Source of the DNA: Massilia sp. Root335
GTDB taxonomy: Bacteria > Pseudomonadota > Gammaproteobacteria > Burkholderiales > Burkholderiaceae_D
Direction of reading: 5' to 3'
Assembly (NCBI RefSeq): GCF_001425685.1
Contig: NZ_LMCY01000033.1
Location: forward strand, 12,339 to 76,338
Length of the DNA: 64,000 nucleotides
Both the position numbers and the translations under genes were made by a program. The first letter of the stretch is position 1. Each line of letters begins with the position of its first letter. The notes beneath the pieces are model-generated. The model was not told where the DNA came from. It searched no databases and saw nothing but the letters and a program-made list of their open reading frames with translations. Below are positions 1 to 64,000 of this stretch, one piece after another.

Positions 1-1
1 C

Positions 2-97
2 TATTTGATCAATTATTCGGGGTGGCAACGACTGCTGGATGCGCGGCGGCTGACGACGCCCGCGCATTTGCTGTGCGCTGCGGTCCGGTTCGGCTAA
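2..97 (+). CDS. possible C-terminal end of a gene cut by the window edge
   Basis: One forward frame is open from the left edge to a TAA at 95-97 and would encode about 31 residues ending in LLCAAVRFG. The piece is too short to assign a family, and an open frame of this size is expected by chance in G+C-rich DNA. It is listed only because nothing else accounts for the left edge. Sequence to the left of the window would settle it. Confidence 0.25.
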   Translation, partial: YLINYSGWQRLLDARRLTTPAHLLCAAVRFG

Positions 98-192
98 GGG
101 CGGCTGCGCTCGGTTACCGAAATATCGCGAACACAGCCATTTTTTTTACTAAATGGAAATTTTAAAGGCCACGACACAGCATCATCGGATGC

Positions 193-232
193 CATGTATT
201 TATTGTTTCCTTGAGGATACAATAAATACATG
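193..232. promoter_or_regulatory. 14-bp perfect inverted repeat upstream of the chemoreceptor
   Basis: CATGTATTTATTGT (193-206) and ACAATAAATACATG (219-232) are exact inverted copies separated by 12 bases, ending 43 bases before the chemoreceptor ATG. The element is A+T-rich in a G+C-rich setting. It could be an operator for a dimeric regulator or an RNA hairpin in the leader. No T-tract follows, so it does not read as an intrinsic terminator. Confidence 0.55.
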
Positions 233-275
233 CCGCCTTCGCGGCCGTGTTACCTTACTTACAACAGAGAACATC

Positions 276-2276
276 ATGGGCTTACAACAACGCCTCGAGC
301 ATCTGCTGCTCTGGCATAAATTCGCGATCCTGAGCGTGGTCGGCATCGTCGTCGCCGCCATCCCGGCCACGCTCTACCTGGAAGAGACCGGCAAGGCGCT
401 GGACGCGCTGCAGCTCGAAGCCCAGGCGCGCAGGCCGGTGGCCACGATCCTCGCCGCGATCCAGACGACCCAGCAGCATCGCGGCCTGGCGGCACTGGTG
501 GTCGGCGGCGTCGCGGAATCGGTCCCGAAGCGCGAAGCGAAGCAGCGCGAGGTGGACGGCAACTACGCGGCCATGGCGGCGATCGTCGCCGGCCTCCACG
601 ATCCGCGCCTCGACCAGGCGTGGACGGACGCGAACCGGGACTGGGAAGCGTTGCGCGGGCGCGTGGTCGCGCGCACGATCTCGGTGCCCGAGAGCTATGA
701 GGGGCACACGGCCCTGGTGCCCAAGCTGCTCGAGGTCGAGGACCAGGTGGCCGACCACTACGGCCTGGACCTGGACCCGGACGTCGATTCCTACCAGCTG
801 ATCCAGGCGATTTATTACCAGCTGCCTTACCTGTCGGAGGAACTCGGCAAGATGCGGGCCAAGGGCGCCGGCATGCTGGCCACGAAGAGCGCCAGCGCGG
901 AAGACCGGTTGGCCCTGTCCGCGATCGTCGCGCGGGTCGCCGACCGGCTGCACCAGACCAGCCGCCAGTTCGACAAGGCCGCGCGCGCCAATCCGGCCCT
1001 GGCCGCGCCGCTGGAAGGTCCGATGCGGCACGTGCGCGAGCAGGCGCAGCAGACCATGCAACTGGCCATGGGGCAGATCGTGAAGGCGGACCAGCTCACT
1101 TTCTCCGGGCCGGAGTACGTCAGGCTGACCACGGCCGCCATCGATGCCCAGTACGCGTTCGCGGACAAGGCCACGGAGCAGTTCAACGGCCTGCTCGACG
1201 CCAGGATTTCCGCCCTCCGCCGCACCCGTCTGGGCATGCTGGCCGCCGTCGCCGCCCTGTTCGCGTTCGGCGGCCTGATGCTCTACGTGATCGCGCGCTC
1301 CGTGACGCAGCCGCTGAACAATGCCGTCGAGATCGCGGAACGGGTCGCCGCCGGCGATCTGACGGCGGCCTTCGCCACCGAGGGGCGCAATGAAACCGCG
1401 CGGCTGCTGGCTTCCCTCGGGCGCATGAACGACAACCTGCGCAAGATCGTGCGCGAGGTCCGGGTCAGCGTCGACACCATCGGCGCCACGACCGGCGACA
1501 TCGCAAATGGCAACGCGGACCTGTCGGCGCGCACCGAATCGCAGGCATCGAGCCTGGAAGAGACGGCGGCGTCGATGGAAGAGATCACGGCCACCGTCCG
1601 GCAGAACGCCGAGAATGCCGCCCAGGCCAACCAGGTAGCGCGCCAGGCCTCGGCCGTGGCCGAGCGCGGCGGTCAGGTGGTGACCGACGTGGTGGCGACG
1701 ATGGCAGCGATCAACGCCAGCGCGCGCAGGATCGTCGACATCATCGGCGTCATCGACGGTATCGCCTTCCAGACCAATATTCTTGCGCTGAATGCCGCCG
1801 TCGAGGCGGCGCGCGCGGGAGAGCAGGGCCGCGGCTTCGCGGTGGTGGCGGGCGAAGTGCGCAGCCTGGCCCAGCGCAGCGCGGCGGCGGCCAAGGAGAT
1901 CAAGCAGCTCATCGACGAAAGCGTCGAGCGCGTCGAGACGGGCAACCGCCTGGTGATCCAGGCCGGCGCGTCGATGGACGATATCCTGTCCAGCGTGCAG
2001 CGCGTGTCCGGCATCGTGTCGGAGATCGTCGTCGCGTCGCGTGAGCAGGCGGCGGCCATCCACCAGGTCAACGACGCCATTACGAACCTGGACGACACCA
2101 CCCAGCAGAACGCCGCTCTGGTGGAGCAAGCGGCGGCGGCGGCCGCGAGTCTGGATGAGCAGGCGCGCAACCTGGCCCGTACCGTGAGCGTTTTCCATAC
2201 CGGCGACGATCCGGAGGTGCAAGGCCAGGGCGCGGCGCTCCGGCGGCCGGCGCCTGTCGTCAGGCTGGCGGCCTGA
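276..2276 (+). CDS. methyl-accepting chemotaxis protein
   Basis: Inner-membrane chemoreceptor of 666 residues that signals through CheW/CheA. A first membrane helix lies at about residues 16-35, followed by a roughly 280-residue periplasmic sensor region, a second helix near 318-340, a HAMP linker and a cytoplasmic signalling hairpin. The conserved hairpin tip ([20 protein letters not shown]) begins near residue 492. There is no C-terminal CheR/CheB-tethering pentapeptide; the protein ends in PAPVVRLAA. The frame is open upstream to 153, but ATG 276 is preferred because the membrane helix then sits at the N-terminus and an AGAGA precedes it. No other chemotaxis gene is nearby. The ligand is unknown. 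Confidence 0.93.
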
Positions 2277-2303
2277 AAAAAAAGGCCGGGCATCGGCCCG
2301 GCC
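2277..2303 (-). terminator. intrinsic terminator of the beta-glucoside operon
   Basis: GGCCGGGC (2284-2291) and GCCCGGCC (2296-2303) form an 8-bp stem with a four-base loop. Seven A residues at 2277-2283 become a T-tract on the minus strand, directly after the hairpin. It lies just past the stop codon of the permease gene at 2324, so it should end the leftward operon. The chemoreceptor stops at 2276, but its reading direction gives no T-tract. Confidence 0.8.
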
Positions 2304-2323
2304 AGGAAATGACGGCCTGGGTC

Positions 2324-3691
2324 TCAGGCCGCGTGGTGACTGGCGCTCGCGTCGTTCGCAGCCGGCGCGCCCTTGACGCTGCCGCTGCCCGCGTCCATGC
2401 CGTCGTCGTGGTGGAACGGCGCGAACCACGTCGCGAGGAACGACGGGATCGTCGCGATCATGACGGCGACGAAGTAGCTGACGTAGCCCAGGTATTCCTG
2501 CAGCACGCCGCTGATCGTGCCCGTGACCAGCATGCACAAGCCCATCAGGCCCGTGCCGAAGGCGTAGTGCGTCGTCGTGTACTTGCCCGGCGCGAGCTGC
2601 TGCATCAGGTAGATCATGTAGCCGACGGAGCCGAAGCCGAAGAAGAACTTCTCGACGATGACGCCGGCCGCGATCGTCCACGCGTTGGAGGGCAGGGCGA
2701 TGCTCATCGCCAGGAACGTCAGGTTGGGAATGTTGACGGCGCAGCACAGGATGAACAGCGTGCGTTTCAGGCCGCGCTTCGCGACGAACATCCCGCCCAG
2801 CAGGGAGCCGACGAGCACCGCGATCAGGCCCCAGGTGCCGTAGATGATGCCCAGGCTCTCGTTGGACAGGCCGAGTCCTCCCTTCGCGGGTGAATCGACC
2901 ATGAAGAAGGGCCCGATCTTTTCCAGCATGCCGATGCTGAAGCGGAACAGGAACGCGAAGGCGACCATCTTCCACACGTCGGGCTTCTGGAAGAAGGTGA
3001 CGAACGAATCCCACAGGATGCCGGCGGCGCCGCGCACGCTGGCCGGCGTGTTTTCCGCGCGCGCGCCCTCGGGCATCACGCGCGCGTGCCAGGCGGCCAT
3101 CAGGAGGATGAGGCCGGCGACGATGAAGAAGATCACGCGCCACGCGTCCATCCAGTCCGGCCCGAATACCTTCGGGTCATGGTGGAACACGTCCGTGTGC
3201 AGGCGCCCGCTCAGGTAGACGAGGAAGCCGGACGCCACGATCGGCCCGACGTTCCACGACAGGCTCTGCACGCCGCAGTACAGGGCCTGCGTGCGCGGGT
3301 CGAGCGATGTGACGTAGACGCCGTCGCTGGCGATGTCCTGCGTCGCGCCGATGAACGACATCAGGACGAACATGGACAGCATCAGCACCATCCAGTTCGG
3401 CATGCTCATCGCCAGCCCGACGCCGGCGAAGCCCAGCGCGATCAGCACCTGCATCAGCAGCACGAAGAACTTCTTCGTGCGGTACATCTCGACGAACGGC
3501 GCGAACAGCGGTTTCGCGGTGTAGGCGAAGATCAGGAAGCTCGAATACGCGGCGGCGCGCGCATTGTCCATGCCGATGTTCTTGAACATGATGGCGGTCA
3601 CGCTGGTCAGCATGACGTAGCCCATCGCCATCGTGAAGTACCCGGTGGGCACCCACAGCAGCGGGTGGCGGATGCGCTCAGGCGTGCGCAT
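2324..3691 (-). CDS. MFS transporter, AmpG-like
   Basis: Inner-membrane permease of 455 residues with about 12 hydrophobic segments. The stretch ATQDIASDGVYV near residue 115 matches the signature of the AmpG/PAT branch of the major facilitator superfamily, whose members import glycosides or muropeptides. It is the third gene of a leftward operon after beta-glucosidase and glucokinase, and its start overlaps the end of glucokinase by 14 bases, which suggests translational coupling. By context it imports a beta-glucoside or cello-oligosaccharide for the cytoplasmic beta-glucosidase; that substrate is inferred. The C-terminal tail is short, polar and His/Ala-rich. An intrinsic terminator follows. 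Confidence 0.88.
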   Translation of the reverse strand: MRTPERIRHPLLWVPTGYFTMAMGYVMLTSVTAIMFKNIGMDNARAAAYSSFLIFAYTAKPLFAPFVEMYRTKKFFVLLMQVLIALGFAGVGLAMSMPNWMVLMLSMFVLMSFIGATQDIASDGVYVTSLDPRTQALYCGVQSLSWNVGPIVASGFLVYLSGRLHTDVFHHDPKVFGPDWMDAWRVIFFIVAGLILLMAAWHARVMPEGARAENTPASVRGAAGILWDSFVTFFQKPDVWKMVAFAFLFRFSIGMLEKIGPFFMVDSPAKGGLGLSNESLGIIYGTWGLIAVLVGSLLGGMFVAKRGLKRTLFILCCAVNIPNLTFLAMSIALPSNAWTIAAGVIVEKFFFGFGSVGYMIYLMQQLAPGKYTTTHYAFGTGLMGLCMLVTGTISGVLQEYLGYVSYFVAVMIATIPSFLATWFAPFHHDDGMDAGSGSVKGAPAANDASASHHAA

Positions 3692-4730
3692 GATGGGCCG
3701 CCGTGACGGAGTCGATCGGTGCGCGCTGGGCCGCGGCGCGGGCGTCGACGAGCTGCTGGTCCAGCATCGCGGCGGCGCCGGCCAGGGCAGGGTAGGGCGC
3801 GTGGATCACGTATACGGGGATCTGCTTGCAGAAGTCGGTGAAGCGGCCCTTGTTCTCGAAGCGGGCGCGGAACGACGACTTGGCGAAGAACCCGCCCAGG
3901 CGCGGCACGACGCCGCCGCCGATGTAGATGCCGCCGCGCGCGCACAAGGTCACGGCCACGTTCGCGGCCATCGTGCCGAGCGCGCCGCAGAAGATGTCCA
4001 GCACTTCGGCGCACAGCGCGTCGCCCGCCAGGCCGCGCTCGACGACCTGCGCCGGTTCGAGGGCATCGCCTTCGATGCCGTCGATGGCGCACAGCGCCTC
4101 GTGGATCGTCGCCAGGCCCGGACCCGAGATCAGGCGTTCGGCCGACACGTGGTTCCACTTGGTCCAGCAGTACGCGAGCACCGCCTGTTCGCGCGCGTTG
4201 GACGGCGAAAAGGCGACGTGGCCGCCTTCGCTGGGCAGTACGGTCCAGCGGCCGCCGGCCGGGATCACGCCGCCGACGCCGAGACCGGTGCCCGCGCCCA
4301 CGAGGCCGATCACGGCGTCGGGGCTGACGCGGGTGCCGCCGACCTGTTCGAGGTCCGCGTCCGCGAGGCCGGGCACCGACATCGACAGCGCGGCGAAGTC
4401 GTTCACGACGAGCAGCGTGTCGAGGCCGAGGTCGCGGCGCGCGGCGTCGATCGAGAACTGCCAGTGGTGGTTGGTCATCTTGACGAAATCGCCTTCGACC
4501 GGATTCGCGATCGCGATCACGGCGTGGCGCACTTCGCGCGCGGCGCCGGGGTGGCGCGCCAGGTAGGCGCGCACGGCGTCGGTGAACGTCGGGTGGGCGG
4601 CGCAGGCCAGCGTCGCGATTTCCTCGATGCGGCCGGGGCCGCGCTGCAATGCGAAGCGGGCGTTGGTGCCGCCGATGTCGGCCAGCAGGCGGGCGCCGCC
4701 GAAAAGCACATCATCCATGGTGTCCCTCAT
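3678..4730 (-). CDS. glk: glucokinase (ROK-independent Glk type)
   Basis: Cytoplasmic ATP-dependent glucokinase of 350 residues, phosphorylating glucose released by the neighbouring beta-glucosidase. The N-terminus has the phosphate-binding motif LLADIGGTNARFAL, followed by VVNDFAAL with the catalytic Asp and the glycine-rich GLVGAGTGLGVGG, all typical of the bacterial Glk family. Start ATG 4730 (MRDTMDD) is preferred because AGGAG lies 12 bases upstream; ATG 4718 is the alternative. The longer upstream extension is Arg-rich and not family-like. The gene lies 38 bases after the beta-glucosidase stop and overlaps the permease start, so the three genes form one operon. Confidence 0.93.
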   Translation of the reverse strand: MRDTMDDVLFGGARLLADIGGTNARFALQRGPGRIEEIATLACAAHPTFTDAVRAYLARHPGAAREVRHAVIAIANPVEGDFVKMTNHHWQFSIDAARRDLGLDTLLVVNDFAALSMSVPGLADADLEQVGGTRVSPDAVIGLVGAGTGLGVGGVIPAGGRWTVLPSEGGHVAFSPSNAREQAVLAYCWTKWNHVSAERLISGPGLATIHEALCAIDGIEGDALEPAQVVERGLAGDALCAEVLDIFCGALGTMAANVAVTLCARGGIYIGGGVVPRLGGFFAKSSFRARFENKGRFTDFCKQIPVYVIHAPYPALAGAAAMLDQQLVDARAAAQRAPIDSVTAAHHAHA

Positions 4731-4768
4731 GTCTTGCTCGGTCTCCTGTTGTTCTTGTCCGCGGCAGG

Positions 4769-6106
4769 TCAGGCCGCGCGTAGCGCATCGCGCTGGCCGG
4801 CGATGAAATCGCGGTACCAGAGCGCGCTCGCCTTGGGCGTGCGCTGCTGCGTGGCGTAGTCGACGTAGACGATGCCGAAGCGCTTGGCATAGCCGGAATT
4901 CCATTCAAAATTATCCATCAGGCTCCACAGGAAGTAACCGCGCACGTCGACGCCCTGGTCCATCGCGGCCTTGAGGGCCTCGAGGTGGGTGCGGACGTAG
5001 TCCAGGCGCTGGGTGTCGTTGACCTGGCCGCCCTCGATCGCGTCGACCGAGGCCATGCCGTTTTCCGTAATGTACACCGGCGGCAGGTCGGGGTACTCCT
5101 GTTTCAGCTGCACGAGCAGGTCCGTCAGGCCCTGCGGATAGATTTCCCATCCCATGTCGGTGAAGCCCATGCCGCCTTCGGGCTTCTTCGGCGGGACGTC
5201 CGCGCTCATCACTTCGCGGCGGTAGTAGTTCACGCCGAGGAAGTCGAGCGGCTGGGCGATGACGTCGAAGTCGCCCGCGTGCACGGTGGGCGCGTCGGCG
5301 CCGTGCGCTTCCAGCGACAGGGCCGGATAGCGGCGCTTGAAGATCGGGTCCATGAACCACTCGATGGAATTGGCCCATTCGAGCGCGGCGAGGCGGCGGT
5401 CCGCTTCGGTGTCGGTGGCCGGTTCGGCGGTCCACTGGTTCAGCACGATGCCCAGTTGCGCGCTCGGATTCACGGCGCGCATCGCCTGCATGGCCAGGCC
5501 GTGCGAAAGTAGCAGGTGGTGCGACACCTGGATCGCCTGTTTCTTGTCCGCGACGCCGGGCGCGAACTGGCCGTTGCCGTAGCCGAGGTTCGCCGTGCAC
5601 CACGGCTCGTTGTGCGTGGCGATGCTGGCCACGCGGTTGCCGTAGCGGCGCGCCACCTCGGCCGCGTAGTCGGCGAAGCGGTGCGCCGTGTCGCGCGCCA
5701 TCCAGCCGCCGTCATCCTGCAGGCCCTGCGGCAGGTCCCAGTGGTACAGCGTGATGTGCGCGGCGATGCCTTTTTCGTCCAGCGCGTCCAGCAGGCGCGT
5801 GTAGAAATCGAAACCCGCCTCGTTCCACGCGCCCTTGCCGGTCGGCTGCACGCGGCTCCACGCCATCGAGAAGCGGTAGGCGCCCACGCCCAGCGACGCC
5901 ATCAGGGCGACGTCTTCGCGATAGCGGTGGTAGTGGTCGCAGGCCACGTCGCCATTGCTGCCGTCGATGATGTTGGCGGCGTCGTGCGAGAACGTATCCC
6001 AGATCGAAGGGCCCTTGCCGTCGGCGTCAAAGGCGCCTTCGATCTGGAAGGCGCTGGTGGCGACGCCCCACGTGAAGTTGGAAGGAAAGCGGATGGAGTC
6101 GGTCAT
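4769..6106 (-). CDS. GH1 family beta-glucosidase
   Basis: Glycoside hydrolase family 1 enzyme of 445 residues, the usual length, without a signal peptide and therefore cytoplasmic. The N-terminal signature (FTWGVATSAFQIEGA) is present. The acid/base glutamate lies in THNEPW (Glu167) and the nucleophile in YITENG (Glu348), so the retaining mechanism is intact. It hydrolyses beta-glucosides or cellobiose to glucose for the adjacent glucokinase. It is the first gene of the leftward operon and is controlled by the divergent LacI-family gene through a promoter and operator at 6141-6183. Beta-galactosidase or beta-fucosidase side activity is possible in this family. Confidence 0.95.
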   Translation of the reverse strand: MTDSIRFPSNFTWGVATSAFQIEGAFDADGKGPSIWDTFSHDAANIIDGSNGDVACDHYHRYREDVALMASLGVGAYRFSMAWSRVQPTGKGAWNEAGFDFYTRLLDALDEKGIAAHITLYHWDLPQGLQDDGGWMARDTAHRFADYAAEVARRYGNRVASIATHNEPWCTANLGYGNGQFAPGVADKKQAIQVSHHLLLSHGLAMQAMRAVNPSAQLGIVLNQWTAEPATDTEADRRLAALEWANSIEWFMDPIFKRRYPALSLEAHGADAPTVHAGDFDVIAQPLDFLGVNYYRREVMSADVPPKKPEGGMGFTDMGWEIYPQGLTDLLVQLKQEYPDLPPVYITENGMASVDAIEGGQVNDTQRLDYVRTHLEALKAAMDQGVDVRGYFLWSLMDNFEWNSGYAKRFGIVYVDYATQQRTPKASALWYRDFIAGQRDALRAA

Positions 6107-6140
6107 GATGCTTCGGTTGGTCGTTGTGGGTTGAAACTTC

Positions 6141-6154
6141 TGAAATCGATTTCA
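6141..6154. promoter_or_regulatory. LacI-family operator, 14-bp palindrome
   Basis: TGAAATCGATTTCA is a perfect palindrome centred on a CG step, the usual architecture of LacI/GalR operators. It begins at the last base of the leftward -10 box (6154-6159) and covers the predicted transcription start of the beta-glucosidase operon, so a bound repressor would block initiation. The candidate repressor is the LacI-family protein encoded divergently from 6292. Confidence 0.75.
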
Positions 6155-6183
6155 TCGTACATGCGCCATTGCCCGGGTGTCAA
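6154..6183 (-). promoter_or_regulatory. sigma-70-type promoter of the beta-glucoside operon
   Basis: On the minus strand a perfect TTGACA (-35, 6178-6183) is followed after 18 bases by TACGAT (-10, 6154-6159; four of six consensus bases). Transcription would start inside the palindromic operator at 6141-6154, about 40 bases before the beta-glucosidase ATG. Confidence 0.65.
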
Positions 6184-6291
6184 ATAGATTTTTTCCCTGC
6201 AAGCCGCCCGCCACATGTCAAACCGGCATGTCCTGGTGTATATTCACGAGCTTCGCGGCAATTGCCGTGTAGAAGAACCAGGCCGAAACGC

Positions 6292-7311
6292 ATGAAAAAG
6301 GATTCCAGCAGCCCGCAGATGGTCACCGTCCACGAGGTCGCCCGTGTGGCGGGCGTGTCGGCGGCGACGGTGTCGCGCTTCCTGAACGGCACCGCCAAGG
6401 TGTCGGAGGAAAAGCGCCAGGCCATCGAAAGCGTCATCGAAAAGCTCAATTACAAGCCGAACGTGCTGGCGCAGAACCTCAAGACGGGCAGTTCGCGCAC
6501 CATCGGCGTGTTGACGCAGTCGCTCGTGTCGGGCTATTTCGCCGACGCGATGGCGGGCATCGACGAAGCGCTGCAGGGGACGGGCTACGCGCCGCTGATC
6601 GTCTCGGGCCACTGGCATGCGGACGAGGAGGCCGAGCGCATCGAACTGCTGATCGCGCGCCGCGTGGACGGCCTCGTGATCCTGAGCGGCAAGCTGAAGG
6701 ATGCGCAGATCCTGAAACTGTCGCAGCGCGTGCCCATCGTCGCCTTCGGCCGCGACCTGAGCGCGCCGCGCGCGTACGGCTTCTGCCTCGATAACTACTG
6801 GGGCGCCTGCGAGGCGGTGGGCCACCTGATCGCGCAGGGCCACCGCAACATCGCGTTCATCACGGGTCCGTCCGACCACCAGGATGCGCTGGCCCGCCTG
6901 GCCGGCTACCGCGACACGCTGGCCAAGCACGGCATCAAGGAACAGCAGCAGCTGATCGTGGGCGGCGACTTCCAGGAATCGGGCGGCCTGCTGGCGGTCG
7001 AGCGCCTGCTCGAATCGAAGCAGCGCTTTTCCGCGATCTTCTGCGCCAACGACCTGACGGCGTACGGCGCGCGCCTGGCGCTGTACCGGCGCGGCATCCG
7101 CGTCCCGGAAGACATCTCCGTGATCGGCTTCGACGACCTGCACAGCTCCATGTACACGACGCCGCCGCTGACCACCGTGCGCCAGCCGCTGTTCGACGTC
7201 GGCAAGTGCCTGGGTCGCGCCATCGTCAAGATGATCGGGCACGAGACGCTCGACATCGAGGTGCCGCAGCTGAACCTCGTCGTGCGCGAGTCCGTCAAGC
7301 AGATCGACTGA
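6292..7311 (+). CDS. LacI-family transcriptional repressor of the beta-glucoside operon
   Basis: DNA-binding regulator of 339 residues. The N-terminal helix-turn-helix and hinge (VARVAGVSAATVSRFLNG) occupies about residues 17-35 and is followed by a periplasmic-binding-protein-like sugar sensor domain (GVLTQSLVSGYFADAMAGI, then VIGFDDLHSSMYTTPPLTTV near the end). It is divergent from the beta-glucosidase operon, and a 14-bp palindrome of LacI type lies between them, so it probably represses that operon and releases it on binding a glucoside or a derivative. Start ATG 6292 (MKKDSSS) places the helix-turn-helix at the N-terminus; the frame is open further upstream, but that extension is not family-like. 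Confidence 0.93.
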   Translation: MKKDSSSPQMVTVHEVARVAGVSAATVSRFLNGTAKVSEEKRQAIESVIEKLNYKPNVLAQNLKTGSSRTIGVLTQSLVSGYFADAMAGIDEALQGTGYAPLIVSGHWHADEEAERIELLIARRVDGLVILSGKLKDAQILKLSQRVPIVAFGRDLSAPRAYGFCLDNYWGACEAVGHLIAQGHRNIAFITGPSDHQDALARLAGYRDTLAKHGIKEQQQLIVGGDFQESGGLLAVERLLESKQRFSAIFCANDLTAYGARLALYRRGIRVPEDISVIGFDDLHSSMYTTPPLTTVRQPLFDVGKCLGRAIVKMIGHETLDIEVPQLNLVVRESVKQID

Positions 7312-7353
7312 TCGACAATCCGGGGTCGACAATTCGGGGTCGACAATTCGGGG
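7312..7353. repeat. three tandem copies of a 14-mer
   Basis: The unit TCGACAATTCGGGG occurs at 7326-7339 and 7340-7353, with a one-base variant (TCGACAATCCGGGG) at 7312-7325, starting directly after the LacI stop codon. The last GGGG is shared with the left arm of the inverted repeat that follows. Confidence 0.85.
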
Positions 7354-7399
7354 TCAGAGCCCGGTTTTTGGAAATTACCCAAAATCGGGCTCTGACCCC
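7350..7399. repeat. long inverted repeat, REP/MITE-like element
   Basis: GGGGTCAGAGCCCG (7350-7363) and CGGGCTCTGACCCC (7386-7399) are exact inverted copies around a 22-base A+T-rich centre whose TTTT and AAAA ends could extend the stem. It lies between the convergent LacI and SDR genes, so it could act as a bidirectional terminator, but the shape resembles dispersed palindromic repeats of betaproteobacteria. That family link is from general familiarity and was not checked. Confidence 0.7.
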
Positions 7400-7434
7400 G
7401 GTTCATTGCTGATCCCGGTTCGTTGGCTCCGGTT

Positions 7435-8181
7435 TCAGGCAGCGAAGCCGCCGTCCACCGCCAGGTCCGCACCCGTCACGAATCCCGCTTCGGGGCTGGC
7501 CAGCCACGCCACCATCGACGCGATCTCCTGCGGCCGGCCGTGGCGCGGCAATGCCATGAAGGCGTGCAGCGACTTGCCGAAGTCCGTGTCGGCCGGGTTC
7601 ATGTCCGTGTCGACGGGGCCCGGCAGCACGTTGTTGACGGTGATGCCGCGCGGGCCGAGGTCGCGCGCGAGGCCTTTCACGAGGCCCGTCAGCGCCGATT
7701 TGCTCATCGCATAGACGGCGGCGCCGGCGAACGGCACGCGCAGCGCGTTCGTGCTGCCGATGTTGATGACGCGCCCGCCCTCGCCCAGGTGGCGCACGGC
7801 CGCCTGCGTGGCGGCGAACACGGCGCGCAGGTTGACGGCGACCGTCTTGTCGAAATCCGCGAGCGAAAATTCCGTCACGTGGCCGCCGAGGAACACGCCC
7901 GCATTGTTGACGAGGATGTCCAGCCGGCCGAATTTGGCGACGGCCGCGTCGATGGCGGCCGTCAGCGCCTGCGCGTCGGCCACGTCGGCGCGCAGGGCCA
8001 GGGCGCGGCCGCCGGCGGCCTCGATGCGTCCGGCGAGCTCTTGCGCGGCGGCGTCCGACGATTGATACGTGAACGCGACGGCCGCGCCGTCCCGCGCCAG
8101 GCGCTCGACGATGGCGGCGCCGATGCCGCGCGAACCGCCGGTGACGAAAGCGACTTTGTGTTCGAAATGCGTGGTTGCCAT
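7435..8181 (-). CDS. SDR family oxidoreductase
   Basis: Classical short-chain dehydrogenase/reductase of 248 residues with the Rossmann motif TGGSRGIG near residue 14, the NNAG motif and the catalytic YAMSK. The C-terminus GADLAVDGGFAA is typical of FabG-like SDRs. The cofactor is probably NADP(H), because an Arg follows the glycine motif; the substrate is unknown. ATG 8181 is chosen because GGAGA sits just upstream; an in-frame ATG at 8193 would put that GGAGA inside the gene. The divergent LysR gene at 8293 is the likely regulator. Such pairs are common in Burkholderiales and usually deal with small carbonyls or quinones. Confidence 0.9.
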   Translation of the reverse strand: MATTHFEHKVAFVTGGSRGIGAAIVERLARDGAAVAFTYQSSDAAAQELAGRIEAAGGRALALRADVADAQALTAAIDAAVAKFGRLDILVNNAGVFLGGHVTEFSLADFDKTVAVNLRAVFAATQAAVRHLGEGGRVINIGSTNALRVPFAGAAVYAMSKSALTGLVKGLARDLGPRGITVNNVLPGPVDTDMNPADTDFGKSLHAFMALPRHGRPQEIASMVAWLASPEAGFVTGADLAVDGGFAA

Positions 8182-8292
8182 GCTGTTCTCCATTCGGTTG
8201 GGGTGGTTGATGGATGCAGTATCATTCCAACTCCCGGTTCAAACTAGCCGGCCAGAACGCATAAGACTTTCAACTACAGGTTAAAGGTCCCC

Positions 8293-9216
8293 ATGAGCGA
8301 CGCTTTCGTCCACCTTGATTCCTTCATCTACAGCGCCGAGGACGGCGGCTTTTCCGCCGCCGCGCGCCGCCTCGGCCTCACGCCGGCGGGCGTCAGCAAG
8401 AACGTCGGCCGGCTGGAGGCGAGCCTCGGCGTGCGCCTGTTCCGGCGCAGCACCCGCAAGCTGAGCCTGACGGAAGAGGGTGAGCAACTGCTGCGCGAGG
8501 TGGCCGAGCCGTGGCACCGCATCCAGGACGCGATGGCCGTCGTGCGCCAGGGCGCCAACCACGCGGCCGGACCGTTGAAGGTGGCGATGGCGCCGGCCGT
8601 CGGGCGCATGCACTTCGTGCCGATGCTGGCGGAATTCCGCCGCCGCTATCCCGAGGTGCTGCCCGACCTGCATTTCGATAACCGCCAGGTCGACCTGATC
8701 GCGGAAGGCTTCGACGTGGCCATCGGCGGCGGCGTCGAGCTGCCGCAGGGCGTCGTCGCGCGCGAGCTGGCGCGCGTGCGCATCGTGCTCGCGGCGTCGC
8801 CCGACTACCTGGCGCGGTGCGGCACGCCGCGGCATCCCGACGACCTGCCCGCGCACGACGGCATCGCGCGCCGTTCGATCCGCTCCGGCCGGCTGCAGGC
8901 GCTCACCCTGCGCGACGACGCCGGCGGCGTGGCGCCGTACGAATGCCGGCCCGTGGCCGTACTGGACGATCCGGAAGCGATGGCGCACGCGGCTGCGGCG
9001 GGACTCGGCATCGCGCTGCTGCCGGCGCCGCACGCGGGGCCGCTGCTGGCCGATGGACGGCTGGTGCGCATCCTGCCGGACTGGTATGCGGAGACGGGGC
9101 CGCTGTTCCTCTACTATTCGAGCCGGCGCCTGCTGCCGGCCAAGACGCGGGTGTTCGTCGACTTCGTCGTCGAGCGCTTCCGCGAACTGGGGCTGGCCGC
9201 GCACTTCACCGGCTGA
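8293..9216 (+). CDS. LysR family transcriptional regulator
   Basis: Regulator of 307 residues. The winged helix-turn-helix lies at about residues 16-62 (GGFSAAARRLGLTPAGVSKN, then SLGVRLFRRSTRKLSLTEEG) and is followed by a periplasmic-binding-like effector domain. It is divergent from the SDR gene, with about 110 bases between the starts, the standard layout for a LysR protein controlling its neighbour. The effector is unknown. An AAAGG precedes the ATG at short spacing. Confidence 0.92.
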   Translation: MSDAFVHLDSFIYSAEDGGFSAAARRLGLTPAGVSKNVGRLEASLGVRLFRRSTRKLSLTEEGEQLLREVAEPWHRIQDAMAVVRQGANHAAGPLKVAMAPAVGRMHFVPMLAEFRRRYPEVLPDLHFDNRQVDLIAEGFDVAIGGGVELPQGVVARELARVRIVLAASPDYLARCGTPRHPDDLPAHDGIARRSIRSGRLQALTLRDDAGGVAPYECRPVAVLDDPEAMAHAAAAGLGIALLPAPHAGPLLADGRLVRILPDWYAETGPLFLYYSSRRLLPAKTRVFVDFVVERFRELGLAAHFTG

Positions 9217-9235
9217 CGCCGGCCGCGCGGCCGCG

Positions 9236-9949
9236 CTACCACTTGCAGCCGCTGCCCGTCACGGCATCTTTCAACAAGGGCAGGACGGCCAGCAGGCCCA
9301 GGCCCGCGTAGGCCGTGCGGCAATCGTTGCGGCTGCTGCGCGCGATGCCGCGCGCCAGCTGGTCCTCGCGCGCCTCGCGGCCCGGATCGAGCGTGGGCGG
9401 CGGCCGTTTCGGCAGCGCGACGAGACCGCGGCCGTCCTCGCGCGCGGCCGCGCGGGCGATGCCGCGGGCGGCGGCCATGTCGAAGACGGACGCGTCGTCC
9501 GGTGGTGCCGGTGCGGCGGCGGCCGCCGTGCCGGCGAGGGCGTCGGACGCGGTACTGGTCGCGGGCACGACGACGGCCGTTGGCGCGGCAGCGGTCGCGG
9601 GCACGACGATGGCTGCGGGCGCGGCAGCGGTCACGGGCGCAGCGACGGCTGCGGGCGCCGCACGTGTCGTGGACGCGACGGCGGCGCGCGGCATCGCCGG
9701 TTCCATTTTGCGCCGCCGCCGCGGAGCGGCTGGCGTCGGTGTCGCCGGGGCCAGCGCGGGTGCGGACGTGGGCGGGACGGCGCGCGCCGGCACGAGCACG
9801 AAGTCGATGCGCGTCGTCGCCGGCCCGTCGTCTCGACGCGGCGGCGGCGCGTGCAGCAGCCACGCGGCCAGCAGCGCGTGGACGAGCAGGCTGATGCCCC
9901 AGCCGAGCGCGGGGCCGCGCCGGCCCGGACGGACAGTGGTGATGAGCAT
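9236..9949 (-). CDS. membrane-anchored Ala/Pro-rich hypothetical protein
   Basis: Protein of 237 residues, not recognised as a family member. A single membrane helix near residues 15-33 (GWGISLLVHALLAAWLLH) resembles the N-terminal anchor of TonB-like proteins. It is followed by a long Ala/Pro/Val-rich region containing three copies of a 12-residue repeat (tandem 36-bp DNA units at 9558-9665), a charged segment and a C-terminal part with two Cys (NDCRTAYAGL and GSGCKW). The C-terminus is not a TonB domain. Most of the chain is probably periplasmic and extended. It is convergent with the LysR gene, 19 bases apart. Confidence 0.7.
   Translation of the reverse strand: MLITTVRPGRRGPALGWGISLLVHALLAAWLLHAPPPRRDDGPATTRIDFVLVPARAVPPTSAPALAPATPTPAAPRRRRKMEPAMPRAAVASTTRAAPAAVAAPVTAAAPAAIVVPATAAAPTAVVVPATSTASDALAGTAAAAAPAPPDDASVFDMAAARGIARAAAREDGRGLVALPKRPPPTLDPGREAREDQLARGIARSSRNDCRTAYAGLGLLAVLPLLKDAVTGSGCKW
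9558..9665. repeat. three tandem 36-bp units inside a coding region
   Basis: Units at 9558-9593, 9594-9629 and 9630-9665 share the pattern GTCGCGGGCACGACGA..GCGGCAGCG, with the third unit more diverged. Read on the minus strand they encode a 12-residue Ala/Pro/Val repeat of the gene at 9236-9949. Copy number could vary by slippage without breaking the frame, because 36 is a multiple of three. Confidence 0.8.
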
Positions 9950-10068
9950 CCGGCGATTCTAGCAAGCGCATCCGGCGCAAAGCTCACGCACTGTCACGCC
10001 ACTGACATTTAGCCTTCATACAATGTACGATTGCCAATAACCCGCAACCCGACCGAAAGACCGACCGC

Positions 10069-11748
10069 ATGCGACCCTCCTGGCTGAAGACTTCGCTCAC
10101 CCTGATCACGTGCGCCACGCTGTGGCTGCCCGGGCCCGCATCCGCCGCGCAGCCCCCCAGGCCGGCGACTGTCGCGACGCAGGTGAAACCGCCGAAGCTG
10201 GTGGTCGTGATGGTCATCGACGGCCTGCCGTCCGAGCAGGTGCAGCGCTACCGCGACCAGTTCGGCCCCGGCGGCCTGCGCCGCCTGCTGGAGCAGGGCG
10301 CGTCGTTCACGGACGCGCACCAGGCCCACGGCATCACGGTGACGGCCGTTGGCCACTCGGCCGTGCTGACGGGCGCCTATCCTTACCGCCACGGCATCAT
10401 CGGGAACAACTGGATCGCGCCGGATGGCCGGCAGGTCTACTGCACCGAGGACACCCGCTACCACTACATCGACGAAGACACGGACGCGCACGACGGCACG
10501 TCGCCCGCGAACCTGCGCGTGGACACCCTCGGCGACCAGCTGCGCTACGCGAGCGGCAACCGCAGCAAGGTCGTGACCGTGTCCGGCAAGGACCGCGGCG
10601 CCATCCTGCTCGCCGGCAAGACCGGCACGGCGTACATGTACATGGACAAGACGGGCGATTTCGCCACCAGCACATACTACATGGACCAGTATCCCGCCTG
10701 GGCCGAGCGCTTCCGCGCCGCGAAGCCGCAGGACCGCTACTACGCCAAGTCGTGGACGCCGCTGCTGGACGACAAGGCCTATGCCGACGACGCGCCGTAC
10801 CCGGCCGCGACAACGTCCAGTCCGAACCGCTTCCCGTTCACGTTCTACAGCGAGAGCGGCAAGCCGGCGTCCGATTATTACGTCCGCTTGAAGAAGAGTC
10901 CGGCCGTCGACGCGCTGACGCTGGAATTCGCCGAGGCCGCCGTGGACGGCGAACGGCTGGGCAGCAATCCGACCGGTGCGACGGACCTGCTGGGCGTGAG
11001 CCTGTCCGGCCACGATTACGTGAACCATGCCTACGGCCCGGAAAGCCGCATGTCGCACGACCACCTGCAACAGGTCGACCGCCAGATCGCGCGGTTCTTC
11101 ACGTTCCTCGACAAGCGCGTCGGCATGGACAATGTGCTCGTCGTGCTGACGGCCGACCACGGCTTCGCCAACACGGCCGAGTTCGCCCGCACGCAGCACG
11201 CGGACGCGCTGCGCGTGAACCCGAAGGCGCTGCTGGACACGCTGGACGCCCAGCTGGCCGAGCGTTTCGGCGTCGCCAGGCTGGTCAAGACGTCGCTGTT
11301 GCCGGAGATCCACCTGGACTATGCCGCCATCGAGCGCCGCGGCCTCGCCCGTGCCGACGTGGAAAACGCCGCCGCCCGCTTCCTGCTCGCGCAGCCGGGC
11401 ATTGCGGAGGTCTTCACGCGCACGCAGCTGGAGCAGGGCGTCGCCTCGAAGTCGCGCCTGGGCACGCTGATGCAGCGGGCCTGGAACCGCGCGCTGTCCG
11501 GCGACCTGCTCGTCGTGACGACGCCGTACACGATCTTCAGCAGCGGCACGTCGGGCGCCAGCCACGGCACGCCCTGGCAGTACGACACGTCGGTGCCGCT
11601 GCTGATCATGGGCAAGCGCTGGATCCGTCCGGGCGAGCAGGCCGGGTATGCCGAGGTCGTGGACATCGCGCCGACGCTGGCGCAGATCCTGCACGTGCGT
11701 CGTCCGGCGGGCGCGGAAGGGCGCGCGCTGACCGAGGCGCTGCGTTGA
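10069..11748 (+). CDS. secreted alkaline phosphatase superfamily protein
   Basis: Protein of 559 residues with a Sec signal peptide (LKTSLTLITCATLWLPGPASA, cleavage near residue 27). The mature part begins with VVVMVIDGLPSEQ, giving the first metal-binding Asp, and then has TVTAVGHSAVLTGAYPYRHG, the nucleophile region of PafA-like phosphatases and nucleotide pyrophosphatases. Later metal ligands appear in VLTADHGFANTAEF and in the GASHGTPWQYD segment. It should be periplasmic and metal-dependent, cleaving phosphomonoesters or phosphodiesters. It lies 74 bases upstream of exopolyphosphatase on the same strand, so a shared phosphate-scavenging role is plausible. No clear Shine-Dalgarno was seen. 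Confidence 0.9.
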   Translation: MRPSWLKTSLTLITCATLWLPGPASAAQPPRPATVATQVKPPKLVVVMVIDGLPSEQVQRYRDQFGPGGLRRLLEQGASFTDAHQAHGITVTAVGHSAVLTGAYPYRHGIIGNNWIAPDGRQVYCTEDTRYHYIDEDTDAHDGTSPANLRVDTLGDQLRYASGNRSKVVTVSGKDRGAILLAGKTGTAYMYMDKTGDFATSTYYMDQYPAWAERFRAAKPQDRYYAKSWTPLLDDKAYADDAPYPAATTSSPNRFPFTFYSESGKPASDYYVRLKKSPAVDALTLEFAEAAVDGERLGSNPTGATDLLGVSLSGHDYVNHAYGPESRMSHDHLQQVDRQIARFFTFLDKRVGMDNVLVVLTADHGFANTAEFARTQHADALRVNPKALLDTLDAQLAERFGVARLVKTSLLPEIHLDYAAIERRGLARADVENAAARFLLAQPGIAEVFTRTQLEQGVASKSRLGTLMQRAWNRALSGDLLVVTTPYTIFSSGTSGASHGTPWQYDTSVPLLIMGKRWIRPGEQAGYAEVVDIAPTLAQILHVRRPAGAEGRALTEALR

Positions 11749-11822
11749 CGGCGGCGCCGGGCGACGCGGCGGACCCGCTGGCCGCTATACTGCGGTCAAC
11801 GCCACTTACTCCGGGCCCATCC

Positions 11823-13274
11823 ATGTACGCAGCAGTCGACCTCGGCTCCAATTCCTTCCGCCTCCACATCGGCGAGCCGATCGCGGGCCAGATCCACATC
11901 GTGCGCACGGCGCGCGACCCGATCCGCCTCGCGGCCGGCCTCGGTCCGGACAACGCACTGGGCGACGCCGCCGTGGAGACGGCCCTGCGCACCTTGCGCG
12001 ACTTCAGCGGCATCCTGCGCCAGTTCCGCCTCGATGCGGTGCGCGTCGTCGCGACCAACACGATGCGCGTGGCCAGCAATGCCGCCGACGTGCTGCCGCG
12101 CATGGAAGAGGCGATCGGCCATCCCATCGAGATCATTTCCGGCGAGGAAGAAGGGCGCCTGATCTACATGGGGGTCGCGCGCGCGCTGGGCCGGCGCGCC
12201 GAGCGGCGGCTCGTGATCGACATCGGCGGCGGCTCCACCGAAGTCATCGCGGCGCACGGCGACGACATTCACCTCGTCGAATCGTTCAGCATCGGCACGC
12301 ATCCGCAGAGCGCGGCGTATTTCCACGGCGGCCACATCAGCGCGGACGCGTTCGAGACGGCCGTCAACGCGGCCCGTGCCCAGTTCGAAGACGCGGCCGA
12401 CCAGTACCGCAAGCACGGCTGGGACGCCGTCTACGGCTCCTCGGGCACCATGCGCGCGATACACGAAGTGATTTCGCGCAACCGGCTCGGCGACGGTACG
12501 ATGTCGCTGGCGAGCCTGCTGGCGTTGCGCGACCGGCTGATCGAACTCGGCCACGTCGACGCATTCGACCTGCCGGGCGTGAAACGCGAGCGCGTGATCG
12601 TGATGACGGGCGGTCTCTCCATCCTGATCGGCGTGATGCAGGAACTGGGCGTGCCCGCCATGACGGCGATTAACGCCGGCCTGCGCCTCGGGGTGCTGTC
12701 CGACCTGGAACTGCGCGCCAACCGCCACGACCGCCGTGACCTGGCCATCCAGGACTGCATGCGCCGCTTCGGCGTCGACATCGAGCGCGCCGCGCGCACG
12801 GCCGCCATCGCGAAGAAGCTGTTCGACAAGCTGTCGCCGCAGGACGAGGGCGTCGTCCACCACCTGCTGCGCAGCGCGCTGCTGCACGAGGTGGGGCAAT
12901 CCGTGTCGCACACGGGCGCGCACAAGCACGCCGCGTACATCGTCGAGCACGCCGACCTGCCGGGCTTCACGGCGCGCGAACAGCGCCTCATGAGCCTGAT
13001 CGTGCTGGGCCAGAAGGGCAACCTGCGCAAGGTGCGCGAGGTGCTGGGTGTGCCCGACCTGGCCAAGGCCGTGCTGGCGCTGCGCCTGGCGGCCGTGTTC
13101 ATGCATGCGCGCGTGGACGACGACGTCGACGCCGTCCGCCTGCGCATGAAGGGCCGCATCGACATCGAGACGCCGCGCGGCTGGCTGCGCCAGCATCCGA
13201 CCGTGGCCGCGTGGTTCGAAAAGGAAGCGTCGGCCTGGGATGACGTCGGGGTGCCGTTCAGCGTGACGACGTAG
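11823..13274 (+). CDS. ppx: exopolyphosphatase, Ppx/GppA family
   Basis: Cytoplasmic enzyme of 483 residues that removes terminal phosphates from polyphosphate (or pppGpp in GppA members). It has the ASKHA-fold motifs AAVDLGSNSFRLHI at the N-terminus and VIDIGGGSTEVIA near residue 130, the second phosphate loop GSSGTMRA, and a C-terminal HD-like helical domain (LLRSALLHEVGQSVSHTGAHKH). Length and motifs fit Ppx. Polyphosphate kinase lies 10 kb away in the same window. The 3' end overlaps the convergent GH31 gene by 17 bases. A TATACT -10-like hexamer lies shortly before the start. Confidence 0.92.
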   Translation: MYAAVDLGSNSFRLHIGEPIAGQIHIVRTARDPIRLAAGLGPDNALGDAAVETALRTLRDFSGILRQFRLDAVRVVATNTMRVASNAADVLPRMEEAIGHPIEIISGEEEGRLIYMGVARALGRRAERRLVIDIGGGSTEVIAAHGDDIHLVESFSIGTHPQSAAYFHGGHISADAFETAVNAARAQFEDAADQYRKHGWDAVYGSSGTMRAIHEVISRNRLGDGTMSLASLLALRDRLIELGHVDAFDLPGVKRERVIVMTGGLSILIGVMQELGVPAMTAINAGLRLGVLSDLELRANRHDRRDLAIQDCMRRFGVDIERAARTAAIAKKLFDKLSPQDEGVVHHLLRSALLHEVGQSVSHTGAHKHAAYIVEHADLPGFTAREQRLMSLIVLGQKGNLRKVREVLGVPDLAKAVLALRLAAVFMHARVDDDVDAVRLRMKGRIDIETPRGWLRQHPTVAAWFEKEASAWDDVGVPFSVTT

Positions 13275-15765
13275 ACGCCAGCGGAATCCGGACGGCAGCG
13301 CCGCCGTACGTCACCGTGGCCGTGGCGTCCGGCGCATCGTCCAGGCCATGTCCCGCATGCGGGCCGACGACGACCAGCTTGAACTTGAGCTCGCGTTGCA
13401 TGCCGGCATAATGGCCCCGGCGCGCGCCGATGGTCAGGGTGCGGGCCGCGTCGTTCCAGCGCAGGGGAATCTCGGCGTATTCGCCGTCCTGGTACGCATG
13501 GCCTTCACCGGCGTCGTCGTACAGCGTGTACGTGCCGTCTGCGCCCGGATACACACGCACCTCGATCGGCGCATCGACGGTCTCGTCGGCGAACTGCTTG
13601 ACCGGGCCCAACGGCAGCACGGTGCCGGCCCGCACGTGGATCGGCATGCGGTCGATCGGCGCATCGACGGTAATCGTCCGTCCGCCCCGGTGGGGCTCGC
13701 CGGTCCAGAAGTCGAACCAGGTTCCTCGCGGCAGATAGACCCGGGCCGTCCTGGGCCCGTCGACCGGCGTGGAATTGGCCCCGTAGTACATGGGCGCCAC
13801 GACCGGGCTGACCAGGATGCCCTGCCCGAACAGCATTTCGCCCTTCAGGTCATGCGTGCGCGGGTCTTGCGGATAGCCGAAGGCGACCGGACGGATCAGC
13901 GAACCGCCGTCCAGGTAGGCATGGCCAGCCTCGGAGTACAGGTAGGGCAGCATGCGGTAGCGCAGCCGGATCGCGGCCAGGATCGCGTCGTAGAAAGGCG
14001 TGCCCGGCGCGCCGAACTGCCAGGGCTCGCGCGGCGTGTCCGTGCCATGGCTGCGGAACATCGGCATGAAGGCGCCGGCTTGCATCCAGCGCGTGTACAG
14101 TTCGCGGTAGCCGAGGTCGTCCACGCCTTGCGGGTAGTCGCCTTGACGGAACCATTGCCCGCCGCCTTTCACGAAGAAGCCGCCGATGTCGAAGGTGACG
14201 TTGGGCAGGCCCGACGCGCTGAAGCGCTGCATGGTCGCGACCTGCCGGGCCAGCGTGCGCCAGTTGGCCGAGATGTCGCCGCTCCAGATGACGGCGCCGA
14301 CGGCCTGGCTGCCCGGATAGCCGGAGCGGGTCAGGTCGACGGTGCGCTTGTCCGGCGCGCGGCGGCGCCAGAAGCGCGCCAGCCCCTGGGAGTTGGCCAG
14401 CCCATACGCGTTCAACCATTCGGGATCGATCACCCTGGCCAGGCCATCGATGTTCTGCTGGTCGGCGCCGGCGGCGCGCGCCGCACCGTTCCAGTCGGCC
14501 ACTTCGGGTTCGGTCGAATCGGTCCACCAGGCATCGATGCCATGGCGTCCCAGCACGTCCCACACCTGGTCGAAGTAGAAGTCGGCCGCGTCGGGCCGCA
14601 GGAAGTCCACGTAGCCGCTGCCGCTGCTGAAGAAGCCGCGGTCCTGCATGGCCCGGCCCGGCGGATCGAGCGGACTGGGGTTGGGCCAGATCGAAATCAT
14701 GACCTTGGCGTTCAGCGCGTGCACGGCGGACGTCATGGCCTGGATGTCCGGGTAGCGCTCCGGGTCCGGCACCGGGCTGCCCCAGCGGCCGGGCTGCCAG
14801 TAGTTCCAGTCCTGCACGATGAGGTCCAGGGGAATCTTGCGCTCCCGGAACTGGCGCACCGTGTCCACCACTTCCTGCTGCGTCGTGTAGCGCTCCTTCG
14901 ACTGGATGTAGCCGTAGGCCCAGCGCGGCAGCATCGCGGCGGCGCCGGTCAACTGGCGGAAGCCGGCGATCGCCCCGTCCATCGACGGTCCGAGCACGAT
15001 GTAGTAATCGAGGTCGTCGACGACGTCGCTGCCGATCGACGTGCCCGTCGGGCCATCGGCGAACGTCATGGCGCTGTAGCTGTCGAACAGCAGTCCGTAG
15101 CCGCGGGTGGAGACCAGGAAGGGCACGACCACGCGCAGGTTGTGCTGGTACAGGCGCTTGCTCGTGCCGCGCAGGTTCAGGTCGGCGGTTTCGTCGAGGC
15201 CCAGGCCATACAGCCCTTCGTCGTCGCTCAACCTGAAGCGCACCTGCGCGCGCCACGCTTCGCGGTCCTTCGCCTGGCGGTAGGCGCCCACCTGCTGGCG
15301 CTCGCCGTCCACGGTCTGCACCGACCGCACGGTGGCCGGATCCGGCACCGACTTGATCACGTCGGTGCGCGTGAAACTGCGCGGCGCCGTCGGGTCTTCG
15401 CGCAGGAACACCCGCCCGGCGCGGTCGCGCAGGGTCAGGGCGCCGCTGGCGCGGTCCAGCGTGACCGACAGCGCGGCCGAGCGCAAGGTCAGCGCAGAGG
15501 CGTCCCGGGTCACGTCGATGGGCCCCGGCTTCTCCCGCACCGGCACGCGCATCATGCTCGTGCGGTTGGACCACTGCGGATTGGGCGTGGCGCTGACGCG
15601 CACGATGCGGTCCGTCACGAACAGCACGCGCAAGCGGGTGCCGTCGAGGGTGGCCTCGACGCCGTCGGGACGCGTGCGTATCTGCTCGAGCGACGCGGCG
15701 GCCGCGTGACCGGCAAAGGCCAGCAGTGGGAACAAAAGCCGGCAGGCGTACAAGCGAAATCTCAT
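13258..15765 (-). CDS. secreted GH31 alpha-glycosidase
   Basis: Protein of 835 residues with a signal peptide (LLFPLLAFAGHAAAA, cleavage near residue 24), so periplasmic or exported. An N-terminal beta-sandwich is followed by the (beta/alpha)8 domain of family 31, starting near WAYGYIQSKERY. The predicted nucleophile is Asp416 in DAWWTDSTEPE and the acid/base is Asp497 in VIWSGDISANW, followed by FDIGGFF. The QSKERY and DLIVQDW features favour the alpha-xylosidase/alpha-glucosidase group; the exact substrate is open. ATG 15765 is chosen because GGAG precedes it by 6 bases and it begins the signal peptide. An A+T-rich, promoter-like stretch lies upstream at about 15800-15840. Confidence 0.92.
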   Translation of the reverse strand: MRFRLYACRLLFPLLAFAGHAAAASLEQIRTRPDGVEATLDGTRLRVLFVTDRIVRVSATPNPQWSNRTSMMRVPVREKPGPIDVTRDASALTLRSAALSVTLDRASGALTLRDRAGRVFLREDPTAPRSFTRTDVIKSVPDPATVRSVQTVDGERQQVGAYRQAKDREAWRAQVRFRLSDDEGLYGLGLDETADLNLRGTSKRLYQHNLRVVVPFLVSTRGYGLLFDSYSAMTFADGPTGTSIGSDVVDDLDYYIVLGPSMDGAIAGFRQLTGAAAMLPRWAYGYIQSKERYTTQQEVVDTVRQFRERKIPLDLIVQDWNYWQPGRWGSPVPDPERYPDIQAMTSAVHALNAKVMISIWPNPSPLDPPGRAMQDRGFFSSGSGYVDFLRPDAADFYFDQVWDVLGRHGIDAWWTDSTEPEVADWNGAARAAGADQQNIDGLARVIDPEWLNAYGLANSQGLARFWRRRAPDKRTVDLTRSGYPGSQAVGAVIWSGDISANWRTLARQVATMQRFSASGLPNVTFDIGGFFVKGGGQWFRQGDYPQGVDDLGYRELYTRWMQAGAFMPMFRSHGTDTPREPWQFGAPGTPFYDAILAAIRLRYRMLPYLYSEAGHAYLDGGSLIRPVAFGYPQDPRTHDLKGEMLFGQGILVSPVVAPMYYGANSTPVDGPRTARVYLPRGTWFDFWTGEPHRGGRTITVDAPIDRMPIHVRAGTVLPLGPVKQFADETVDAPIEVRVYPGADGTYTLYDDAGEGHAYQDGEYAEIPLRWNDAARTLTIGARRGHYAGMQRELKFKLVVVGPHAGHGLDDAPDATATVTYGGAAVRIPLASTSSR

Positions 15766-15799
15766 CGTCGCTCCAGGGATCGGGTGGGGAAAGGGGTTT

Positions 15800-15840
15800 G
15801 GCAAAAGTATAGTTTGTTTATTATATATCAAATACAATCG
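15800..15840 (-). promoter_or_regulatory. A+T-rich promoter-like stretch before the GH31 gene
   Basis: About 40 bases of A+T-rich sequence in G+C-rich surroundings, with minus-strand -10-like hexamers TATAAT (15820-15825) and TATACT (15806-15811). No -35 box at ideal spacing was found for either, which would suit an activator-dependent promoter. The distance to the GH31 ATG is 40-55 bases. Confidence 0.45.
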
Positions 15841-16012
15841 ATGCCGAGCTCGACCATTGCCGCCCTCGCGCAACAGCGGGAGGGCGTTGTGCACACAGCC
15901 GTCAAGCGTTCATGATCCGCGCCTAATTTGCGCGCTTGCCCGCCCACCATTGCATTCCGCTGGCCGGAGGCGATACTGGAAGTCCGATCATCGGATATTC
16001 ATGGAGAGGATC

Positions 16013-16471
16013 ATGAACGAGCAAGCAAACATCGGCCTGCTCAAACAGGCGTACGACGCTTACGACAAAGGGGACATCCAGCGCCTCATCGGCCTGCTCG
16101 CGCAGGACATCGAGTGGGAGCTGCCCGAAGTGGAGGGCATCCCGTTCACCGGCAAACGCCGCGGCGTGGACCAGGTCGCCGACTTCTTCCGCGTCATGGC
16201 CGAATGCCAGGAGCCGCGCGAATTCAGGCCGGACCAGTTCATCGGCCAGGGTGACCAGGTCATCGTGCTCGGGCACGGCACGTTCACCGTCAAGGCCACG
16301 GGTGCCGAGTTCAGCAGCGACTGGTGTCACGTCTTCCGTGTCGCCGGCGGCAAGATCGCCAGCTTCAAGGAATACGACGATACCTACAGGGCCGCGCAGG
16401 CCTACCGGCCGCAGGGCGCCGGCGCCGGCGCGGCTGCCGGCAAGGGCGCTGCGCGTCCGGCCATCCATTGA
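16013..16471 (+). CDS. NTF2-like / SnoaL-type nuclear-transport-factor fold protein
   Basis: Protein of 152 residues with the ketosteroid-isomerase-like pattern: an N-terminal helix (LLKQAYDAYDKGDIQRLIGL), then DIEWELP, GKRRGVDQVADFFRVM, and a terminal strand with W-x-H and FKEYDDT. Members are small cytoplasmic proteins, some enzymes and some only ligand binders; function cannot be assigned here. The Ala/Gly-rich tail after residue 125 is probably disordered. ATG 16013 is chosen because GGAGAGG lies just upstream, formed by the alternative in-frame ATG at 16001. A strong intrinsic terminator follows at 16493. Confidence 0.85.
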   Translation: MNEQANIGLLKQAYDAYDKGDIQRLIGLLAQDIEWELPEVEGIPFTGKRRGVDQVADFFRVMAECQEPREFRPDQFIGQGDQVIVLGHGTFTVKATGAEFSSDWCHVFRVAGGKIASFKEYDDTYRAAQAYRPQGAGAGAAAGKGAARPAIH

Positions 16472-16492
16472 CCGCCATTCTTCCAGGCACGC

Positions 16493-16525
16493 GGCCGCGC
16501 CCCCGGGCGCGGCCGTTTCGTTTTG
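16493..16525 (+). terminator. intrinsic terminator after the NTF2-like gene
   Basis: GGCCGCGCCC (16493-16502) and GGGCGCGGCC (16505-16514) form a G+C-only stem, followed by the T-rich GTTTCGTTTTG. It stands 21 bases after the NTF2-like stop codon and separates that gene from the acetyltransferase. Confidence 0.75.
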
Positions 16526-16562
16526 TCATTCTGTTATCATGCGGCACTTCGACTTCGTTCGC

Positions 16563-17177
16563 ATGCCCATGACGGCCGATCCGCTTACCCTGAACAACAT
16601 CGCCCTCGCGGGCCGGCACGTGCGGCTGGAACCGTTCGACGAAACGCTGCGCGAACCGGTCCGGGCCGCGCTCGATTGCGATCCCGACGCGTGGCGCCTG
16701 TTCGCGATCAACGGGCAGGGCGCTGACTTCGACGCCTTCTGGCGCGCTCTCAACGGCCAGGTCGCGCAGGGCGGCTGGATCGCGTATGCCATCCGCCATG
16801 CCGCGACGGGCGCCATCGTGGGCACCACCAGCTTCCTGAACATCAAGCCCACGCGCCAGACCGTCGAGATCGGCGGCACCTTCGTGCACCCGGACGCGCG
16901 CGCCACGCTCGTCAACGCGGAAGCGAAATACCTGATGCTGGCCCACGCCTTCGCCGCCGGCATGCGCCGCGTCGAGCTGCTGACGGACGCCCGCAACGTG
17001 CGCAGCCAGGCCGCCATCGCCAGGCTGGGCGCCGTGCGCGAAGGCGTGCTGCGCCGCGAGCGCGTGACGTGGACCGGACACGTGCGCGACAGCGTGCTGT
17101 TCGCCGTGACGGACCTCGACTGGCCCGACGTCCGGGCGCGCCTGGAGCGGCGGCTGGGCGCGGCCGGGCCGGCCTGA
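16563..17177 (+). CDS. GNAT family N-acetyltransferase
   Basis: Acetyltransferase of about 204 residues resembling the RimJ/RimL branch: RHVRLEPFDETL near the start, then VGTTSFLNIKP, a beta-bulge region with VEIGGTFVHPDARAT, and [20 protein letters not shown] for acetyl-CoA contact and dimerisation. It would acetylate a small amine or a protein N-terminus; the substrate is unknown. The start is uncertain: ATGs occur in frame at 16539, 16563 and 16569, none with a clear Shine-Dalgarno. A TATCAT hexamer at 16535-16540 could be the -10 box, which argues against the first. The stop lies two bases before the convergent AraC gene. Confidence 0.85.
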   Translation: MPMTADPLTLNNIALAGRHVRLEPFDETLREPVRAALDCDPDAWRLFAINGQGADFDAFWRALNGQVAQGGWIAYAIRHAATGAIVGTTSFLNIKPTRQTVEIGGTFVHPDARATLVNAEAKYLMLAHAFAAGMRRVELLTDARNVRSQAAIARLGAVREGVLRRERVTWTGHVRDSVLFAVTDLDWPDVRARLERRLGAAGPA

Positions 17178-17178
17178 A

Positions 17179-17970
17179 TCAGCGCTGCGCGAAAAACGCC
17201 GACGGCGAACAGCCGAACGTCTTGCGGAACATGTGCGAAAAGGCCGACTGGCTCGTATAGCCCAGTTGTTCCGCCACGCGCGCGAGCGGCATGCCGCGCG
17301 CGATCAGCGGCGCCGCGTGCGCCAGGCGCACCTGCTGGCGCCACTGGCTGAACGGCATCCCCAGCTCTTTTTCGAACAACCGCGCCAGCGTGCGTTCGGA
17401 CGCGCCGACCTGGCGCGCCCAGTCCGCCAGCGTGTGCGCGGCGCCGGGCTCGTCGAGCAGGCGCTCGCACAGGCTCTGCAGGCGCTTGTCGCGCGGCAGC
17501 GGCACGCGGATCGGCAGCGCGGGCGCGCGCGCCAGCTCGTCCAGCATCAGTTCCGACAGCAGGCTCGCGCGCGCCGACGGTGCCAAAGGCGGCAGCTGTT
17601 CCAGCGCGAGGATCAGCTCGCGCAGCAGGGTCGACACGTCCAGCACGCGGCAATCCTCGCCGGGGAACGGCGTGCGCGCGGCGTGGATGCGTACCGGCCG
17701 CAGCCGCACGGGTTCGAGCACCGTGACCTCGTGCACGACGCCGGGCGCGGTCCAGATGGCGCGCGACGGCGGCACGATCCAGCTGCTGCCGGCCGCCGTC
17801 AGGCGGATCACGCCCTCGCGCGCATACGTGAGCTGGCCGAACGGATGCGTATGGGGCGCCACGTTGTCGGCGGCTTCCAGGTCGCGCGCCGTCAGCGTGA
17901 CGGGGCGCTCGGGCGTCGGATCGAAGCAGTCCGGCAAGGGCTGCGTATGGTGCACGACGGGGATGCTCAT
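17179..17970 (-). CDS. AraC family transcriptional regulator with cupin sensor
   Basis: Regulator of 263 residues: an N-terminal cupin-like sensor with the metal-type motif HTHPFGQLTYAREGVI near residue 40 and a C-terminal pair of helix-turn-helix units (HTLADWARQVGASERTLARL and PLARVAEQLGYTSQSAFSHM). It is divergent from the Fsr-like MFS transporter at 18060, with 89 bases between the starts, so it probably controls that efflux gene in response to its substrate. The inducer cannot be read from the sequence. Confidence 0.92.
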   Translation of the reverse strand: MSIPVVHHTQPLPDCFDPTPERPVTLTARDLEAADNVAPHTHPFGQLTYAREGVIRLTAAGSSWIVPPSRAIWTAPGVVHEVTVLEPVRLRPVRIHAARTPFPGEDCRVLDVSTLLRELILALEQLPPLAPSARASLLSELMLDELARAPALPIRVPLPRDKRLQSLCERLLDEPGAAHTLADWARQVGASERTLARLFEKELGMPFSQWRQQVRLAHAAPLIARGMPLARVAEQLGYTSQSAFSHMFRKTFGCSPSAFFAQR

Positions 17971-18059
17971 GGATGTCCGGTTCTCGACAAATTTTGTCCT
18001 GCTATCGTAATTCAGACGTGGTCGGTTTGCCTACACTGGTCTTTTCTTCTGGAGTCAAT

Positions 18060-19295
18060 ATGTCCCAAGACAGCACCCTGCGCAGCGACGCGCGCGTGAT
18101 CGGCCTGGTCGGCCTGGCCCACGGCACGTCGCACTTTTATCACCTGATCCTGGCCGCGCTGTTTCCCTGGCTGAAGCCCGCGTTCGGTCTCAGCTATGCG
18201 GAGCTGGGGTTGCTGCTGACGGCGTTCTTCGTCGTGTCCGGCGTCGGCCAGGCGCTGGCCGGCTTCGTCGTCGACCGCGTGGGCGCGCGCCGTGTGCTGT
18301 TCTTCGGCATGGCGATGCTGGGCCTGTCGGCGCTCGTGCTGTCGGCGGCCGGCAGCTACGCGGCGCTGATGGCCGGCGCGCTGCTGGCCGGCGTCGGCAA
18401 CAGCATCTTCCACCCGGCCGACTACACGCTGCTGAACCAGCGCGTCTCGCGCGCCCGCCTGGCGCACGGCTTTTCCGTGCACGGCATCAGCGGCAATATC
18501 GGCTGGGCAGCGGCGCCGCTGTTCATGACGACGGTCGCCGCGCTGTCCAGCTGGCGCATGGCGCTCGCGTACGCCGCGATCCTGCCGTTCTGCGTGCTGG
18601 GCATCCTGTTCCTGAACCGCGCGCACCTGCGTCCGGAACCGAAGCCGGCCGCGGCGTCCATCGACGCTGCCGGGGAGGGCGCCGGCACGTTGTCCTTCCT
18701 GCGCCTGCGCGCCGTGTGGATGTGCTTCGCGTTCTTCTTCCTGACGGCGGTGTCGCTGGGCGGCATCCAGGCGTTCGCGTCGATCGGCCTGATGCAGTTG
18801 TACGGCATCTCGCGCGCGCTGGCGACCGGCGCGTACACCGCATACATGCTGGCGTCCGCCGTCGGCATGCTGCTGGGCGGCTTCGTGGGCGTGCGTGCGA
18901 CCGGCGCGGGCCGCCAGGACCACGACCGCACGGTCGCCATCGCCTTCGCCGTGGCCGCCGCGCTGGCGCTGCTGCTGGGCGCGGCCGTCGTGCCGGACTG
19001 GCTGGCGCTGCCGCTGATGGCGCTCATCGGCTTCTTCTCGGGCGTGGCGGGACCGTCGCGCGACCTGATGATCCGCGCGGCCGCGCCGAAGAACGCCACC
19101 GGGCGCGTGTACGGCGTCGTCTATTCGGGTCTCGACAGCGGCCTGTCCGTGGGGCCGGCCATGTTCGGGCTCGTGATGGACGCGGGGCATCCCGGCTGGG
19201 TGTTCGCCGGGATCGCGCTGTTCCAGGCACTGGCGATCGCGACGGCGGTCGGCGTCGGCGGCGGAACGCGCGGCGCGCGCCTGCAGAACGCCTGA
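18060..19295 (+). CDS. MFS transporter, fosmidomycin-resistance (Fsr)-like
   Basis: Inner-membrane transporter of 411 residues with about 12 hydrophobic segments. The opening GLAHGTSHFYHLILAALFPW, then FGLSYAELGLLL and the motif GNSIFHPADYTLLNQRVS, match the Fsr-like branch of the MFS, mostly exporters of small antimicrobials. ATG 18060 is preceded by CTGGAG at good spacing; the frame is open 29 codons further upstream, but that part is not hydrophobic. The divergent AraC gene is the likely regulator. The substrate is unknown. Confidence 0.88.
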   Translation: MSQDSTLRSDARVIGLVGLAHGTSHFYHLILAALFPWLKPAFGLSYAELGLLLTAFFVVSGVGQALAGFVVDRVGARRVLFFGMAMLGLSALVLSAAGSYAALMAGALLAGVGNSIFHPADYTLLNQRVSRARLAHGFSVHGISGNIGWAAAPLFMTTVAALSSWRMALAYAAILPFCVLGILFLNRAHLRPEPKPAAASIDAAGEGAGTLSFLRLRAVWMCFAFFFLTAVSLGGIQAFASIGLMQLYGISRALATGAYTAYMLASAVGMLLGGFVGVRATGAGRQDHDRTVAIAFAVAAALALLLGAAVVPDWLALPLMALIGFFSGVAGPSRDLMIRAAAPKNATGRVYGVVYSGLDSGLSVGPAMFGLVMDAGHPGWVFAGIALFQALAIATAVGVGGGTRGARLQNA

Positions 19296-19319
19296 CTGGT
19301 GTTCGGCATCCGCGAGGTC

Positions 19320-19339
19320 GTCGCGCGCTGGCGCGCGAC
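19320..19339. terminator. possible bidirectional hairpin between convergent genes
   Basis: GTCGCGCG (19320-19327) and CGCGCGAC (19332-19339) form an 8-bp stem with a four-base loop, between the MFS stop at 19295 and the stop of the leftward lipoprotein gene at 19344. There is no T-tract on either strand, so it is at best a weak or Rho-assisted terminator. Confidence 0.35.
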
Positions 19340-19343
19340 CCCG

Positions 19344-20831
19344 TCAGTGTTGGAGCTCGGTATCGTCATACAACTGCCGGACGAATTCCAGAAACTCGTC
19401 CCCCATGATTTCAGAGTGTCCGGGGATCAGGCTGGCATCGGTTCGTATATTCCATACCAGCGAATTAGGGTCGCGATTTTGCCTTGGGTCCGATTGCTTC
19501 AGCTGGACGAGTCGCACGCCGCCGCAAAAATCCCGGACCCACGGCCTCAGCAAACCGTTGTCCTGCGTGTATTGGTTGAAAAACCGCGCGGAATTTTCGA
19601 CTTCGATTGCCTTGTTCTTCAGGATTTGGTCCTTGTCGCTGGAACTCAACGGCCCCGGTTTTTGCCAGCCCGGGCACGGTTCGGAAGCGATCCTGATTAA
19701 TTCATGGGTTTGATACAGCTCGATATGGCCATGCGTGTGTGTCATGGCTTCATTCTGTTCTTCGGAAGTGACCGGGCGTTCAAAGATGCTGTTGAGAAAA
19801 CGACCGGCCGGGAACGCATCTTTCGTTGCGAGATCGGCGGTCGACGTGATCGTGACGAGTATCGGCGGTTGCGCGACCCGGTTCTTGTAATTGATCGCGG
19901 CCTGATGGACGGGCTGATATCGTACCGCTTCGAACGCTGGGTTGATGAGGACGATCATTTCTGCCGGACGCCGGTTGGCGACGCCTTTCGCTGCATGTTC
20001 CCGCCCGGTGGTATCGTCCTTTCCGTGCTGATCCAGTTGCGCGTCCAGGTCCCGTTCCGCGTTCAGCGTCGCCATGATCTGCCCGGACATTGCCGAATAC
20101 AGGATCCAGGCGCCGAAGCTGTGCCCGATCATCAATGTCCGCACCCTGCAGCCGCCGGTCGTCAACCTCCCTTCCCGGGGTGTCGCGCAGTCGGGGCTGG
20201 CGGTACGGCTATTGTAATATTGCTGAACGGTCCGCAGGCGGGCAAAGAGTTCCTGTACCGTTCCGTGGGAAACCCGCAGGGCGGCCGCTTTCCGCGACCA
20301 AAAACTGAGATTGATCAGCGGTCCTGGCAGGTTCCACGATTTTCCGCGCCAACCGACATAGATGCCGACCACTTTTCTCGGATTGTCCTTGCCGCCTCTC
20401 TCCAGCGTTCGTGCCGAGGCCAGCACTTGCCTGAAACGTTCCACGTCGCTATCGTCGCTGCGGGCGTCATGTTTCCACCCGTGGACGTACACAATGATGT
20501 TCAGGTAGCTGCTATTTTCATCCAGTAATTTGTCCAGGCGATTCATCAAATGATCGATCTGGTTTTGTGATGTATTTCCCGCAGTCGGCGATTCGTTGTC
20601 GAGCGTTGGCATCCAGCCCTGATCGTCGAATTCCACGAAATGAAGTTCATAACCTTGCCCCGTCTCGGGCGTGACATTCGAGCACCTTTCAAGCGTTCCG
20701 GCAGAATGGAGCGGGCATTCGACGTCGCCAACATCTACCAGCCGCGTTCGATATGGACGATCCGATGCGCAGCCGAACAAAAATACGCTTGCGATAACGC
20801 ACAGCAGCCATGTCTCGATATGCGATTTCAT
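19344..20831 (-). CDS. putative lipoprotein with alpha/beta-hydrolase fold
   Basis: Protein of 495 residues of unknown function. A lipoprotein signal (WLLCVIASVFLFGCASD) places the lipidated Cys near residue 21, so it is probably tethered to a membrane in the periplasm. The body has an alpha/beta-hydrolase look: IIVYVHGWKHDA, then VVGIYVGWRGKS, then the nucleophile elbow LMIGHSFGAWIL, with later LINPAFEA and HTHGHIELY for possible acid and His. A lipase or esterase role is possible. ATG 20831 is preceded by GGAG. Base composition is visibly lower in G+C than its neighbours and A+T-rich DNA lies upstream, which suggests horizontal acquisition. Confidence 0.75.
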   Translation of the reverse strand: MKSHIETWLLCVIASVFLFGCASDRPYRTRLVDVGDVECPLHSAGTLERCSNVTPETGQGYELHFVEFDDQGWMPTLDNESPTAGNTSQNQIDHLMNRLDKLLDENSSYLNIIVYVHGWKHDARSDDSDVERFRQVLASARTLERGGKDNPRKVVGIYVGWRGKSWNLPGPLINLSFWSRKAAALRVSHGTVQELFARLRTVQQYYNSRTASPDCATPREGRLTTGGCRVRTLMIGHSFGAWILYSAMSGQIMATLNAERDLDAQLDQHGKDDTTGREHAAKGVANRRPAEMIVLINPAFEAVRYQPVHQAAINYKNRVAQPPILVTITSTADLATKDAFPAGRFLNSIFERPVTSEEQNEAMTHTHGHIELYQTHELIRIASEPCPGWQKPGPLSSSDKDQILKNKAIEVENSARFFNQYTQDNGLLRPWVRDFCGGVRLVQLKQSDPRQNRDPNSLVWNIRTDASLIPGHSEIMGDEFLEFVRQLYDDTELQH

Positions 20832-21292
20832 TTTCGCTCCATGCTTCGTGAGAGAAATTTCCGAAACGGCGAGCGCATAAGCGCGATGCATAAACGGCTC
20901 CTCATTTTATTGAAGAGTAACTATTGCGCAGTCTAAATAATTTTATGTATCGAGATTTTTAAATTCGTTCAGCGTCAGTCTATTGCCTAATCAATCCGCC
21001 GATCGCAGAATATTTTTTTGTGTGCGATAAAAGATACAAGGACCATCGAAAAATTCCGATAGAAAATTTTTTATAATGGTCTCAGTCCGAAAACAATTGG
21101 CGTCGACATACGATTATCGCGATAACGCCGCCATTCCACCGCTGCCGGCAAAGGCGGCGACATACTGGCCGTCCTCCTTGGGCAAGGCACCGATCGGGGA
21201 TGCGCACCATGAGCGGCCGATGCCCGGTCGGTTCGAAATCCTGCAACTAACCGACATGCCGGCGCGGTGATATGCCGCCTCATGCGCAGGCA
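20832..21292. other. A+T-rich intergenic region without recognised genes
   Basis: About 460 bases between the divergent lipoprotein and marR genes. The left half (20880-21080) is strongly A+T-rich, with runs such as TATTTTTTTG and TTTTTTATAAT, and TATAAT at 21072-21077 could be a -10 box without a good partner. Short frames at about 21071-21283 on either strand have no family resemblance and are not called. It may be a decayed insertion or a long regulatory region. Confidence 0.5.
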
Positions 21293-21321
21293 TTGAATTT
21301 ACATTAGCGCTAATGTATTAT
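21293..21321 (+). promoter_or_regulatory. marR promoter with palindromic operator in the spacer
   Basis: TTGAAT (-35, 21293-21298) and TATTAT (-10, 21316-21321) are separated by exactly 17 bases. The spacer is almost entirely filled by a perfect 16-bp palindrome, ACATTAGCGCTAATGT (21301-21316). A MarR dimer bound there would block RNA polymerase, giving autorepression. The expected start of transcription, about 7 bases after the -10, coincides with the ATG at 21328, so the mRNA may be leaderless. Confidence 0.75.
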
Positions 21322-21327
21322 GCGGAC

Positions 21328-21819
21328 ATGGACACCAGATCGAATCCCGGCCTCGGGGAACTGCTCCGCTACGTGGGCGAGCTCGTGGAACACGGGGCCG
21401 AGGAGCATTACCGCGCGCTGAGCCCCGGCTACCGCGCCCGCTACACGCCCGTGCTGCGCGCCCTGCACGCCGGCGCGCGCACCGTCACCGACATCACGGC
21501 GCGCACGCATCTGACGCAGGGTGCGATCAGCCAGACCGTGGCGCTGCTGGAGGACGACGGCCTGATCGCGCGCCACGCCGTCGACGATGCGCGCAAGAGC
21601 GGCATCCGCCTCACCGCGGCCGGGCGCGCGCTGGTCGCCCGGCTCGAACGCCACTGGACCGCGACGTTCGCCGCGATCGCCGCCCTCGAGGATGAAATCG
21701 GCCATCCGTTGCGGCGCGCGCTCGAAGCCGCGGCCGCGGCGCTGGAGCGCGACGGATTCGCGGCCCGCGTCACGGCCGCCAAGACCCGACTGAAAAAGGA
21801 GCATGTGCATGCCGACTGA
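21328..21819 (+). CDS. MarR family transcriptional regulator
   Basis: Winged-helix regulator of 163 residues: a dimerising helix at the N-terminus, the recognition helix region (VTDITARTHLTQGAISQTVA) and the wing (LLEDDGLIARHAVDDARKSG) ending in the MarR signature IRLTAAGRALV. ATG 21328 is preferred because an upstream ATG at 21313 lies inside the palindromic operator and before the -10 box. No Shine-Dalgarno precedes it, which fits a leaderless transcript. The 3' end overlaps the methyltransferase start by 11 bases, so the two genes form a coupled pair that is probably autorepressed. The ligand is unknown. Confidence 0.9.
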   Translation: MDTRSNPGLGELLRYVGELVEHGAEEHYRALSPGYRARYTPVLRALHAGARTVTDITARTHLTQGAISQTVALLEDDGLIARHAVDDARKSGIRLTAAGRALVARLERHWTATFAAIAALEDEIGHPLRRALEAAAAALERDGFAARVTAAKTRLKKEHVHAD

Positions 21820-22567
21820 CCATTCGCAGTCACGCAACTGGTTCGACGAGGGCGGCCGCGCGTACGCCCGCTTCCGTCCCGAGTATCCGCCGCGGCTCGC
21901 GGACTTCCTCGCCTCGAAGGCGCCCGAGCGCCGGCTCGCCGTCGACGTCGGCTGCGGCAACGGCCAGCTGACCCGGTTGCTGGCGGCGCATTTCGACAAG
22001 GTGGTCGGCCTCGACCCGAGCGCCGACCAGATCGCGAACGCCACGCCGGACGCGCGCATCGAGTATCGCTGCGCGCCGGCCGAACGGCTGCCGCTGGCGG
22101 ATGCGAGCGCGAGTCTGATCACGGCGGCCCAGGCGGCGCACTGGTTCGACCTGCCGGCGTTCTATCGCGAGGTGCGCCGGGTCGGCACGCCGGGCGCGGT
22201 CGTCGCGCTCATCAGCTACGGCGTGCTGACGCTCGAGGCGCGCTTCGACGCGCGCTTCCAGACGTTCTACCGCGACGAGATCGGCCCGTACTGGCCGCCG
22301 GAGCGCAAGCTGGTCGACACGGGGTACGCGACCATCGATTTTCCGTTCGCGGAGAGCGCCGCGCCGGCGCTCGACATCCGCCTCGACTGGCACCTGAACG
22401 AATTCATCGGTTATCTGCTGACCTGGTCCGCCGTGCGCAGCGCGCGCGAGGCCGGCAAGGAAGGGTTGCTGATCGACTTCGCCAACGACATCGCGGATGC
22501 GTGGGGCGACCCGAACATCAGGCGCACCGTTCGCTGGCCCATCAATATGCGCATCGGGACGCTGTAA
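21809..22567 (+). CDS. class I SAM-dependent methyltransferase
   Basis: Methyltransferase of 252 residues with the SAM-binding glycine motif AVDVGCGNGQLTRLLAAHF near residue 40, the acidic loop VGLDPSADQI, and motif LITAAQAAHWFDLPAFYREV. It resembles the Methyltransf_11 group (UbiE-like), often acting on small molecules such as trans-aconitate. ATG 21809 is used because GGAG lies 7 bases upstream; the earlier in-frame ATG at 21803 is too close to it. It overlaps the end of marR and is expected to be co-regulated; the MarR ligand may be the substrate or product. Confidence 0.9.
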   Translation: MPTDHSQSRNWFDEGGRAYARFRPEYPPRLADFLASKAPERRLAVDVGCGNGQLTRLLAAHFDKVVGLDPSADQIANATPDARIEYRCAPAERLPLADASASLITAAQAAHWFDLPAFYREVRRVGTPGAVVALISYGVLTLEARFDARFQTFYRDEIGPYWPPERKLVDTGYATIDFPFAESAAPALDIRLDWHLNEFIGYLLTWSAVRSAREAGKEGLLIDFANDIADAWGDPNIRRTVRWPINMRIGTL

Positions 22568-22581
22568 CGGGCCGCCGGGCG

Positions 22582-23055
22582 TCAGCGCAGCTTGCCCACG
22601 ATGTCCGGGCCGACCGCCAGGCGCACGAACGGCGCCGGGTCGTCGTCGCCCTTGCTGGCGATCCAGAACACGCTGGCCTTGCGGATCTTCCAGTCCTGCG
22701 CCGTCCCGGAAAAGATCAGCGACGCCACGTGGCCGAGCACCGGCTGGTGCCCGACGACGACGACGGTATGGCGGTTGGCCGGCCAGCCGGCCGCTTCCAG
22801 GATGCGTTCCGCCGTCGAATCCGTATTCAGCGCTTCCGCGGTCGTGAATTTGCGGCCCAGCGCCTGCGCCGTCTGCACGCAGCGCGCGGCCGGGCTGGAG
22901 AGGATGCGGCAGTGCGAGGGCAGCTGGCGGTCGAGCCACGCGCCCATGCGCGAGGCGTGGCGCGCGCCCTTTGCCGTCAGCTCGCGCAACTGGTCGCCTG
23001 CGCGGTCCGCCGCGTGCGGCTCAGCCTCGGCGTGGCGCCACAGGATCAGTTCCAT
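22582..23055 (-). CDS. sixA: phosphohistidine phosphatase SixA
   Basis: Histidine phosphatase superfamily protein of 157 residues. The catalytic RHA motif (ELILWRHAEAEP, Arg7-His8) is at the N-terminus, with ILSSPAARCVQTAQ and VVVGHQPVLGH further on. SixA removes phosphate from His residues of phosphotransfer proteins, such as ArcB in Escherichia coli or PTS components. Its start overlaps the end of ppk1 by 35 bases, so they are one leftward transcription unit; this linkage recurs in betaproteobacteria, but its reason is not established. Confidence 0.9.
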   Translation of the reverse strand: MELILWRHAEAEPHAADRAGDQLRELTAKGARHASRMGAWLDRQLPSHCRILSSPAARCVQTAQALGRKFTTAEALNTDSTAERILEAAGWPANRHTVVVVGHQPVLGHVASLIFSGTAQDWKIRKASVFWIASKGDDDPAPFVRLAVGPDIVGKLR

Positions 23056-25180
23056 GGTCGTTCTCCTTGTTGTGCGCGTGGGCGCTGCTCTGCGCGCCCA
23101 GCGTGTCCATCAGGAACTGCTGGGCGCCGAAGGCCGACTGGCTCCCGCGCGCCTTGCGGCGCCGCGAACGGCCGTCGCTGCCCAGTTCCCAGGCGTTGAC
23201 GTTGTCCTTCAAATAGACCTGCAGGCCCTCGCGCAACACGCGTTTTTTCAGCGCGGGCGAGCGGATGGGGAACGCGACTTCGACGCGGCGGAACAGGTTG
23301 CGGTTCATCCAGTCGGCGCTGCCGAGGTAGACATCGTTCTTGAGATTGTTGCGGAAGTAGTAGATGCGCGTGTGCTCGAGGAAGCGGCCGACGATGGACC
23401 GCACGCGGATGTTGTCCGACAGCCCCGGCACGCCGGGCCGCAGCGAGCACGCGCCGCGCACGATCAGGTCGATGCGCACGCCGTCGCCGGACGCTTCGTA
23501 CAGCGCGCGGATCACGGATTCGTCGGTCAGTGAATTCATCTTGGCGATGATGCGCGCCGGCTTGCCTTCGCGCGCGATCGCGGCTTCCTGGCGGATCGCC
23601 TTCACGATCTCCTTCTGCAGCGTGAACGGCGCCAGCCACATGGCCGCCAGCTGCGTCGGCCGCGTCAGGCTCGTGAGGTGGATGAACACTTCGTTGACGT
23701 CGGCCGTGATCTCCTCGTCCGCCGTGAGCAGGCCGAAGTCCGTGTAGAAGCGGGCCGTCGTCGGGTTGTAGTTGCCGGTGCCGAGGTGGGCGTAGCGGCG
23801 CAGGCCGTCCGGCTCGCGGCGCAGCACGAGCGCCATCTTCGCGTGCGTCTTGAGGCCCACGACGCCGTACACGACCTGGGCGCCGGCTTCCTCCAGCCGC
23901 TCGGCCCAGTTGATGTTCGCCTCTTCGTCGAAGCGCGCCATCAGTTCGACGATGACGGTGACTTCCTTGCCGCGCAGGGCCGCGTTGATCAGGGAATCCA
24001 TCAGCTCCGAATTCGAACCCGCGCGGTAGATCGTCTGCTTGATCGCGACGACGTTCGGATCGGTCGCGGCGCAGCGCACGAAGTCGATCACGGGCTGGAA
24101 CGACTGGTACGGATGGTGCAGCAGCACGTCCTGCTTGCGCAGCACGGCGAACGTGTCGTGCGCGTTCACGAGCTTGGCCGGGAAGCCCGGCAGATAGGGC
24201 GCGAATTTCAGGTCCGGACGCGCATTGCTGTTGACGATCTCCAGCAGGCGCCCCATGTTGACGGGCCCGTCGACGGTGAACAGGCGCGAGCGGTCGATCG
24301 AGAACTGGTCGAGCAGGAAGTCGGCGAGGTGCTTGGGACAGCCGCGTGCCACTTCCAGCCGCACGGCGAAGCCGTAGTTGCGGCTATGGAGTTCGCTCTG
24401 CAGCGCCTGGCGCAGGTTCTTGACCTCTTCCTCGTCCACCCACAGGTCGCTGTTGCGGGTGACGCGGAACTGCGAGTACGACACGATCTCGCGTCCCGTG
24501 AACAGGTCCGCCATATGCGCCTGGATGACGGACGTCAGCAGGCAGTACGACGCCCCCGGCTTGTCCGACAGCTCGTCCGGCAGGCGGATGAGCCGCGGCA
24601 GCACGCGCGGCGCCTTCATGATCGCGATGCCCGAGCCGCGCCCGAACGCATCCTTCCCGGCCAGCTCGATGATGAAATTCAGGCTCTTGTTGATCACGCG
24701 CGGGAACGGATGCGCCGGATCGAGGCCGACCGGCGTGAGCAGGGGCCGCACCTCCTTGTCGAAGTACTGCTTGACCCAGGCCTTCTGCGCCGCGTTGCGG
24801 TCCGAGCGGCGCAGCAGGTGGATGCCATTGGCGGACAGCTGCGGCAGGATCTGGGCGTTGAGCAGCGCATACTGGCGCCCGATGATCTGGCGGCATTCCT
24901 CGCTGGCGCCTTCCAGGTCGGCCTGCCCGGGATCGGGCCCGCCATGGGCCTGGTGCTGCGCCAGCAGGCTCGCGACGCGCACCTCGAAGAATTCGTCGAG
25001 GTTGCTCGAGACGATGGTGAGGAAGCGCAGGCGTTCGAGCAGGGGGACGGACGCATCCTCGGCCTGTTCGAGCACGCGGCGGTTGAACTCGAGCAGGGAC
25101 AGTTCCCGGTTGAGGAACAGCTGCGGGCTATCGGCCGGAAGCGCGGCAAGGGCCTCGTCCGTCTTCAACTTCATATCCAT
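23021..25180 (-). CDS. ppk1: polyphosphate kinase 1
   Basis: Enzyme of 719 residues, normal length, that reversibly builds polyphosphate from ATP. The N-terminal helical domain (FLNRELSLLEFNRRVLEQA, VSSNLDEFFEVRVA) is followed by the head domain and two catalytic phospholipase-D-like domains. The phospho-accepting His is expected in KTHAKMALVLRRE (near residue 445) and the second catalytic His in FLEHTRIYYF (near 603). ATG 25180 (MDMKLKTD) is chosen although no Shine-Dalgarno is clear; a TTG at 25207 and an ATG at 25174 are alternatives. It overlaps sixA. With ppx at 11823 the window encodes both synthesis and breakdown of polyphosphate. Confidence 0.95.
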   Translation of the reverse strand: MDMKLKTDEALAALPADSPQLFLNRELSLLEFNRRVLEQAEDASVPLLERLRFLTIVSSNLDEFFEVRVASLLAQHQAHGGPDPGQADLEGASEECRQIIGRQYALLNAQILPQLSANGIHLLRRSDRNAAQKAWVKQYFDKEVRPLLTPVGLDPAHPFPRVINKSLNFIIELAGKDAFGRGSGIAIMKAPRVLPRLIRLPDELSDKPGASYCLLTSVIQAHMADLFTGREIVSYSQFRVTRNSDLWVDEEEVKNLRQALQSELHSRNYGFAVRLEVARGCPKHLADFLLDQFSIDRSRLFTVDGPVNMGRLLEIVNSNARPDLKFAPYLPGFPAKLVNAHDTFAVLRKQDVLLHHPYQSFQPVIDFVRCAATDPNVVAIKQTIYRAGSNSELMDSLINAALRGKEVTVIVELMARFDEEANINWAERLEEAGAQVVYGVVGLKTHAKMALVLRREPDGLRRYAHLGTGNYNPTTARFYTDFGLLTADEEITADVNEVFIHLTSLTRPTQLAAMWLAPFTLQKEIVKAIRQEAAIAREGKPARIIAKMNSLTDESVIRALYEASGDGVRIDLIVRGACSLRPGVPGLSDNIRVRSIVGRFLEHTRIYYFRNNLKNDVYLGSADWMNRNLFRRVEVAFPIRSPALKKRVLREGLQVYLKDNVNAWELGSDGRSRRRKARGSQSAFGAQQFLMDTLGAQSSAHAHNKENDHGTDPVAPRRG

Positions 25181-25639
25181 TTTTCGGAAAAATTTCACTC
25201 GTGGCAACAGAGTGTAGAAGCCGATTATGACGAGATTGTGACAGAGAACGGGTTTTCGGGGCGCGCAATGTTACCGAAATGCATTTTGGATAAAGTCCTG
25301 TCATAAACACGCTCGGACTGGCGGGCGGCGCAGGCCGGCCGTTCATTGCCACGACCGCGAATCGCCACTCGGTGGTTCGCAAGCCAGCGCTCTCGCGAGG
25401 CCGCTGCCGTTTCCTGTTGTTTCTCAATGGTAATCACAACCGTTCTGTCACGATAACGAGCTGTTTGCTGCTTCCCTGCCACTTTCCCATGCAAGCCAGG
25501 CGACGACGTTTCAGGAGCCGCCCCGCCGACGGGCACGAAACGATCGGGTTTGCATTGCGGCGGCGTGCGCTGGCTCTGTTTTATTCCGTTGTTTGCGGTC
25601 TTCTCTTGACGATTGAATAGAGATAAGGCAACCCTTCCA
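25181..25639. other. intergenic region before the VgrG fragment
   Basis: About 460 bases between divergent ppk1 and the VgrG-like gene, of mixed base composition. No open frame with family character was seen; a 82-codon frame at 25372-25620 is basic and Arg-rich and not convincing. A TTGACG hexamer near 25606 is a possible -35 for the VgrG gene, but no matching -10 was found. The region marks the left border of the low-G+C island. Confidence 0.45.
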
Positions 25640-26671
25640 ATGGCTAATCAAGCGCTGCTCGGTCAACAAGACCGCCTTCTGAAATTGGATACGCCGTTAG
25701 GCGACAATGTTCTTCTGCCTCAGCGTGCTGTCGGCCACGATCGGCTGGGCAGGAGCTACGATTATACGCTTGACGTCGTATCGGTACGTTCAGATATCGA
25801 CCTCAAAAAGCTTATTGCCCAAACCATTACGCTCTGGGTAAAACAAGCGGACCGGACCTATTTGCCGATCAACGGTTATGTATACAGTGCAAAACGGTTA
25901 GCCAGCGATGGCGATCTGACGTTCTGCCAGCTTTCATTCGCGCCTTGGTTGCATTTTTTGAAATTCCGCAAAGATGCGCGAATATGGCAAGACAAGAAGA
26001 CAGACGACATTCTTGCCGATGTATTTTCTGTACATCCCCAGGCGCGCGGAAAATTTCGCTTTGATCTGACCGGGCCGGTTTCGTCACGTTCTTACTGTAC
26101 GCAGTATGAAACTGACTGGCATTTTGTCCAGCGGTTGATGGAAGAGGAAGGCTGGTACAGCTACCACGAGCAGCACACGGATGGCAACGGCCACTCGCTC
26201 GTCATTACCGACGCAACACATCACCTGAGGCCTGTTGAGCCACGGCAGATTTACTTCCACCGTGGAAGCACCGAGGATGAGTTGGACAAAATCGTGCACT
26301 GGAGCCTGAATCGCAACCTGACCCCAAGCCAATTCACGATCAGAACCAACGATTACAAGGCGCCCAACTACCGGAAACAGAGCAATACCAGCGTCCTTCC
26401 GGAGCACGGCAATTTGCCGAGCCAGTTGGAGGTCTATGAATACACGGGTGCCTACACGTATCCGAGACAAGAACAAGGAAACAAGAAGTCGCGTATCCGG
26501 GTGGAGGAATGGGAATCCAGCATGACACGGTTCCACGGCGTTTCCGGCAGACGCACTCTGCCGGTAGATGGGTTGCCGATGTACGCGATAAATAATTCTG
26601 GTGAATACGTGCCTTTGAGCGAAAACTATATTAAATCTTTGCTGCAACTGAAAGGGAGAGCGCCGAAATGA
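25640..26671 (+). CDS. truncated VgrG (T6SS spike) with a foreign C-terminal tail
   Basis: Protein of 343 residues. Residues of about 5-300 match the N-terminal gp27-like half of VgrG/Rhs-type spike proteins (RLLKLDTPLGDNVLLPQRAV, then YETDWHFVQRLMEEEGWY). Full VgrG proteins exceed 600 residues and continue into a gp5 OB-fold and a beta-helix; here the match stops after RFHGVSGRRTLPVDG. The last 30 or so residues (LPMYAINNSGEYVPLSENYI and following) look like the end of a polymorphic toxin, so this is probably a deletion product joining spike and toxin ends. The stop overlaps the downstream candidate immunity gene (ATGA). G+C is lower than the surroundings. A working spike is unlikely. Confidence 0.8.
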   Translation: MANQALLGQQDRLLKLDTPLGDNVLLPQRAVGHDRLGRSYDYTLDVVSVRSDIDLKKLIAQTITLWVKQADRTYLPINGYVYSAKRLASDGDLTFCQLSFAPWLHFLKFRKDARIWQDKKTDDILADVFSVHPQARGKFRFDLTGPVSSRSYCTQYETDWHFVQRLMEEEGWYSYHEQHTDGNGHSLVITDATHHLRPVEPRQIYFHRGSTEDELDKIVHWSLNRNLTPSQFTIRTNDYKAPNYRKQSNTSVLPEHGNLPSQLEVYEYTGAYTYPRQEQGNKKSRIRVEEWESSMTRFHGVSGRRTLPVDGLPMYAINNSGEYVPLSENYIKSLLQLKGRAPK

Positions 26672-27315
26672 TGTTAAACTCAAATCCGAGACTTGCGCGG
26701 TTCTATCGATTCTTTGAAACCTATGGAGCTGAGCGGCTTAATGGATTGGACGAAAGCTATTTCGTCGGGCTAAACGAATTTGATAAAGAAGAGGCTTGGA
26801 ACTTCCTTTTGCAGGGTGAGTCATTGTCTGAGGAGCGTATAAACGGGCTTTACCTTTTGAATGACGTCAGGGCTGTTGATTTATTTAAGGAAATTCTTGC
26901 TTCGCCTATCAAAGATTCGCCATATTCTGCTCAGCGCCAATTTTTTGAGTACCAGCGGTTAACGCTGCTCGGATACGTAAACAATGCAGATCCAAGTACG
27001 AAAAATATTGTGGAAATGACAAAATATTCTGATAGTGAATTTCCAAAAATTCGCGCAAAGTTCGCACAAGTTTTGCCATTGCGGAAGATTGCGCCCTGCG
27101 CGGTAGATGCTCTAAAGAAAATGATTTTCACTGAGGTTGAGCGCATTCCACTCGCTGCGGCGATAACAAAATTTATGGCTATTCACGGGATGGATTATGA
27201 GATCGATGATCCTGTGTATAATTCTATTTATATGTCGTTGAGATCAGGAGGAAGTGAGGAAAAGCTTTCAGCAATGAAGCGATTGGAAATGATTTGGAAA
27301 CCGGATTATTTGTAG
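26668..27315 (+). CDS. candidate immunity protein next to the VgrG remnant
   Basis: Protein of 215 residues, not recognised as a named family. It has no signal peptide or membrane helix and is rich in helices and charged residues, with possible HEAT-like repeats (DVRAVDLFKEILASPIKDSP, then KIRAKFAQVLPLRKIAPCAV). The start overlaps the stop of the VgrG/toxin-tail gene (ATGA), with GGGAGAG upstream, the usual coupling between a secreted toxin and its immunity protein. Coding bias is A+T-rich, unlike most of the window. The gene downstream resembles its C-terminal half. The immunity role is inferred from position only. Confidence 0.6.
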   Translation: MMLNSNPRLARFYRFFETYGAERLNGLDESYFVGLNEFDKEEAWNFLLQGESLSEERINGLYLLNDVRAVDLFKEILASPIKDSPYSAQRQFFEYQRLTLLGYVNNADPSTKNIVEMTKYSDSEFPKIRAKFAQVLPLRKIAPCAVDALKKMIFTEVERIPLAAAITKFMAIHGMDYEIDDPVYNSIYMSLRSGGSEEKLSAMKRLEMIWKPDYL

Positions 27316-27501
27316 CCGTAATTGTTTGAATTTTGATTGAATTAAAATCTGTAGACTTGCTGCTGCTGACGAGATTTGAAGGTTTGAATTAACGATGAGT
27401 CATCAAGAAATTCATTGCTACAAATAATAATGCGTTTGCGACTTGTTTCATTTTGGCGCGCGCGAACTGGATGGTGGTAACGCGTCGGCCTCGAAAAACG
27501 T

Positions 27502-28018
27502 ATGCAGCCATCCCCAATGGTATTTGGATTGCTGGAATCCGAACTGCCATGGGTGACCGAGTGGTTATTCTTTTTCGATTCAGAGAAGGCGTTAGTGGTG
27601 GCAAAAGAAAAAGAGGTCAGGTTGCGTGGTCGCAGATATGGAGACGCTTACATGCTGCCAGAGCAAATGACTAAATATTCAGGGAATTTAATTTGCCAAG
27701 AACACATGATCGAGGATTATCCTAATTACGACGAGCGCGTGATGTTGCTAGTCGTCGATGCGATCAGTCGGACTCCTGCGAACGCAACTGCAGTTTCTTT
27801 TTTTTAAGCAAATTGTTTTGGCGGGCGTTAATCGTGACTCGGCGGTCCGCGCAAGTATGCATCTTCTGGACGCGATAAAAATCCCCGAAACTACCGAGGA
27901 TGAAAAAAAGACGTACAGATGGCTAGTCAATGAGTTAGGTAGCGAGAGCATTCACCACAAATTAAACGCTATTGCTAAGATAGAAGAAAGTCGCACCGTT
28001 AAATGGCTTGGTGGATAA
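27502..28018 (+). pseudogene. frameshifted paralogue of the candidate immunity gene
   Basis: Two overlapping frames look like one broken gene. The first runs from ATG 27502 and stops at a TAA (27805-27807) directly after a run of eight T (27798-27805). Removing one T carries the frame on to 28018 and gives about 171 residues. The restored junction AVSFFKQIVLAG aligns with AVDLFKEILASP of the preceding gene, and the ends KLNAIAKIEE and KLSAMKRLEM also match, so the repaired frame looks ancestral. No good Shine-Dalgarno is seen at 27502 and the true N-terminus is uncertain. A real decay mutation, a sequencing error in the homopolymer, or slippage are all possible. Confidence 0.6.
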
Positions 28019-28104
28019 GATATATCAACAATACTAAGTGTTTTGCAAAGCGTAGTACGGCGCCGACTTCGGCGAAGCATCGCCTGCGCTACTGCCCGAA
28101 TTGA

Positions 28105-28977
28105 TCACACCACCGGCTCCCTGACCCGCCTCAGATCATCCCTGGGCGGCCTTCCGAACATGCGGCTGTACTCGCGCGTAAACTGCGACGGGCTCTCGTA
28201 CCCGACCTGGTACGCCACGGCCGCCACGTCGCGGCTGCTCGCGGCCAGCCGCGCACGCGCCTCGTGCAGGCGGATCTGCTTCTGGTATTGAAGGGGGCTG
28301 AGCGACGTGAATTCCTTGAAGTGGCGGAACAGCGTCGACGCGCTCATGCCGCTCACGGCTTCCAGCTGCTGGGTCGACACGGGTTCCGCGTAGTGCTGCT
28401 GCAGCCAGCGGATCGCGCGGCCGATGCGCGACGCGCGACTGTCGGCCAGGCCGACTTCGCGCAGCATCGGGCCGTGCGGGCCGGAGAGCAGGCGCCACAG
28501 GATTTCCTTTTCCAGCAGCGGACGCAGGATGCGCACGTCGTCCGGGTGGTCGAGCAGGGTGACGAGGCGCCCGACGGCGTCCAGCAGCTGGATTGACGCC
28601 GCGTGCACGGCCATCGGCACGGCGTCCGGCGCCGCGTCGGCTTCCGCCTCGACGATCAGGCCCGCGATCTCGGCCGGGCGCAACGTGAGCGCGACGCCCA
28701 GGTACGGTTCGTCCTCGCTGGCGTGGATCACCTGGCCCGTCGACGGCATCGACAGCGACACGATCACGCAGTCGCCCGGGCCGTATTCGTAGGTGCGGCC
28801 GGCTATCGTCGAGCGCTTGCGGCCCTGCAGGATCAGGGCGAACATCGGCTCCTCGATGCCGCTCATCGGGGCGGTCGGCGCCGTGACGGCGCGCACCCGC
28901 AGGCCGGGCACGGCGCAGTCCGGGCCCGTGCCGGCGTGGCGCATGGCGAGGTGGCGGAGGTCGTGGAGAGTCATCAT
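28105..28977 (-). CDS. AraC family transcriptional regulator
   Basis: Regulator of 290 residues. The N-terminal half fits the AraC_N type (PF06719, as in YqhC): PMFALILQGRKRSTIAGRTY, YGPGDCVIVSLSMPSTGQV. The C-terminal half has the two helix-turn-helix units (VSTQQLEAVSGMSASTLFRH and DVAAVAYQVGYESPSQFTRE). YqhC-type proteins answer to aldehydes and control nearby aldo/keto reductases; that link is by family only. Two adjacent ATG codons (28977 and 28974) could start it and no strong Shine-Dalgarno is present. It marks the left end of the normal-G+C block after the low-G+C island. Confidence 0.9.
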   Translation of the reverse strand: MMTLHDLRHLAMRHAGTGPDCAVPGLRVRAVTAPTAPMSGIEEPMFALILQGRKRSTIAGRTYEYGPGDCVIVSLSMPSTGQVIHASEDEPYLGVALTLRPAEIAGLIVEAEADAAPDAVPMAVHAASIQLLDAVGRLVTLLDHPDDVRILRPLLEKEILWRLLSGPHGPMLREVGLADSRASRIGRAIRWLQQHYAEPVSTQQLEAVSGMSASTLFRHFKEFTSLSPLQYQKQIRLHEARARLAASSRDVAAVAYQVGYESPSQFTREYSRMFGRPPRDDLRRVREPVV

Positions 28978-29064
28978 GATGTCGTTCGCTGGTAGTGAGG
29001 CGTGCGTCTTCGCGCAACGACGATCGTAACATGATCGCCGCCGCCAAAGACACATATGTATGGG

Positions 29065-32000
29065 CTATGGCTGGCCCGCCGGGACGCCGCGCGCGCCGCG
29101 GCGCCACCACGGTTGCCGCACCGTGCGTTCGTACGCCTGGCCGGCCGGCACCGCGAGCGCGACGAGCGTGCCGCCACCTGGCGCGGAACCGATGTCAAGC
29201 CGCGCGCCGATGGCCGCCGCGCGCTCGCGCATGCCCGCGAGGCCCCAGTGGCCGGGACGCGCGGCCTCGCCGATGCCGCGGCCGTCGTCGCGCACCGTGA
29301 GCTCGAACGCCTGTTCGCCGAACGTCACCGCCAGCGTCACCTGCGCGGCGCGCGCATGGCGGAAGGCGTTCTGCAGCGCTTCGCGCGCGATGAAACAGGC
29401 TTCCTGGGCGACGTCGCGGCACAGGGTGCGGCGCTGGCCGTCCACGCGCACGGAAAAGGTGACGCCGAACTGCTCGCCGAGGATGTGGCCCAGCGGGACG
29501 AGCGCGCCGACCAGGTCCTGCGCCGGCGCCGCCGCGCCGCGCAGCGCCGTCAGTTCGTCGCGGCCTTCGCGCAATGCGTGCCGCGCCTGGTCCAGCGTGC
29601 GGTCGATCAGCGGCAGGTCGGGACAGTCCCGCGGCAGGCGGCCGCGCGCGTGCTCGAACAGCATCAGCAGCGCCTGCACCGATTGCATCAGCGTGTCGTG
29701 CAGGGTGCGCGCGATCCGTTCGCGCTCGCCCGCGCGCTCCTGCAGCAGGCGGCGCAGCTGCAGGGTGGCGCGGCGCAGGCGCAGGCGGTACAGCAGCCAG
29801 GCCGCCAGCACGAACGCCACGCCGCACAGCGCCTTGAACGGCGCGCTCTGCACGAAGGTCGGCGCGATCGCGACGTCGAGCGCCGCCCCCGCCGGATTCC
29901 ACACGCCGTCCTCGTTGGCGGCGCTCACGAGAAAGCGGTAGCGGCCCGGGCCCAGGCGCGTGTAATACGCGGTGCGGCGCGTGCCGGCGTCGCGCCAGCC
30001 GTCGTCCACGCCCTCCAGGCGGTAGCGGAAGCGGACCCGCTCCGGCATCGTGAAGCTGGGCGCCGTGTAGGCGATCTGCAGGTCCTGCGTGCCGGCCGGG
30101 AGTTCGACGGCCTTGCCTGCACCCAGGCTGCGGCCGTTCGCGCCAAGGCTCACGATGTGCACGGGCGGCGCCAGCCGGTTGCGCGGCAGCCGGGCCGGAT
30201 CGATCCAGGCGGCACCGTCGCTGCCGTGCAGCCACAGGCGGCCGTCGGGCGTGACCAGCAGGCTCGATTGGCCGGGGCGCAGCTGGACGACGCCGGGATA
30301 GCCGTCGAGGGCGTCGAACAGGTCGTAGCCGCCGATCGTGCCGTCCGGGGCGGCGAGGAAGGCGCGCCAGCGCGCGGCGGGAATGCGCACGAGGCCCAGG
30401 TTCCCGTTCAGCCACAGGTCGCCGCTTGCATCCAGCAGCATGCCGGTGATGCCGGCGGCGGCTTGCGGGTCGGCCAGGCGCACGGGCCGGAACCGGCCGC
30501 CGGCCAGCATGAACAGCCCTTTGTCGCCGCCGGCCAGCACCACGCCGCCGGCGTCGACCACGTTGCCAACGACGCCGGCGTCGAGGCCCTGCGCGAGGCC
30601 GTAGCGGCTGACCTTCCCGTCGCACAGGGCCAGTACCGTGCTGTCGCGGTAGCCGAACCACGCCGTGCCGTCCGCGCCGCGCGCCATGCAGACGGGCGGC
30701 GTGTCGGGCAGGCCGTACTCGTGCGCGGGATGCCAGCGGCCGCCGGTCCAGCGGTACAGCCGGCTGTAGGCGAAGCCGGTCCACAGGCCGGTGCCGTCGT
30801 CCAGCATCGTGCGCACGCCGGGATTCATGGCGGCCTGCGGCACGTCGTCCGGAAACGGGATGCGGGTGCGGGCGCCGTCCTTGCGCCGCTCGATGTAGCC
30901 GGCGCGGCCGAGCAGCAGGGCGCCGTCGGCCGCGGTCGCGAGCGAATTGACGTCGGTCTCGGGCTGTGCCTCCGGGCCGTCCGGGCCCTGGGTCCACAGG
31001 CCCATCCCGCGCGGGTTCTGCGCGCGCGTCCACAGGCGGCCCGTGTCGTCCAGCGCGAACGAGACGCTGTAGCTGCCGACCGGGAGCCCCATGGACACGA
31101 CGCGGTTCCGGCGGAACCGGTCGACGCCGCGCTGCGTGCCGACCCAGATATTGCCTTCACGGTCTTCGAACACCGAGATCGGTTTGCCGGTCGTGGCACC
31201 GGGCGGCGGTCGGTCGGCCGGATCGGTGGCGTGGTGCCAGGCGTCGAGGTGGGCGAGCGTCCGCGGCGCCAGGCGGCATATCTGGTCGCAGTCGGCGGAC
31301 CACAGGTTGCCGTCGCGGTCGAAGATGGCGTCCAGCGAATACGACGTCGTCCACCAGTCGCGCGGCCGCGGCGGCGTGGCCAGCCGCGCCGGCAGGCGCT
31401 CGACATGGTCCATATACCACAGCCACAGACGGCCGTCGGGCGCTGCCATGACGTCGAAGCGCTGGCCGCTGAGGCCGGCCTGCACGAAGCGGTCGGTGCC
31501 GGGATCGCGATAGTACAGCGCGGTCTCCGTGTGCACCCACAGGCGTCCGGCCGGATCGCGCCGCAGTCCTTCCGGCATGCCGGGCAGGCCCTGGTCCGCA
31601 CCGATCCTGTGCCAGCGCGCGCCGTCCAGCACGAACAATCCCTTGGTCGTCGACGCCCACGTGCGCCCGCGCTCGTCCGCCACGATGGAACCGACGCCCT
31701 CCGGATCGATGCCGTCCGCCGCGGTGTAATGGCGCAAGCGGCCGGCGCGGTACACGGAAATGCCCGCGAAGCGGTAGCCGATCCACAGCGCACCGTCGGG
31801 GAACGCGCGCACCGTCGCCACCGCGTTCGACAGCAGGGGCGTGCCGCCCAGCGCGTGGATGCGCTCGAAGCGCACGCCGTCGAAGCGGTACAGCCCGGAC
31901 GGCGTGGCGAACCAGATGAAGCCGCCCGTGTCCTGCGTCATTTCCCACACGTCGCCCGGCATGCCGTCCTTGCTCGTCCAGGCGTCGTGGTGCAGCTGGG

Positions 32001-32115
32001 CGATGGACAGCGCCGGATCGAGGGCCTGCGCGCCGCCGCAGCCGAGGACGCCGGCGAGGGCGAGCGCACAACGGGACGCAGGGCGGAACGAAAAAAGGAA
32101 CGGGAAGCGGAACAT
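29065..32115 (-). CDS. sensor histidine kinase with two beta-propellers (two-component regulator propeller type)
   Basis: Protein of 1016 residues. A signal peptide (CALALAGVLGCGGAQA) is followed by about 680 residues of periplasmic propeller repeats (recurring GLYRFDGVRF, GRLWLWYMDH, GNIWVGTQRGVDRF), a Y_Y_Y domain (VRFRYRLEGVDDGWRDAG), one membrane helix near 755-775, a HisKA_3-type dimerisation helix with the phospho-acceptor His (RIARTLHDTLMQSVQALL) and a C-terminal ATPase domain (DDGRGIGEAARPGHWGLAGM). It is a NarL-partner type kinase without its own receiver domain. Propeller kinases often sense polysaccharide breakdown products, but here the neighbours are hydrolases and response regulators. 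It is divergent from the isochorismatase gene. No Shine-Dalgarno is evident. Confidence 0.92.
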   Translation of the reverse strand: MFRFPFLFSFRPASRCALALAGVLGCGGAQALDPALSIAQLHHDAWTSKDGMPGDVWEMTQDTGGFIWFATPSGLYRFDGVRFERIHALGGTPLLSNAVATVRAFPDGALWIGYRFAGISVYRAGRLRHYTAADGIDPEGVGSIVADERGRTWASTTKGLFVLDGARWHRIGADQGLPGMPEGLRRDPAGRLWVHTETALYYRDPGTDRFVQAGLSGQRFDVMAAPDGRLWLWYMDHVERLPARLATPPRPRDWWTTSYSLDAIFDRDGNLWSADCDQICRLAPRTLAHLDAWHHATDPADRPPPGATTGKPISVFEDREGNIWVGTQRGVDRFRRNRVVSMGLPVGSYSVSFALDDTGRLWTRAQNPRGMGLWTQGPDGPEAQPETDVNSLATAADGALLLGRAGYIERRKDGARTRIPFPDDVPQAAMNPGVRTMLDDGTGLWTGFAYSRLYRWTGGRWHPAHEYGLPDTPPVCMARGADGTAWFGYRDSTVLALCDGKVSRYGLAQGLDAGVVGNVVDAGGVVLAGGDKGLFMLAGGRFRPVRLADPQAAAGITGMLLDASGDLWLNGNLGLVRIPAARWRAFLAAPDGTIGGYDLFDALDGYPGVVQLRPGQSSLLVTPDGRLWLHGSDGAAWIDPARLPRNRLAPPVHIVSLGANGRSLGAGKAVELPAGTQDLQIAYTAPSFTMPERVRFRYRLEGVDDGWRDAGTRRTAYYTRLGPGRYRFLVSAANEDGVWNPAGAALDVAIAPTFVQSAPFKALCGVAFVLAAWLLYRLRLRRATLQLRRLLQERAGERERIARTLHDTLMQSVQALLMLFEHARGRLPRDCPDLPLIDRTLDQARHALREGRDELTALRGAAAPAQDLVGALVPLGHILGEQFGVTFSVRVDGQRRTLCRDVAQEACFIAREALQNAFRHARAAQVTLAVTFGEQAFELTVRDDGRGIGEAARPGHWGLAGMRERAAAIGARLDIGSAPGGGTLVALAVPAGQAYERTVRQPWWRRGARGVPAGQP

Positions 32116-32262
32116 TGGTTGGATTGTAAAGCAGGACGCCCCGCGCTGCAGGCGCTGCCCCGCGCCTATACGAACGGATACTGGCGACACGAGGGGCACG
32201 GGACTACCATGGCTTGCCGGTGCATCACCGTCCACCCACCATTCCCCGCAGAGGATCATCCC

Positions 32263-32949
32263 ATGAGCAATCCAAAACTCGAAGTGCTGACGCCGCAGAA
32301 CAGCCAGATCATCTTCATCGACCACCAGCCGCAGATGGCCTTCGGCGTGCAGTCGATCGACCGCCAGGTCCTGAAGAACAACACCGTGGGGCTGGCCAAG
32401 GCCGCCGCCGCGTTCAACATCCCGGCGACCATCACCACCGTCGAGACACAAGGCTTCTCGGGCTATACCTACCCGGAACTGCTGGACGTCTTCCCGAACC
32501 AGCCCATCCTCGAGCGCACGTCGATGAACTCGTGGGACGACCAGAAAGTGCGCGACGCGCTGGCCGCCAACGGCCGCAAGAAGGTCGTCGTCGCCGGCCT
32601 GTGGACGGAAGTCTGCAACACCACCTTCGCCCTGTGCGCGATGCTGGAAGGCGGCTACGAGATCTACATGGTGGCCGACGCGTCGGGCGGCACGTCGAAG
32701 GAAGCCCACGACTACGCCATGCAGCGCATGATCCAGGCCGGCGTCGTGCCGGTGACGTGGCAGCAGGTGCTGCTCGAGTGGCAGCGCGACTGGGCGCACA
32801 AGGACACCTACGACGCCGTCGTCGGCATCGCCAAGGAGCACTCGGGCGCGTACGGCATGGGCATCGACTACGCCTACACGATGGTGCACAAGGCGCCGCA
32901 GCGCGGCACGTCCAGCCACGAGACGCTCGCGCCGGTACCGGCACGCTGA
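32263..32949 (+). CDS. isochorismatase-family cysteine hydrolase (YcaC-like)
   Basis: Cytoplasmic hydrolase of 228 residues. The catalytic triad of the family is visible: Asp in IIFIDHQPQMAF, a Lys after the second strand, and the nucleophilic Cys in GLWTEVCNTTFAL. The long C-terminal part and the GGTSKEAHDYAMQRM segment match the YcaC group, octameric enzymes of unknown natural substrate. A GAGGA precedes the ATG. It is divergent from the propeller kinase and followed on the same strand by XapX, the lone receiver and the FixJ-like regulator. Confidence 0.92.
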   Translation: MSNPKLEVLTPQNSQIIFIDHQPQMAFGVQSIDRQVLKNNTVGLAKAAAAFNIPATITTVETQGFSGYTYPELLDVFPNQPILERTSMNSWDDQKVRDALAANGRKKVVVAGLWTEVCNTTFALCAMLEGGYEIYMVADASGGTSKEAHDYAMQRMIQAGVVPVTWQQVLLEWQRDWAHKDTYDAVVGIAKEHSGAYGMGIDYAYTMVHKAPQRGTSSHETLAPVPAR

Positions 32950-32985
32950 TCACGCGCGCCGGGGCGATCCCCCGTGCGCGCATCC

Positions 32986-33014
32986 GCGGCCCCGCCAGAT
33001 CCGCGCGGGGCCGC
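32986..33014 (+). terminator. stem-loop between isochorismatase and XapX genes
   Basis: GCGGCCCCGC (32986-32995) and GCGGGGCCGC (33005-33014) form a 10-bp G+C stem around nine bases. It is followed by a pyrimidine-rich TCCCTTCC but no T-tract, so it may attenuate rather than stop transcription into the XapX gene. Confidence 0.5.
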
Positions 33015-33038
33015 TCCCTTCCATCGACAGGGGAAAGC

Positions 33039-33320
33039 ATGAAGTTCTACCTGGTATCCCTGGGCGCCGGCCTGCTGGTCGGCTGCATCTACGCATTGCT
33101 GCAGGTGCGTTCGCCGGCGCCGCCGGCCATCGCCCTGATCGGCCTGTTCGGCATGCTCGTCGGCGAGCAGGCCGTACCCATCGCCAAGCGCCTGATGTCC
33201 GGCGAGCCCGTGACCGTGTCCTGGTTCCGCGCCGAGTGCGTGACGCGGATCAGCGGCATCCAGCCGCCGGCCCCGCAGGCGCAGGCGGAGGGCACGGCCG
33301 GGAACGACCGTGCCGCTTGA
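33039..33320 (+). CDS. XapX domain (DUF1427) membrane protein
   Basis: Small protein of 93 residues with two hydrophobic segments (FYLVSLGAGLLVGCIYALL and PAIALIGLFGMLVGEQAVPI), together the XapX domain signature including the RSPAPPAIALIGL linker. The C-terminal tail is hydrophilic and Pro/Gln-rich. Members are inner-membrane proteins without a known function. A GGGG precedes the ATG. The gene overlaps the receiver-domain gene by 11 bases. A much shorter paralogue lies at 42846. Confidence 0.85.
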   Translation: MKFYLVSLGAGLLVGCIYALLQVRSPAPPAIALIGLFGMLVGEQAVPIAKRLMSGEPVTVSWFRAECVTRISGIQPPAPQAQAEGTAGNDRAA

Positions 33321-33699
33321 CTCCGGCCAGACCGTGCTCGTGGTGGACGACGACGCCACCGTCCGCGCCGGCATGGTCGCGCTGCTGCATGCGGCCGGCT
33401 ATGCGGCGCGCGGCTTTGCCGGCGCGGCCGCGGTGCTGGACGGCTTCGATGCCGTGCACGCCCGTTGCGCCGTCCTCGACATCCACATCGGCGAGCCGGA
33501 CGGCTTCGCGCTGCGCGACTGCCTGTGCGCGCTGGCGCCGCGCCTGCCCGTCATCTTCATCACCGGCGACATCGACCCCGCGCTCGCGGCGCGCGCGGCC
33601 GGCGCGGGCGCGCTGGCGCTGCTGCACAAGCCCGTCGACGCCGACTGCCTGCTGGCGCTGATCGATGCGATTCCGGCGCCGCCGGACCCGATCCGTTGA
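33310..33699 (+). CDS. stand-alone response regulator receiver domain
   Basis: CheY-like protein of 129 residues with no output domain. The acidic pocket (VLVVDDDATVR), phospho-acceptor Asp57 (CAVLDIHIGEPDG), Thr85 (FITGD) and Lys107 (LHKPVD) are all present, so it should be phosphorylatable. It begins inside the XapX gene and ends 67 bases before the FixJ-type regulator. A phosphate sink or relay partner for one of the two local kinases is likely. Confidence 0.88.
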   Translation: MPLDSGQTVLVVDDDATVRAGMVALLHAAGYAARGFAGAAAVLDGFDAVHARCAVLDIHIGEPDGFALRDCLCALAPRLPVIFITGDIDPALAARAAGAGALALLHKPVDADCLLALIDAIPAPPDPIR

Positions 33700-33766
33700 C
33701 GCCCGCGTTCCACACGGGCCGGCGATTTCCGCTATGCTGGCGTCTGCGTACGACACGGAGGCAGGC

Positions 33767-34390
33767 ATGAGCGAGCGGATGGTGATGGTGGTGGACGACG
33801 ACGCGGGCGTGCGCCTGGGTCTCGCACACCTGCTCGAAGCGGAAGGCTATGCCGTGCGCGCGTTCGCCGACGCGGCCGACTTCCTCGCGCAGCCCGCGCC
33901 ATCGGCACCATCCTGCCTGATCCTCGACATGCAGATGCCGCGGCTGGACGGCATGAGCGTGCTGCAGCACATGACCGAACGCCACCTGGCGCTGCCGGTG
34001 ATCTTCCTGACCGGCCACGGCACGATTCCGCTCTCCGTCGCCGCCATGAAGGCCGGCGCCGACGAATTCCTCACCAAGCCCGTCGATCCGGACGCGCTGC
34101 TGGCCGCCGTCGGACAAGCGCTGGACAGCGACGCGGGCCGTATCGCGCAGCGGCGCGAGGCCGACGAGCTGGCCCGGCGCCATGCCCGGCTCACGCCGCG
34201 CGAGCGCGAAGTGTTCGGGCTCGCCATCGGCGGCCTGCTCAACAAGCAGATCGCCGACGCGATGGGCATCAGCGAGATCATGGCCAAGGTCCACAAGCGC
34301 AACCTGATGCAGAAGATGGAGACGCGCACCCTGGCCGAGCTGGTGCGCATGGCCGAGAAGCTCGGCATCGAGAGTTCGCGCAGCCGCTGA
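33767..34390 (+). CDS. FixJ/NarL-type response regulator
   Basis: Two-domain regulator of 207 residues. The receiver has VVDDDAG, phospho-acceptor Asp54 (CLILDMQMP), Thr82 and Lys104 (LTKPVD). The output domain is a LuxR-type helix-turn-helix (LTPREREVFGLAIGGLLNKQ, then EIMAKVHKRNLMQKM). GGAGG precedes ATG 33767. Kinases with the HEVNQPLAA motif, as at 40644, are typical partners of FixJ-like proteins. It probably controls the surrounding hydrolase/XapX genes, although no binding site was identified. Confidence 0.92.
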   Translation: MSERMVMVVDDDAGVRLGLAHLLEAEGYAVRAFADAADFLAQPAPSAPSCLILDMQMPRLDGMSVLQHMTERHLALPVIFLTGHGTIPLSVAAMKAGADEFLTKPVDPDALLAAVGQALDSDAGRIAQRREADELARRHARLTPREREVFGLAIGGLLNKQIADAMGISEIMAKVHKRNLMQKMETRTLAELVRMAEKLGIESSRSR

Positions 34391-34434
34391 GACCCCGTAC
34401 AATGCGCTTCCACGTTTTACGTTCGGAGGATTGC

Positions 34435-36723
34435 ATGGGAAAGAAGGACGTGCCGGGCGTCGGCGAATACGGGGGGCCGGCCGGCGGCTGGGGCGCGCTG
34501 CAGGCCGTGGCGAAGGCGATCCGCGGCGAGATGACCGCGAAGGACACGACGATCCTGCTGCAGGTGAACCAGCCCGAGGGCTTCGATTGCCCAGGCTGCG
34601 CCTGGCCCGATCCGCGCCAGGGCTCGTCGTTCGAATTCTGCGAGAACGGCGCCAAGGCCGTGTCGTGGGAAGCGACGCACAAGCGCGTCACGCCCGCGTT
34701 CTTCGCACAGCACACGGTGACCGAATTGTTCGGCCGGGAGGACTTCGCCCTCGAATGGGAAGGACGACTCACGCACCCGATGAAGTACGACGCGGCGTCG
34801 GACCGCTACCTGCCCATCGCGTGGGACCAGGCGTTCGCCGAGATCGGCGCGCACCTGCGCCGCCTGCCCGATCCGGACATGGCCGAGTTCTACGCGTCCG
34901 GGCGCACGTCCAACGAAGCGGCATTCCTGTACCAGCTGTTCGTGCGCGAGTTCGGCACGAACAACTTCCCAGACTGTTCGAACATGTGCCACGAGGCGAC
35001 CAGCGTCGGCCTGCCGGAATCGATCGGCGTCGGCAAGGGCACCGTCACGCTGGAAGACTTCGACCACTGCGACGCCATCTTCTCGTTCGGCCACAACCCC
35101 GGCACGAACCACCCGCGCATGCTGGCGACGTTGCGCGAGGCGCGCCTGCGCGACGTGCCCATCGTCGTGTTCAACCCCCTCAAGGAACGGAGCCTGGAAC
35201 GCTTCAAGTCGCCCCAGAGTCCCGTCGAGATGACGGTCGGGAAGGCTGTCGCCATCGCGACGTCGTACTACCAGGTCAAGGTCGGCGGCGACGCGGCCGT
35301 GGTGCAGGGCATGATGAAGGCGCTGCTCGCGCGCGATGCCGTCGACCGCGACTTCATCCGCGACCACACGGCCGGCTTCGATGCCCTCGCGGCCGACCTG
35401 GCCGCGCTGTCCTGGGACGAGATCGAGGGCGTGGCGGGCCTGTCGCGCGCCGACATCGAGGCGGCGGCGGACGTGTATGCGCGGGCCGAACGCGTCATCA
35501 TCTGCTACGGCATGGGCATCACGCAGCACCGCCACGGCACGTCGAACGTGCAGCAGCTCGCGAACCTGCTGCTGCTGCGCGGGAATATCGGGCGCGAAGG
35601 GGCCGGCATCTGTCCGCTGCGCGGCCACTCGAACGTGCAGGGCGACCGCACGGTCGGCATCACGGAAATCCCGAGCGCCGCATTCCTCGACAGCCTGCAG
35701 CGCGTGTTCGGCTTCGCGCCGCCGCGCGCCAAGGGCCATGCGGCCGTGGAAGCGATGGAAGCGATGCGCGACGGGCGCTCGCGCGCGCTCGTCTGCCTGG
35801 GCGGCAACCTGCCCGTGGCGATGCCCGATCCGCAGGCGTGCTTCGACGCGATGCGCAAGCTGGACCTGTCCGTGCACATCGCCACCAAGCTGAATCGCTC
35901 GCACCTCCTCGTCGGCAAGCACACGTACCTGCTGCCCTGCCTGGGCCGCACGGAGCTGGACGTGCAGGCCGGCGGGCCGCAATCGGTCACGGTCGAGGAT
36001 TCGATGTCGATGGTGCACGCATCGCGCGGCAGTCTGCCGCCCGCGTCGCCCGGGCTGAAATCGGAACCAGCCATCGTCGCCGGCATCGCCCGCGCCACGC
36101 TGCCCGATTCGAAGGTCGACTGGGAGGGATTCGTGGCCGACTACGGCCGCATCCGCGCCGCGATCGAGGCCGTGTTCCCCGATTTTAAGGACTACAACGA
36201 GCGCGTGAGCAAGCCGCGCGGCTTCCGCCTCGACGTGCCGGCGAGCCGGCGCGAGTGGCGCACGGCGTCGGGCCGCGCGAACTTCATCGTCGCCGCGCGC
36301 GACCAGCGGCCGCTCGCACGGCCCGGTGCGCAGGGCGTCCTCGTGCTGGCGACCGTCCGCAGCCACGACCAGTACAACACGACGATCTACGGCAAGAACG
36401 ACCGCTATCGCGGCGTGACGGGGCGGCGCGACGTCGTCTTCGTCAACGCGGCCGACCTGGCCGAGCGGGGGCTGGAACATGGCGACATCGTCGACATCGA
36501 GGCCGTCGCGGCGCACGACGAGGGCAGGGAACCGCGCGTGCTGCGCGGCTTCGTCGCCGTGGCGCACGACATCGCGCGCGGTGCCGCCGCCGCGTATTAT
36601 CCAGAGGCGAACGGGCTGATCGCGCTCGCCAACCGCGATGCGAAGAGCGGCACGCCGTCGTACAAGTCGGTGCCCATCGTGATCCGGCGCGCGGCCGGAT
36701 CGCGGGAGGGTGTCAGCCCTTGA
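34435..36723 (+). CDS. FdhF/YdeP family molybdopterin oxidoreductase
   Basis: Cytoplasmic molybdo-enzyme of 762 residues, normal for the YdeP group. An N-terminal Cys pair lies in [12 protein letters not shown]. The catalytic region has [16 protein letters not shown], where formate dehydrogenases have Cys or Sec. Cofactor-binding blocks ([32 protein letters not shown]) follow, and the C-terminal molydopterin-dinucleotide domain has [12 protein letters not shown]. YdeP is linked to acid resistance in Escherichia coli, but its substrate is not established. GGAGGA precedes the ATG. The end overlaps the convergent hydrolase by 11 bases. Confidence 0.92.
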
Positions 36724-37663
36724 TGAAGGCGAGGATGTCGGCGTTGATGACGTCGGCGTGCGTCGTCGGCATCCCGTGCGGGAAGTCTTTGTACGTTTTC
36801 AGCGTGCCGTGCGGGAGCAGCTTGGCGGACAGCACGCCGGCGTCGGCGTAGGGCACGATCTGGTCGTCGTCGCCGTGCTGCACGAGGACGGGCAGGGTGA
36901 TCTTCCTGAGGTCTTCCGTGAAGTCGGTCTGCGAGAACGCGACGACGCCGTCGTAATGGGCCTTGGCGCCGCCCATCATGCCCTGGCGCCACCAGTTCTG
37001 GATGATGCCTTCCTGCGGCTTGACGCCGGGCCGGTTGAAGCCGTAGAACGGACCGGCCGGCAGGTCGCGGTAGAACTGCGCGCGGTTCGTGGCGACCTGC
37101 TGCTGGATGCCGTCGAACACGTCCTTTGCCAGGCCGCCCGGGTTCGTGGCCGACTTCACCATCAGCGGCGGCACGGCCGCGATCAGCACGGCCTTCGCCG
37201 CGCGCGCCTGGCCGTGGCGGGCCAGGTAGCGCACGACTTCGCCGCCGCCCGTCGAGTGGCCGACGTGGATCGCGCCCTTGAGGTCGAGGTGCCGGACGAC
37301 GGCCGCCAGGTCGTCGGCATAGTGGTCCATGTCGTGCCCGAAGCCCACCTGGGTGGAGCGGCCGTGGCCGCGGCGGTCGTGCGCGATCACGCGAAAACCG
37401 CGCTGCACGAAATACATCATCTGCGAGTCCCAGTCGTCCGAACTCAGGGGCCAGCCGTGCGAGAACACGATCGGCGTGCCGCTGCCCCAGTCCTTGTAGA
37501 AGATGTCGACGCCGTCCTTGGTGCGGACGGTGTCCGTCGTCATGCGCGCGGCGCCGTCTTTCGGTTCGGTCGCGGCGTGCGCCGGCCCGGTGGCCAGCAC
37601 GGCGAGCGGCAGCGCGGCCGCGCCGCCCAGCATGTTGCGGCGTTTGCCGTTGATGTCGTTCAT
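36713..37663 (-). CDS. Tat-exported alpha/beta hydrolase, haloperoxidase-like
   Basis: Hydrolase of 316 residues with a twin-arginine-like leader ([18 protein letters not shown]), so probably periplasmic. The body has the alpha/beta fold typical of non-haem haloperoxidases and arylesterases: [23 protein letters not shown], the nucleophile in [14 protein letters not shown], and the late acid and His regions ([26 protein letters not shown]). A paralogue without the leader lies at 43042. The real substrate could be an ester or lactone. Its 3' end overlaps that of the molybdo-enzyme gene. Confidence 0.9.
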
Positions 37664-37752
37664 GGTGTTGTTCCTTCTTGTTGGATGTTGTGGTGAACCG
37701 ATGTTCGACCGTTACGATGCCTGATGCGCGTGCCAAAAACCACTCGCCGGAA

Positions 37753-37979
37753 GGTAGGGTGGGCGGGCTCCGCCCACGCGTAACGCTGCCTGGACGCGCA
37801 CGTCTGCACGCGCGCGTCACGCGTGGGCACGGGGTGCCCACCCTACGGGATCAAGAACGTCCGCATGCGCATGTCACGCGTGGGCACGGGGTGCCCACCC
37901 TACCGGGGATCGTGCGGCGGCCGGCGCCGTGCCGGGTGCGCCGGAGGTAGGGTGGGCGGCCTCCGCCCACGCGTTACGC
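37753..37979. repeat. cluster of four REP-like palindromic elements
   Basis: Four related units, each starting GTAGGGTGGGC and closing with GCCCACGCGT plus AC, sit at 37753-37785 (+), 37816-37846 (-), 37873-37903 (-) and 37947-37979 (+). Each folds on itself through GTGGGC and GCCCAC arms. The outer pair is in one orientation and the inner pair in the other, as in BIME arrays. The whole 342-base gap between the two leftward genes at 37663 and 38006 is taken up by this cluster and short spacers; no gene is seen. Confidence 0.85.
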
Positions 37980-38005
37980 CGCGTGACGCCGCGTCGATGC
38001 CAGGG

Positions 38006-38707
38006 TCACGCGGCGGCGGGCGCCGGCTCGAGCGCCTGCCAGTCCAGCAGCACCATGAACGCCAGCAGCGCCAGCGCCGGCAGCAGGCACCAGAAGCCGA
38101 ACGTCATGTACGCGGCGCCGCCCGCGACGCAGCCCAGCGCGAACGCCACCACGGGCCAGAAGAACTTCACGAAGCGCGCCTTGACGGCCGGCGTGGCGCG
38201 GCCGCTGGCGAGGTCCGTCATGTCGATCAGCAGTTCCGTCACGTTGCCCGTCATGACCGTGGTCGGCGCGATGCGGCCGAACTGCAGCTTGCCGGCCGCG
38301 TTCTGCACGCCCATCGCCGCGGCGCCCAGCATGCCGCATGCGAGGACCAGCGGCGCCTGTGGATTGGACAGCGGCGCCGCCGCGACGCCCGCGGCCATGA
38401 ACAGCGTCAGCAGCGCGAGCTGCATGCCCAGCAGCGGGCGCGCCGGGTTGTGGCCGAGGCGGGCGCAGCGTACGTCCATCTGGCGCGCCACGACGACGCC
38501 CGCGGCGAACGCGGGGATCGCGAGGAATTTCAGCATCAGCACCCCGGCGTGCGACGGCCGCGCGAGCTCGCTGCCGATGAGGACGAAGTTGCCCGTCACG
38601 TGCGCCGTGAACAGCCCGAACAGGGCGACGAATGCGGACGTGTCGATGTAGCCGGCCAGCAGGCCGAGCCCGACGCCGAGCGTGAGGTCGGTCGGTTTGA
38701 TGGACAT
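38006..38707 (-). CDS. DUF1275 (YoaK) family membrane protein
   Basis: Inner-membrane protein of 233 residues with about six or seven hydrophobic segments and the family motifs GLLAGYIDTSAFVALFGLFT and AHVTGNFVLIG near the N-terminus and APTTVMTGNVTELLIDM in the second half. The function of DUF1275 is unknown; a transport role is usually supposed. GAGGAGG lies just upstream of ATG 38707. It lies 10 bases after the amidohydrolase stop on the same strand, so both are probably one operon. Confidence 0.9.
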   Translation of the reverse strand: MSIKPTDLTLGVGLGLLAGYIDTSAFVALFGLFTAHVTGNFVLIGSELARPSHAGVLMLKFLAIPAFAAGVVVARQMDVRCARLGHNPARPLLGMQLALLTLFMAAGVAAAPLSNPQAPLVLACGMLGAAAMGVQNAAGKLQFGRIAPTTVMTGNVTELLIDMTDLASGRATPAVKARFVKFFWPVVAFALGCVAGGAAYMTFGFWCLLPALALLAFMVLLDWQALEPAPAAA

Positions 38708-38717
38708 GATGGCCTCC

Positions 38718-40580
38718 TCAGAACGCGAAGCAGCTGCAGCCGAACGCGCCCCAGAATGCCGTGAAGTCCGACACCGGCACATCGGACTTGCGCGCGCGGT
38801 CGTGCGCATGGGCGTGCACGGAACACGCGCCGCGGCACTGGTGGGCCATGGCCGGCGCGGCCGGCTGCTGCGTGGGGCGATAGTGGCCCGGCACCTTCGC
38901 GACGGGCGACCATTCGGGCAGTACCGGCAGCGCCGGCGGCGCCAGCTTGTCGAACGGCCCCTGGCCGAACACGATCCGGCCGCCGACGACGGTCAGCACG
39001 GATTCGATCGCCTTGATCGATTCCTCGTCCACGCGGAAGTAGTCGGCCGACAGCACGGCCAGGTCGGCCAGCATGCCTTCCTGGATGCGGCCCTTGTGGC
39101 CCTGCTCGCTGGAGAACCAGGCGCTGCCCGCCGTCCACAGTTCCAGCGCCGTGTGGCGGTCGAGGCGCGCGCCCGCGTCGTACAGGCGCAGGCCGCCGAC
39201 GGTGCGGCCCGAGACGAGCCAGTACAGCGCCGTCCACGGGTTGTAGCTGGCCACGCGGGTCGCGTCCGTGCCGGCGCCGACGGGCACGCCGGCGTCCAGC
39301 ATGCGCTTGATCGGCGGCGTCGTTTCGGCCGCTTTCGCGCCGTAGCGCTCGACGAAGTATTCGCCCTGGAACGCCATGCGGTGCTGGATCGCGATGCCGC
39401 CGCCGAGGGCCTTGACGCGCTCGATGTTGCGCGGGGTGATGGTCTCGGCGTGGTCGAACATCCAGCGCAGGCCCGCGAACGGGATCTCGCGGTCGACCTT
39501 CTCGAACACGTCGAGCATGCGCGAGATCGATTCGTCATAGGTCGCGTGCAGGCGGAACGGCCAGCGGCTGGCGACGAGGTGGCGCACGACCTGTTCCAGC
39601 TCCGCTTCCATCCCGGCCGGCAGGTCGGGGCGCGGTTCCAGGAAGTCCTCGAAGTCGGCGGCCGAAAACACGAGCATCTCGCCGGCGCCGTTGTGGCGAT
39701 ACCAGTCGGTGCCCTGGCCCGGCGTGACCATCTCGGTCCACTTCCTGAAATCGTCGAGTTCGCGGCCCTTGTTCTGGGTGAACAGGTTGTAGGCGATGCG
39801 GATCGTCAGCTGGTCTTGCGCGGCCAGCTGTTCGACGACCTGGTAGTCCTCGGGATAATTCTGGAAACCGCCGCCCGCGTCGATCGCGCTCGTGAGGCCG
39901 AGGCGGTTCAGTTCGCGCATGAAGTGGCGCGTCGAATTGATCTGCTGTTCGAGCGGCAGCGTCGGGCCCTTGGCCAGCGTCGCGTACAGGATCATCGCGT
40001 TGGGACGGGCGATCAGCATGCCGGTCGGGTTGCCGGCGGCATCGCGCACGATCTCGCCGCCCGGCGGGTTCGGCGTCGTCTTGTCGTAGCCGACGGCGCG
40101 CAGGGCGGCGCGGTTGAGCAGGGCGCGGTCGTACAGGTGCAGCACGAACACGGGCGTGTCCGGCGCGGCCGCGTTGAGTTCCTCGATGGTCGGCATGCGC
40201 TTTTCGGCGAACTGGAATTCGTTCCAGCCGCCGACCACGCGCACCCATTGCGGGTTCGGCGTGCGGTCGGCCTGCGCCTTCAACATGCGCAGCGCATCGG
40301 CCAGCGACGGCACGCCTTCCCAGCGCAGCTCGAGGTTGTAATTCAGGCCGCCGCGGATCAGGTGCAGGTGCGAATCGTTCAGGCCCGGGATGACCGTATG
40401 GCCGTCGAGGTCGACGACGCGGGTGGCGGCGCCGCGGTGGCGCATCACGTCGGCGGCGGCGCCCACGGCGATGAAGCGGCCGGCGCCGATGGCGACCGCG
40501 TTGGCCTGCGGATTGGACCGGTCCAGCGTGTGGAAGCGGCCGTTGGTGAGGATCAGGTCGGCGATGGCGGGTGTGTTCAT
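38718..40580 (-). CDS. amidohydrolase family 3 (YtcJ-like) with Cys/His-rich tail
   Basis: Metal-dependent hydrolase of 620 residues. The N-terminal composite domain (ADLILTNGRFHTLDR) is followed by the barrel with the HxH motif (VIPGLNDSHLHLIRGG), further His in MFDHAETIT, and the catalytic Asp in GAGTDATR. The last 45 residues are unusual: MAHQCRGACSVHAHAHDR and then FWGAFGCSCFAF, rich in Cys and His and suited to bind a metal. GGAG precedes ATG 40580. It is cytoplasmic by sequence and in operon with DUF1275. The substrate is unknown. Confidence 0.9.
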   Translation of the reverse strand: MNTPAIADLILTNGRFHTLDRSNPQANAVAIGAGRFIAVGAAADVMRHRGAATRVVDLDGHTVIPGLNDSHLHLIRGGLNYNLELRWEGVPSLADALRMLKAQADRTPNPQWVRVVGGWNEFQFAEKRMPTIEELNAAAPDTPVFVLHLYDRALLNRAALRAVGYDKTTPNPPGGEIVRDAAGNPTGMLIARPNAMILYATLAKGPTLPLEQQINSTRHFMRELNRLGLTSAIDAGGGFQNYPEDYQVVEQLAAQDQLTIRIAYNLFTQNKGRELDDFRKWTEMVTPGQGTDWYRHNGAGEMLVFSAADFEDFLEPRPDLPAGMEAELEQVVRHLVASRWPFRLHATYDESISRMLDVFEKVDREIPFAGLRWMFDHAETITPRNIERVKALGGGIAIQHRMAFQGEYFVERYGAKAAETTPPIKRMLDAGVPVGAGTDATRVASYNPWTALYWLVSGRTVGGLRLYDAGARLDRHTALELWTAGSAWFSSEQGHKGRIQEGMLADLAVLSADYFRVDEESIKAIESVLTVVGGRIVFGQGPFDKLAPPALPVLPEWSPVAKVPGHYRPTQQPAAPAMAHQCRGACSVHAHAHDRARKSDVPVSDFTAFWGAFGCSCFAF

Positions 40581-40643
40581 GGGGTTCTCCAGAAGTGTAG
40601 ACATGGTACTGCGGCGGCCCGCTGGCCGCCCGCACACGGGATT

Positions 40644-42659
40644 TCAGGCATGGTCGTGGCTCGCGGATGGGGGCGCCGTGGCGGCCATGCTGCGCACGGG
40701 CAGCACGACGCGGAACAGGGCGCCGTGCGGCTCGGCGGGTACGCATTCGATGCGGCCGCCGTGGGCGCGGACGATGGCGCGGCTGATCGACAGGCCGACA
40801 CCGGTGCCGTGCGGCTTGGTGGAGTACAGGGCGTCGAAGATGCGTTCGCGGTCGGCCGGTGCGATGCCGGGCCCGTTGTCGCGCACGCGCAGCTCGACGA
40901 GGCCAGGGCCGGCGGACGCCGATTCCAGCACGATGCGGCGCGGCCGGTCGCTGACGGCCGCCAGCGCCTCGATCGCGTTCAGCAGCAGGTTGATGAGCAC
41001 CTGCTGGACCTGGGCGCGGCTGGCGTGGACCTGGCGCTCCGCCAGCTGCAGGCGCGTTTCCAGCTGCACGTTCTGCCGCACCATCAGGGCGCGCAGCAGT
41101 TGCGCGACTTCGCCGACGGCCCCGTCGAGCGCGAACGTGCTGGCCGCCTCGCCTTCGCGCCTGGCCAGGCCGCGCACGCTGCGCACGATGTCGCCGGCCT
41201 GGCGTCCGCAGGCGCTGATCTGTTCCAGCGCTTCCAGCGCGCGCGCCGTGTCGGGCTGGCCGCGGCGCAGCCAGCGCCGCGCGGCGGCGGCGTGCAGCAG
41301 GATCGCGGCCAGCGGCTGGTTGACCTCGTGCGCGATGGCGATGCCGAGTTCTCCCACCGTGCCGGCGCGGGCGGCGCGCGTCTGCTGGTCGGGGTCGAGC
41401 GTGGCCGGCACGGCGTCCCAGGCCTGCACCAGCGCGCGCACGCGGCCGTGCGCGCCCCAGTCGCGCCAGGTGTCCAGCGCCAGCCGGCGGTAACCCGGCA
41501 GCGCGCCCGCGAGACCGAGCCGGCCGCACAGACTGGCCGCGCCTTCCCAGGCCAGCGCGGCGATCCACGCCTGGCCGTCCGACTGCGCCAGCGCGGCCGC
41601 GGCTTCGTAGGCGCACAGGGCGCGGGCGCCGCCGCCGGCATCCTGTTCGGCGGCGCGCGCCAGCAGCGCCATGGCGCCGGCCAGGTCCGGCGCGCGCCGG
41701 GCCCAGGCCTGCAGCGCGCGGCGATGGTCGCGCAGTTGCGCGCCCAGGCCGGGAATGCCGCGCAGGCGCGCCAGGGTCAGCGCGCCGAACAGGTGATAGG
41801 GCAGCAGTTCGCACGGCGGCGTGAGGGGCGTGACGAGCTGGCGTGCCGCGGCCAGTGCTGCCCGCGCGGCGCCCGTCTGGCCGCGCAACCAGGCGGCCTG
41901 CAGGCAGTCGAGCCAGCAGCCGAACTGCATGGCGTCCGGCGCGACCGCGGGCAAGTCCGGTTCGTGGCTGCTGCCCGCGAGGGCGCGGAACAGCGCGAGG
42001 CGGCCGTCCAGCTGGCGCGCGGCGGCGGACGCGCCATCTGCCGGGATGGCCTGGCGCACGGCTTGCGCGTAGTGCAGCAGTTCGGTCAGCGGCGCGCCGC
42101 ACAGCAGGCGCACGCCGGTCCACAGGACGGCGTTGCGGGCCAGCGTGGCGGGCCGGCCGGCCTCGATGCGGCAGGCTTCGGCCTGCACCAGGGCGGCGTC
42201 GCGCAGCGGGGCGCGCCGGGCCAGGACAAGGGTCGCGTGGGCGCGCAGCACGGCAGCGCCGACGGCGCCGGCGTCGGGCCGGCGGGCGCGCGCCGCGCAG
42301 GCTTCGGCCAGCAGCAGGGCGCGGCGACCGCCGCGGAAACGGTCGAGCGCGACGGCGGCCAGCAGCACGGCGGCCAGCAGGGTGGCGTCGCGCGGGCCGT
42401 CCAGCAGCGCGCGGCCGATCTCCGCTTCGATCAGCGCGCCGGGCAGGCGGCCGGCGTTGCAGGCGTCCTGCAGCGCGTCGGCCAAGGCCGGATCGGTGCC
42501 GAGCAGCGGGGCGGCCGCCAGCGTCGTCACGCCGGCGCCGCACAGCAGCAGCCAGGCGCGCCGGCAGGCGGCAATGGAGGGCTCCGGCGCCGCCGTGCCG
42601 CCGGCGGGCGGGACGTACGGGGCGGGAGCGGGTCGGGTCGGTGGTAACGGTCGGGTCAT
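40644..42659 (-). CDS. soluble histidine kinase with Ala-rich alpha-solenoid N-terminus
   Basis: Kinase of 671 residues. The C-terminal part has the dimerisation helix and phospho-acceptor His (LGIAIAHEVNQPLAAILL), the N-box (VQQVLINLLLNAIEAL), and G-boxes (VRDNGPGIAP, GTGVGLSISRAIVRAHGG). The N-terminal 400 residues are a helical solenoid without signal or clear sensor; the segment from YEAAAALAQSDGQAWIAALA through YRRLALDTWRDWGAHGRVRA resembles the TPR-like module before the kinase in giant Ser/Thr-kinase/AAA/histidine-kinase proteins, of which this may be a shortened form. It is a likely partner of the FixJ-type regulator at 33767. The start (ATG 42659) is weakly supported. Confidence 0.85.
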   Translation of the reverse strand: MTRPLPPTRPAPAPYVPPAGGTAAPEPSIAACRRAWLLLCGAGVTTLAAAPLLGTDPALADALQDACNAGRLPGALIEAEIGRALLDGPRDATLLAAVLLAAVALDRFRGGRRALLLAEACAARARRPDAGAVGAAVLRAHATLVLARRAPLRDAALVQAEACRIEAGRPATLARNAVLWTGVRLLCGAPLTELLHYAQAVRQAIPADGASAAARQLDGRLALFRALAGSSHEPDLPAVAPDAMQFGCWLDCLQAAWLRGQTGAARAALAAARQLVTPLTPPCELLPYHLFGALTLARLRGIPGLGAQLRDHRRALQAWARRAPDLAGAMALLARAAEQDAGGGARALCAYEAAAALAQSDGQAWIAALAWEGAASLCGRLGLAGALPGYRRLALDTWRDWGAHGRVRALVQAWDAVPATLDPDQQTRAARAGTVGELGIAIAHEVNQPLAAILLHAAAARRWLRRGQPDTARALEALEQISACGRQAGDIVRSVRGLARREGEAASTFALDGAVGEVAQLLRALMVRQNVQLETRLQLAERQVHASRAQVQQVLINLLLNAIEALAAVSDRPRRIVLESASAGPGLVELRVRDNGPGIAPADRERIFDALYSTKPHGTGVGLSISRAIVRAHGGRIECVPAEPHGALFRVVLPVRSMAATAPPSASHDHA

Positions 42660-42845
42660 CTGCGCTCGGGATTGCCGCCGGCGGGAGTTGGGCCGGAGCG
42701 GAACCAGTATCGCGGCATGGCCCGGGAATCCCCTCATACGAAAGGATGAGCGCCGCACGTATCGGCGACCGGGCGGGCGGCGTGTCGGCGTGCGCGGCGC
42801 CTCGTGCGTTGATGGGGCGGGGCCGGCCCGGCATGGGGGAGGATG

Positions 42846-43022
42846 ATGCGGTACTACGTGACGTTCGTGATGCTGGGCCTCCTGCTGGGCGGCCTGTGCC
42901 TGTTGCTGGACGTGCGGCCGGCGGCACCGACCGTTGCGATGCCGGGGCTGTTCGGCGCCATCGGCGCGCCGCCAGGGGCGCCGGCGCGGGCGGAAGCCCT
43001 GTCTGCGGCGCTGCCGGCATGA
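42846..43022 (+). CDS. very short XapX-like membrane protein
   Basis: A 58-codon gene starting at ATG 42846 (or ATG 42843), preceded by GGGGGAGG. Its N-terminal half, MRYYVTFVMLGLLLGGLCLL followed by LDVRPAAPTVAMPGLFGAIG, matches the XapX protein at 33039 segment by segment (MKFYLVSLGAGLLVGCIYAL and the RSPAPPAIALIGLFGM linker). The second hydrophobic segment and the tail are cut short and Ala/Pro-rich. It is either a minimal XapX protein or a decaying copy. It lies divergently from the solenoid kinase and ends 20 bases before the convergent hydrolase. Confidence 0.65.
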   Translation: MRYYVTFVMLGLLLGGLCLLLDVRPAAPTVAMPGLFGAIGAPPGAPARAEALSAALPA

Positions 43023-43041
43023 CCGGCCGCGCCGGGCGGGA

Positions 43042-43881
43042 TCAGGAACGCAGGAAGGCCAGCAGGTCGGCGTTCAGGCGGTCCTTGTGCGTGGCCGGCA
43101 GGCCGTGCGGGGCGCCTTCGTAGACGAGCAGGCGGCCTTGGGGTAGCAGCTCGGCGGCACGGCGCGCGGTGGTGTCGATCGGTACGATCTGGTCGTCGTC
43201 GCCGTGGATCACGAGCGTCGGAATGGTCATCTTCTTGAGGTCTGCCGTGAAGTCGGTTTCCGAGAACTGCTTGATGCACTCGTACGCGGCGCGGATGCTG
43301 CACTGCATGCCCTGCAGCCAGAACGTATCGCGCAGGCCCTGCGAATCCTTGGCGCCTTCGCGGTTGACGCCGTAGAACGGGCCGGACAGGTCCTTGAAGA
43401 ATTGCGCGCGGTCGGCCTGCACGCCCTGGCGGATGCCGTCGAAGACCGCCATCGGCACGCCGTTCGGGTTCGCGTCCGATTGCGCCATCTGCGGCGTCAC
43501 GGCGCCCACCAGCACGGCGCGCTTGACGCGGTCGGTGCCGTGGCGGCCGATGTAGCGCGCAACTTCGCCGCCGCCGGTCGAGTGGCCGACGAGGGTGACG
43601 TTGTGCAGGTCCAGCGCCTCGATCAGCTGGGCCAGGTCGTCCGCGTAGTCGTCCATGTGGTTGCCGTGCCAGGGCTTGCTCGACAGCCCGTGGCCGCGGC
43701 GGTCGTGGGCGATCGCGCGGTAGCCGTGGTCGGCCAGGAACATCATCTGGTCTTCCCACGCGTCGCCCTGCAGCGGCCAGCCGTGGCTGAACACGACGGC
43801 GGGACCGTGGCCCCAGTCGGTGAAGCGGATGATGGTGCCGTCGCGGGTGGTGACGGTGTTGATGGTACGGGTGATGGTCAT
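43042..43881 (-). CDS. alpha/beta hydrolase, haloperoxidase-like
   Basis: Cytoplasmic hydrolase of 279 residues, a close paralogue of the Tat-exported protein at 36713 but without a leader. Motifs: [26 protein letters not shown], nucleophile in [16 protein letters not shown], acid in [13 protein letters not shown], and the terminal His in [14 protein letters not shown]. The family includes non-haem chloroperoxidases, esterases and lactonases. GAAGGG lies upstream of ATG 43881. It stands between XapX and the LysR gene, within the hydrolase/XapX block. Confidence 0.92.
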
Positions 43882-44000
43882 GGCGGGTCCCTTCGGTTGG
43901 TGGCAGGAAGCCGGAAGGGACGGCGCGGGCCGCCGCATCCGGGCCCGGTCATTGTCGGGAGGGATGCGCGGGCGGTCTAGTCATACGAACGTATAGGTAT

Positions 44001-44948
44001 TTACTTGCCGGTATCGGTCGTTGCCCGCTCGATCGGGCAGTTGAGGGCGAGCATGCGCGCCAGCGGCATCGACGTGCGCAGGCGTTCGCGCCACCACTTG
44101 AGCGCGGCGCCTTCCTCGCCCGTGCGCCACGCCATGTACAGCGTCTCGTCCGGCTTGGGTTCCTCGACCTCTTTTTCGACGAGGCGGCCGGCGGCGATGT
44201 CGGCGCGGGCCCAGGCCTCGGGCAGGAAGCCGAAGCCGAGGCCCGCCAGCTGGAATTCGTATTTCGTCTGCATGTCGGGGACGGCCAGCGTGTCCTGGCC
44301 GAACAGCAGGCCCACGGTGCGCGCCTGCAGCACCCGGGCGGAATCCGCGACGGACACCGCGCGGTGCGCCGTCAGCTCCGCCTTGCCGAGCCGGTAGCGG
44401 ACCTGCGCCAGCGGGTGCGAAGGCGCGACGGCGAACACGAACGACATCGTGCCGAGCGGCTCGGCCGTGTAGCCGCCGCCGGACGGGCCTTCGCCGGCCG
44501 CGCCCACGAGCAGGTCGACGCGGCGGTCGAGCAGGCTTTCCCAGGTGCCGGCCAGGGCCTCGCGCACGATGCGCAGGCGGGTCTGGTCGGCCACGTCATA
44601 GAATGCCCGGATGTCGTCCTGCAGGCCGAGCGGCGCGAGCGCGGAATCCATGCCGATGGCGAATTCGGTCTCCCAGCCCGAAGCGACGCGGCGCACCCGG
44701 CTTTCCAGGTCGCCCGCCGCCTTGAGCAGGTAGCGGCCTTCCTTCAGCAGTTCCTCGCCCGCGGGCGTGAGGACGACGCGCGGGCCGAAGCGCTCGAACA
44801 GCTGCACGCCCAGGTCGTCCTCCAGCTTGGAGACGGTGTACGAGATCGTCGACGGCACGCGGTACAGTTCCTTCGCGGCGGCCGAGAAGCTGCCGCGGCG
44901 GGCGATGGTGTCGACGGTGAGGAGGGCGTCCAGGCTGAGTCTGAGCAT
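44001..44948 (-). CDS. LysR family transcriptional regulator
   Basis: Regulator of 315 residues with the helix-turn-helix at residues 15-60 (GSFSAAAKELYRVPSTISYT, then GVQLFERFGPRVVLTPAGEE) and an effector domain with FAVAPSHPLAQVRYRLGK. It is the last gene of a leftward run after the acyl-CoA ligase and the flavodoxin-fold reductase, 48 bases away, so it may be co-transcribed with them or control the nearby hydrolase. Unlike most LysR genes here it is not divergent from an obvious target. Confidence 0.9.
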   Translation of the reverse strand: MLRLSLDALLTVDTIARRGSFSAAAKELYRVPSTISYTVSKLEDDLGVQLFERFGPRVVLTPAGEELLKEGRYLLKAAGDLESRVRRVASGWETEFAIGMDSALAPLGLQDDIRAFYDVADQTRLRIVREALAGTWESLLDRRVDLLVGAAGEGPSGGGYTAEPLGTMSFVFAVAPSHPLAQVRYRLGKAELTAHRAVSVADSARVLQARTVGLLFGQDTLAVPDMQTKYEFQLAGLGFGFLPEAWARADIAAGRLVEKEVEEPKPDETLYMAWRTGEEGAALKWWRERLRTSMPLARMLALNCPIERATTDTGK

Positions 44949-44996
44949 GTGGGGGCTTGAAGGATCGGGGAGCGCATCGTATCAAAATTGCGCCGG

Positions 44997-45590
44997 TCAC
45001 GCCCACTTCGACAAGGTCCGGCCGATGCGCGCGCGGAATGCCTGCACCCGGTGCGGCGCGAGGGACTCGGCCCGGTACAGCGACAGCATCCCGAAGCGGC
45101 ACTGCGGCGCGCAGGTCCCCAGCAGCGCCGTTTTCAGGACGCGCTTCACGGGTTGCCGCAGCACCAGCCGGTCCACCCACCACGGCGAGCCCAGCGAGGT
45201 GATCGCCACGGCCTGGCGCAGCTTGCCGAGGCGCGGCCTGATCGGACCGAGGTCGCTGGCGTGGTCGTACGCGATGCCGGGCGCCCAGACGCGGTCGAAC
45301 CAGCCCTTCAGCATCGCCGGGAAGCCGAACCACCACGTCGGGAACACCAGCACGAGCGCCTCGGCGGCAAGCAGGTTGTCCACGTGCGGCGCCGTGGCCC
45401 TGCCGTCGAACGCGGGCCCGTAATACGACCCGCGTTCCGTCGCGGTCAACGCCGGCGCGAAGCCCGCGCCGTACAGGTCTTCGACGATCACGTCGTGGCC
45501 GTGGGCGGTCAGCGTGGAGATGGCGTGCTGCGCCAGCGCGCGGCACAAGCTGTCATGGACGGGGTGGGCGACGACGACGAGACACTTCAT
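44997..45590 (-). CDS. NAD(P)H-quinone oxidoreductase-like flavodoxin-fold protein
   Basis: Protein of 197 residues of the Flavodoxin_2 group (KefF/MdaB/NQO1-like). It opens with [19 protein letters not shown], has the FMN/FAD-contacting [20 protein letters not shown], and the loop [11 protein letters not shown]. These enzymes transfer two electrons from NAD(P)H to quinones, avoiding semiquinones. The start overlaps the stop of the acyl-CoA ligase gene (ATGA), so translation is coupled. Confidence 0.88.
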
Positions 45591-47281
45591 GCGCGCTCCC
45601 CCAGCCCGAGTTCGTCCGCTGCCTGCCGGCGCAGCACGAACTTCTGGATCTTCCCCGTCACCGTCATCGGAAACCCGTCCACGAAGCGCACGTAGCGCGG
45701 GATCTTGTAGTGCGCGATCTGCCCCTGGCAAAAGGCGCGGATCTCGTCCGCGTCCGCCTGCTCGCCCGGCCGCAGCACGATGCAGGCGCACAGCTCCTCG
45801 CCATACTTCGGGTCGGGCACGCCGACGCACTGCACGTCCAGCACCTTCGGATGGCGGTACAGGAACTCCTCGACCTCGCGCGGATAGATATTTTCGCCGC
45901 CGCGGATCACCATGTCCTTTGCGCGCCCCACGATGCGGCAATAGCCGTCGGCGTCCAGCGTCGCCAGGTCGCCGGTGTGCATCCAGCCGGCCGGGTCGAT
46001 CGCTTCGCGCGTGTGCGCGTCGTCGTCCCAGTAGCCGAGCATGACCGAATAGCCGCGCGTGAGCAGCTCGCCCGTTGCGCCGCGCGGCACGATGCGCCCG
46101 TCGGCGTCGACGATCTTGACTTCCAGGTGCGGATGGATGCGCCCGACCGTGCCCACGCGGCACGCGGGCGGATCGTCGACCGCGGTCTGGAAGCTCACGG
46201 GCGACGTCTCCGTCATGCCGTAGGCGATCGTGATCTCGGCCATGTGCATCTGGCGCATCACGCGCTGCATCACTTCCGCCGGGCAGGGCGAGCCGGCCAT
46301 GATGCCCGTGCGCAGGCTCGCCAGGTCGAACGACGCGAACTCCGGATGGTCGAGCAGCGCGATGAACATCGTCGGCACGCCGTGCAGCGCCGTGCAGCGC
46401 TCGGCCTGCACGGTGGCCAGCACCGCGCCCGCGTCGAAGCCTTCGCCCGGATAGACCATCGCCGCGCCGTGCGTCATGCACGCCAGGTTCCCCAGCACCA
46501 TGCCGAAGCAGTGGTACAGCGGGACGGGGATGCACAGGCGGTCGCGCTCCGTCAGGCGCATGGCCTCGCCGATGAAGAAGCCGTTGTTGAGGATGTTGTG
46601 GTGCGTGAGCGTGGCCCCTTTCGGCGCGCCCGTCGTGCCGGACGTGAACTGGATGTTGACGGGATCGTCGAACTGCAGCGTGCGCGCGACGTCCGCCAGG
46701 CGCGCGAAGTCGGCCGGGCCGGCGCCTTGCGCCACCGTGTCGAAGTCCAGCATGCCCGGGGTCGAGCCTGGCCCCAGGCGGATCACGTGGCGCAGCTCGG
46801 GCAGGCGCGCGGCGCGCAGGTCGCCGGGCGCAGGATGGGGCGCATGCGCGTCCAGTTCCGGCACGAGGTCGCGCAGCATGCCGAGGTAGTCGCTGGACTT
46901 GAAGCCGGGCGCCAGGATCAGCGCGCGGCAGCCGACCTTCGCCAGCGCGTATTCCAGTTCGGCGCGCCGGTAGGCCGGGTTGATGTTGACCATGACGAGG
47001 CCGGCCTTCGCGGTCGCGAACTGCGTGAGCACCCATTCCGCGCGGTTCTGCGACCAGATGCCCACGCGGTCGCCGGGATCGAGGCCCAGGCCCAGCAGGC
47101 CGGCCGCGAGGCGGTCGGCCCGCTCGCGCAGCTCGCGCCAGCCCCAGCGCACGCCCTGGTGCGGCACGACGAGGGCGTCGCGCCCGGGGAAGCGTGCGGC
47201 GACGCGGTCGAGGTGCGCGCCGATCGTGTCGCCGATGAGGGGGACCGGGTGCGCTCCGTGGACGTAGCTGGCCTGCTCCAT
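45587..47281 (-). CDS. AMP-binding acyl-CoA synthetase
   Basis: Adenylate-forming ligase of 564 residues. The P-loop-like motif [20 protein letters not shown], the aromatic gate region [15 protein letters not shown], and the hinge and C-terminal motifs ([20 protein letters not shown], then [20 protein letters not shown]) are intact, ending in the catalytic Lys region [12 protein letters not shown]. It activates a fatty or aromatic acid to its CoA ester in the cytoplasm; the chain length is open. GGAG lies ahead of ATG 47281. It leads a leftward operon with the flavodoxin-fold reductase and perhaps LysR. Confidence 0.93.
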
Positions 47282-47472
47282 GCCTGTCTCCTGTTTTTGA
47301 CCTTTCGACACAGTGTAGCGTCCGCGCACGGTCCGTTATTATCGAAAAAATCGATCATAGACCATGAAACAACTCGTTTTCCATCCCGCCCCGCAACGAC
47401 CATAATGCTTTCCATGGAAACGCGCTTTCGACGGCAAGCCGGCGAGACGGCAGAGCCCGCGAAGCGCAGTGT

Positions 47473-47489
47473 GTTCGAACCGTTCGAAC
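47473..47489. promoter_or_regulatory. two adjacent GTTCGAAC palindromes before the first pirin gene
   Basis: GTTCGAAC occurs at 47473-47480 and again at 47482-47489, separated by one C. Each 8-mer is its own inverse complement. The pair ends 30 bases before the pirin ATG at 47520, a position suited to repression. The regulator is unknown. Confidence 0.5.
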
Positions 47490-47519
47490 GCAGGACTTGA
47501 CAATCACAGGGAGAACATC

Positions 47520-48221
47520 ATGCTGAAAGTACGTAAAAGCGCGGATCGCGGTGTCGCCAGTTTCGGCTGGCTGCGCTCGCAGCACACCTTCTCGTTCGGC
47601 CACTACCACGACCCGGCGCACATGAACGTCGGGCCGCTGCGGGTGATCAACGAGGACCGCGTGGCCCCCGGCCGCGGCTTCGACCCGCACAGCCACAAGA
47701 ACATGGAGATCATCTCCTATGTGCTGGACGGCGCGCTGGAGCACAAGGACAGCATGGGCAACGGTTCCGTCCTGCGCTACGGCGACGTGCAGCGCATGAG
47801 CGCCGGCACGGGCGTCACCCACAGCGAGTACAACCACTCGGCGACGGCGCCCGTGCACTTCCTGCAGATCTGGGTGATCCCGTCCGAGACCGACGGCGCG
47901 CCGGGCTACGAAGAGAAGCACTTCGATGCGGATTCGAAGCGCGGCCGGCTGCGCCTGATCGCGTCGAACGACGGCCGCGACGGCTCCGTCTCGCTGCGCC
48001 AGGACGCCGCCATCTTCGCGACGATCCTGGACGGCGGCGACCGCGCCGACCATGCGCTGCTGCCGGGCCGCCAGGCATACGTGCAGGTGGCGCGGGGCAG
48101 CGTGACGGTGAACGGCTGCGTGCTCGGCGCCGGCGACGCCGTCGAGATCGGCGGGGAAGCGGTCGTCGCGCTGGCGGACGCGCAGGATGCCGAAGTGCTG
48201 CTGTTCGACCTGCCGGCCTGA
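47520..48221 (+). CDS. pirin family protein (YhaK-like)
   Basis: Bicupin protein of 233 residues. The N-terminal cupin holds the metal ligands in RGFDPHSHKNMEIISYVLDG and the later Glu/His in GTGVTHSEYNHS, as in YhaK and quercetinase-type pirins. The second cupin is degenerate. YhaK-type proteins respond to or relieve oxidative and electrophile stress, sometimes with dioxygenase activity. GGGAG precedes ATG 47520. It is followed by OsmC and a second pirin on the same strand. Confidence 0.9.
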   Translation: MLKVRKSADRGVASFGWLRSQHTFSFGHYHDPAHMNVGPLRVINEDRVAPGRGFDPHSHKNMEIISYVLDGALEHKDSMGNGSVLRYGDVQRMSAGTGVTHSEYNHSATAPVHFLQIWVIPSETDGAPGYEEKHFDADSKRGRLRLIASNDGRDGSVSLRQDAAIFATILDGGDRADHALLPGRQAYVQVARGSVTVNGCVLGAGDAVEIGGEAVVALADAQDAEVLLFDLPA

Positions 48222-48365
48222 ACCCGGCACGTATTTCGAAGTCAAACACGACCGCGCCACGCCGTGCCGCCAGGGGCGCGGCGTGAACCCGGTACAATCA
48301 GTCCGCAACCTGTGCATACGGGCGGCGGACATCCACGCAAACGCATGAGACGAGGAGAACAGGCC

Positions 48366-48749
48366 ATGGAAGTGACGACGCATCGCGGTACGGGACCGCT
48401 GCAGCAGGTGATCGAGATCGGACCGCACCGCATCCTGACGGACGTGAAGCCGGAATTCGGCGGCGAGGACAGCGGCCCGGAACCGCACGACATCCTGGCG
48501 GCCGCGCTGGCGGCGTGCACGACGCTCACCGTGAGCCTGTACGCGAAGCGCAAGGGCTATGCGCTGGACGAGGTCAAGGTCTCGATCCGGCATGGCCAGG
48601 AAGGCGCGGCCTACGGCCTGCACCGCACCATCGAATACATCGGCGCGCTGGACGACGACACCAAGGCCCGGCTCACCGACATCGCCAACAAATGCCCGGT
48701 GCACAAGACCTTGTCGGGCACCATCCAGATCACCACGGAGGCCATCTGA
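48366..48749 (+). CDS. OsmC family peroxiredoxin-like protein
   Basis: Protein of 127 residues of the OsmC/Ohr fold with both redox Cys in place: one in AAALAACTTLTVSLYAKRK and the other in NKCPVHKTLSGTI. Family members reduce organic hydroperoxides using thiols. The gene is one base from the second pirin gene and follows the first, giving a small oxidative-stress unit. A GGAGAAC block lies ahead of the ATG. Confidence 0.9.
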   Translation: MEVTTHRGTGPLQQVIEIGPHRILTDVKPEFGGEDSGPEPHDILAAALAACTTLTVSLYAKRKGYALDEVKVSIRHGQEGAAYGLHRTIEYIGALDDDTKARLTDIANKCPVHKTLSGTIQITTEAI

Positions 48750-48750
48750 C

Positions 48751-49683
48751 ATGAGCACGTTCGACCAAGGGAATAATGAGAGCGGCGTGGAAACCATCGT
48801 CGTCCCGCGCACGCACGACCTGGGCGGCGGCTTCGAAGTGCGGCGCGCGCTGCCGCACAAGGACCGGCGCATGGTCGGCCCGTTCGTCTTCCTCGACCAG
48901 ATGGGACCGCACGTGTTCCACGCCGGCGAAGGGATCGACGTGCGCCCGCATCCGCACATCGGCCTGGCCACCGTCACGTACCTGCTGGACGGCCAGATCC
49001 GCCACCGCGACAGCCTCGGCACCGTGCAGGACATCAAGCCGGGCGAAGTGAACTGGATGACGGCCGGGAAGGGCATCGTCCACTCCGAGCGCACCGGTCC
49101 GGACGTGCGCGCCGCCGGCTCCAACCTGTTCGGCCTGCAGTGCTGGGTGGCGCTGCCGCAGGCGCAGGAAGAATGCGATCCGGCCTTTTCGCACACGGGC
49201 GCGGGCGACCTGCCGATCCTCGACGGCGACGGCGCCACCGCGCGCATCATCGCGGGCAGCTATTTCGGCAAGACGTCGCCGGTGCCGGTGCAATCGCCGC
49301 TGTTCTACGTCGACCTGGCGCTGCAGCCGGGCGCGCGGCTGACGCTGCCGGCCGAATATCCGGAGCAGGCGCTGTACGTGGTCGACGGCACGCTCGACCT
49401 GGGCCGCGACGGCCGCTTCGAACAGGGCCAGCTGCTCGTGCTGAAGCCCGGCGCCGTCGTCACGCTGGCGGCGACGGCAAACCGGGGCGCGCGCGTGATG
49501 CTGCTGGGGGGAGAGCCGATGGACGGCCCGCGCTACCTGACGTGGAATTTCGTGTCCAGTTCGGCCGACCGCATCGAGCAGGCGAAGGAAGACTGGAAAG
49601 CCCAGCGCTTCCCGCACGTGCCGGGCGAGAACGAATTCATTCCGCTCCCCGACCTGCCGGGACGGCCGGTGCGCTATCCCTGA
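48751..49683 (+). CDS. pirin family protein
   Basis: Bicupin protein of 310 residues, the typical full pirin length. The first cupin has the Fe ligands in VRPHPHIGLATVTYLLDG and GKGIVHSER; the second cupin and the pirin C-terminal domain (VMLLGGEPMDGPRYLTWNFV) are complete. It starts directly after the OsmC stop codon and should be co-translated. Bacterial pirins interact with metabolic enzymes or act as quercetinases; the role here is open. Confidence 0.92.
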   Translation: MSTFDQGNNESGVETIVVPRTHDLGGGFEVRRALPHKDRRMVGPFVFLDQMGPHVFHAGEGIDVRPHPHIGLATVTYLLDGQIRHRDSLGTVQDIKPGEVNWMTAGKGIVHSERTGPDVRAAGSNLFGLQCWVALPQAQEECDPAFSHTGAGDLPILDGDGATARIIAGSYFGKTSPVPVQSPLFYVDLALQPGARLTLPAEYPEQALYVVDGTLDLGRDGRFEQGQLLVLKPGAVVTLAATANRGARVMLLGGEPMDGPRYLTWNFVSSSADRIEQAKEDWKAQRFPHVPGENEFIPLPDLPGRPVRYP

Positions 49684-49700
49684 ACCGAGCCCTGAACTGA

Positions 49701-51953
<2,253 letters not shown>

Positions 51954-51967
51954 CGCCGGCCGGCGGC

Positions 51968-52531
51968 TCAGTCCTCGCGCGGCGCGGGTTGCAGCGCGGC
52001 GCGCACGGCCGCGAGAATGTTGTCCGAGGCGGCGCGGTCGGACACGGCGCGCGCCAGCGTGAGGGCGCCGACCATCGCGGCGAGCGCAACGAGGCCTTCG
52101 TCGCCGGGAGCGGCCGCGAGGTTGCAGTCGGCCAGCAATGCCGTCATGCGCGCCACCATCGCGTCGGCGGTGGCGCTGGGCTGGCCGCGCAGGCCCAGTT
52201 CCGCGGCCAGCGTGGGCAGCGGACAGCCTTCGCCCGGTTCGTCGCGGTGTTGTGCGGACAGGTAGTGGTCGATGACGGCGCGCGCCGGCGGGTCGGCGGC
52301 CGGCGGCGCCTGCCAGCGTTCGAGCGTCTGCTCGGCTGCGGCTTCCAGCGAGGCCTGCACGAGCGCGTCCTTGGATTCGAAGTGGGCGTAAAAGCCGCCG
52401 TGGGTCAGGCCGAGCGCCTTCATGAGCGGCACCAGGCCGGTGCCCTCGATGCCGTCCTTGCGGAAGCGGCGCGCGGCTTCGCCGATGATGCGCTGGCGCG
52501 TTTCGGCCTTATGGTTACTCGTGTAACGCAT
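51968..52531 (-). CDS. TetR family transcriptional regulator
   Basis: Regulator of 187 residues: the helix-turn-helix is at residues 10-55 (RQRIIGEAARRFRKDGIEGT, then LMKALGLTHGGFYAHFESKD), and the ligand domain resembles the TetR_C_33/NemR-like group (Cys in DEPGEGCPLPTLAAELG could be a redox or electrophile sensor). ATG 52531 puts the DNA-binding helices at the N-terminus; the frame runs further upstream, but not in a family-like way. Its stop is 15 bases from that of the aldo/keto reductase. Confidence 0.9.
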   Translation of the reverse strand: MRYTSNHKAETRQRIIGEAARRFRKDGIEGTGLVPLMKALGLTHGGFYAHFESKDALVQASLEAAAEQTLERWQAPPAADPPARAVIDHYLSAQHRDEPGEGCPLPTLAAELGLRGQPSATADAMVARMTALLADCNLAAAPGDEGLVALAAMVGALTLARAVSDRAASDNILAAVRAALQPAPRED

Positions 52532-52663
52532 GCTTATGGGTCGGTATGCAGTAATCGAATGCGGTCCGTGCGGCCGGGAGCGACGGACCCGCTGGCAACG
52601 GATGTGCTCATGAAATTTGGCAACGTTCCGTGTCACGATTGTAAGGCTTTGCGTGGGATTCCA

Positions 52664-52703
52664 CAATTCCGGCCATCGATTTTGACGAAATTTGCCGGAA
52701 TTG
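52664..52703. repeat. 10-bp inverted repeat in the tetR upstream region
   Basis: CAATTCCGGC (52664-52673) and GCCGGAATTG (52694-52703) are exact inverted copies around 20 bases that contain a further ATTT/AAAT pair. It lies in the 241-base gap between tetR and the GGDEF-EAL gene, both read leftward, so it could be an operator for tetR or a hairpin at the end of the upstream transcript. No T-tract follows. The rest of the gap holds nothing recognised. Confidence 0.5.
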
Positions 52704-52772
52704 GTGTTGCGTCCCGGCATATCTACGGGCCGCACAGCCATTTTACGATATAAAAACGATAGCGTTCCGCGC

Positions 52773-54689
52773 TTATTTGGCCGCGGCGGCCGCCGGCGCC
52801 GTTTCCGCACCGTGGGATGCGGCCGCCGCCCCGTGCCGCCGCAGGTACGCGGCGCAGGCGTCGGCGTCGAGCGGCTTGCTGAAATAGTCGCCTTGGATCT
52901 GGTCGCAGCCCGCGCTGCGCAGCGCGGCCAGCTGGCCGTCCGTCTCGACGCCCTCGGCGATGACGTCCAGGTGCAGCGTGTGCGCCATGGCGATGATCGC
53001 CTTCACCATCGCCAGCGATTCGGCGCTCTGGTGCACGTCGAGGACGAAGGAGCGGTCGACCTTGAGCTTGTCGACGGGCAGGCGCTTGAGGTAGCTGAGG
53101 CTCGAATAGCCGGTGCCGAAATCGTCGATGCTGAGTGTGGTGCCGAGTTCGCGCAACTGGCGCATCAGGTCCGCGGTGCGGCCCGGGTCGTCCATCGAGA
53201 TGCTTTCCGTGAGTTCCAGTTCGAGCAGGCGCGGGGGCAGGCCGGATTCGCGCAGGACCGTGCCGACGAGCGCCACGACGTCCGTGCCGAGGAACTGTTT
53301 GCCCGACAGGTTGACGGCCACCGGCACGTCCGGCACGCCGGCGTCGCTCCAGGCGCGGCGCTGGGCCACGGCCGCGCGCAGCACCCATTCGCCGATCGGC
53401 ACGACGAGGCCGGATTCCTCGGCGATCGGGATGAATTCGGCCGGCGAGATCGCGCCGTGCTCCGGATGCTTCCAGCGCACGAGCACTTCGAGGCCGGCCA
53501 CGGCGCCCGTGCGCAGGTCGGTCTTGGGCTGGTAGTTCAGCGACAGCTCGTTGCGTTCGATGGCATGGCGCAGCTGGTTTTCCAGCGTGAGCTTGCGCTG
53601 CAGCGCCTGGCTCAGTTCTTCCGAATAGCGCTGGATCTGGCCGCCGCCCAGCGCCTTGGCGCGGCGCACGGCCATCGTCGCGTTGTTGAGCAGGACGTCG
53701 CCGTCGGCGCCGTCTTCCGGGAAGATGGCGTAGCCGATGCTGCACGTGAGCGGGATCGCGCCGCCGGCCGTCTTGAATTCCCGCGTGACGGACTGCAGCA
53801 ACTGGCGCAGGCGGTCGCGCGCCACGCTGTCGTCGCCCAGGCCGGGCAGCAGCAGGACGAATTCGTCGCTGCCCGCGCGCGCCAGCAGGTCGCCCGGCCG
53901 CAGCAGGTTCTGCAGGCTCCACGTGATTGCGACGAGGGCCTTGTCGCCCGCGTGGTGGCCCAGCAGCTCGTTGAGGCGCTTGAACTTGTCGACGTTGACC
54001 GTCGCGATGAGCGTGTGGCCGCCGTCGTGCTTCCATTTATCGAGGTTGTCGGCGATGGTCTTCACGAGCACCTGGCGGTTCGCGAGGCCCGTCAGCATGT
54101 CGTGCGTGAGCAGGAACTCGACCTGGCCGGCGGCCGCCGCCAGTTCGGGATTCGCGTTGTCGACGTAGACGTGCGAGCGCAGCGACTGCGCGGCCGCGGC
54201 CAGCTGGCGGAAGTGGATCAGCTGTTCCGTCATGCGCGCCAGGTCGCGCAGGATGTCGAGTTGTTCCTCGGTGAGCGTGCGCGGCACGCGGTCGAGGACG
54301 CACAGGGTCCCCAGCGGCATCCGGTCGATCGAGTACAGTTGCACGCCCGCGTAAAACCGGATGTGCGGCGGGTTCACGACCATCGGATTGTCGGCGAAGC
54401 GCGCGTCCTTCGTCGCGTCCGGGACGATCAGCGGTTCGTGGTCGAGGATCGCATGGCCGCAGAACGAGATCTCGCGCCGCGTGCCTGTCATGTCGATGCC
54501 GCAGCGCGACTTGAACCATTGGTCTTCCTTGTCGACCAGCGACACGAGCGCGATCGGCATGTCGAGGAGCCGGCTGGCCATGCGGGTGATGCGGTCGAAG
54601 GCGTCTTCCGGCGCGCTGTGGAGGAGGCGGGTGGCGTGCAGCGCCGTCAGCCGGCGCGCTTCGTCGAGCGGGATGGATGGGGTCTGCAT
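52773..54689 (-). CDS. GAF-GGDEF-EAL cyclic-di-GMP enzyme
   Basis: Soluble protein of 638 residues. A GAF sensor domain (about 20-165; MASRLLDMPIALVSLVDKED) precedes a diguanylate cyclase domain whose signature reads RAGSDEF, GSDEF in place of GGDEF, and an EAL domain that begins with EVLVRWKHPEHG and has NLSGKQF, ELTES and DDFGTGYSSLSYLKRLP. The EAL ligands look complete, so c-di-GMP hydrolysis is likely; the altered GGDEF may be weak, inactive or a GTP sensor. The start is ATG 54689 with a poor Shine-Dalgarno. The neighbours do not point to a target. Confidence 0.92.
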   Translation of the reverse strand: MQTPSIPLDEARRLTALHATRLLHSAPEDAFDRITRMASRLLDMPIALVSLVDKEDQWFKSRCGIDMTGTRREISFCGHAILDHEPLIVPDATKDARFADNPMVVNPPHIRFYAGVQLYSIDRMPLGTLCVLDRVPRTLTEEQLDILRDLARMTEQLIHFRQLAAAAQSLRSHVYVDNANPELAAAAGQVEFLLTHDMLTGLANRQVLVKTIADNLDKWKHDGGHTLIATVNVDKFKRLNELLGHHAGDKALVAITWSLQNLLRPGDLLARAGSDEFVLLLPGLGDDSVARDRLRQLLQSVTREFKTAGGAIPLTCSIGYAIFPEDGADGDVLLNNATMAVRRAKALGGGQIQRYSEELSQALQRKLTLENQLRHAIERNELSLNYQPKTDLRTGAVAGLEVLVRWKHPEHGAISPAEFIPIAEESGLVVPIGEWVLRAAVAQRRAWSDAGVPDVPVAVNLSGKQFLGTDVVALVGTVLRESGLPPRLLELELTESISMDDPGRTADLMRQLRELGTTLSIDDFGTGYSSLSYLKRLPVDKLKVDRSFVLDVHQSAESLAMVKAIIAMAHTLHLDVIAEGVETDGQLAALRSAGCDQIQGDYFSKPLDADACAAYLRRHGAAAASHGAETAPAAAAAK

Positions 54690-54779
54690 GGCATGTCTTG
54701 TTCGGGTCGGTTCAGACACATTCTGCCACGGTCGGCAAACTGGAGGCACGAGCTTGGCGCGGCGTTGCCGCCGGGAAGG

Positions 54780-55679
54780 TCAAGCCGTCCTGAACCGCTG
54801 CACGAGCCAGTCCGCGAACACGCGCACGCGGGCCGACAACTGGCGCGCCTGCGGGTACAGCACGGAGACGGGGATCGTCGGCGGCGGCACGTCCGCGAGC
54901 ACCTCGACGAGCTGCCCCGCCGCCAGCTGTTCGGCGACGCGGTAGCGCGGCACCTGCACGAGCCCCAGGCCCGCGAGGGCCGCCGCCGTATAGGCTTCCG
55001 TGCCCGTGACCGAGACGACGCCGGGCGGCGTCGCCAGTTTCAGTCCCGTGTCCGTCATGAATTCCAGCGGATACGGCCGGCCCGTCGCCGTCGACACGTA
55101 ATGGACCGCCTGGTGGCGCGCGAGGTCGGCCAGCGCCGCGGGCACGCCCAGGCGGTCCAGGTAGGCGGGACTGGCCACCGTCACCTGTTCCAGGTCGGCC
55201 GCGCGCCGCGCCACCATCGACGAATCGTGCAGCTGGCCCGCGCGCAGCACGCAGTCGACGCCTTCGCGCACGAGGTCGACGAGGCGGTCGTCCTCGCCCA
55301 CGTGCAGCTGGATGCGCGGATAGCGGGCGAGGAACGCGGGCAGCGCGGGAAACACGAAGTAGCGCGCCAGCGTCGGCTGCAGGTTCACGCGCAACAGGCC
55401 GGCGGGCTCGCTGCCGCGGAACGCATCCTCCGCCTCGTCGAGGTCGGCCAGCAGGCGCACGCAGCGTTCGTAGTACGCGGCGCCGTCCTGCGTGGGCGCG
55501 ACGGCGCGCGTGGTGCGTTCCAGCAGCCGCGTGCCGAGCCGGTTTTCCAGCCGCTTGATGGCGTTGGTGGCGGTGGCGCGCGGGATCAGGAGATCCTCGG
55601 CAGCCTGCGTGAAGCTGCGGCGCTCCACGATGCGCACGAAAATCTGCATCTCCTGGAACCGGTCCATCTGCGTCGCCAT
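54780..55679 (-). CDS. LysR family transcriptional regulator
   Basis: Regulator of 299 residues with helix-turn-helix RSFTQAAEDLLIPRATATNA followed by RLGTRLLERTTRAVAPTQDG and an effector domain of the CrgA/DmlR-like group. ATG 55679 is chosen because GGAGG lies 8 bases ahead; a GTG at 55688 is the alternative. It lies 51 bases after the SDR gene on the same strand and may be co-transcribed with it. Confidence 0.92.
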   Translation of the reverse strand: MATQMDRFQEMQIFVRIVERRSFTQAAEDLLIPRATATNAIKRLENRLGTRLLERTTRAVAPTQDGAAYYERCVRLLADLDEAEDAFRGSEPAGLLRVNLQPTLARYFVFPALPAFLARYPRIQLHVGEDDRLVDLVREGVDCVLRAGQLHDSSMVARRAADLEQVTVASPAYLDRLGVPAALADLARHQAVHYVSTATGRPYPLEFMTDTGLKLATPPGVVSVTGTEAYTAAALAGLGLVQVPRYRVAEQLAAGQLVEVLADVPPPTIPVSVLYPQARQLSARVRVFADWLVQRFRTA

Positions 55680-55730
55680 GCGTGCCACCTCCCGGCCGGC
55701 ATTATACGGTGCGCGCGCAGGCCGGTCGCC

Positions 55731-56480
55731 TTACGCGATGCCGCCGTTGGCGCGCAGGACCTGGCCGTTGACCCAGCCGCCGTCCGGACCGGCCAGGAAG
55801 GCCACGACGCCGGCGATGTCGTCCGGCTCGCCCAGGCGTCCCAGCGGCGACATCATGGCGGCCTGGCGGATCTGCTCGTCGGACTTCCCGTCCAGGAACA
55901 GTTCGGTGGCGACGGGTCCCGGCGCCACCGCGTTGCAGGTGATGTCGCGGCCGCGGAGCTCTTTCGCGAACACGCGGGTCAGCGCTTCCACGGCGCCCTT
56001 GGTGGCGACGTACACGCCGTAGGTCGGCGGCGCCATGTGCAGCACGCTCGTCGAGAAGTTGACGATGCGCCCGCCGCCGTTCAGGCGCGCGGCCGCCTCG
56101 CGCATCGTGTTGAACGTGCCCGTGACGTTGATGGCCATGGTGCGCTCGAACACCTCGTCGCTCGTCTCGGCGATGGTCACGTACGGCAGGATGCCGGCGT
56201 TGTTGACGAGGATGTCGACGCGGCCGAGCCGTTCTTCGATCGTCGCGAACATCGCTTTCACGTCGGCGACCCGGGCGACATCGGCCCGGACCGCGATGGC
56301 ACGGCCGCCGGCCTGTTCGATGGCGGCGACGGTGGCGTTGGCGGCCGCTTCGTTGCCGGCGTAGTTGACGGCGACGGCGAATCCGTCAGCCGCGAGGCGT
56401 TTGGCGACGGCGGCGCCGATGCCGCGCGAGGCGCCGGTGACGAGGGCGACGCGGGTGGTTGGCTGGGCTTGCTGGTTCAT
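55731..56480 (-). CDS. SDR family oxidoreductase
   Basis: Short-chain dehydrogenase of 249 residues with TGASRGIG near residue 15, the NNAG motif (VDILVNNAGILPYV) and the catalytic YVATK. The sequence AVNYAGNEAAANATV and the FabG-like tail GQVLRANGGIA place it among NADP-dependent SDRs that act on small ketones. ATG 56480 has AGAGG just upstream. It is divergent from another SDR at 56774, and the LysR gene follows it. Confidence 0.92.
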   Translation of the reverse strand: MNQQAQPTTRVALVTGASRGIGAAVAKRLAADGFAVAVNYAGNEAAANATVAAIEQAGGRAIAVRADVARVADVKAMFATIEERLGRVDILVNNAGILPYVTIAETSDEVFERTMAINVTGTFNTMREAAARLNGGGRIVNFSTSVLHMAPPTYGVYVATKGAVEALTRVFAKELRGRDITCNAVAPGPVATELFLDGKSDEQIRQAAMMSPLGRLGEPDDIAGVVAFLAGPDGGWVNGQVLRANGGIA

Positions 56481-56773
56481 GGTGACCTCTTGGTTGGTTG
56501 ACAGTAAGGTCATGATGATTGATTTCTGTTGGAAGATAATCAGGTTTGTGGTGTATTCATAATTTCGTTTCAAACAACAATCGGCGGACACGGGCACGTT
56601 GCCGGGCGAACCGTGGGTCCGGCCGCGCAGCCCTGCCTGTGGGCTGCGCCGGGCGCGCATACCGCGCAAGAAATCCGCGCACGATTGGCCGCGCCCCGGT
56701 CCTTGGGTTAACATTTCCTGTATCGGCGTCGGCCCGCGCAGGGCGGCCCGCGGCGGGCACCAGGGAGACCACC

Positions 56774-57502
56774 ATGAAAGCGATCATCACCGGCCACACC
56801 AGGGGCCTCGGCGCCGCGCTCGCCGGCAACCTGCTGGCGCGCGGCGTGCCCGTGCTGGGCCTGGCGCGCAGCCGCGCGCCCGAGCTGGCGGACGCGTATC
56901 CCGACCTGTTCGAGGAGATCGAGCTCGACCTGGCCGACAGCGTCGCGCTGTCCGGCTGGCTGGCGGGCGGCGCGCTCGGCGCCTACCTGGACGGCACCGG
57001 CGCCGTCCTGCTGCTGAATAATGCGGGCATGGTCAGCCCGGTCGGCCCGCTCGACGCGCAGGACCCGCAGGCCGTGCTGCGCGCCGTGCAGCTGAACGTG
57101 GCGGCGCCGATGGCGTTGGCGGCCGCCGTCGTGCGCGCCAGCGACGGGGCGCAGCGGCGCATCCTGCACATTTCCAGCGGCGCCGGCCGCAGCCCGTACG
57201 CGGGCTGGAGCGTCTACTGCGCCACCAAGGCCGCCCTCGACCACCACGCGCGCGCCGTCGCGCTGGACCGCGAACGGGGCGTCCGTATCTGCAGCCTGGC
57301 GCCGGGCGTCATCGACACCGGCATGCAGGCCGAGATCCGCGCCGTGCCCGAGGAACGCTTCCCCATGCGCCAGCGCTTCGTCGACCTCAAGGAGACGGGC
57401 GCGCTCCTCGATCCCGACGAATGCGCCGAGCACCTGGTCGACTACCTGCTCGGCGCCGGTTTCGGGGCCGAAGTCATCGCCGACCTGCGCACGTTGTCCT
57501 GA
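56774..57502 (+). CDS. SDR family NAD(P)-dependent oxidoreductase
   Basis: Short-chain dehydrogenase of 242 residues. The dinucleotide motif is variant (ITGHTRGLGAALAGNL), followed by LLLNNAGMVSP and the catalytic YCATKAALD. The pattern matches the sepiapterin-reductase/YueD-like SDR group. GGGAG precedes ATG 56774. It is convergent with the GST gene, 18 bases apart. The substrate is unknown. Confidence 0.9.
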   Translation: MKAIITGHTRGLGAALAGNLLARGVPVLGLARSRAPELADAYPDLFEEIELDLADSVALSGWLAGGALGAYLDGTGAVLLLNNAGMVSPVGPLDAQDPQAVLRAVQLNVAAPMALAAAVVRASDGAQRRILHISSGAGRSPYAGWSVYCATKAALDHHARAVALDRERGVRICSLAPGVIDTGMQAEIRAVPEERFPMRQRFVDLKETGALLDPDECAEHLVDYLLGAGFGAEVIADLRTLS

Positions 57503-57520
57503 GCGCCGTCCCGAGCCCGG

Positions 57521-58231
57521 TTACGCGGCCGGCGCGCGCGGAATCTGCAGGCCTTCGGCGACGGCCGGGCGGGCGCGGAACGCTTCCAGCACACGGCCCA
57601 CTTCCGGGAAACGGTCGAAGCCGACGATCTCGCCGGCATCGTAGAAGCCGATCAGGTTGTTCACCCACGGGAAGGTCGCGATGTCGGCGATCGTGTACTC
57701 GTCGCCCATGATCCAGTCGCGGCCGCGCAGGTGCGCGTCGAGCACGCCCAGCAGGCGCTTCGCCTCGTGCACATAGCGGTCGCGCGGGCGCTTGTCCTCG
57801 TATTCGCGGCCGGCGAACTTGTGGAAGAACCCCAGCTGGCCGAACATCGGGCCGATGCCGCCCATCTGGAACATCAGCCACTGGATCGTCTCGTAGCGCC
57901 GCGCCGGGTCCGCGGGCAGCAGCTTGCCCGTCTTCTCGGCGAGGTACAGCAGGATCGCGCCCGATTCGAACAGCGGCAGCGGCTTGCCGCCGGGGCCGTC
58001 GGGGTCGATGATCGCGGGGATCTTGTTGTTCGGGTTCAGCGCCATGAATTCCGGGCTCGTCTGCTCGTTCTTGTCGAACGCGATGCGGTGCACCTCGTAC
58101 GGCAGCTTGATCTCTTCCAGCATGATCGACACCTTCACGCCGTTCGGCGTCGGCAGCGAATACAGCTGCAGGCGGTCGGGGTGCTGCGCGGGCCATTTCT
58201 GCGTGATGAGGAACTGGTTCAGGTCGGTCAC
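57521..58231 (-). CDS. glutathione S-transferase family protein (YfcG-like)
   Basis: Protein of 236 residues with an N-terminal thioredoxin-like domain (LYSLPTPNGVKVSIMLEEIK, NPNNKIPAIIDP, LFESGAILLYLAEKTG) and a helical C-terminal domain (EYTIADIATFPWVNN). The Thr-Pro-Asn replacing a CxxC and the ESGA motif match YfcG/YghU-type disulfide-bond oxidoreductases that use glutathione. A GTG start at 58231 is chosen because AGGAG lies 8 bases ahead; a TTG at 58273 would add 14 residues and place that AGGAG inside the gene. It is divergent from tssF. Confidence 0.9.
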   Translation of the reverse strand: MTDLNQFLITQKWPAQHPDRLQLYSLPTPNGVKVSIMLEEIKLPYEVHRIAFDKNEQTSPEFMALNPNNKIPAIIDPDGPGGKPLPLFESGAILLYLAEKTGKLLPADPARRYETIQWLMFQMGGIGPMFGQLGFFHKFAGREYEDKRPRDRYVHEAKRLLGVLDAHLRGRDWIMGDEYTIADIATFPWVNNLIGFYDAGEIVGFDRFPEVGRVLEAFRARPAVAEGLQIPRAPAA

Positions 58232-58332
58232 GGACGATTCTCCTGTCGGTTGGTTTGCATTGATTGTACTCAAGATACGGTTTTGCGCAGGGTGGGAGCA
58301 TACATCTTGGTCTTGGGCAACGATGGGGAGCC

Positions 58333-60204
58333 ATGGACGAGCTGCTGCGCTACTACGAGGAAGAGCTGGGGTTGTTCGGCCAGTTCGCGCGCGAATTCCG
58401 CGCCCGCTATCCCAAGCCGGCCAGCGACCTGCACGTGACCGGCGACACCTGGGACGATCCCGGCGTCGCGCGCCTCATCCAGTCCGTCGCGTTGCTGTCC
58501 GCGCGGATCAACAAGCGCCTCGACGACGATTATCCCAAGTTCACCGAAGCGCTGCTGGACAGCCTGTATCCCCATTACCTGCGGCCGCTGCCGTCGTATT
58601 CCGTCGTCCAGGTGGGCTACCGCGCGCCCGCCGAGGTGCCGGAAAAGCCGTTCCTGCTCGCGCGCGGCACGATGCTGCGCACCAGCGCCGGGACGGATGC
58701 GCCATGCCTGTTCCGCACCGTCTACGACGTGCTGCTGGCGCCGCTCACCGTGGCGCGGCTCGCGTTCGTGCCGCTGCTCGAGGTCCCAAGCGCACTGCGC
58801 GCGCCGCGCAAGGTAGCGAGCAACAGCGCCTGCGGCATCAGCCTCACGATCGAGACGGCGCGCGGCGGCTTTCCGGAGCGCCTGCCGCCGGCGCTGCGCC
58901 TGTTCGCCGACGGCGACGCGTCGACCCGCGCCGCGCTGATCGACGCGCTGTTCCTGCGCGCCGCCTCCGCCTGGCTGCAGCCGGAAGGCGACAAGGGCTG
59001 GCTGCCGCTCGCGCGCGTGCCGCTGCGGCTGGCCGGCCTCGCGGACGAGGATGCGATGCTGCCGTATCCCGCGCGCTCGCACCCGGCGCCGCGCCTGCTG
59101 ACCGAGTATTTCTGTTATCCGGAAAAATTCAATTTCATCGACGTCGACCTGGCGGCGCTGGGCGACCTGCTGCCGCCGCGCTGCCGCCGGTTCACGCTGC
59201 ATGTCGCGCTGTCCGGCATCGCCCCCGATTCCGACGGCGCGCGCCTGCTGGCCGGGCTGGACGCGCGCAACCTGCTGCCCGGATGCACGCCCGTCATCAA
59301 TCTGTTTTCCAAGCCCGGGGCGCCGCTGCAGCTCGCCTACACGAGCGCCGACTACCCGCTGCTGGCCGACGGCGCCCACGCGGCCGCGTTCGAGATCCAC
59401 AGCGTGGACGCGGTGCGCCTCGTGCGCGAAGGCACGGGCACCGTGACCCCGTTCGCGCCCCTGTATGCGCCGGGCGACGCCGCGCCGGGCGACGCTTCGT
59501 CCGGGGGCGCGGGCAGGGCGGACGCGGCGCACTACTGGATCGCGCGGCGCGACTACGCGACGGCCGCCGTCAGTCCCGGCCACGAGATGCGCATCGCCCT
59601 CGTCGACGGCGATTTCCACCCGCTCGACGCGGCCGGCGCGACGCTCTCCACCGAGCTGACGTGCAGCAACCGCGACGTGCCGTCGCGCCTGCCGTATGGC
59701 CAGCCGCAGGGCGACCTGCGCAGCGACGAGCTGTCGGCCCTGGCCCCCATCCGCATGCTGCGCAAGCCCACGCCCAGCTGGCGCTTCGCCGGCACGCGCG
59801 GTACGCACTGGCGCCTGATCGCCCACCTGGCCATGAACCATGCCGGCCTGACGATGGCCGGCCTGGCCGACTTTCAAAAGATGCTCGTGCTGTACGACCT
59901 GCCGCGCTCGCCCGTGGCGCAGCGCCAGATTGCCGGCATCGTCGGGCTGGAACACGGCACGGTGCGCGCGTGGGTCGGCGCGGCGCCCGTCGCCAGCCTC
60001 ACGCCCGGCATCGGCATCCGTCTCACTGTCGACGAGGACGCGTTCGCCGGCACCGGCCTGTATCCGTTCGTGCAGGTGCTCGACCATTATTTTGCCCTGA
60101 ACGGCCAGCTCAACTGCTTCACCCGGCTGCAGGTCGTGTCGCACCAGACCGGCCGCGAAATCCTCGCCTGCGCTCCGCGGACCAGCGGCGGCGGATGGAC
60201 CTGA
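58333..60204 (+). CDS. tssF: type VI secretion baseplate protein TssF
   Basis: Protein of 623 residues, full length for TssF (VasA/ImpG). The N-terminal signature [20 protein letters not shown] and then [40 protein letters not shown] (as [10 protein letters not shown]) are typical. TssF dimers and TssG form the baseplate wedge with TssK and TssE. GGGGAG precedes ATG 58333. No tssE, tssB/C or other T6SS structural gene flanks it; the pair stands alone between a GST and a copper ATPase gene. Confidence 0.93.
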
Positions 60205-61217
60205 TCGCGCGCCTGCTGGCCGAGCCCCAGCGCTTCGACTTCGTGCAGGCCGTGCGCCTGCTGCTGCTGGCGCTGGACGAGCGCGGCATCCCCCCGCGCC
60301 GCGCGCTCGCGCGCCACCTGCGCTTCGCCAACAGCGTCGCGCTCTCGTTCCCGCCCAGCCAACTGGAGGGGGCGGCGCGGGAGCCGGACGGCTACCGCCT
60401 GACGCCCAGCTTCATGGGCCTCCTGGGCGCGCACGGGGCGCTGCCGCTGCACGTGACGGAGCGCCTGCTCGGGCTGCCGACGGACGCGCCGGATGCGCAA
60501 GCCGCGCGCGCCTTCCTCGACATGTTCAGCACGCGCATGCTCGCGCTGTGGTACGGCGCGTGGCAGAAATACCGGGTCGAGCACCTCGTGACCGGCCCGC
60601 GCGACGGGTTTCTCCCCTTGCTGCTGGCGCTGGCGGGCGTGCCGGGCGGCGCGGCGTTCGCGCGGGACGGCGTCCCGGACACCGCACTGGCCGCGTTCGC
60701 GGGCCTGCTGCGCCGGCGGCCCGTGTCGGCGGTCGTGCTGGGCCGGGTGTTGTCCAGCCACTTCGGCGTGGCCGTGCGCGTGCAGGAGGGCGTCGGCCAT
60801 TGGGATCGGCTGGCTGTGTCCGAACAGAGCGCCCTCGGCACAAAATTCGAAAACCGCGCGCTGCTCGGCCGGCGCGCGCTGCTGGGCGCGCGCAGCTGGC
60901 GCCCCGACCTGCGCGTGCGCGTGCGCATCGGCCCCCTCGACCGTACCCGCTACGACCACTTCCTGCCCGGCGCGGCGGGCGCCCGCGCGCTGCGCACGTT
61001 GCTGGGCCTGTTCGCCGTCCCGACGCTCGCCTACGACATCGTGCTCGTGCTGCGCCAGGCCGACCTGGGACCGGTGCAGCTCGAGGCGGCGGGCCGCCGG
61101 CTCGGCCTGGACAGCTATCTGCTCAGCGCCCCCGCCGCGGCCGACCGCGCCGACCTTTGCTACGAACTCCGTCCGCTCGACCCGCTGCCGCCCCTGTCCG
61201 CCACAAAATCCCCTTGA
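60195..61217 (+). CDS. tssG: type VI secretion baseplate protein TssG
   Basis: Protein of 340 residues that matches TssG (VasB/ImpH): [20 protein letters not shown] at the N-terminus, then [14 protein letters not shown], the [20 protein letters not shown] block and SLG-type [16 protein letters not shown] near the end. It starts 10 bases before the tssF stop, as usual, so the two are translated together. The stop codon (61215-61217) overlaps the -35 box of the copA promoter. No further T6SS gene follows in this window. Confidence 0.92.
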
Positions 61218-61244
61218 CCTTCCCATCGTGGGAAGGCATATCCT
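61214..61244 (+). promoter_or_regulatory. CueR (MerR-family)-type promoter and operator of copA
   Basis: TTGACC (-35, 61214-61219) and TATCCT (-10, 61239-61244) are 19 bases apart, the overlong spacer that MerR-family activators need. The spacer holds a perfect dyad, CCTTCCCA TCG TGGGAAGG (61218-61236), the usual CueR-type copper operator. Transcription would start about 20 bases ahead of the copA ATG. No cueR gene is seen in the window. Confidence 0.88.
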
Positions 61245-61270
61245 GTGTCGGTCATCACGGGAGAAACAGT

Positions 61271-63703
61271 ATGGGGATCGACATCGATGTCAGCGGAATG
61301 ACCTGCGCGTCGTGCGTGGCGCGCGTGGAGAAGGCGATCAAGGCCGTGCCGGGCGTGCGCGACGCGAGCGTCAATCTGGCGACGGAACGCGCGGCCGTGC
61401 AGGGCGACGGGCTGGACCTCGCGGCCATCGTGGCCGCCGTCGAGCGGGCCGGCTACGCGGCGCGGCCGGCGGGCAGCGCCAAGGCCGAGGCGCCCGCGGC
61501 GCCGGGACTGCCCACCTGGTGGCCCGTCGCCGTGGCCGCGCTGCTCAGCGTTCCGCTCATCGCCCCGATGCTGCTGGCGCCGTTCGGCATCGACTGGATG
61601 CTGCCCGGCTGGCTGCAACTCCTGCTGGCGACGCCCGTCCAGTTCTGGCTCGGCGCGCGCTTTTACCGGGCCGGCTGGAAGGCCGTGCGCGCTGGCGCCG
61701 GCAATATGGACCTGCTCGTCGCGATCGGCACGTCGGCCGCGTACTTCCCGTCGTTGTACCAGTTGCTGTACGCGGGCGGCGGGCACCTGTATTTCGAATC
61801 CGCCGCCGTCGTCGTCACGCTCGTCCTGCTCGGCAAATGGCTGGAAGGCCGCGCGCGGCACCAGACCGTCGCCGCGATCCGCGCGCTGGAGGCGTTGCGG
61901 CCCGCCGAGGCCATCGTCCGCCGCGCCGGCCGCGACGTGACGATTCCGCTCGACGACCTGCGCGCCGGCGACCTGATGGTCGTGCGGCCGGGCGAACGCG
62001 TGCCGGCCGACGGCCGCGTCATGGAAGGCGCCAGCCATCTCGACGAATCCCTGCTGACGGGCGAGAGCCTGCCAGTGGCGAAGGGCACGGGCGACCGCGT
62101 CACGGGCGGCGCCGTCAACGGCGAGGGCCTGCTGCTGGTCGAGGCGACCGCGGTCGGCGCGGACAGCATGCTGGCCCGGATCATCTGCATGGTCGAGGAC
62201 GCGCAGGCCGCCAAGGCCCCGATCCAGCGGCTCGTCGACAAGGTCAGCGCCGTGTTCGTGCCCGTCGTGCTGCTGATCTCCCTCGTCACCCTGCTGGCCT
62301 GGGGCCTGGCGACCGGGGACTGGCAGCACGCGCTGCTGAACGCGGTGGCCGTGCAGGTGATCGCCTGTCCGTGCGCGCTGGGTCTCGCCACGCCGACCGG
62401 GATCATGGTCGGCACGGGCGCGGCCGCGCGCCACGGCATCCTGATCAAGGACGCGGAAGCGCTGGAGACGGCGCACGCGCTCGAGATGGTCGTGTTCGAC
62501 AAGACGGGTACGCTGACGGAAGGCCGTCCGCGCGTGGTCGCGCTGGAAGGCGGCGACACGCGCCGGCTGCTGGCATTGGCCGCGGCCGTCCAGCAGGGCA
62601 GTGCGCATCCGCTGGCGCGCGCCGTGACGGATCTGGCCGCGGCGCGCGCGGTGGCCGCGCCGCCCGCGACGGAATCCGCCGCGCTGCCGGGCCGCGGCGT
62701 GCGCGCCCGCGTGGACGGCGACACGGTTTATCTCGGCAACCGCCGCATGCTGGACGAGATCGGCGCCGGCGCTGTCTTGCCGGGCGCGCTGGCCGCCGCG
62801 GCCGCGCGCCACGAGGCCGACGGCCGCACCGTGTCGTGGCTGGCCCGCGACGACGGTGGTGCCATCGTCGTGGAAGGCGTGCTCGCATTCGGCGACCGCC
62901 TCAAGCCGACGAGCCAGGCGGCCATCGCCCGCCTGCGCGCCCTCGGCGTGGACAGCATGATGCTGAGCGGCGACAACGAAGGCAGCGCGCGCGCCGTCGC
63001 GCAGGCGCTCGGGCTCACGCGCTGGGTCGCGCACGTGCAGCCGCAGGACAAGGCCGACGTCGTGCGCGGCCTGATGCGCGAAGGGCACAAGGTGGGCATG
63101 GTGGGCGACGGCATCAACGACGCCCCCGCGCTGGCGGCGGCCGACGTCGGCATCGCCATGGCCGGCGGCACCGACGTCGCGCTGCACACGGCCGCGATCA
63201 CCCTGATGCGCGGCGACCCGCTGCTCGTGGCGGACGCCATCGACATCTCGGACCGCACGTGGCGCAAGATCCGCCAGAACCTGATGTGGGCCTTCGTCTA
63301 CAACGTCGTCGGCATTCCCGTCGCGGCGCTGGGCCTGCTGAACCCCGTGCTGGCCGGGGCGGCGATGGCGCTGAGTTCCGTCAGCGTCGTCACCAATGCG
63401 CTGCTGCTGCGGCGCTGGCGGCCGGCGCCGCGTCCGGCCATTGACGATACGATTTCAACCAACGGGGCGGACCTGCCCCAAGTACAAGGAGCACACACGA
63501 TGTATGAATTGACTGTCGAAGACATGAGCTGCGGCCACTGCGTGGGCCGCGTCACCAAGTCGGTGCAGGCGATCGACAAGGACGCGAAGGTCGAGGTCGA
63601 CCTGCCGACCAGGAAAGTCAAGGTCGAGAGCACCGCCGACCTGGACGCGATCGCGCAGGCGATCGATGCGGCCGGGTATCCGGTGACGGCCCGCGGCGCC
63701 TGA
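61271..63703 (+). CDS. copA: copper-exporting P1B-type ATPase, frame continuing into a C-terminal HMA domain
   Basis: Inner-membrane Cu(I) exporter of 810 residues as read. The N-terminal metal-binding domain has GMTCASC. Eight membrane helices, the TGES actuator loop, [10 protein letters not shown] in helix 6, DKTGTLT, the HP motif (SAHPLARAV), [12 protein letters not shown], and the helix 7-8 copper motifs ([16 protein letters not shown]) are intact. After residue 728 (RRWRPAPRP) the frame shows no stop and passes through a 15-residue linker into a second HMA domain with DMSCGHC. Usual CopA proteins end before this. Residues 744-810 may also be made separately from an internal start (63500). 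GGGAGA precedes the ATG; a CueR-type promoter drives it. Confidence 0.92.
63500..63703 (+). CDS. copZ: copZ-like copper chaperone, nested in frame at the end of copA
   Basis: A 67-codon gene in the same frame as copA. ATG 63500 has a strong AAGGAG 8 bases upstream (within AAGGAGCACACACG), which would be unexpected inside a coding region. The product is one HMA domain, [20 protein letters not shown] with the CxxC copper site, ending in [12 protein letters not shown]. As a free protein it would be a CopZ-type Cu(I) carrier to CopA; as read-through it is the C-terminal domain of CopA. Both may be produced. An alternative is that copA lost its stop through a small indel, or a sequence error. Confidence 0.7.
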
Positions 63704-63734
63704 CCTGACACGGCGTTATCGGCCGAATTCGTGC

Positions 63735-63755
63735 CGGCACCGAATGGCGGTGCCG
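63735..63755 (+). terminator. hairpin after the copA/copZ frame
   Basis: CGGCACCG (63735-63742) and CGGTGCCG (63748-63755) form an 8-bp stem with a five-base loop, 31 bases after the stop codon at 63703. There is no T-tract, so termination would need Rho or another signal. Confidence 0.4.
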
Positions 63756-63852
63756 CACGACAGGCATCACGACAGCGGCGGGTCGGATGTTCGTTGGATG
63801 GGGGCCTGTGACGCTGGATGGCTGGCTTCGACCATTTGCACATGCGGCCCGG

Positions 63853-64000
63853 TCAAAAATCGATTTTTTGGAGTCGACTATTTATGTCCACCCCATGATT
63901 TTCCAGGCGTGCCTGGATATGCACCTTCGTCGTGAATTTCCGCGTGTCCTTGCGATCCGCGCTAACGATGACGGACTTTGCACTGCCGTCGTACGAGCAG
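63853..64000 (-). CDS. C-terminal part of an unrecognised gene, cut by the right edge
   Basis: A minus-strand frame is open from the right edge to a TGA at 63853-63855, giving 49 residues that include SAKSVIVSADRKDTRKFTTK and end in VDINSRLQKIDF. The composition is that of a normal soluble or periplasmic protein and the base use is less G+C-rich than copA. The family cannot be assigned from the end alone. It is convergent with copA/copZ. Confidence 0.5.
   Translation of the reverse strand, partial: CSYDGSAKSVIVSADRKDTRKFTTKVHIQARLENHGVDINSRLQKIDF

Follow-up and report, generated by a model that had tools for sequence, protein, structure and literature searches.

The locus analysed here raises the question of whether the reading frame of a copper pump gives rise to one protein or to two. 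In the window—the whole stretch of 64,000 nucleotides of Massilia DNA that was analysed, which stretch comes from contig 33 of a 7.1-Mb draft genome—the copA gene continues without a stop into a second, copZ-like HMA domain, and a Shine–Dalgarno sequence (SD) and an ATG stand at the head of that domain.

The fused frame and its parts

The features are the following, with coordinates given as positions in the window:

61214-61244, + strand: promoter, presumably of the CueR/MerR type; TTGACC, a 19-nt spacer and TATCCT, with CCTTCCCATCGTGGGAAGG at 61218-61236
61271-63703, + strand: fused copA-copZ frame, 810 amino acids plus stop (63701-63703); SD GGAG at 61260-61263
61283-61456, + strand: HMA1, the N-terminal metal-binding domain, with MTCASC (PF00403, residues 5-62)
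63413-63499, + strand: linker, in frame, 29 amino acids after NALLLR, of hypervariable length between species
63486-63491, + strand: internal SD, AAGGAG, with an 8-nt spacer to the ATG at 63500
63500-63703, + strand: nested copZ, consisting of the internal ATG and HMA2 (MSCGHC), 67 amino acids plus stop (PF00403)

From the ATG at 61271 the frame is open throughout, the first stop being the one at 63701-63703, and PF00403 matches two stretches of the fused protein, of which HMA2 scores 59.1 bits against a cut-off of 24.8 and has as its first residue Met 744, encoded by the ATG at 63500. The first-pass annotation had described a copA frame running stop-free into an HMA domain with an SD and a start of its own, which description the sequence and the domain model bear out; the linker, there put at about 15 residues, is in frame as described but comprises 29 residues after NALLLR.

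The Cu P-type ATPase part of the product ends near residue 714. The fused CopA scores 576.5 bits with TIGR01511 (cut-off 397), a model for Cu P-type ATPases; and the motifs C366-P-C368, D410KTGT, and G612DGINDAPAL, of which the CPC membrane motif and the others checked are taken by us as marks of a Cu(I)-exporting P1B ATPase (CopA), are invariant in an alignment of 20 rows. Judged by family model and motifs, the copA product is a Cu(I)-exporting P1B ATPase; its solved relatives include 3j09 and 3rfu.

HMA2, for its part, has the MxCxxC motif (MSCGHC) and, with 67 amino acids, the size of about 70 that characterize a CopZ-like HMA domain, and among its solved relatives are the copper chaperones 1cpz, 1k0v, and 2qif. 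The 67-residue product stays below the NCBIfam CopZ cut-offs, the best match being NF047957 with 54.4 bits against 85, so that the name CopZ is taken here from domain and layout only. By its MxCxHC motif, HMA2 would belong with the CopZ2-like subgroup described in PMC7558416.

In the structure prediction, residues 743-809 form the succession strand-helix-strand-strand-helix-strand with pLDDT values of 84-91. The full-length model, made from 20 rows, is poor (mean pLDDT 67.3, pTM 0.38), with values below 50 across residues 622-740, membrane part included, and of about 30 in the linker; since the neighboring membrane part shares these low values, they give no sign of linker disorder. We accordingly confine the structural reading to HMA2, the whole model saying nothing firm on the linker.

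The CopA of Archaeoglobus fulgidus is a P1B ATPase with a C-terminal HMA domain, and the Massilia product resembles it in being a Cu(I) pump whose C-terminus carries such a domain; the PDB entry 3fry, listed as probable copper-exporting P-type ATPase A, is presumably that very domain of the A. fulgidus protein, which is not known to have an internal start.

Directly upstream of copA lie two genes for T6SS baseplate proteins, tssF (58393-60204; PF05947, 482 bits) and then tssG (60201-61217; PF06996, 261 bits), the end of the latter being overlapped by the copA promoter. The only CueR of the genome above the model cut-off lies on contig 2 (G000:C2:20150-20524, L263), away from copA; at several loci of other genera a CueR-like frame, judged by eye, lies 3' of copA.

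Conservation of the fusion across Massilia

Searches with the whole protein and with HMA2 alone located the fused layout in 57 of 62 Massilia genomes, the ones without it being G018, G023, G046, G047, and G055, of which G023 and G055 are 87% and 83% complete. The genus loci examined numbered 68, with a fused HMA2 in 57 and none in 11 (L059-L068 and L070); the rows being related, counts over the 57 loci are not independent. The linker takes 26 lengths, from 16 to 74 amino acids, and is in frame in 57 of 57 loci with differences of whole codons, which regularity is partly one of construction, the loci having been chosen for a single open frame that contains both the ATPase motif and HMA2. An independent check was provided by the search with HMA2 alone, whose match fell, in each of these 57 genomes, inside a long frame of copA (in G037, inside a frame of 236 residues), the remaining small-ORF matches being separate genes, as judged from their positions, without any copA cut by a stop.

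These relatives decide on the alternative that had initially been regarded as the main one, namely, a recent loss of the copA stop in this strain or, to the same effect, an error of sequencing or assembly. A one-base shift would indeed yield a short copA ending; but a layout shared by 57 of 62 species genomes whose linkers differ by whole codons is incompatible with a slip in sequencing and with a fresh loss of the stop, and we assign that explanation practically no weight. A comparison of CopA ends among relatives had also been proposed, with a stop ahead of copZ in all of them as the finding that would speak against the fusion; in none of the 62 genus genomes did we find a copA stopping just before its copZ.

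A different objection would be that only the free CopZ matters and that the fusion by read-through is a tolerated by-product; and in fact no part of the junction is better conserved than the SD and ATG. Fitch parsimony on a maximum-likelihood tree built from 56 CopA cores (L071, from G037, having been left out for too short a core) nevertheless gives at least 39 changes of linker length, all of them frame-keeping, where random changes of length would disrupt the frame in about two thirds of cases if the fused protein were not under selection; and no genus genome was found in which this copA stops just before its copZ. We consider this objection very unlikely to hold, and the whole-codon changes together with the missing stops suggest to us that selection acts on the fused protein.

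In the strain itself PF00403 matches in three places: HMA1, HMA2, and a MerP-like protein with a signal peptide (by eye). According to tallies made by hand from the search rows, a separate small HMA ORF (frame below 200 amino acids, E <= 1e-5) is present in 22 of the 62 genus genomes and accompanies the fused gene in 20 of the 57 genomes that possess the latter; in the other 37, including that of the window, no separate small copZ was found at E <= 1e-5.

As for particular loci, the fused copA frame of G037 (L071) is broken inside the ATPase part, with the HMA2 start still there. Among the CopA homologues devoid of HMA2, the ten with ends printed stop 6-10 residues past NALLLRRW or NALLLTRW, and several of the genomes with such homologues (L059-L068 and L070) also have a separate small copZ.

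The putative internal start site as DNA

An in-frame ATG stands at the head of HMA2 in all 57 Massilia loci, and GGAG precedes it by 8 nt in 56 of them, the exception (L022) having a pair of adjoining ATGs, the first 5 nt and the second 8 nt past GGAG. Codon -4 is accordingly GGA in 56 of 57 loci—L022 agrees if counted from its second ATG—while among the glycine codons of the CopA bodies GGA accounts for 121 of 4123 (2.9%). The residue that follows the SD glycine is E in 33 loci, A in 17, G in 4, and V in 3, with a codon whose first base is always G, which shared base is the last letter of GGAG. A rare codon that is kept, next to a residue that varies over a fixed base, points to selection on the nucleotides rather than on the protein.

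The comparison with other methionines leads in the same direction. GGAG occurs within positions -16 to -5 of 57/57 HMA2 starts versus 14/901 other Met codons of those CopA bodies; under a less strict criterion, a duplex energy of -6.35 kcal/mol or better is attained by 57/57 starts versus 86/901 other Met codons. The GC3, which is 0.91-0.94 in the CopA body, drops to 0.39-0.45 between codons -8 and +4, and G makes up 7% of codons -8 to -5. The mean unpaired probability from -20 to +10 is 0.59, versus 0.34 at 228 Met codons and 0.33 at 342 random codons of the body, and the mean 120-nt MFE is -32 kcal/mol at the HMA2 starts versus about -59 in the body. Shuffled versions of the window's own 120-nt region are no more structured than the region itself (z -0.20), as would be expected if base composition does the work; low structure relative to shuffles is therefore unsupported for this locus, and the contrast holds against regions of the CopA body. 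With respect to the first codons after the ATG, the TAT at +1 is by itself no start signal, for the rest of HMA2 also prefers TAT (50 TAT vs 7 TAC), while the GAA at +2 does count as one, the rest of HMA2 having 18 GAA vs 79 GAG. The conserved SD, the ATG, the relaxed codons, and the open structure are, on this comparative evidence, the features of a translation start set inside a reading frame; and a conserved in-frame start with an SD at good spacing is what a pair of proteins made by in-frame internal initiation would be expected to have.

Could these features persist if the fused protein were the only product of importance? The SD and ATG might be the leader relic of a once-separate copZ—a natural origin, in view of the separate copZ genes of other genera, which have an SD at their own start—or else an SD-like pause site aiding the folding of a membrane protein. 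A relic, however, would decay, whereas the combination of GGAG, 8 nt, and ATG has been kept in 56 of 57 loci, and by means of the rare GGA, while most of the linker varies; and a pause site has no need of an ATG at fixed spacing, nor of relaxed codons downstream. We regard both versions as unlikely.

Free CopZ might alternatively arise by proteolysis of the linker or from an internal promoter instead of by internal initiation, an explanation to which we give only a very slight chance, since most of the linker is unconserved, whereas the SD and ATG are conserved. As to a promoter, 44 of 56 genus loci have the strict palindrome CTTCC-N(5-9)-GGAAG ahead of copA, but none of the 57 linkers contains it, nor do the 116,811 bases of CopA bodies, and no sigma-70-like site was found on the + strand of the window linker. 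Both tests are weak: of 10 separate copZ genes in other genera just 2 are preceded by the palindrome, whose absence from the linkers therefore says little, and even the promoter of copA goes undetected in the sigma-70 scan.

Two probable products from one gene, in Massilia and beyond

The reading that we very much favor on these comparative grounds is that of two selected products, CopA with a tethered chaperone and a free CopZ made by internal initiation; the suggestion of the first-pass annotation that one frame yields two products has thus gained support from the 57 of 62 genomes and their conserved start. The CueR-type promoter would give one transcript for the whole of copA-copZ. Ribosomes entering at 61271 would then produce CopA ending in the linker and the CopZ-like HMA domain, while other 30S subunits would bind at the internal AAGGAG and the ATG at 63500 to produce a free CopZ of 67 residues; the latter would deliver Cu(I) to the pump, and the tethered copy of HMA2 would serve as each pump's own chaperone domain. 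The frame and its domains, and the conservation of that frame and of the start site within it, are observed; that ribosomes use the ATG at 63500, in what ratio the two products are made, and that the tasks of the tethered form differ from those of the free one we infer from the sequences.

If so, the genomes seemingly lacking a CopZ (37 of the 57 Massilia genomes with the fusion) would have one after all, and an annotation of one protein per frame would overlook the free chaperone. Separate changes to the SD, to the ATG, and to the linker are possible, so that the respective value of a tethered and of a free chaperone would be directly testable.

A pump and a chaperone from one gene would not be without precedent. 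In 2017 Meydan et al. reportedly described programmed frameshifting in Escherichia coli copA, with CopA(Z) as its product. That frameshifting frees the N-terminal HMA chaperone, one gene thereby providing both pump and chaperone, according to PMC7558416 and PMC6747150. With respect to those same accounts, the comparison with E. coli that had been made at the outset holds for the outcome—one copper-pump gene giving a pump and, in Massilia presumably, a free HMA chaperone—but not for the mechanism: in E. coli a frameshift releases the first N-terminal domain as the chaperone, whereas the extra HMA domain of Massilia is C-terminal, lies in the same frame, and would be released by an internal start. 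The Massilia gene would accordingly represent a second route to that outcome, mechanistically unlike the E. coli frameshift, and the fact that it is kept across the genus and recurs elsewhere would point to an advantage in having pump and chaperone encoded together by a single gene.

In-frame internal starts that produce shorter proteoforms are likewise known from E. coli and Salmonella (arcB, clpB, and infB; PMC11005335); as in those genes, two proteins would here come from one frame with two starts, no copper pump being among the genes named in that passage and the word copA being absent from the main text of that paper. PMC6769254, on beta-proteobacterial copper proteins, contains neither "Massilia" nor "fusion". 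Internal in-frame starts and one-gene pump-chaperone pairs are thus known, and within the open-licence papers searched we found no report of a nested copA-copZ layout.

In the family, 392 genomes from 44 genera were searched, and among the matches listed the stop-free ones covering both halves were all from Massilia except that of G180. Of 20 regions read outside the genus, eight had both genes apart, L190 had them fused, and the remaining 11 did not have both by the patterns used. In all eight of the former (L185, L187, L189, L191, L192, L196, L199, and L201) the separate copZ is convergent with copA. Ranked by the bit score of an RpoB fragment, g40 comes closest to Massilia among the genera sampled (about 89-93% identity), and L199, alone among those eight loci, belongs to it. 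Since copZ is separate and convergent at these eight loci of other genera, the nested order is probably derived in Massilia, the nearest genus being represented by that one locus. The locus L190, from the small genome G180 of the same family, carries a distant CopA of 45% identity with a C-terminal HMA domain and AAAGGA before its ATG.

In Bacillota, a profile of the fused gene (A2, made from four fused genes, one of which came from G400, a Ruminiclostridium MAG assigned to Bacillota going by its name) matched 54 of 348 genomes at E <= 1e-30, 41 of them without an internal stop by hand count. In 26 of the 30 loci fetched, an SD core precedes the ATG of HMA2 in 22/27 starts versus 27/256 control Met codons, in a test that took the best-scoring ATG within 13 codons against every Met of the control and so favors the starts; L231 counts as two rows, and L213, L219, L223, and L228 went unscored by the pattern, L219 and L228 containing stops and L213 and L223 being fused with weaker SDs. 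The Bacillota SD is encoded by amino acids that differ from gene to gene (e.g., KGG, KE, EE, and GG), which variety points to conservation at the level of DNA. Named cases with nested starts are Aedoeadaptatus ivorii (L168) and a Clostridia MAG (L113); exceptions among the fused genes are L218, without a start, L205, without an SD core, L103, with a weak SD, and L167, with TTG. Among the matches listed from 349 Pseudomonadota genomes (E <= 1e-22), one stop-free fusion lies outside Massilia, that of L235 (G935), from another class, with AAGGAGG before its ATG.

We therefore consider it somewhat probable that the in-frame nesting of copZ at the end of copA, with a ribosome-binding site kept, is recurrent and has had more than one origin (in Massilia, in lineages of Bacillota, and in another class of Pseudomonadota), with the tethered and the free chaperone both under selection; the independence of those origins is judged from their distance and from the separate copZ of the relatives of Massilia. 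The layout resembles that of tandem copA-copZ operons such as those of Staphylococcus plasmids and of L104, L106, and L180, where copZ follows directly after copA with an SD and an ATG of its own that we read in those three loci; there a stop ends copA, whereas in Massilia the frame is continuous. Such tandem unfused pairs, observed in L154 and L178 as well, are a possible ancestor of the fusions.
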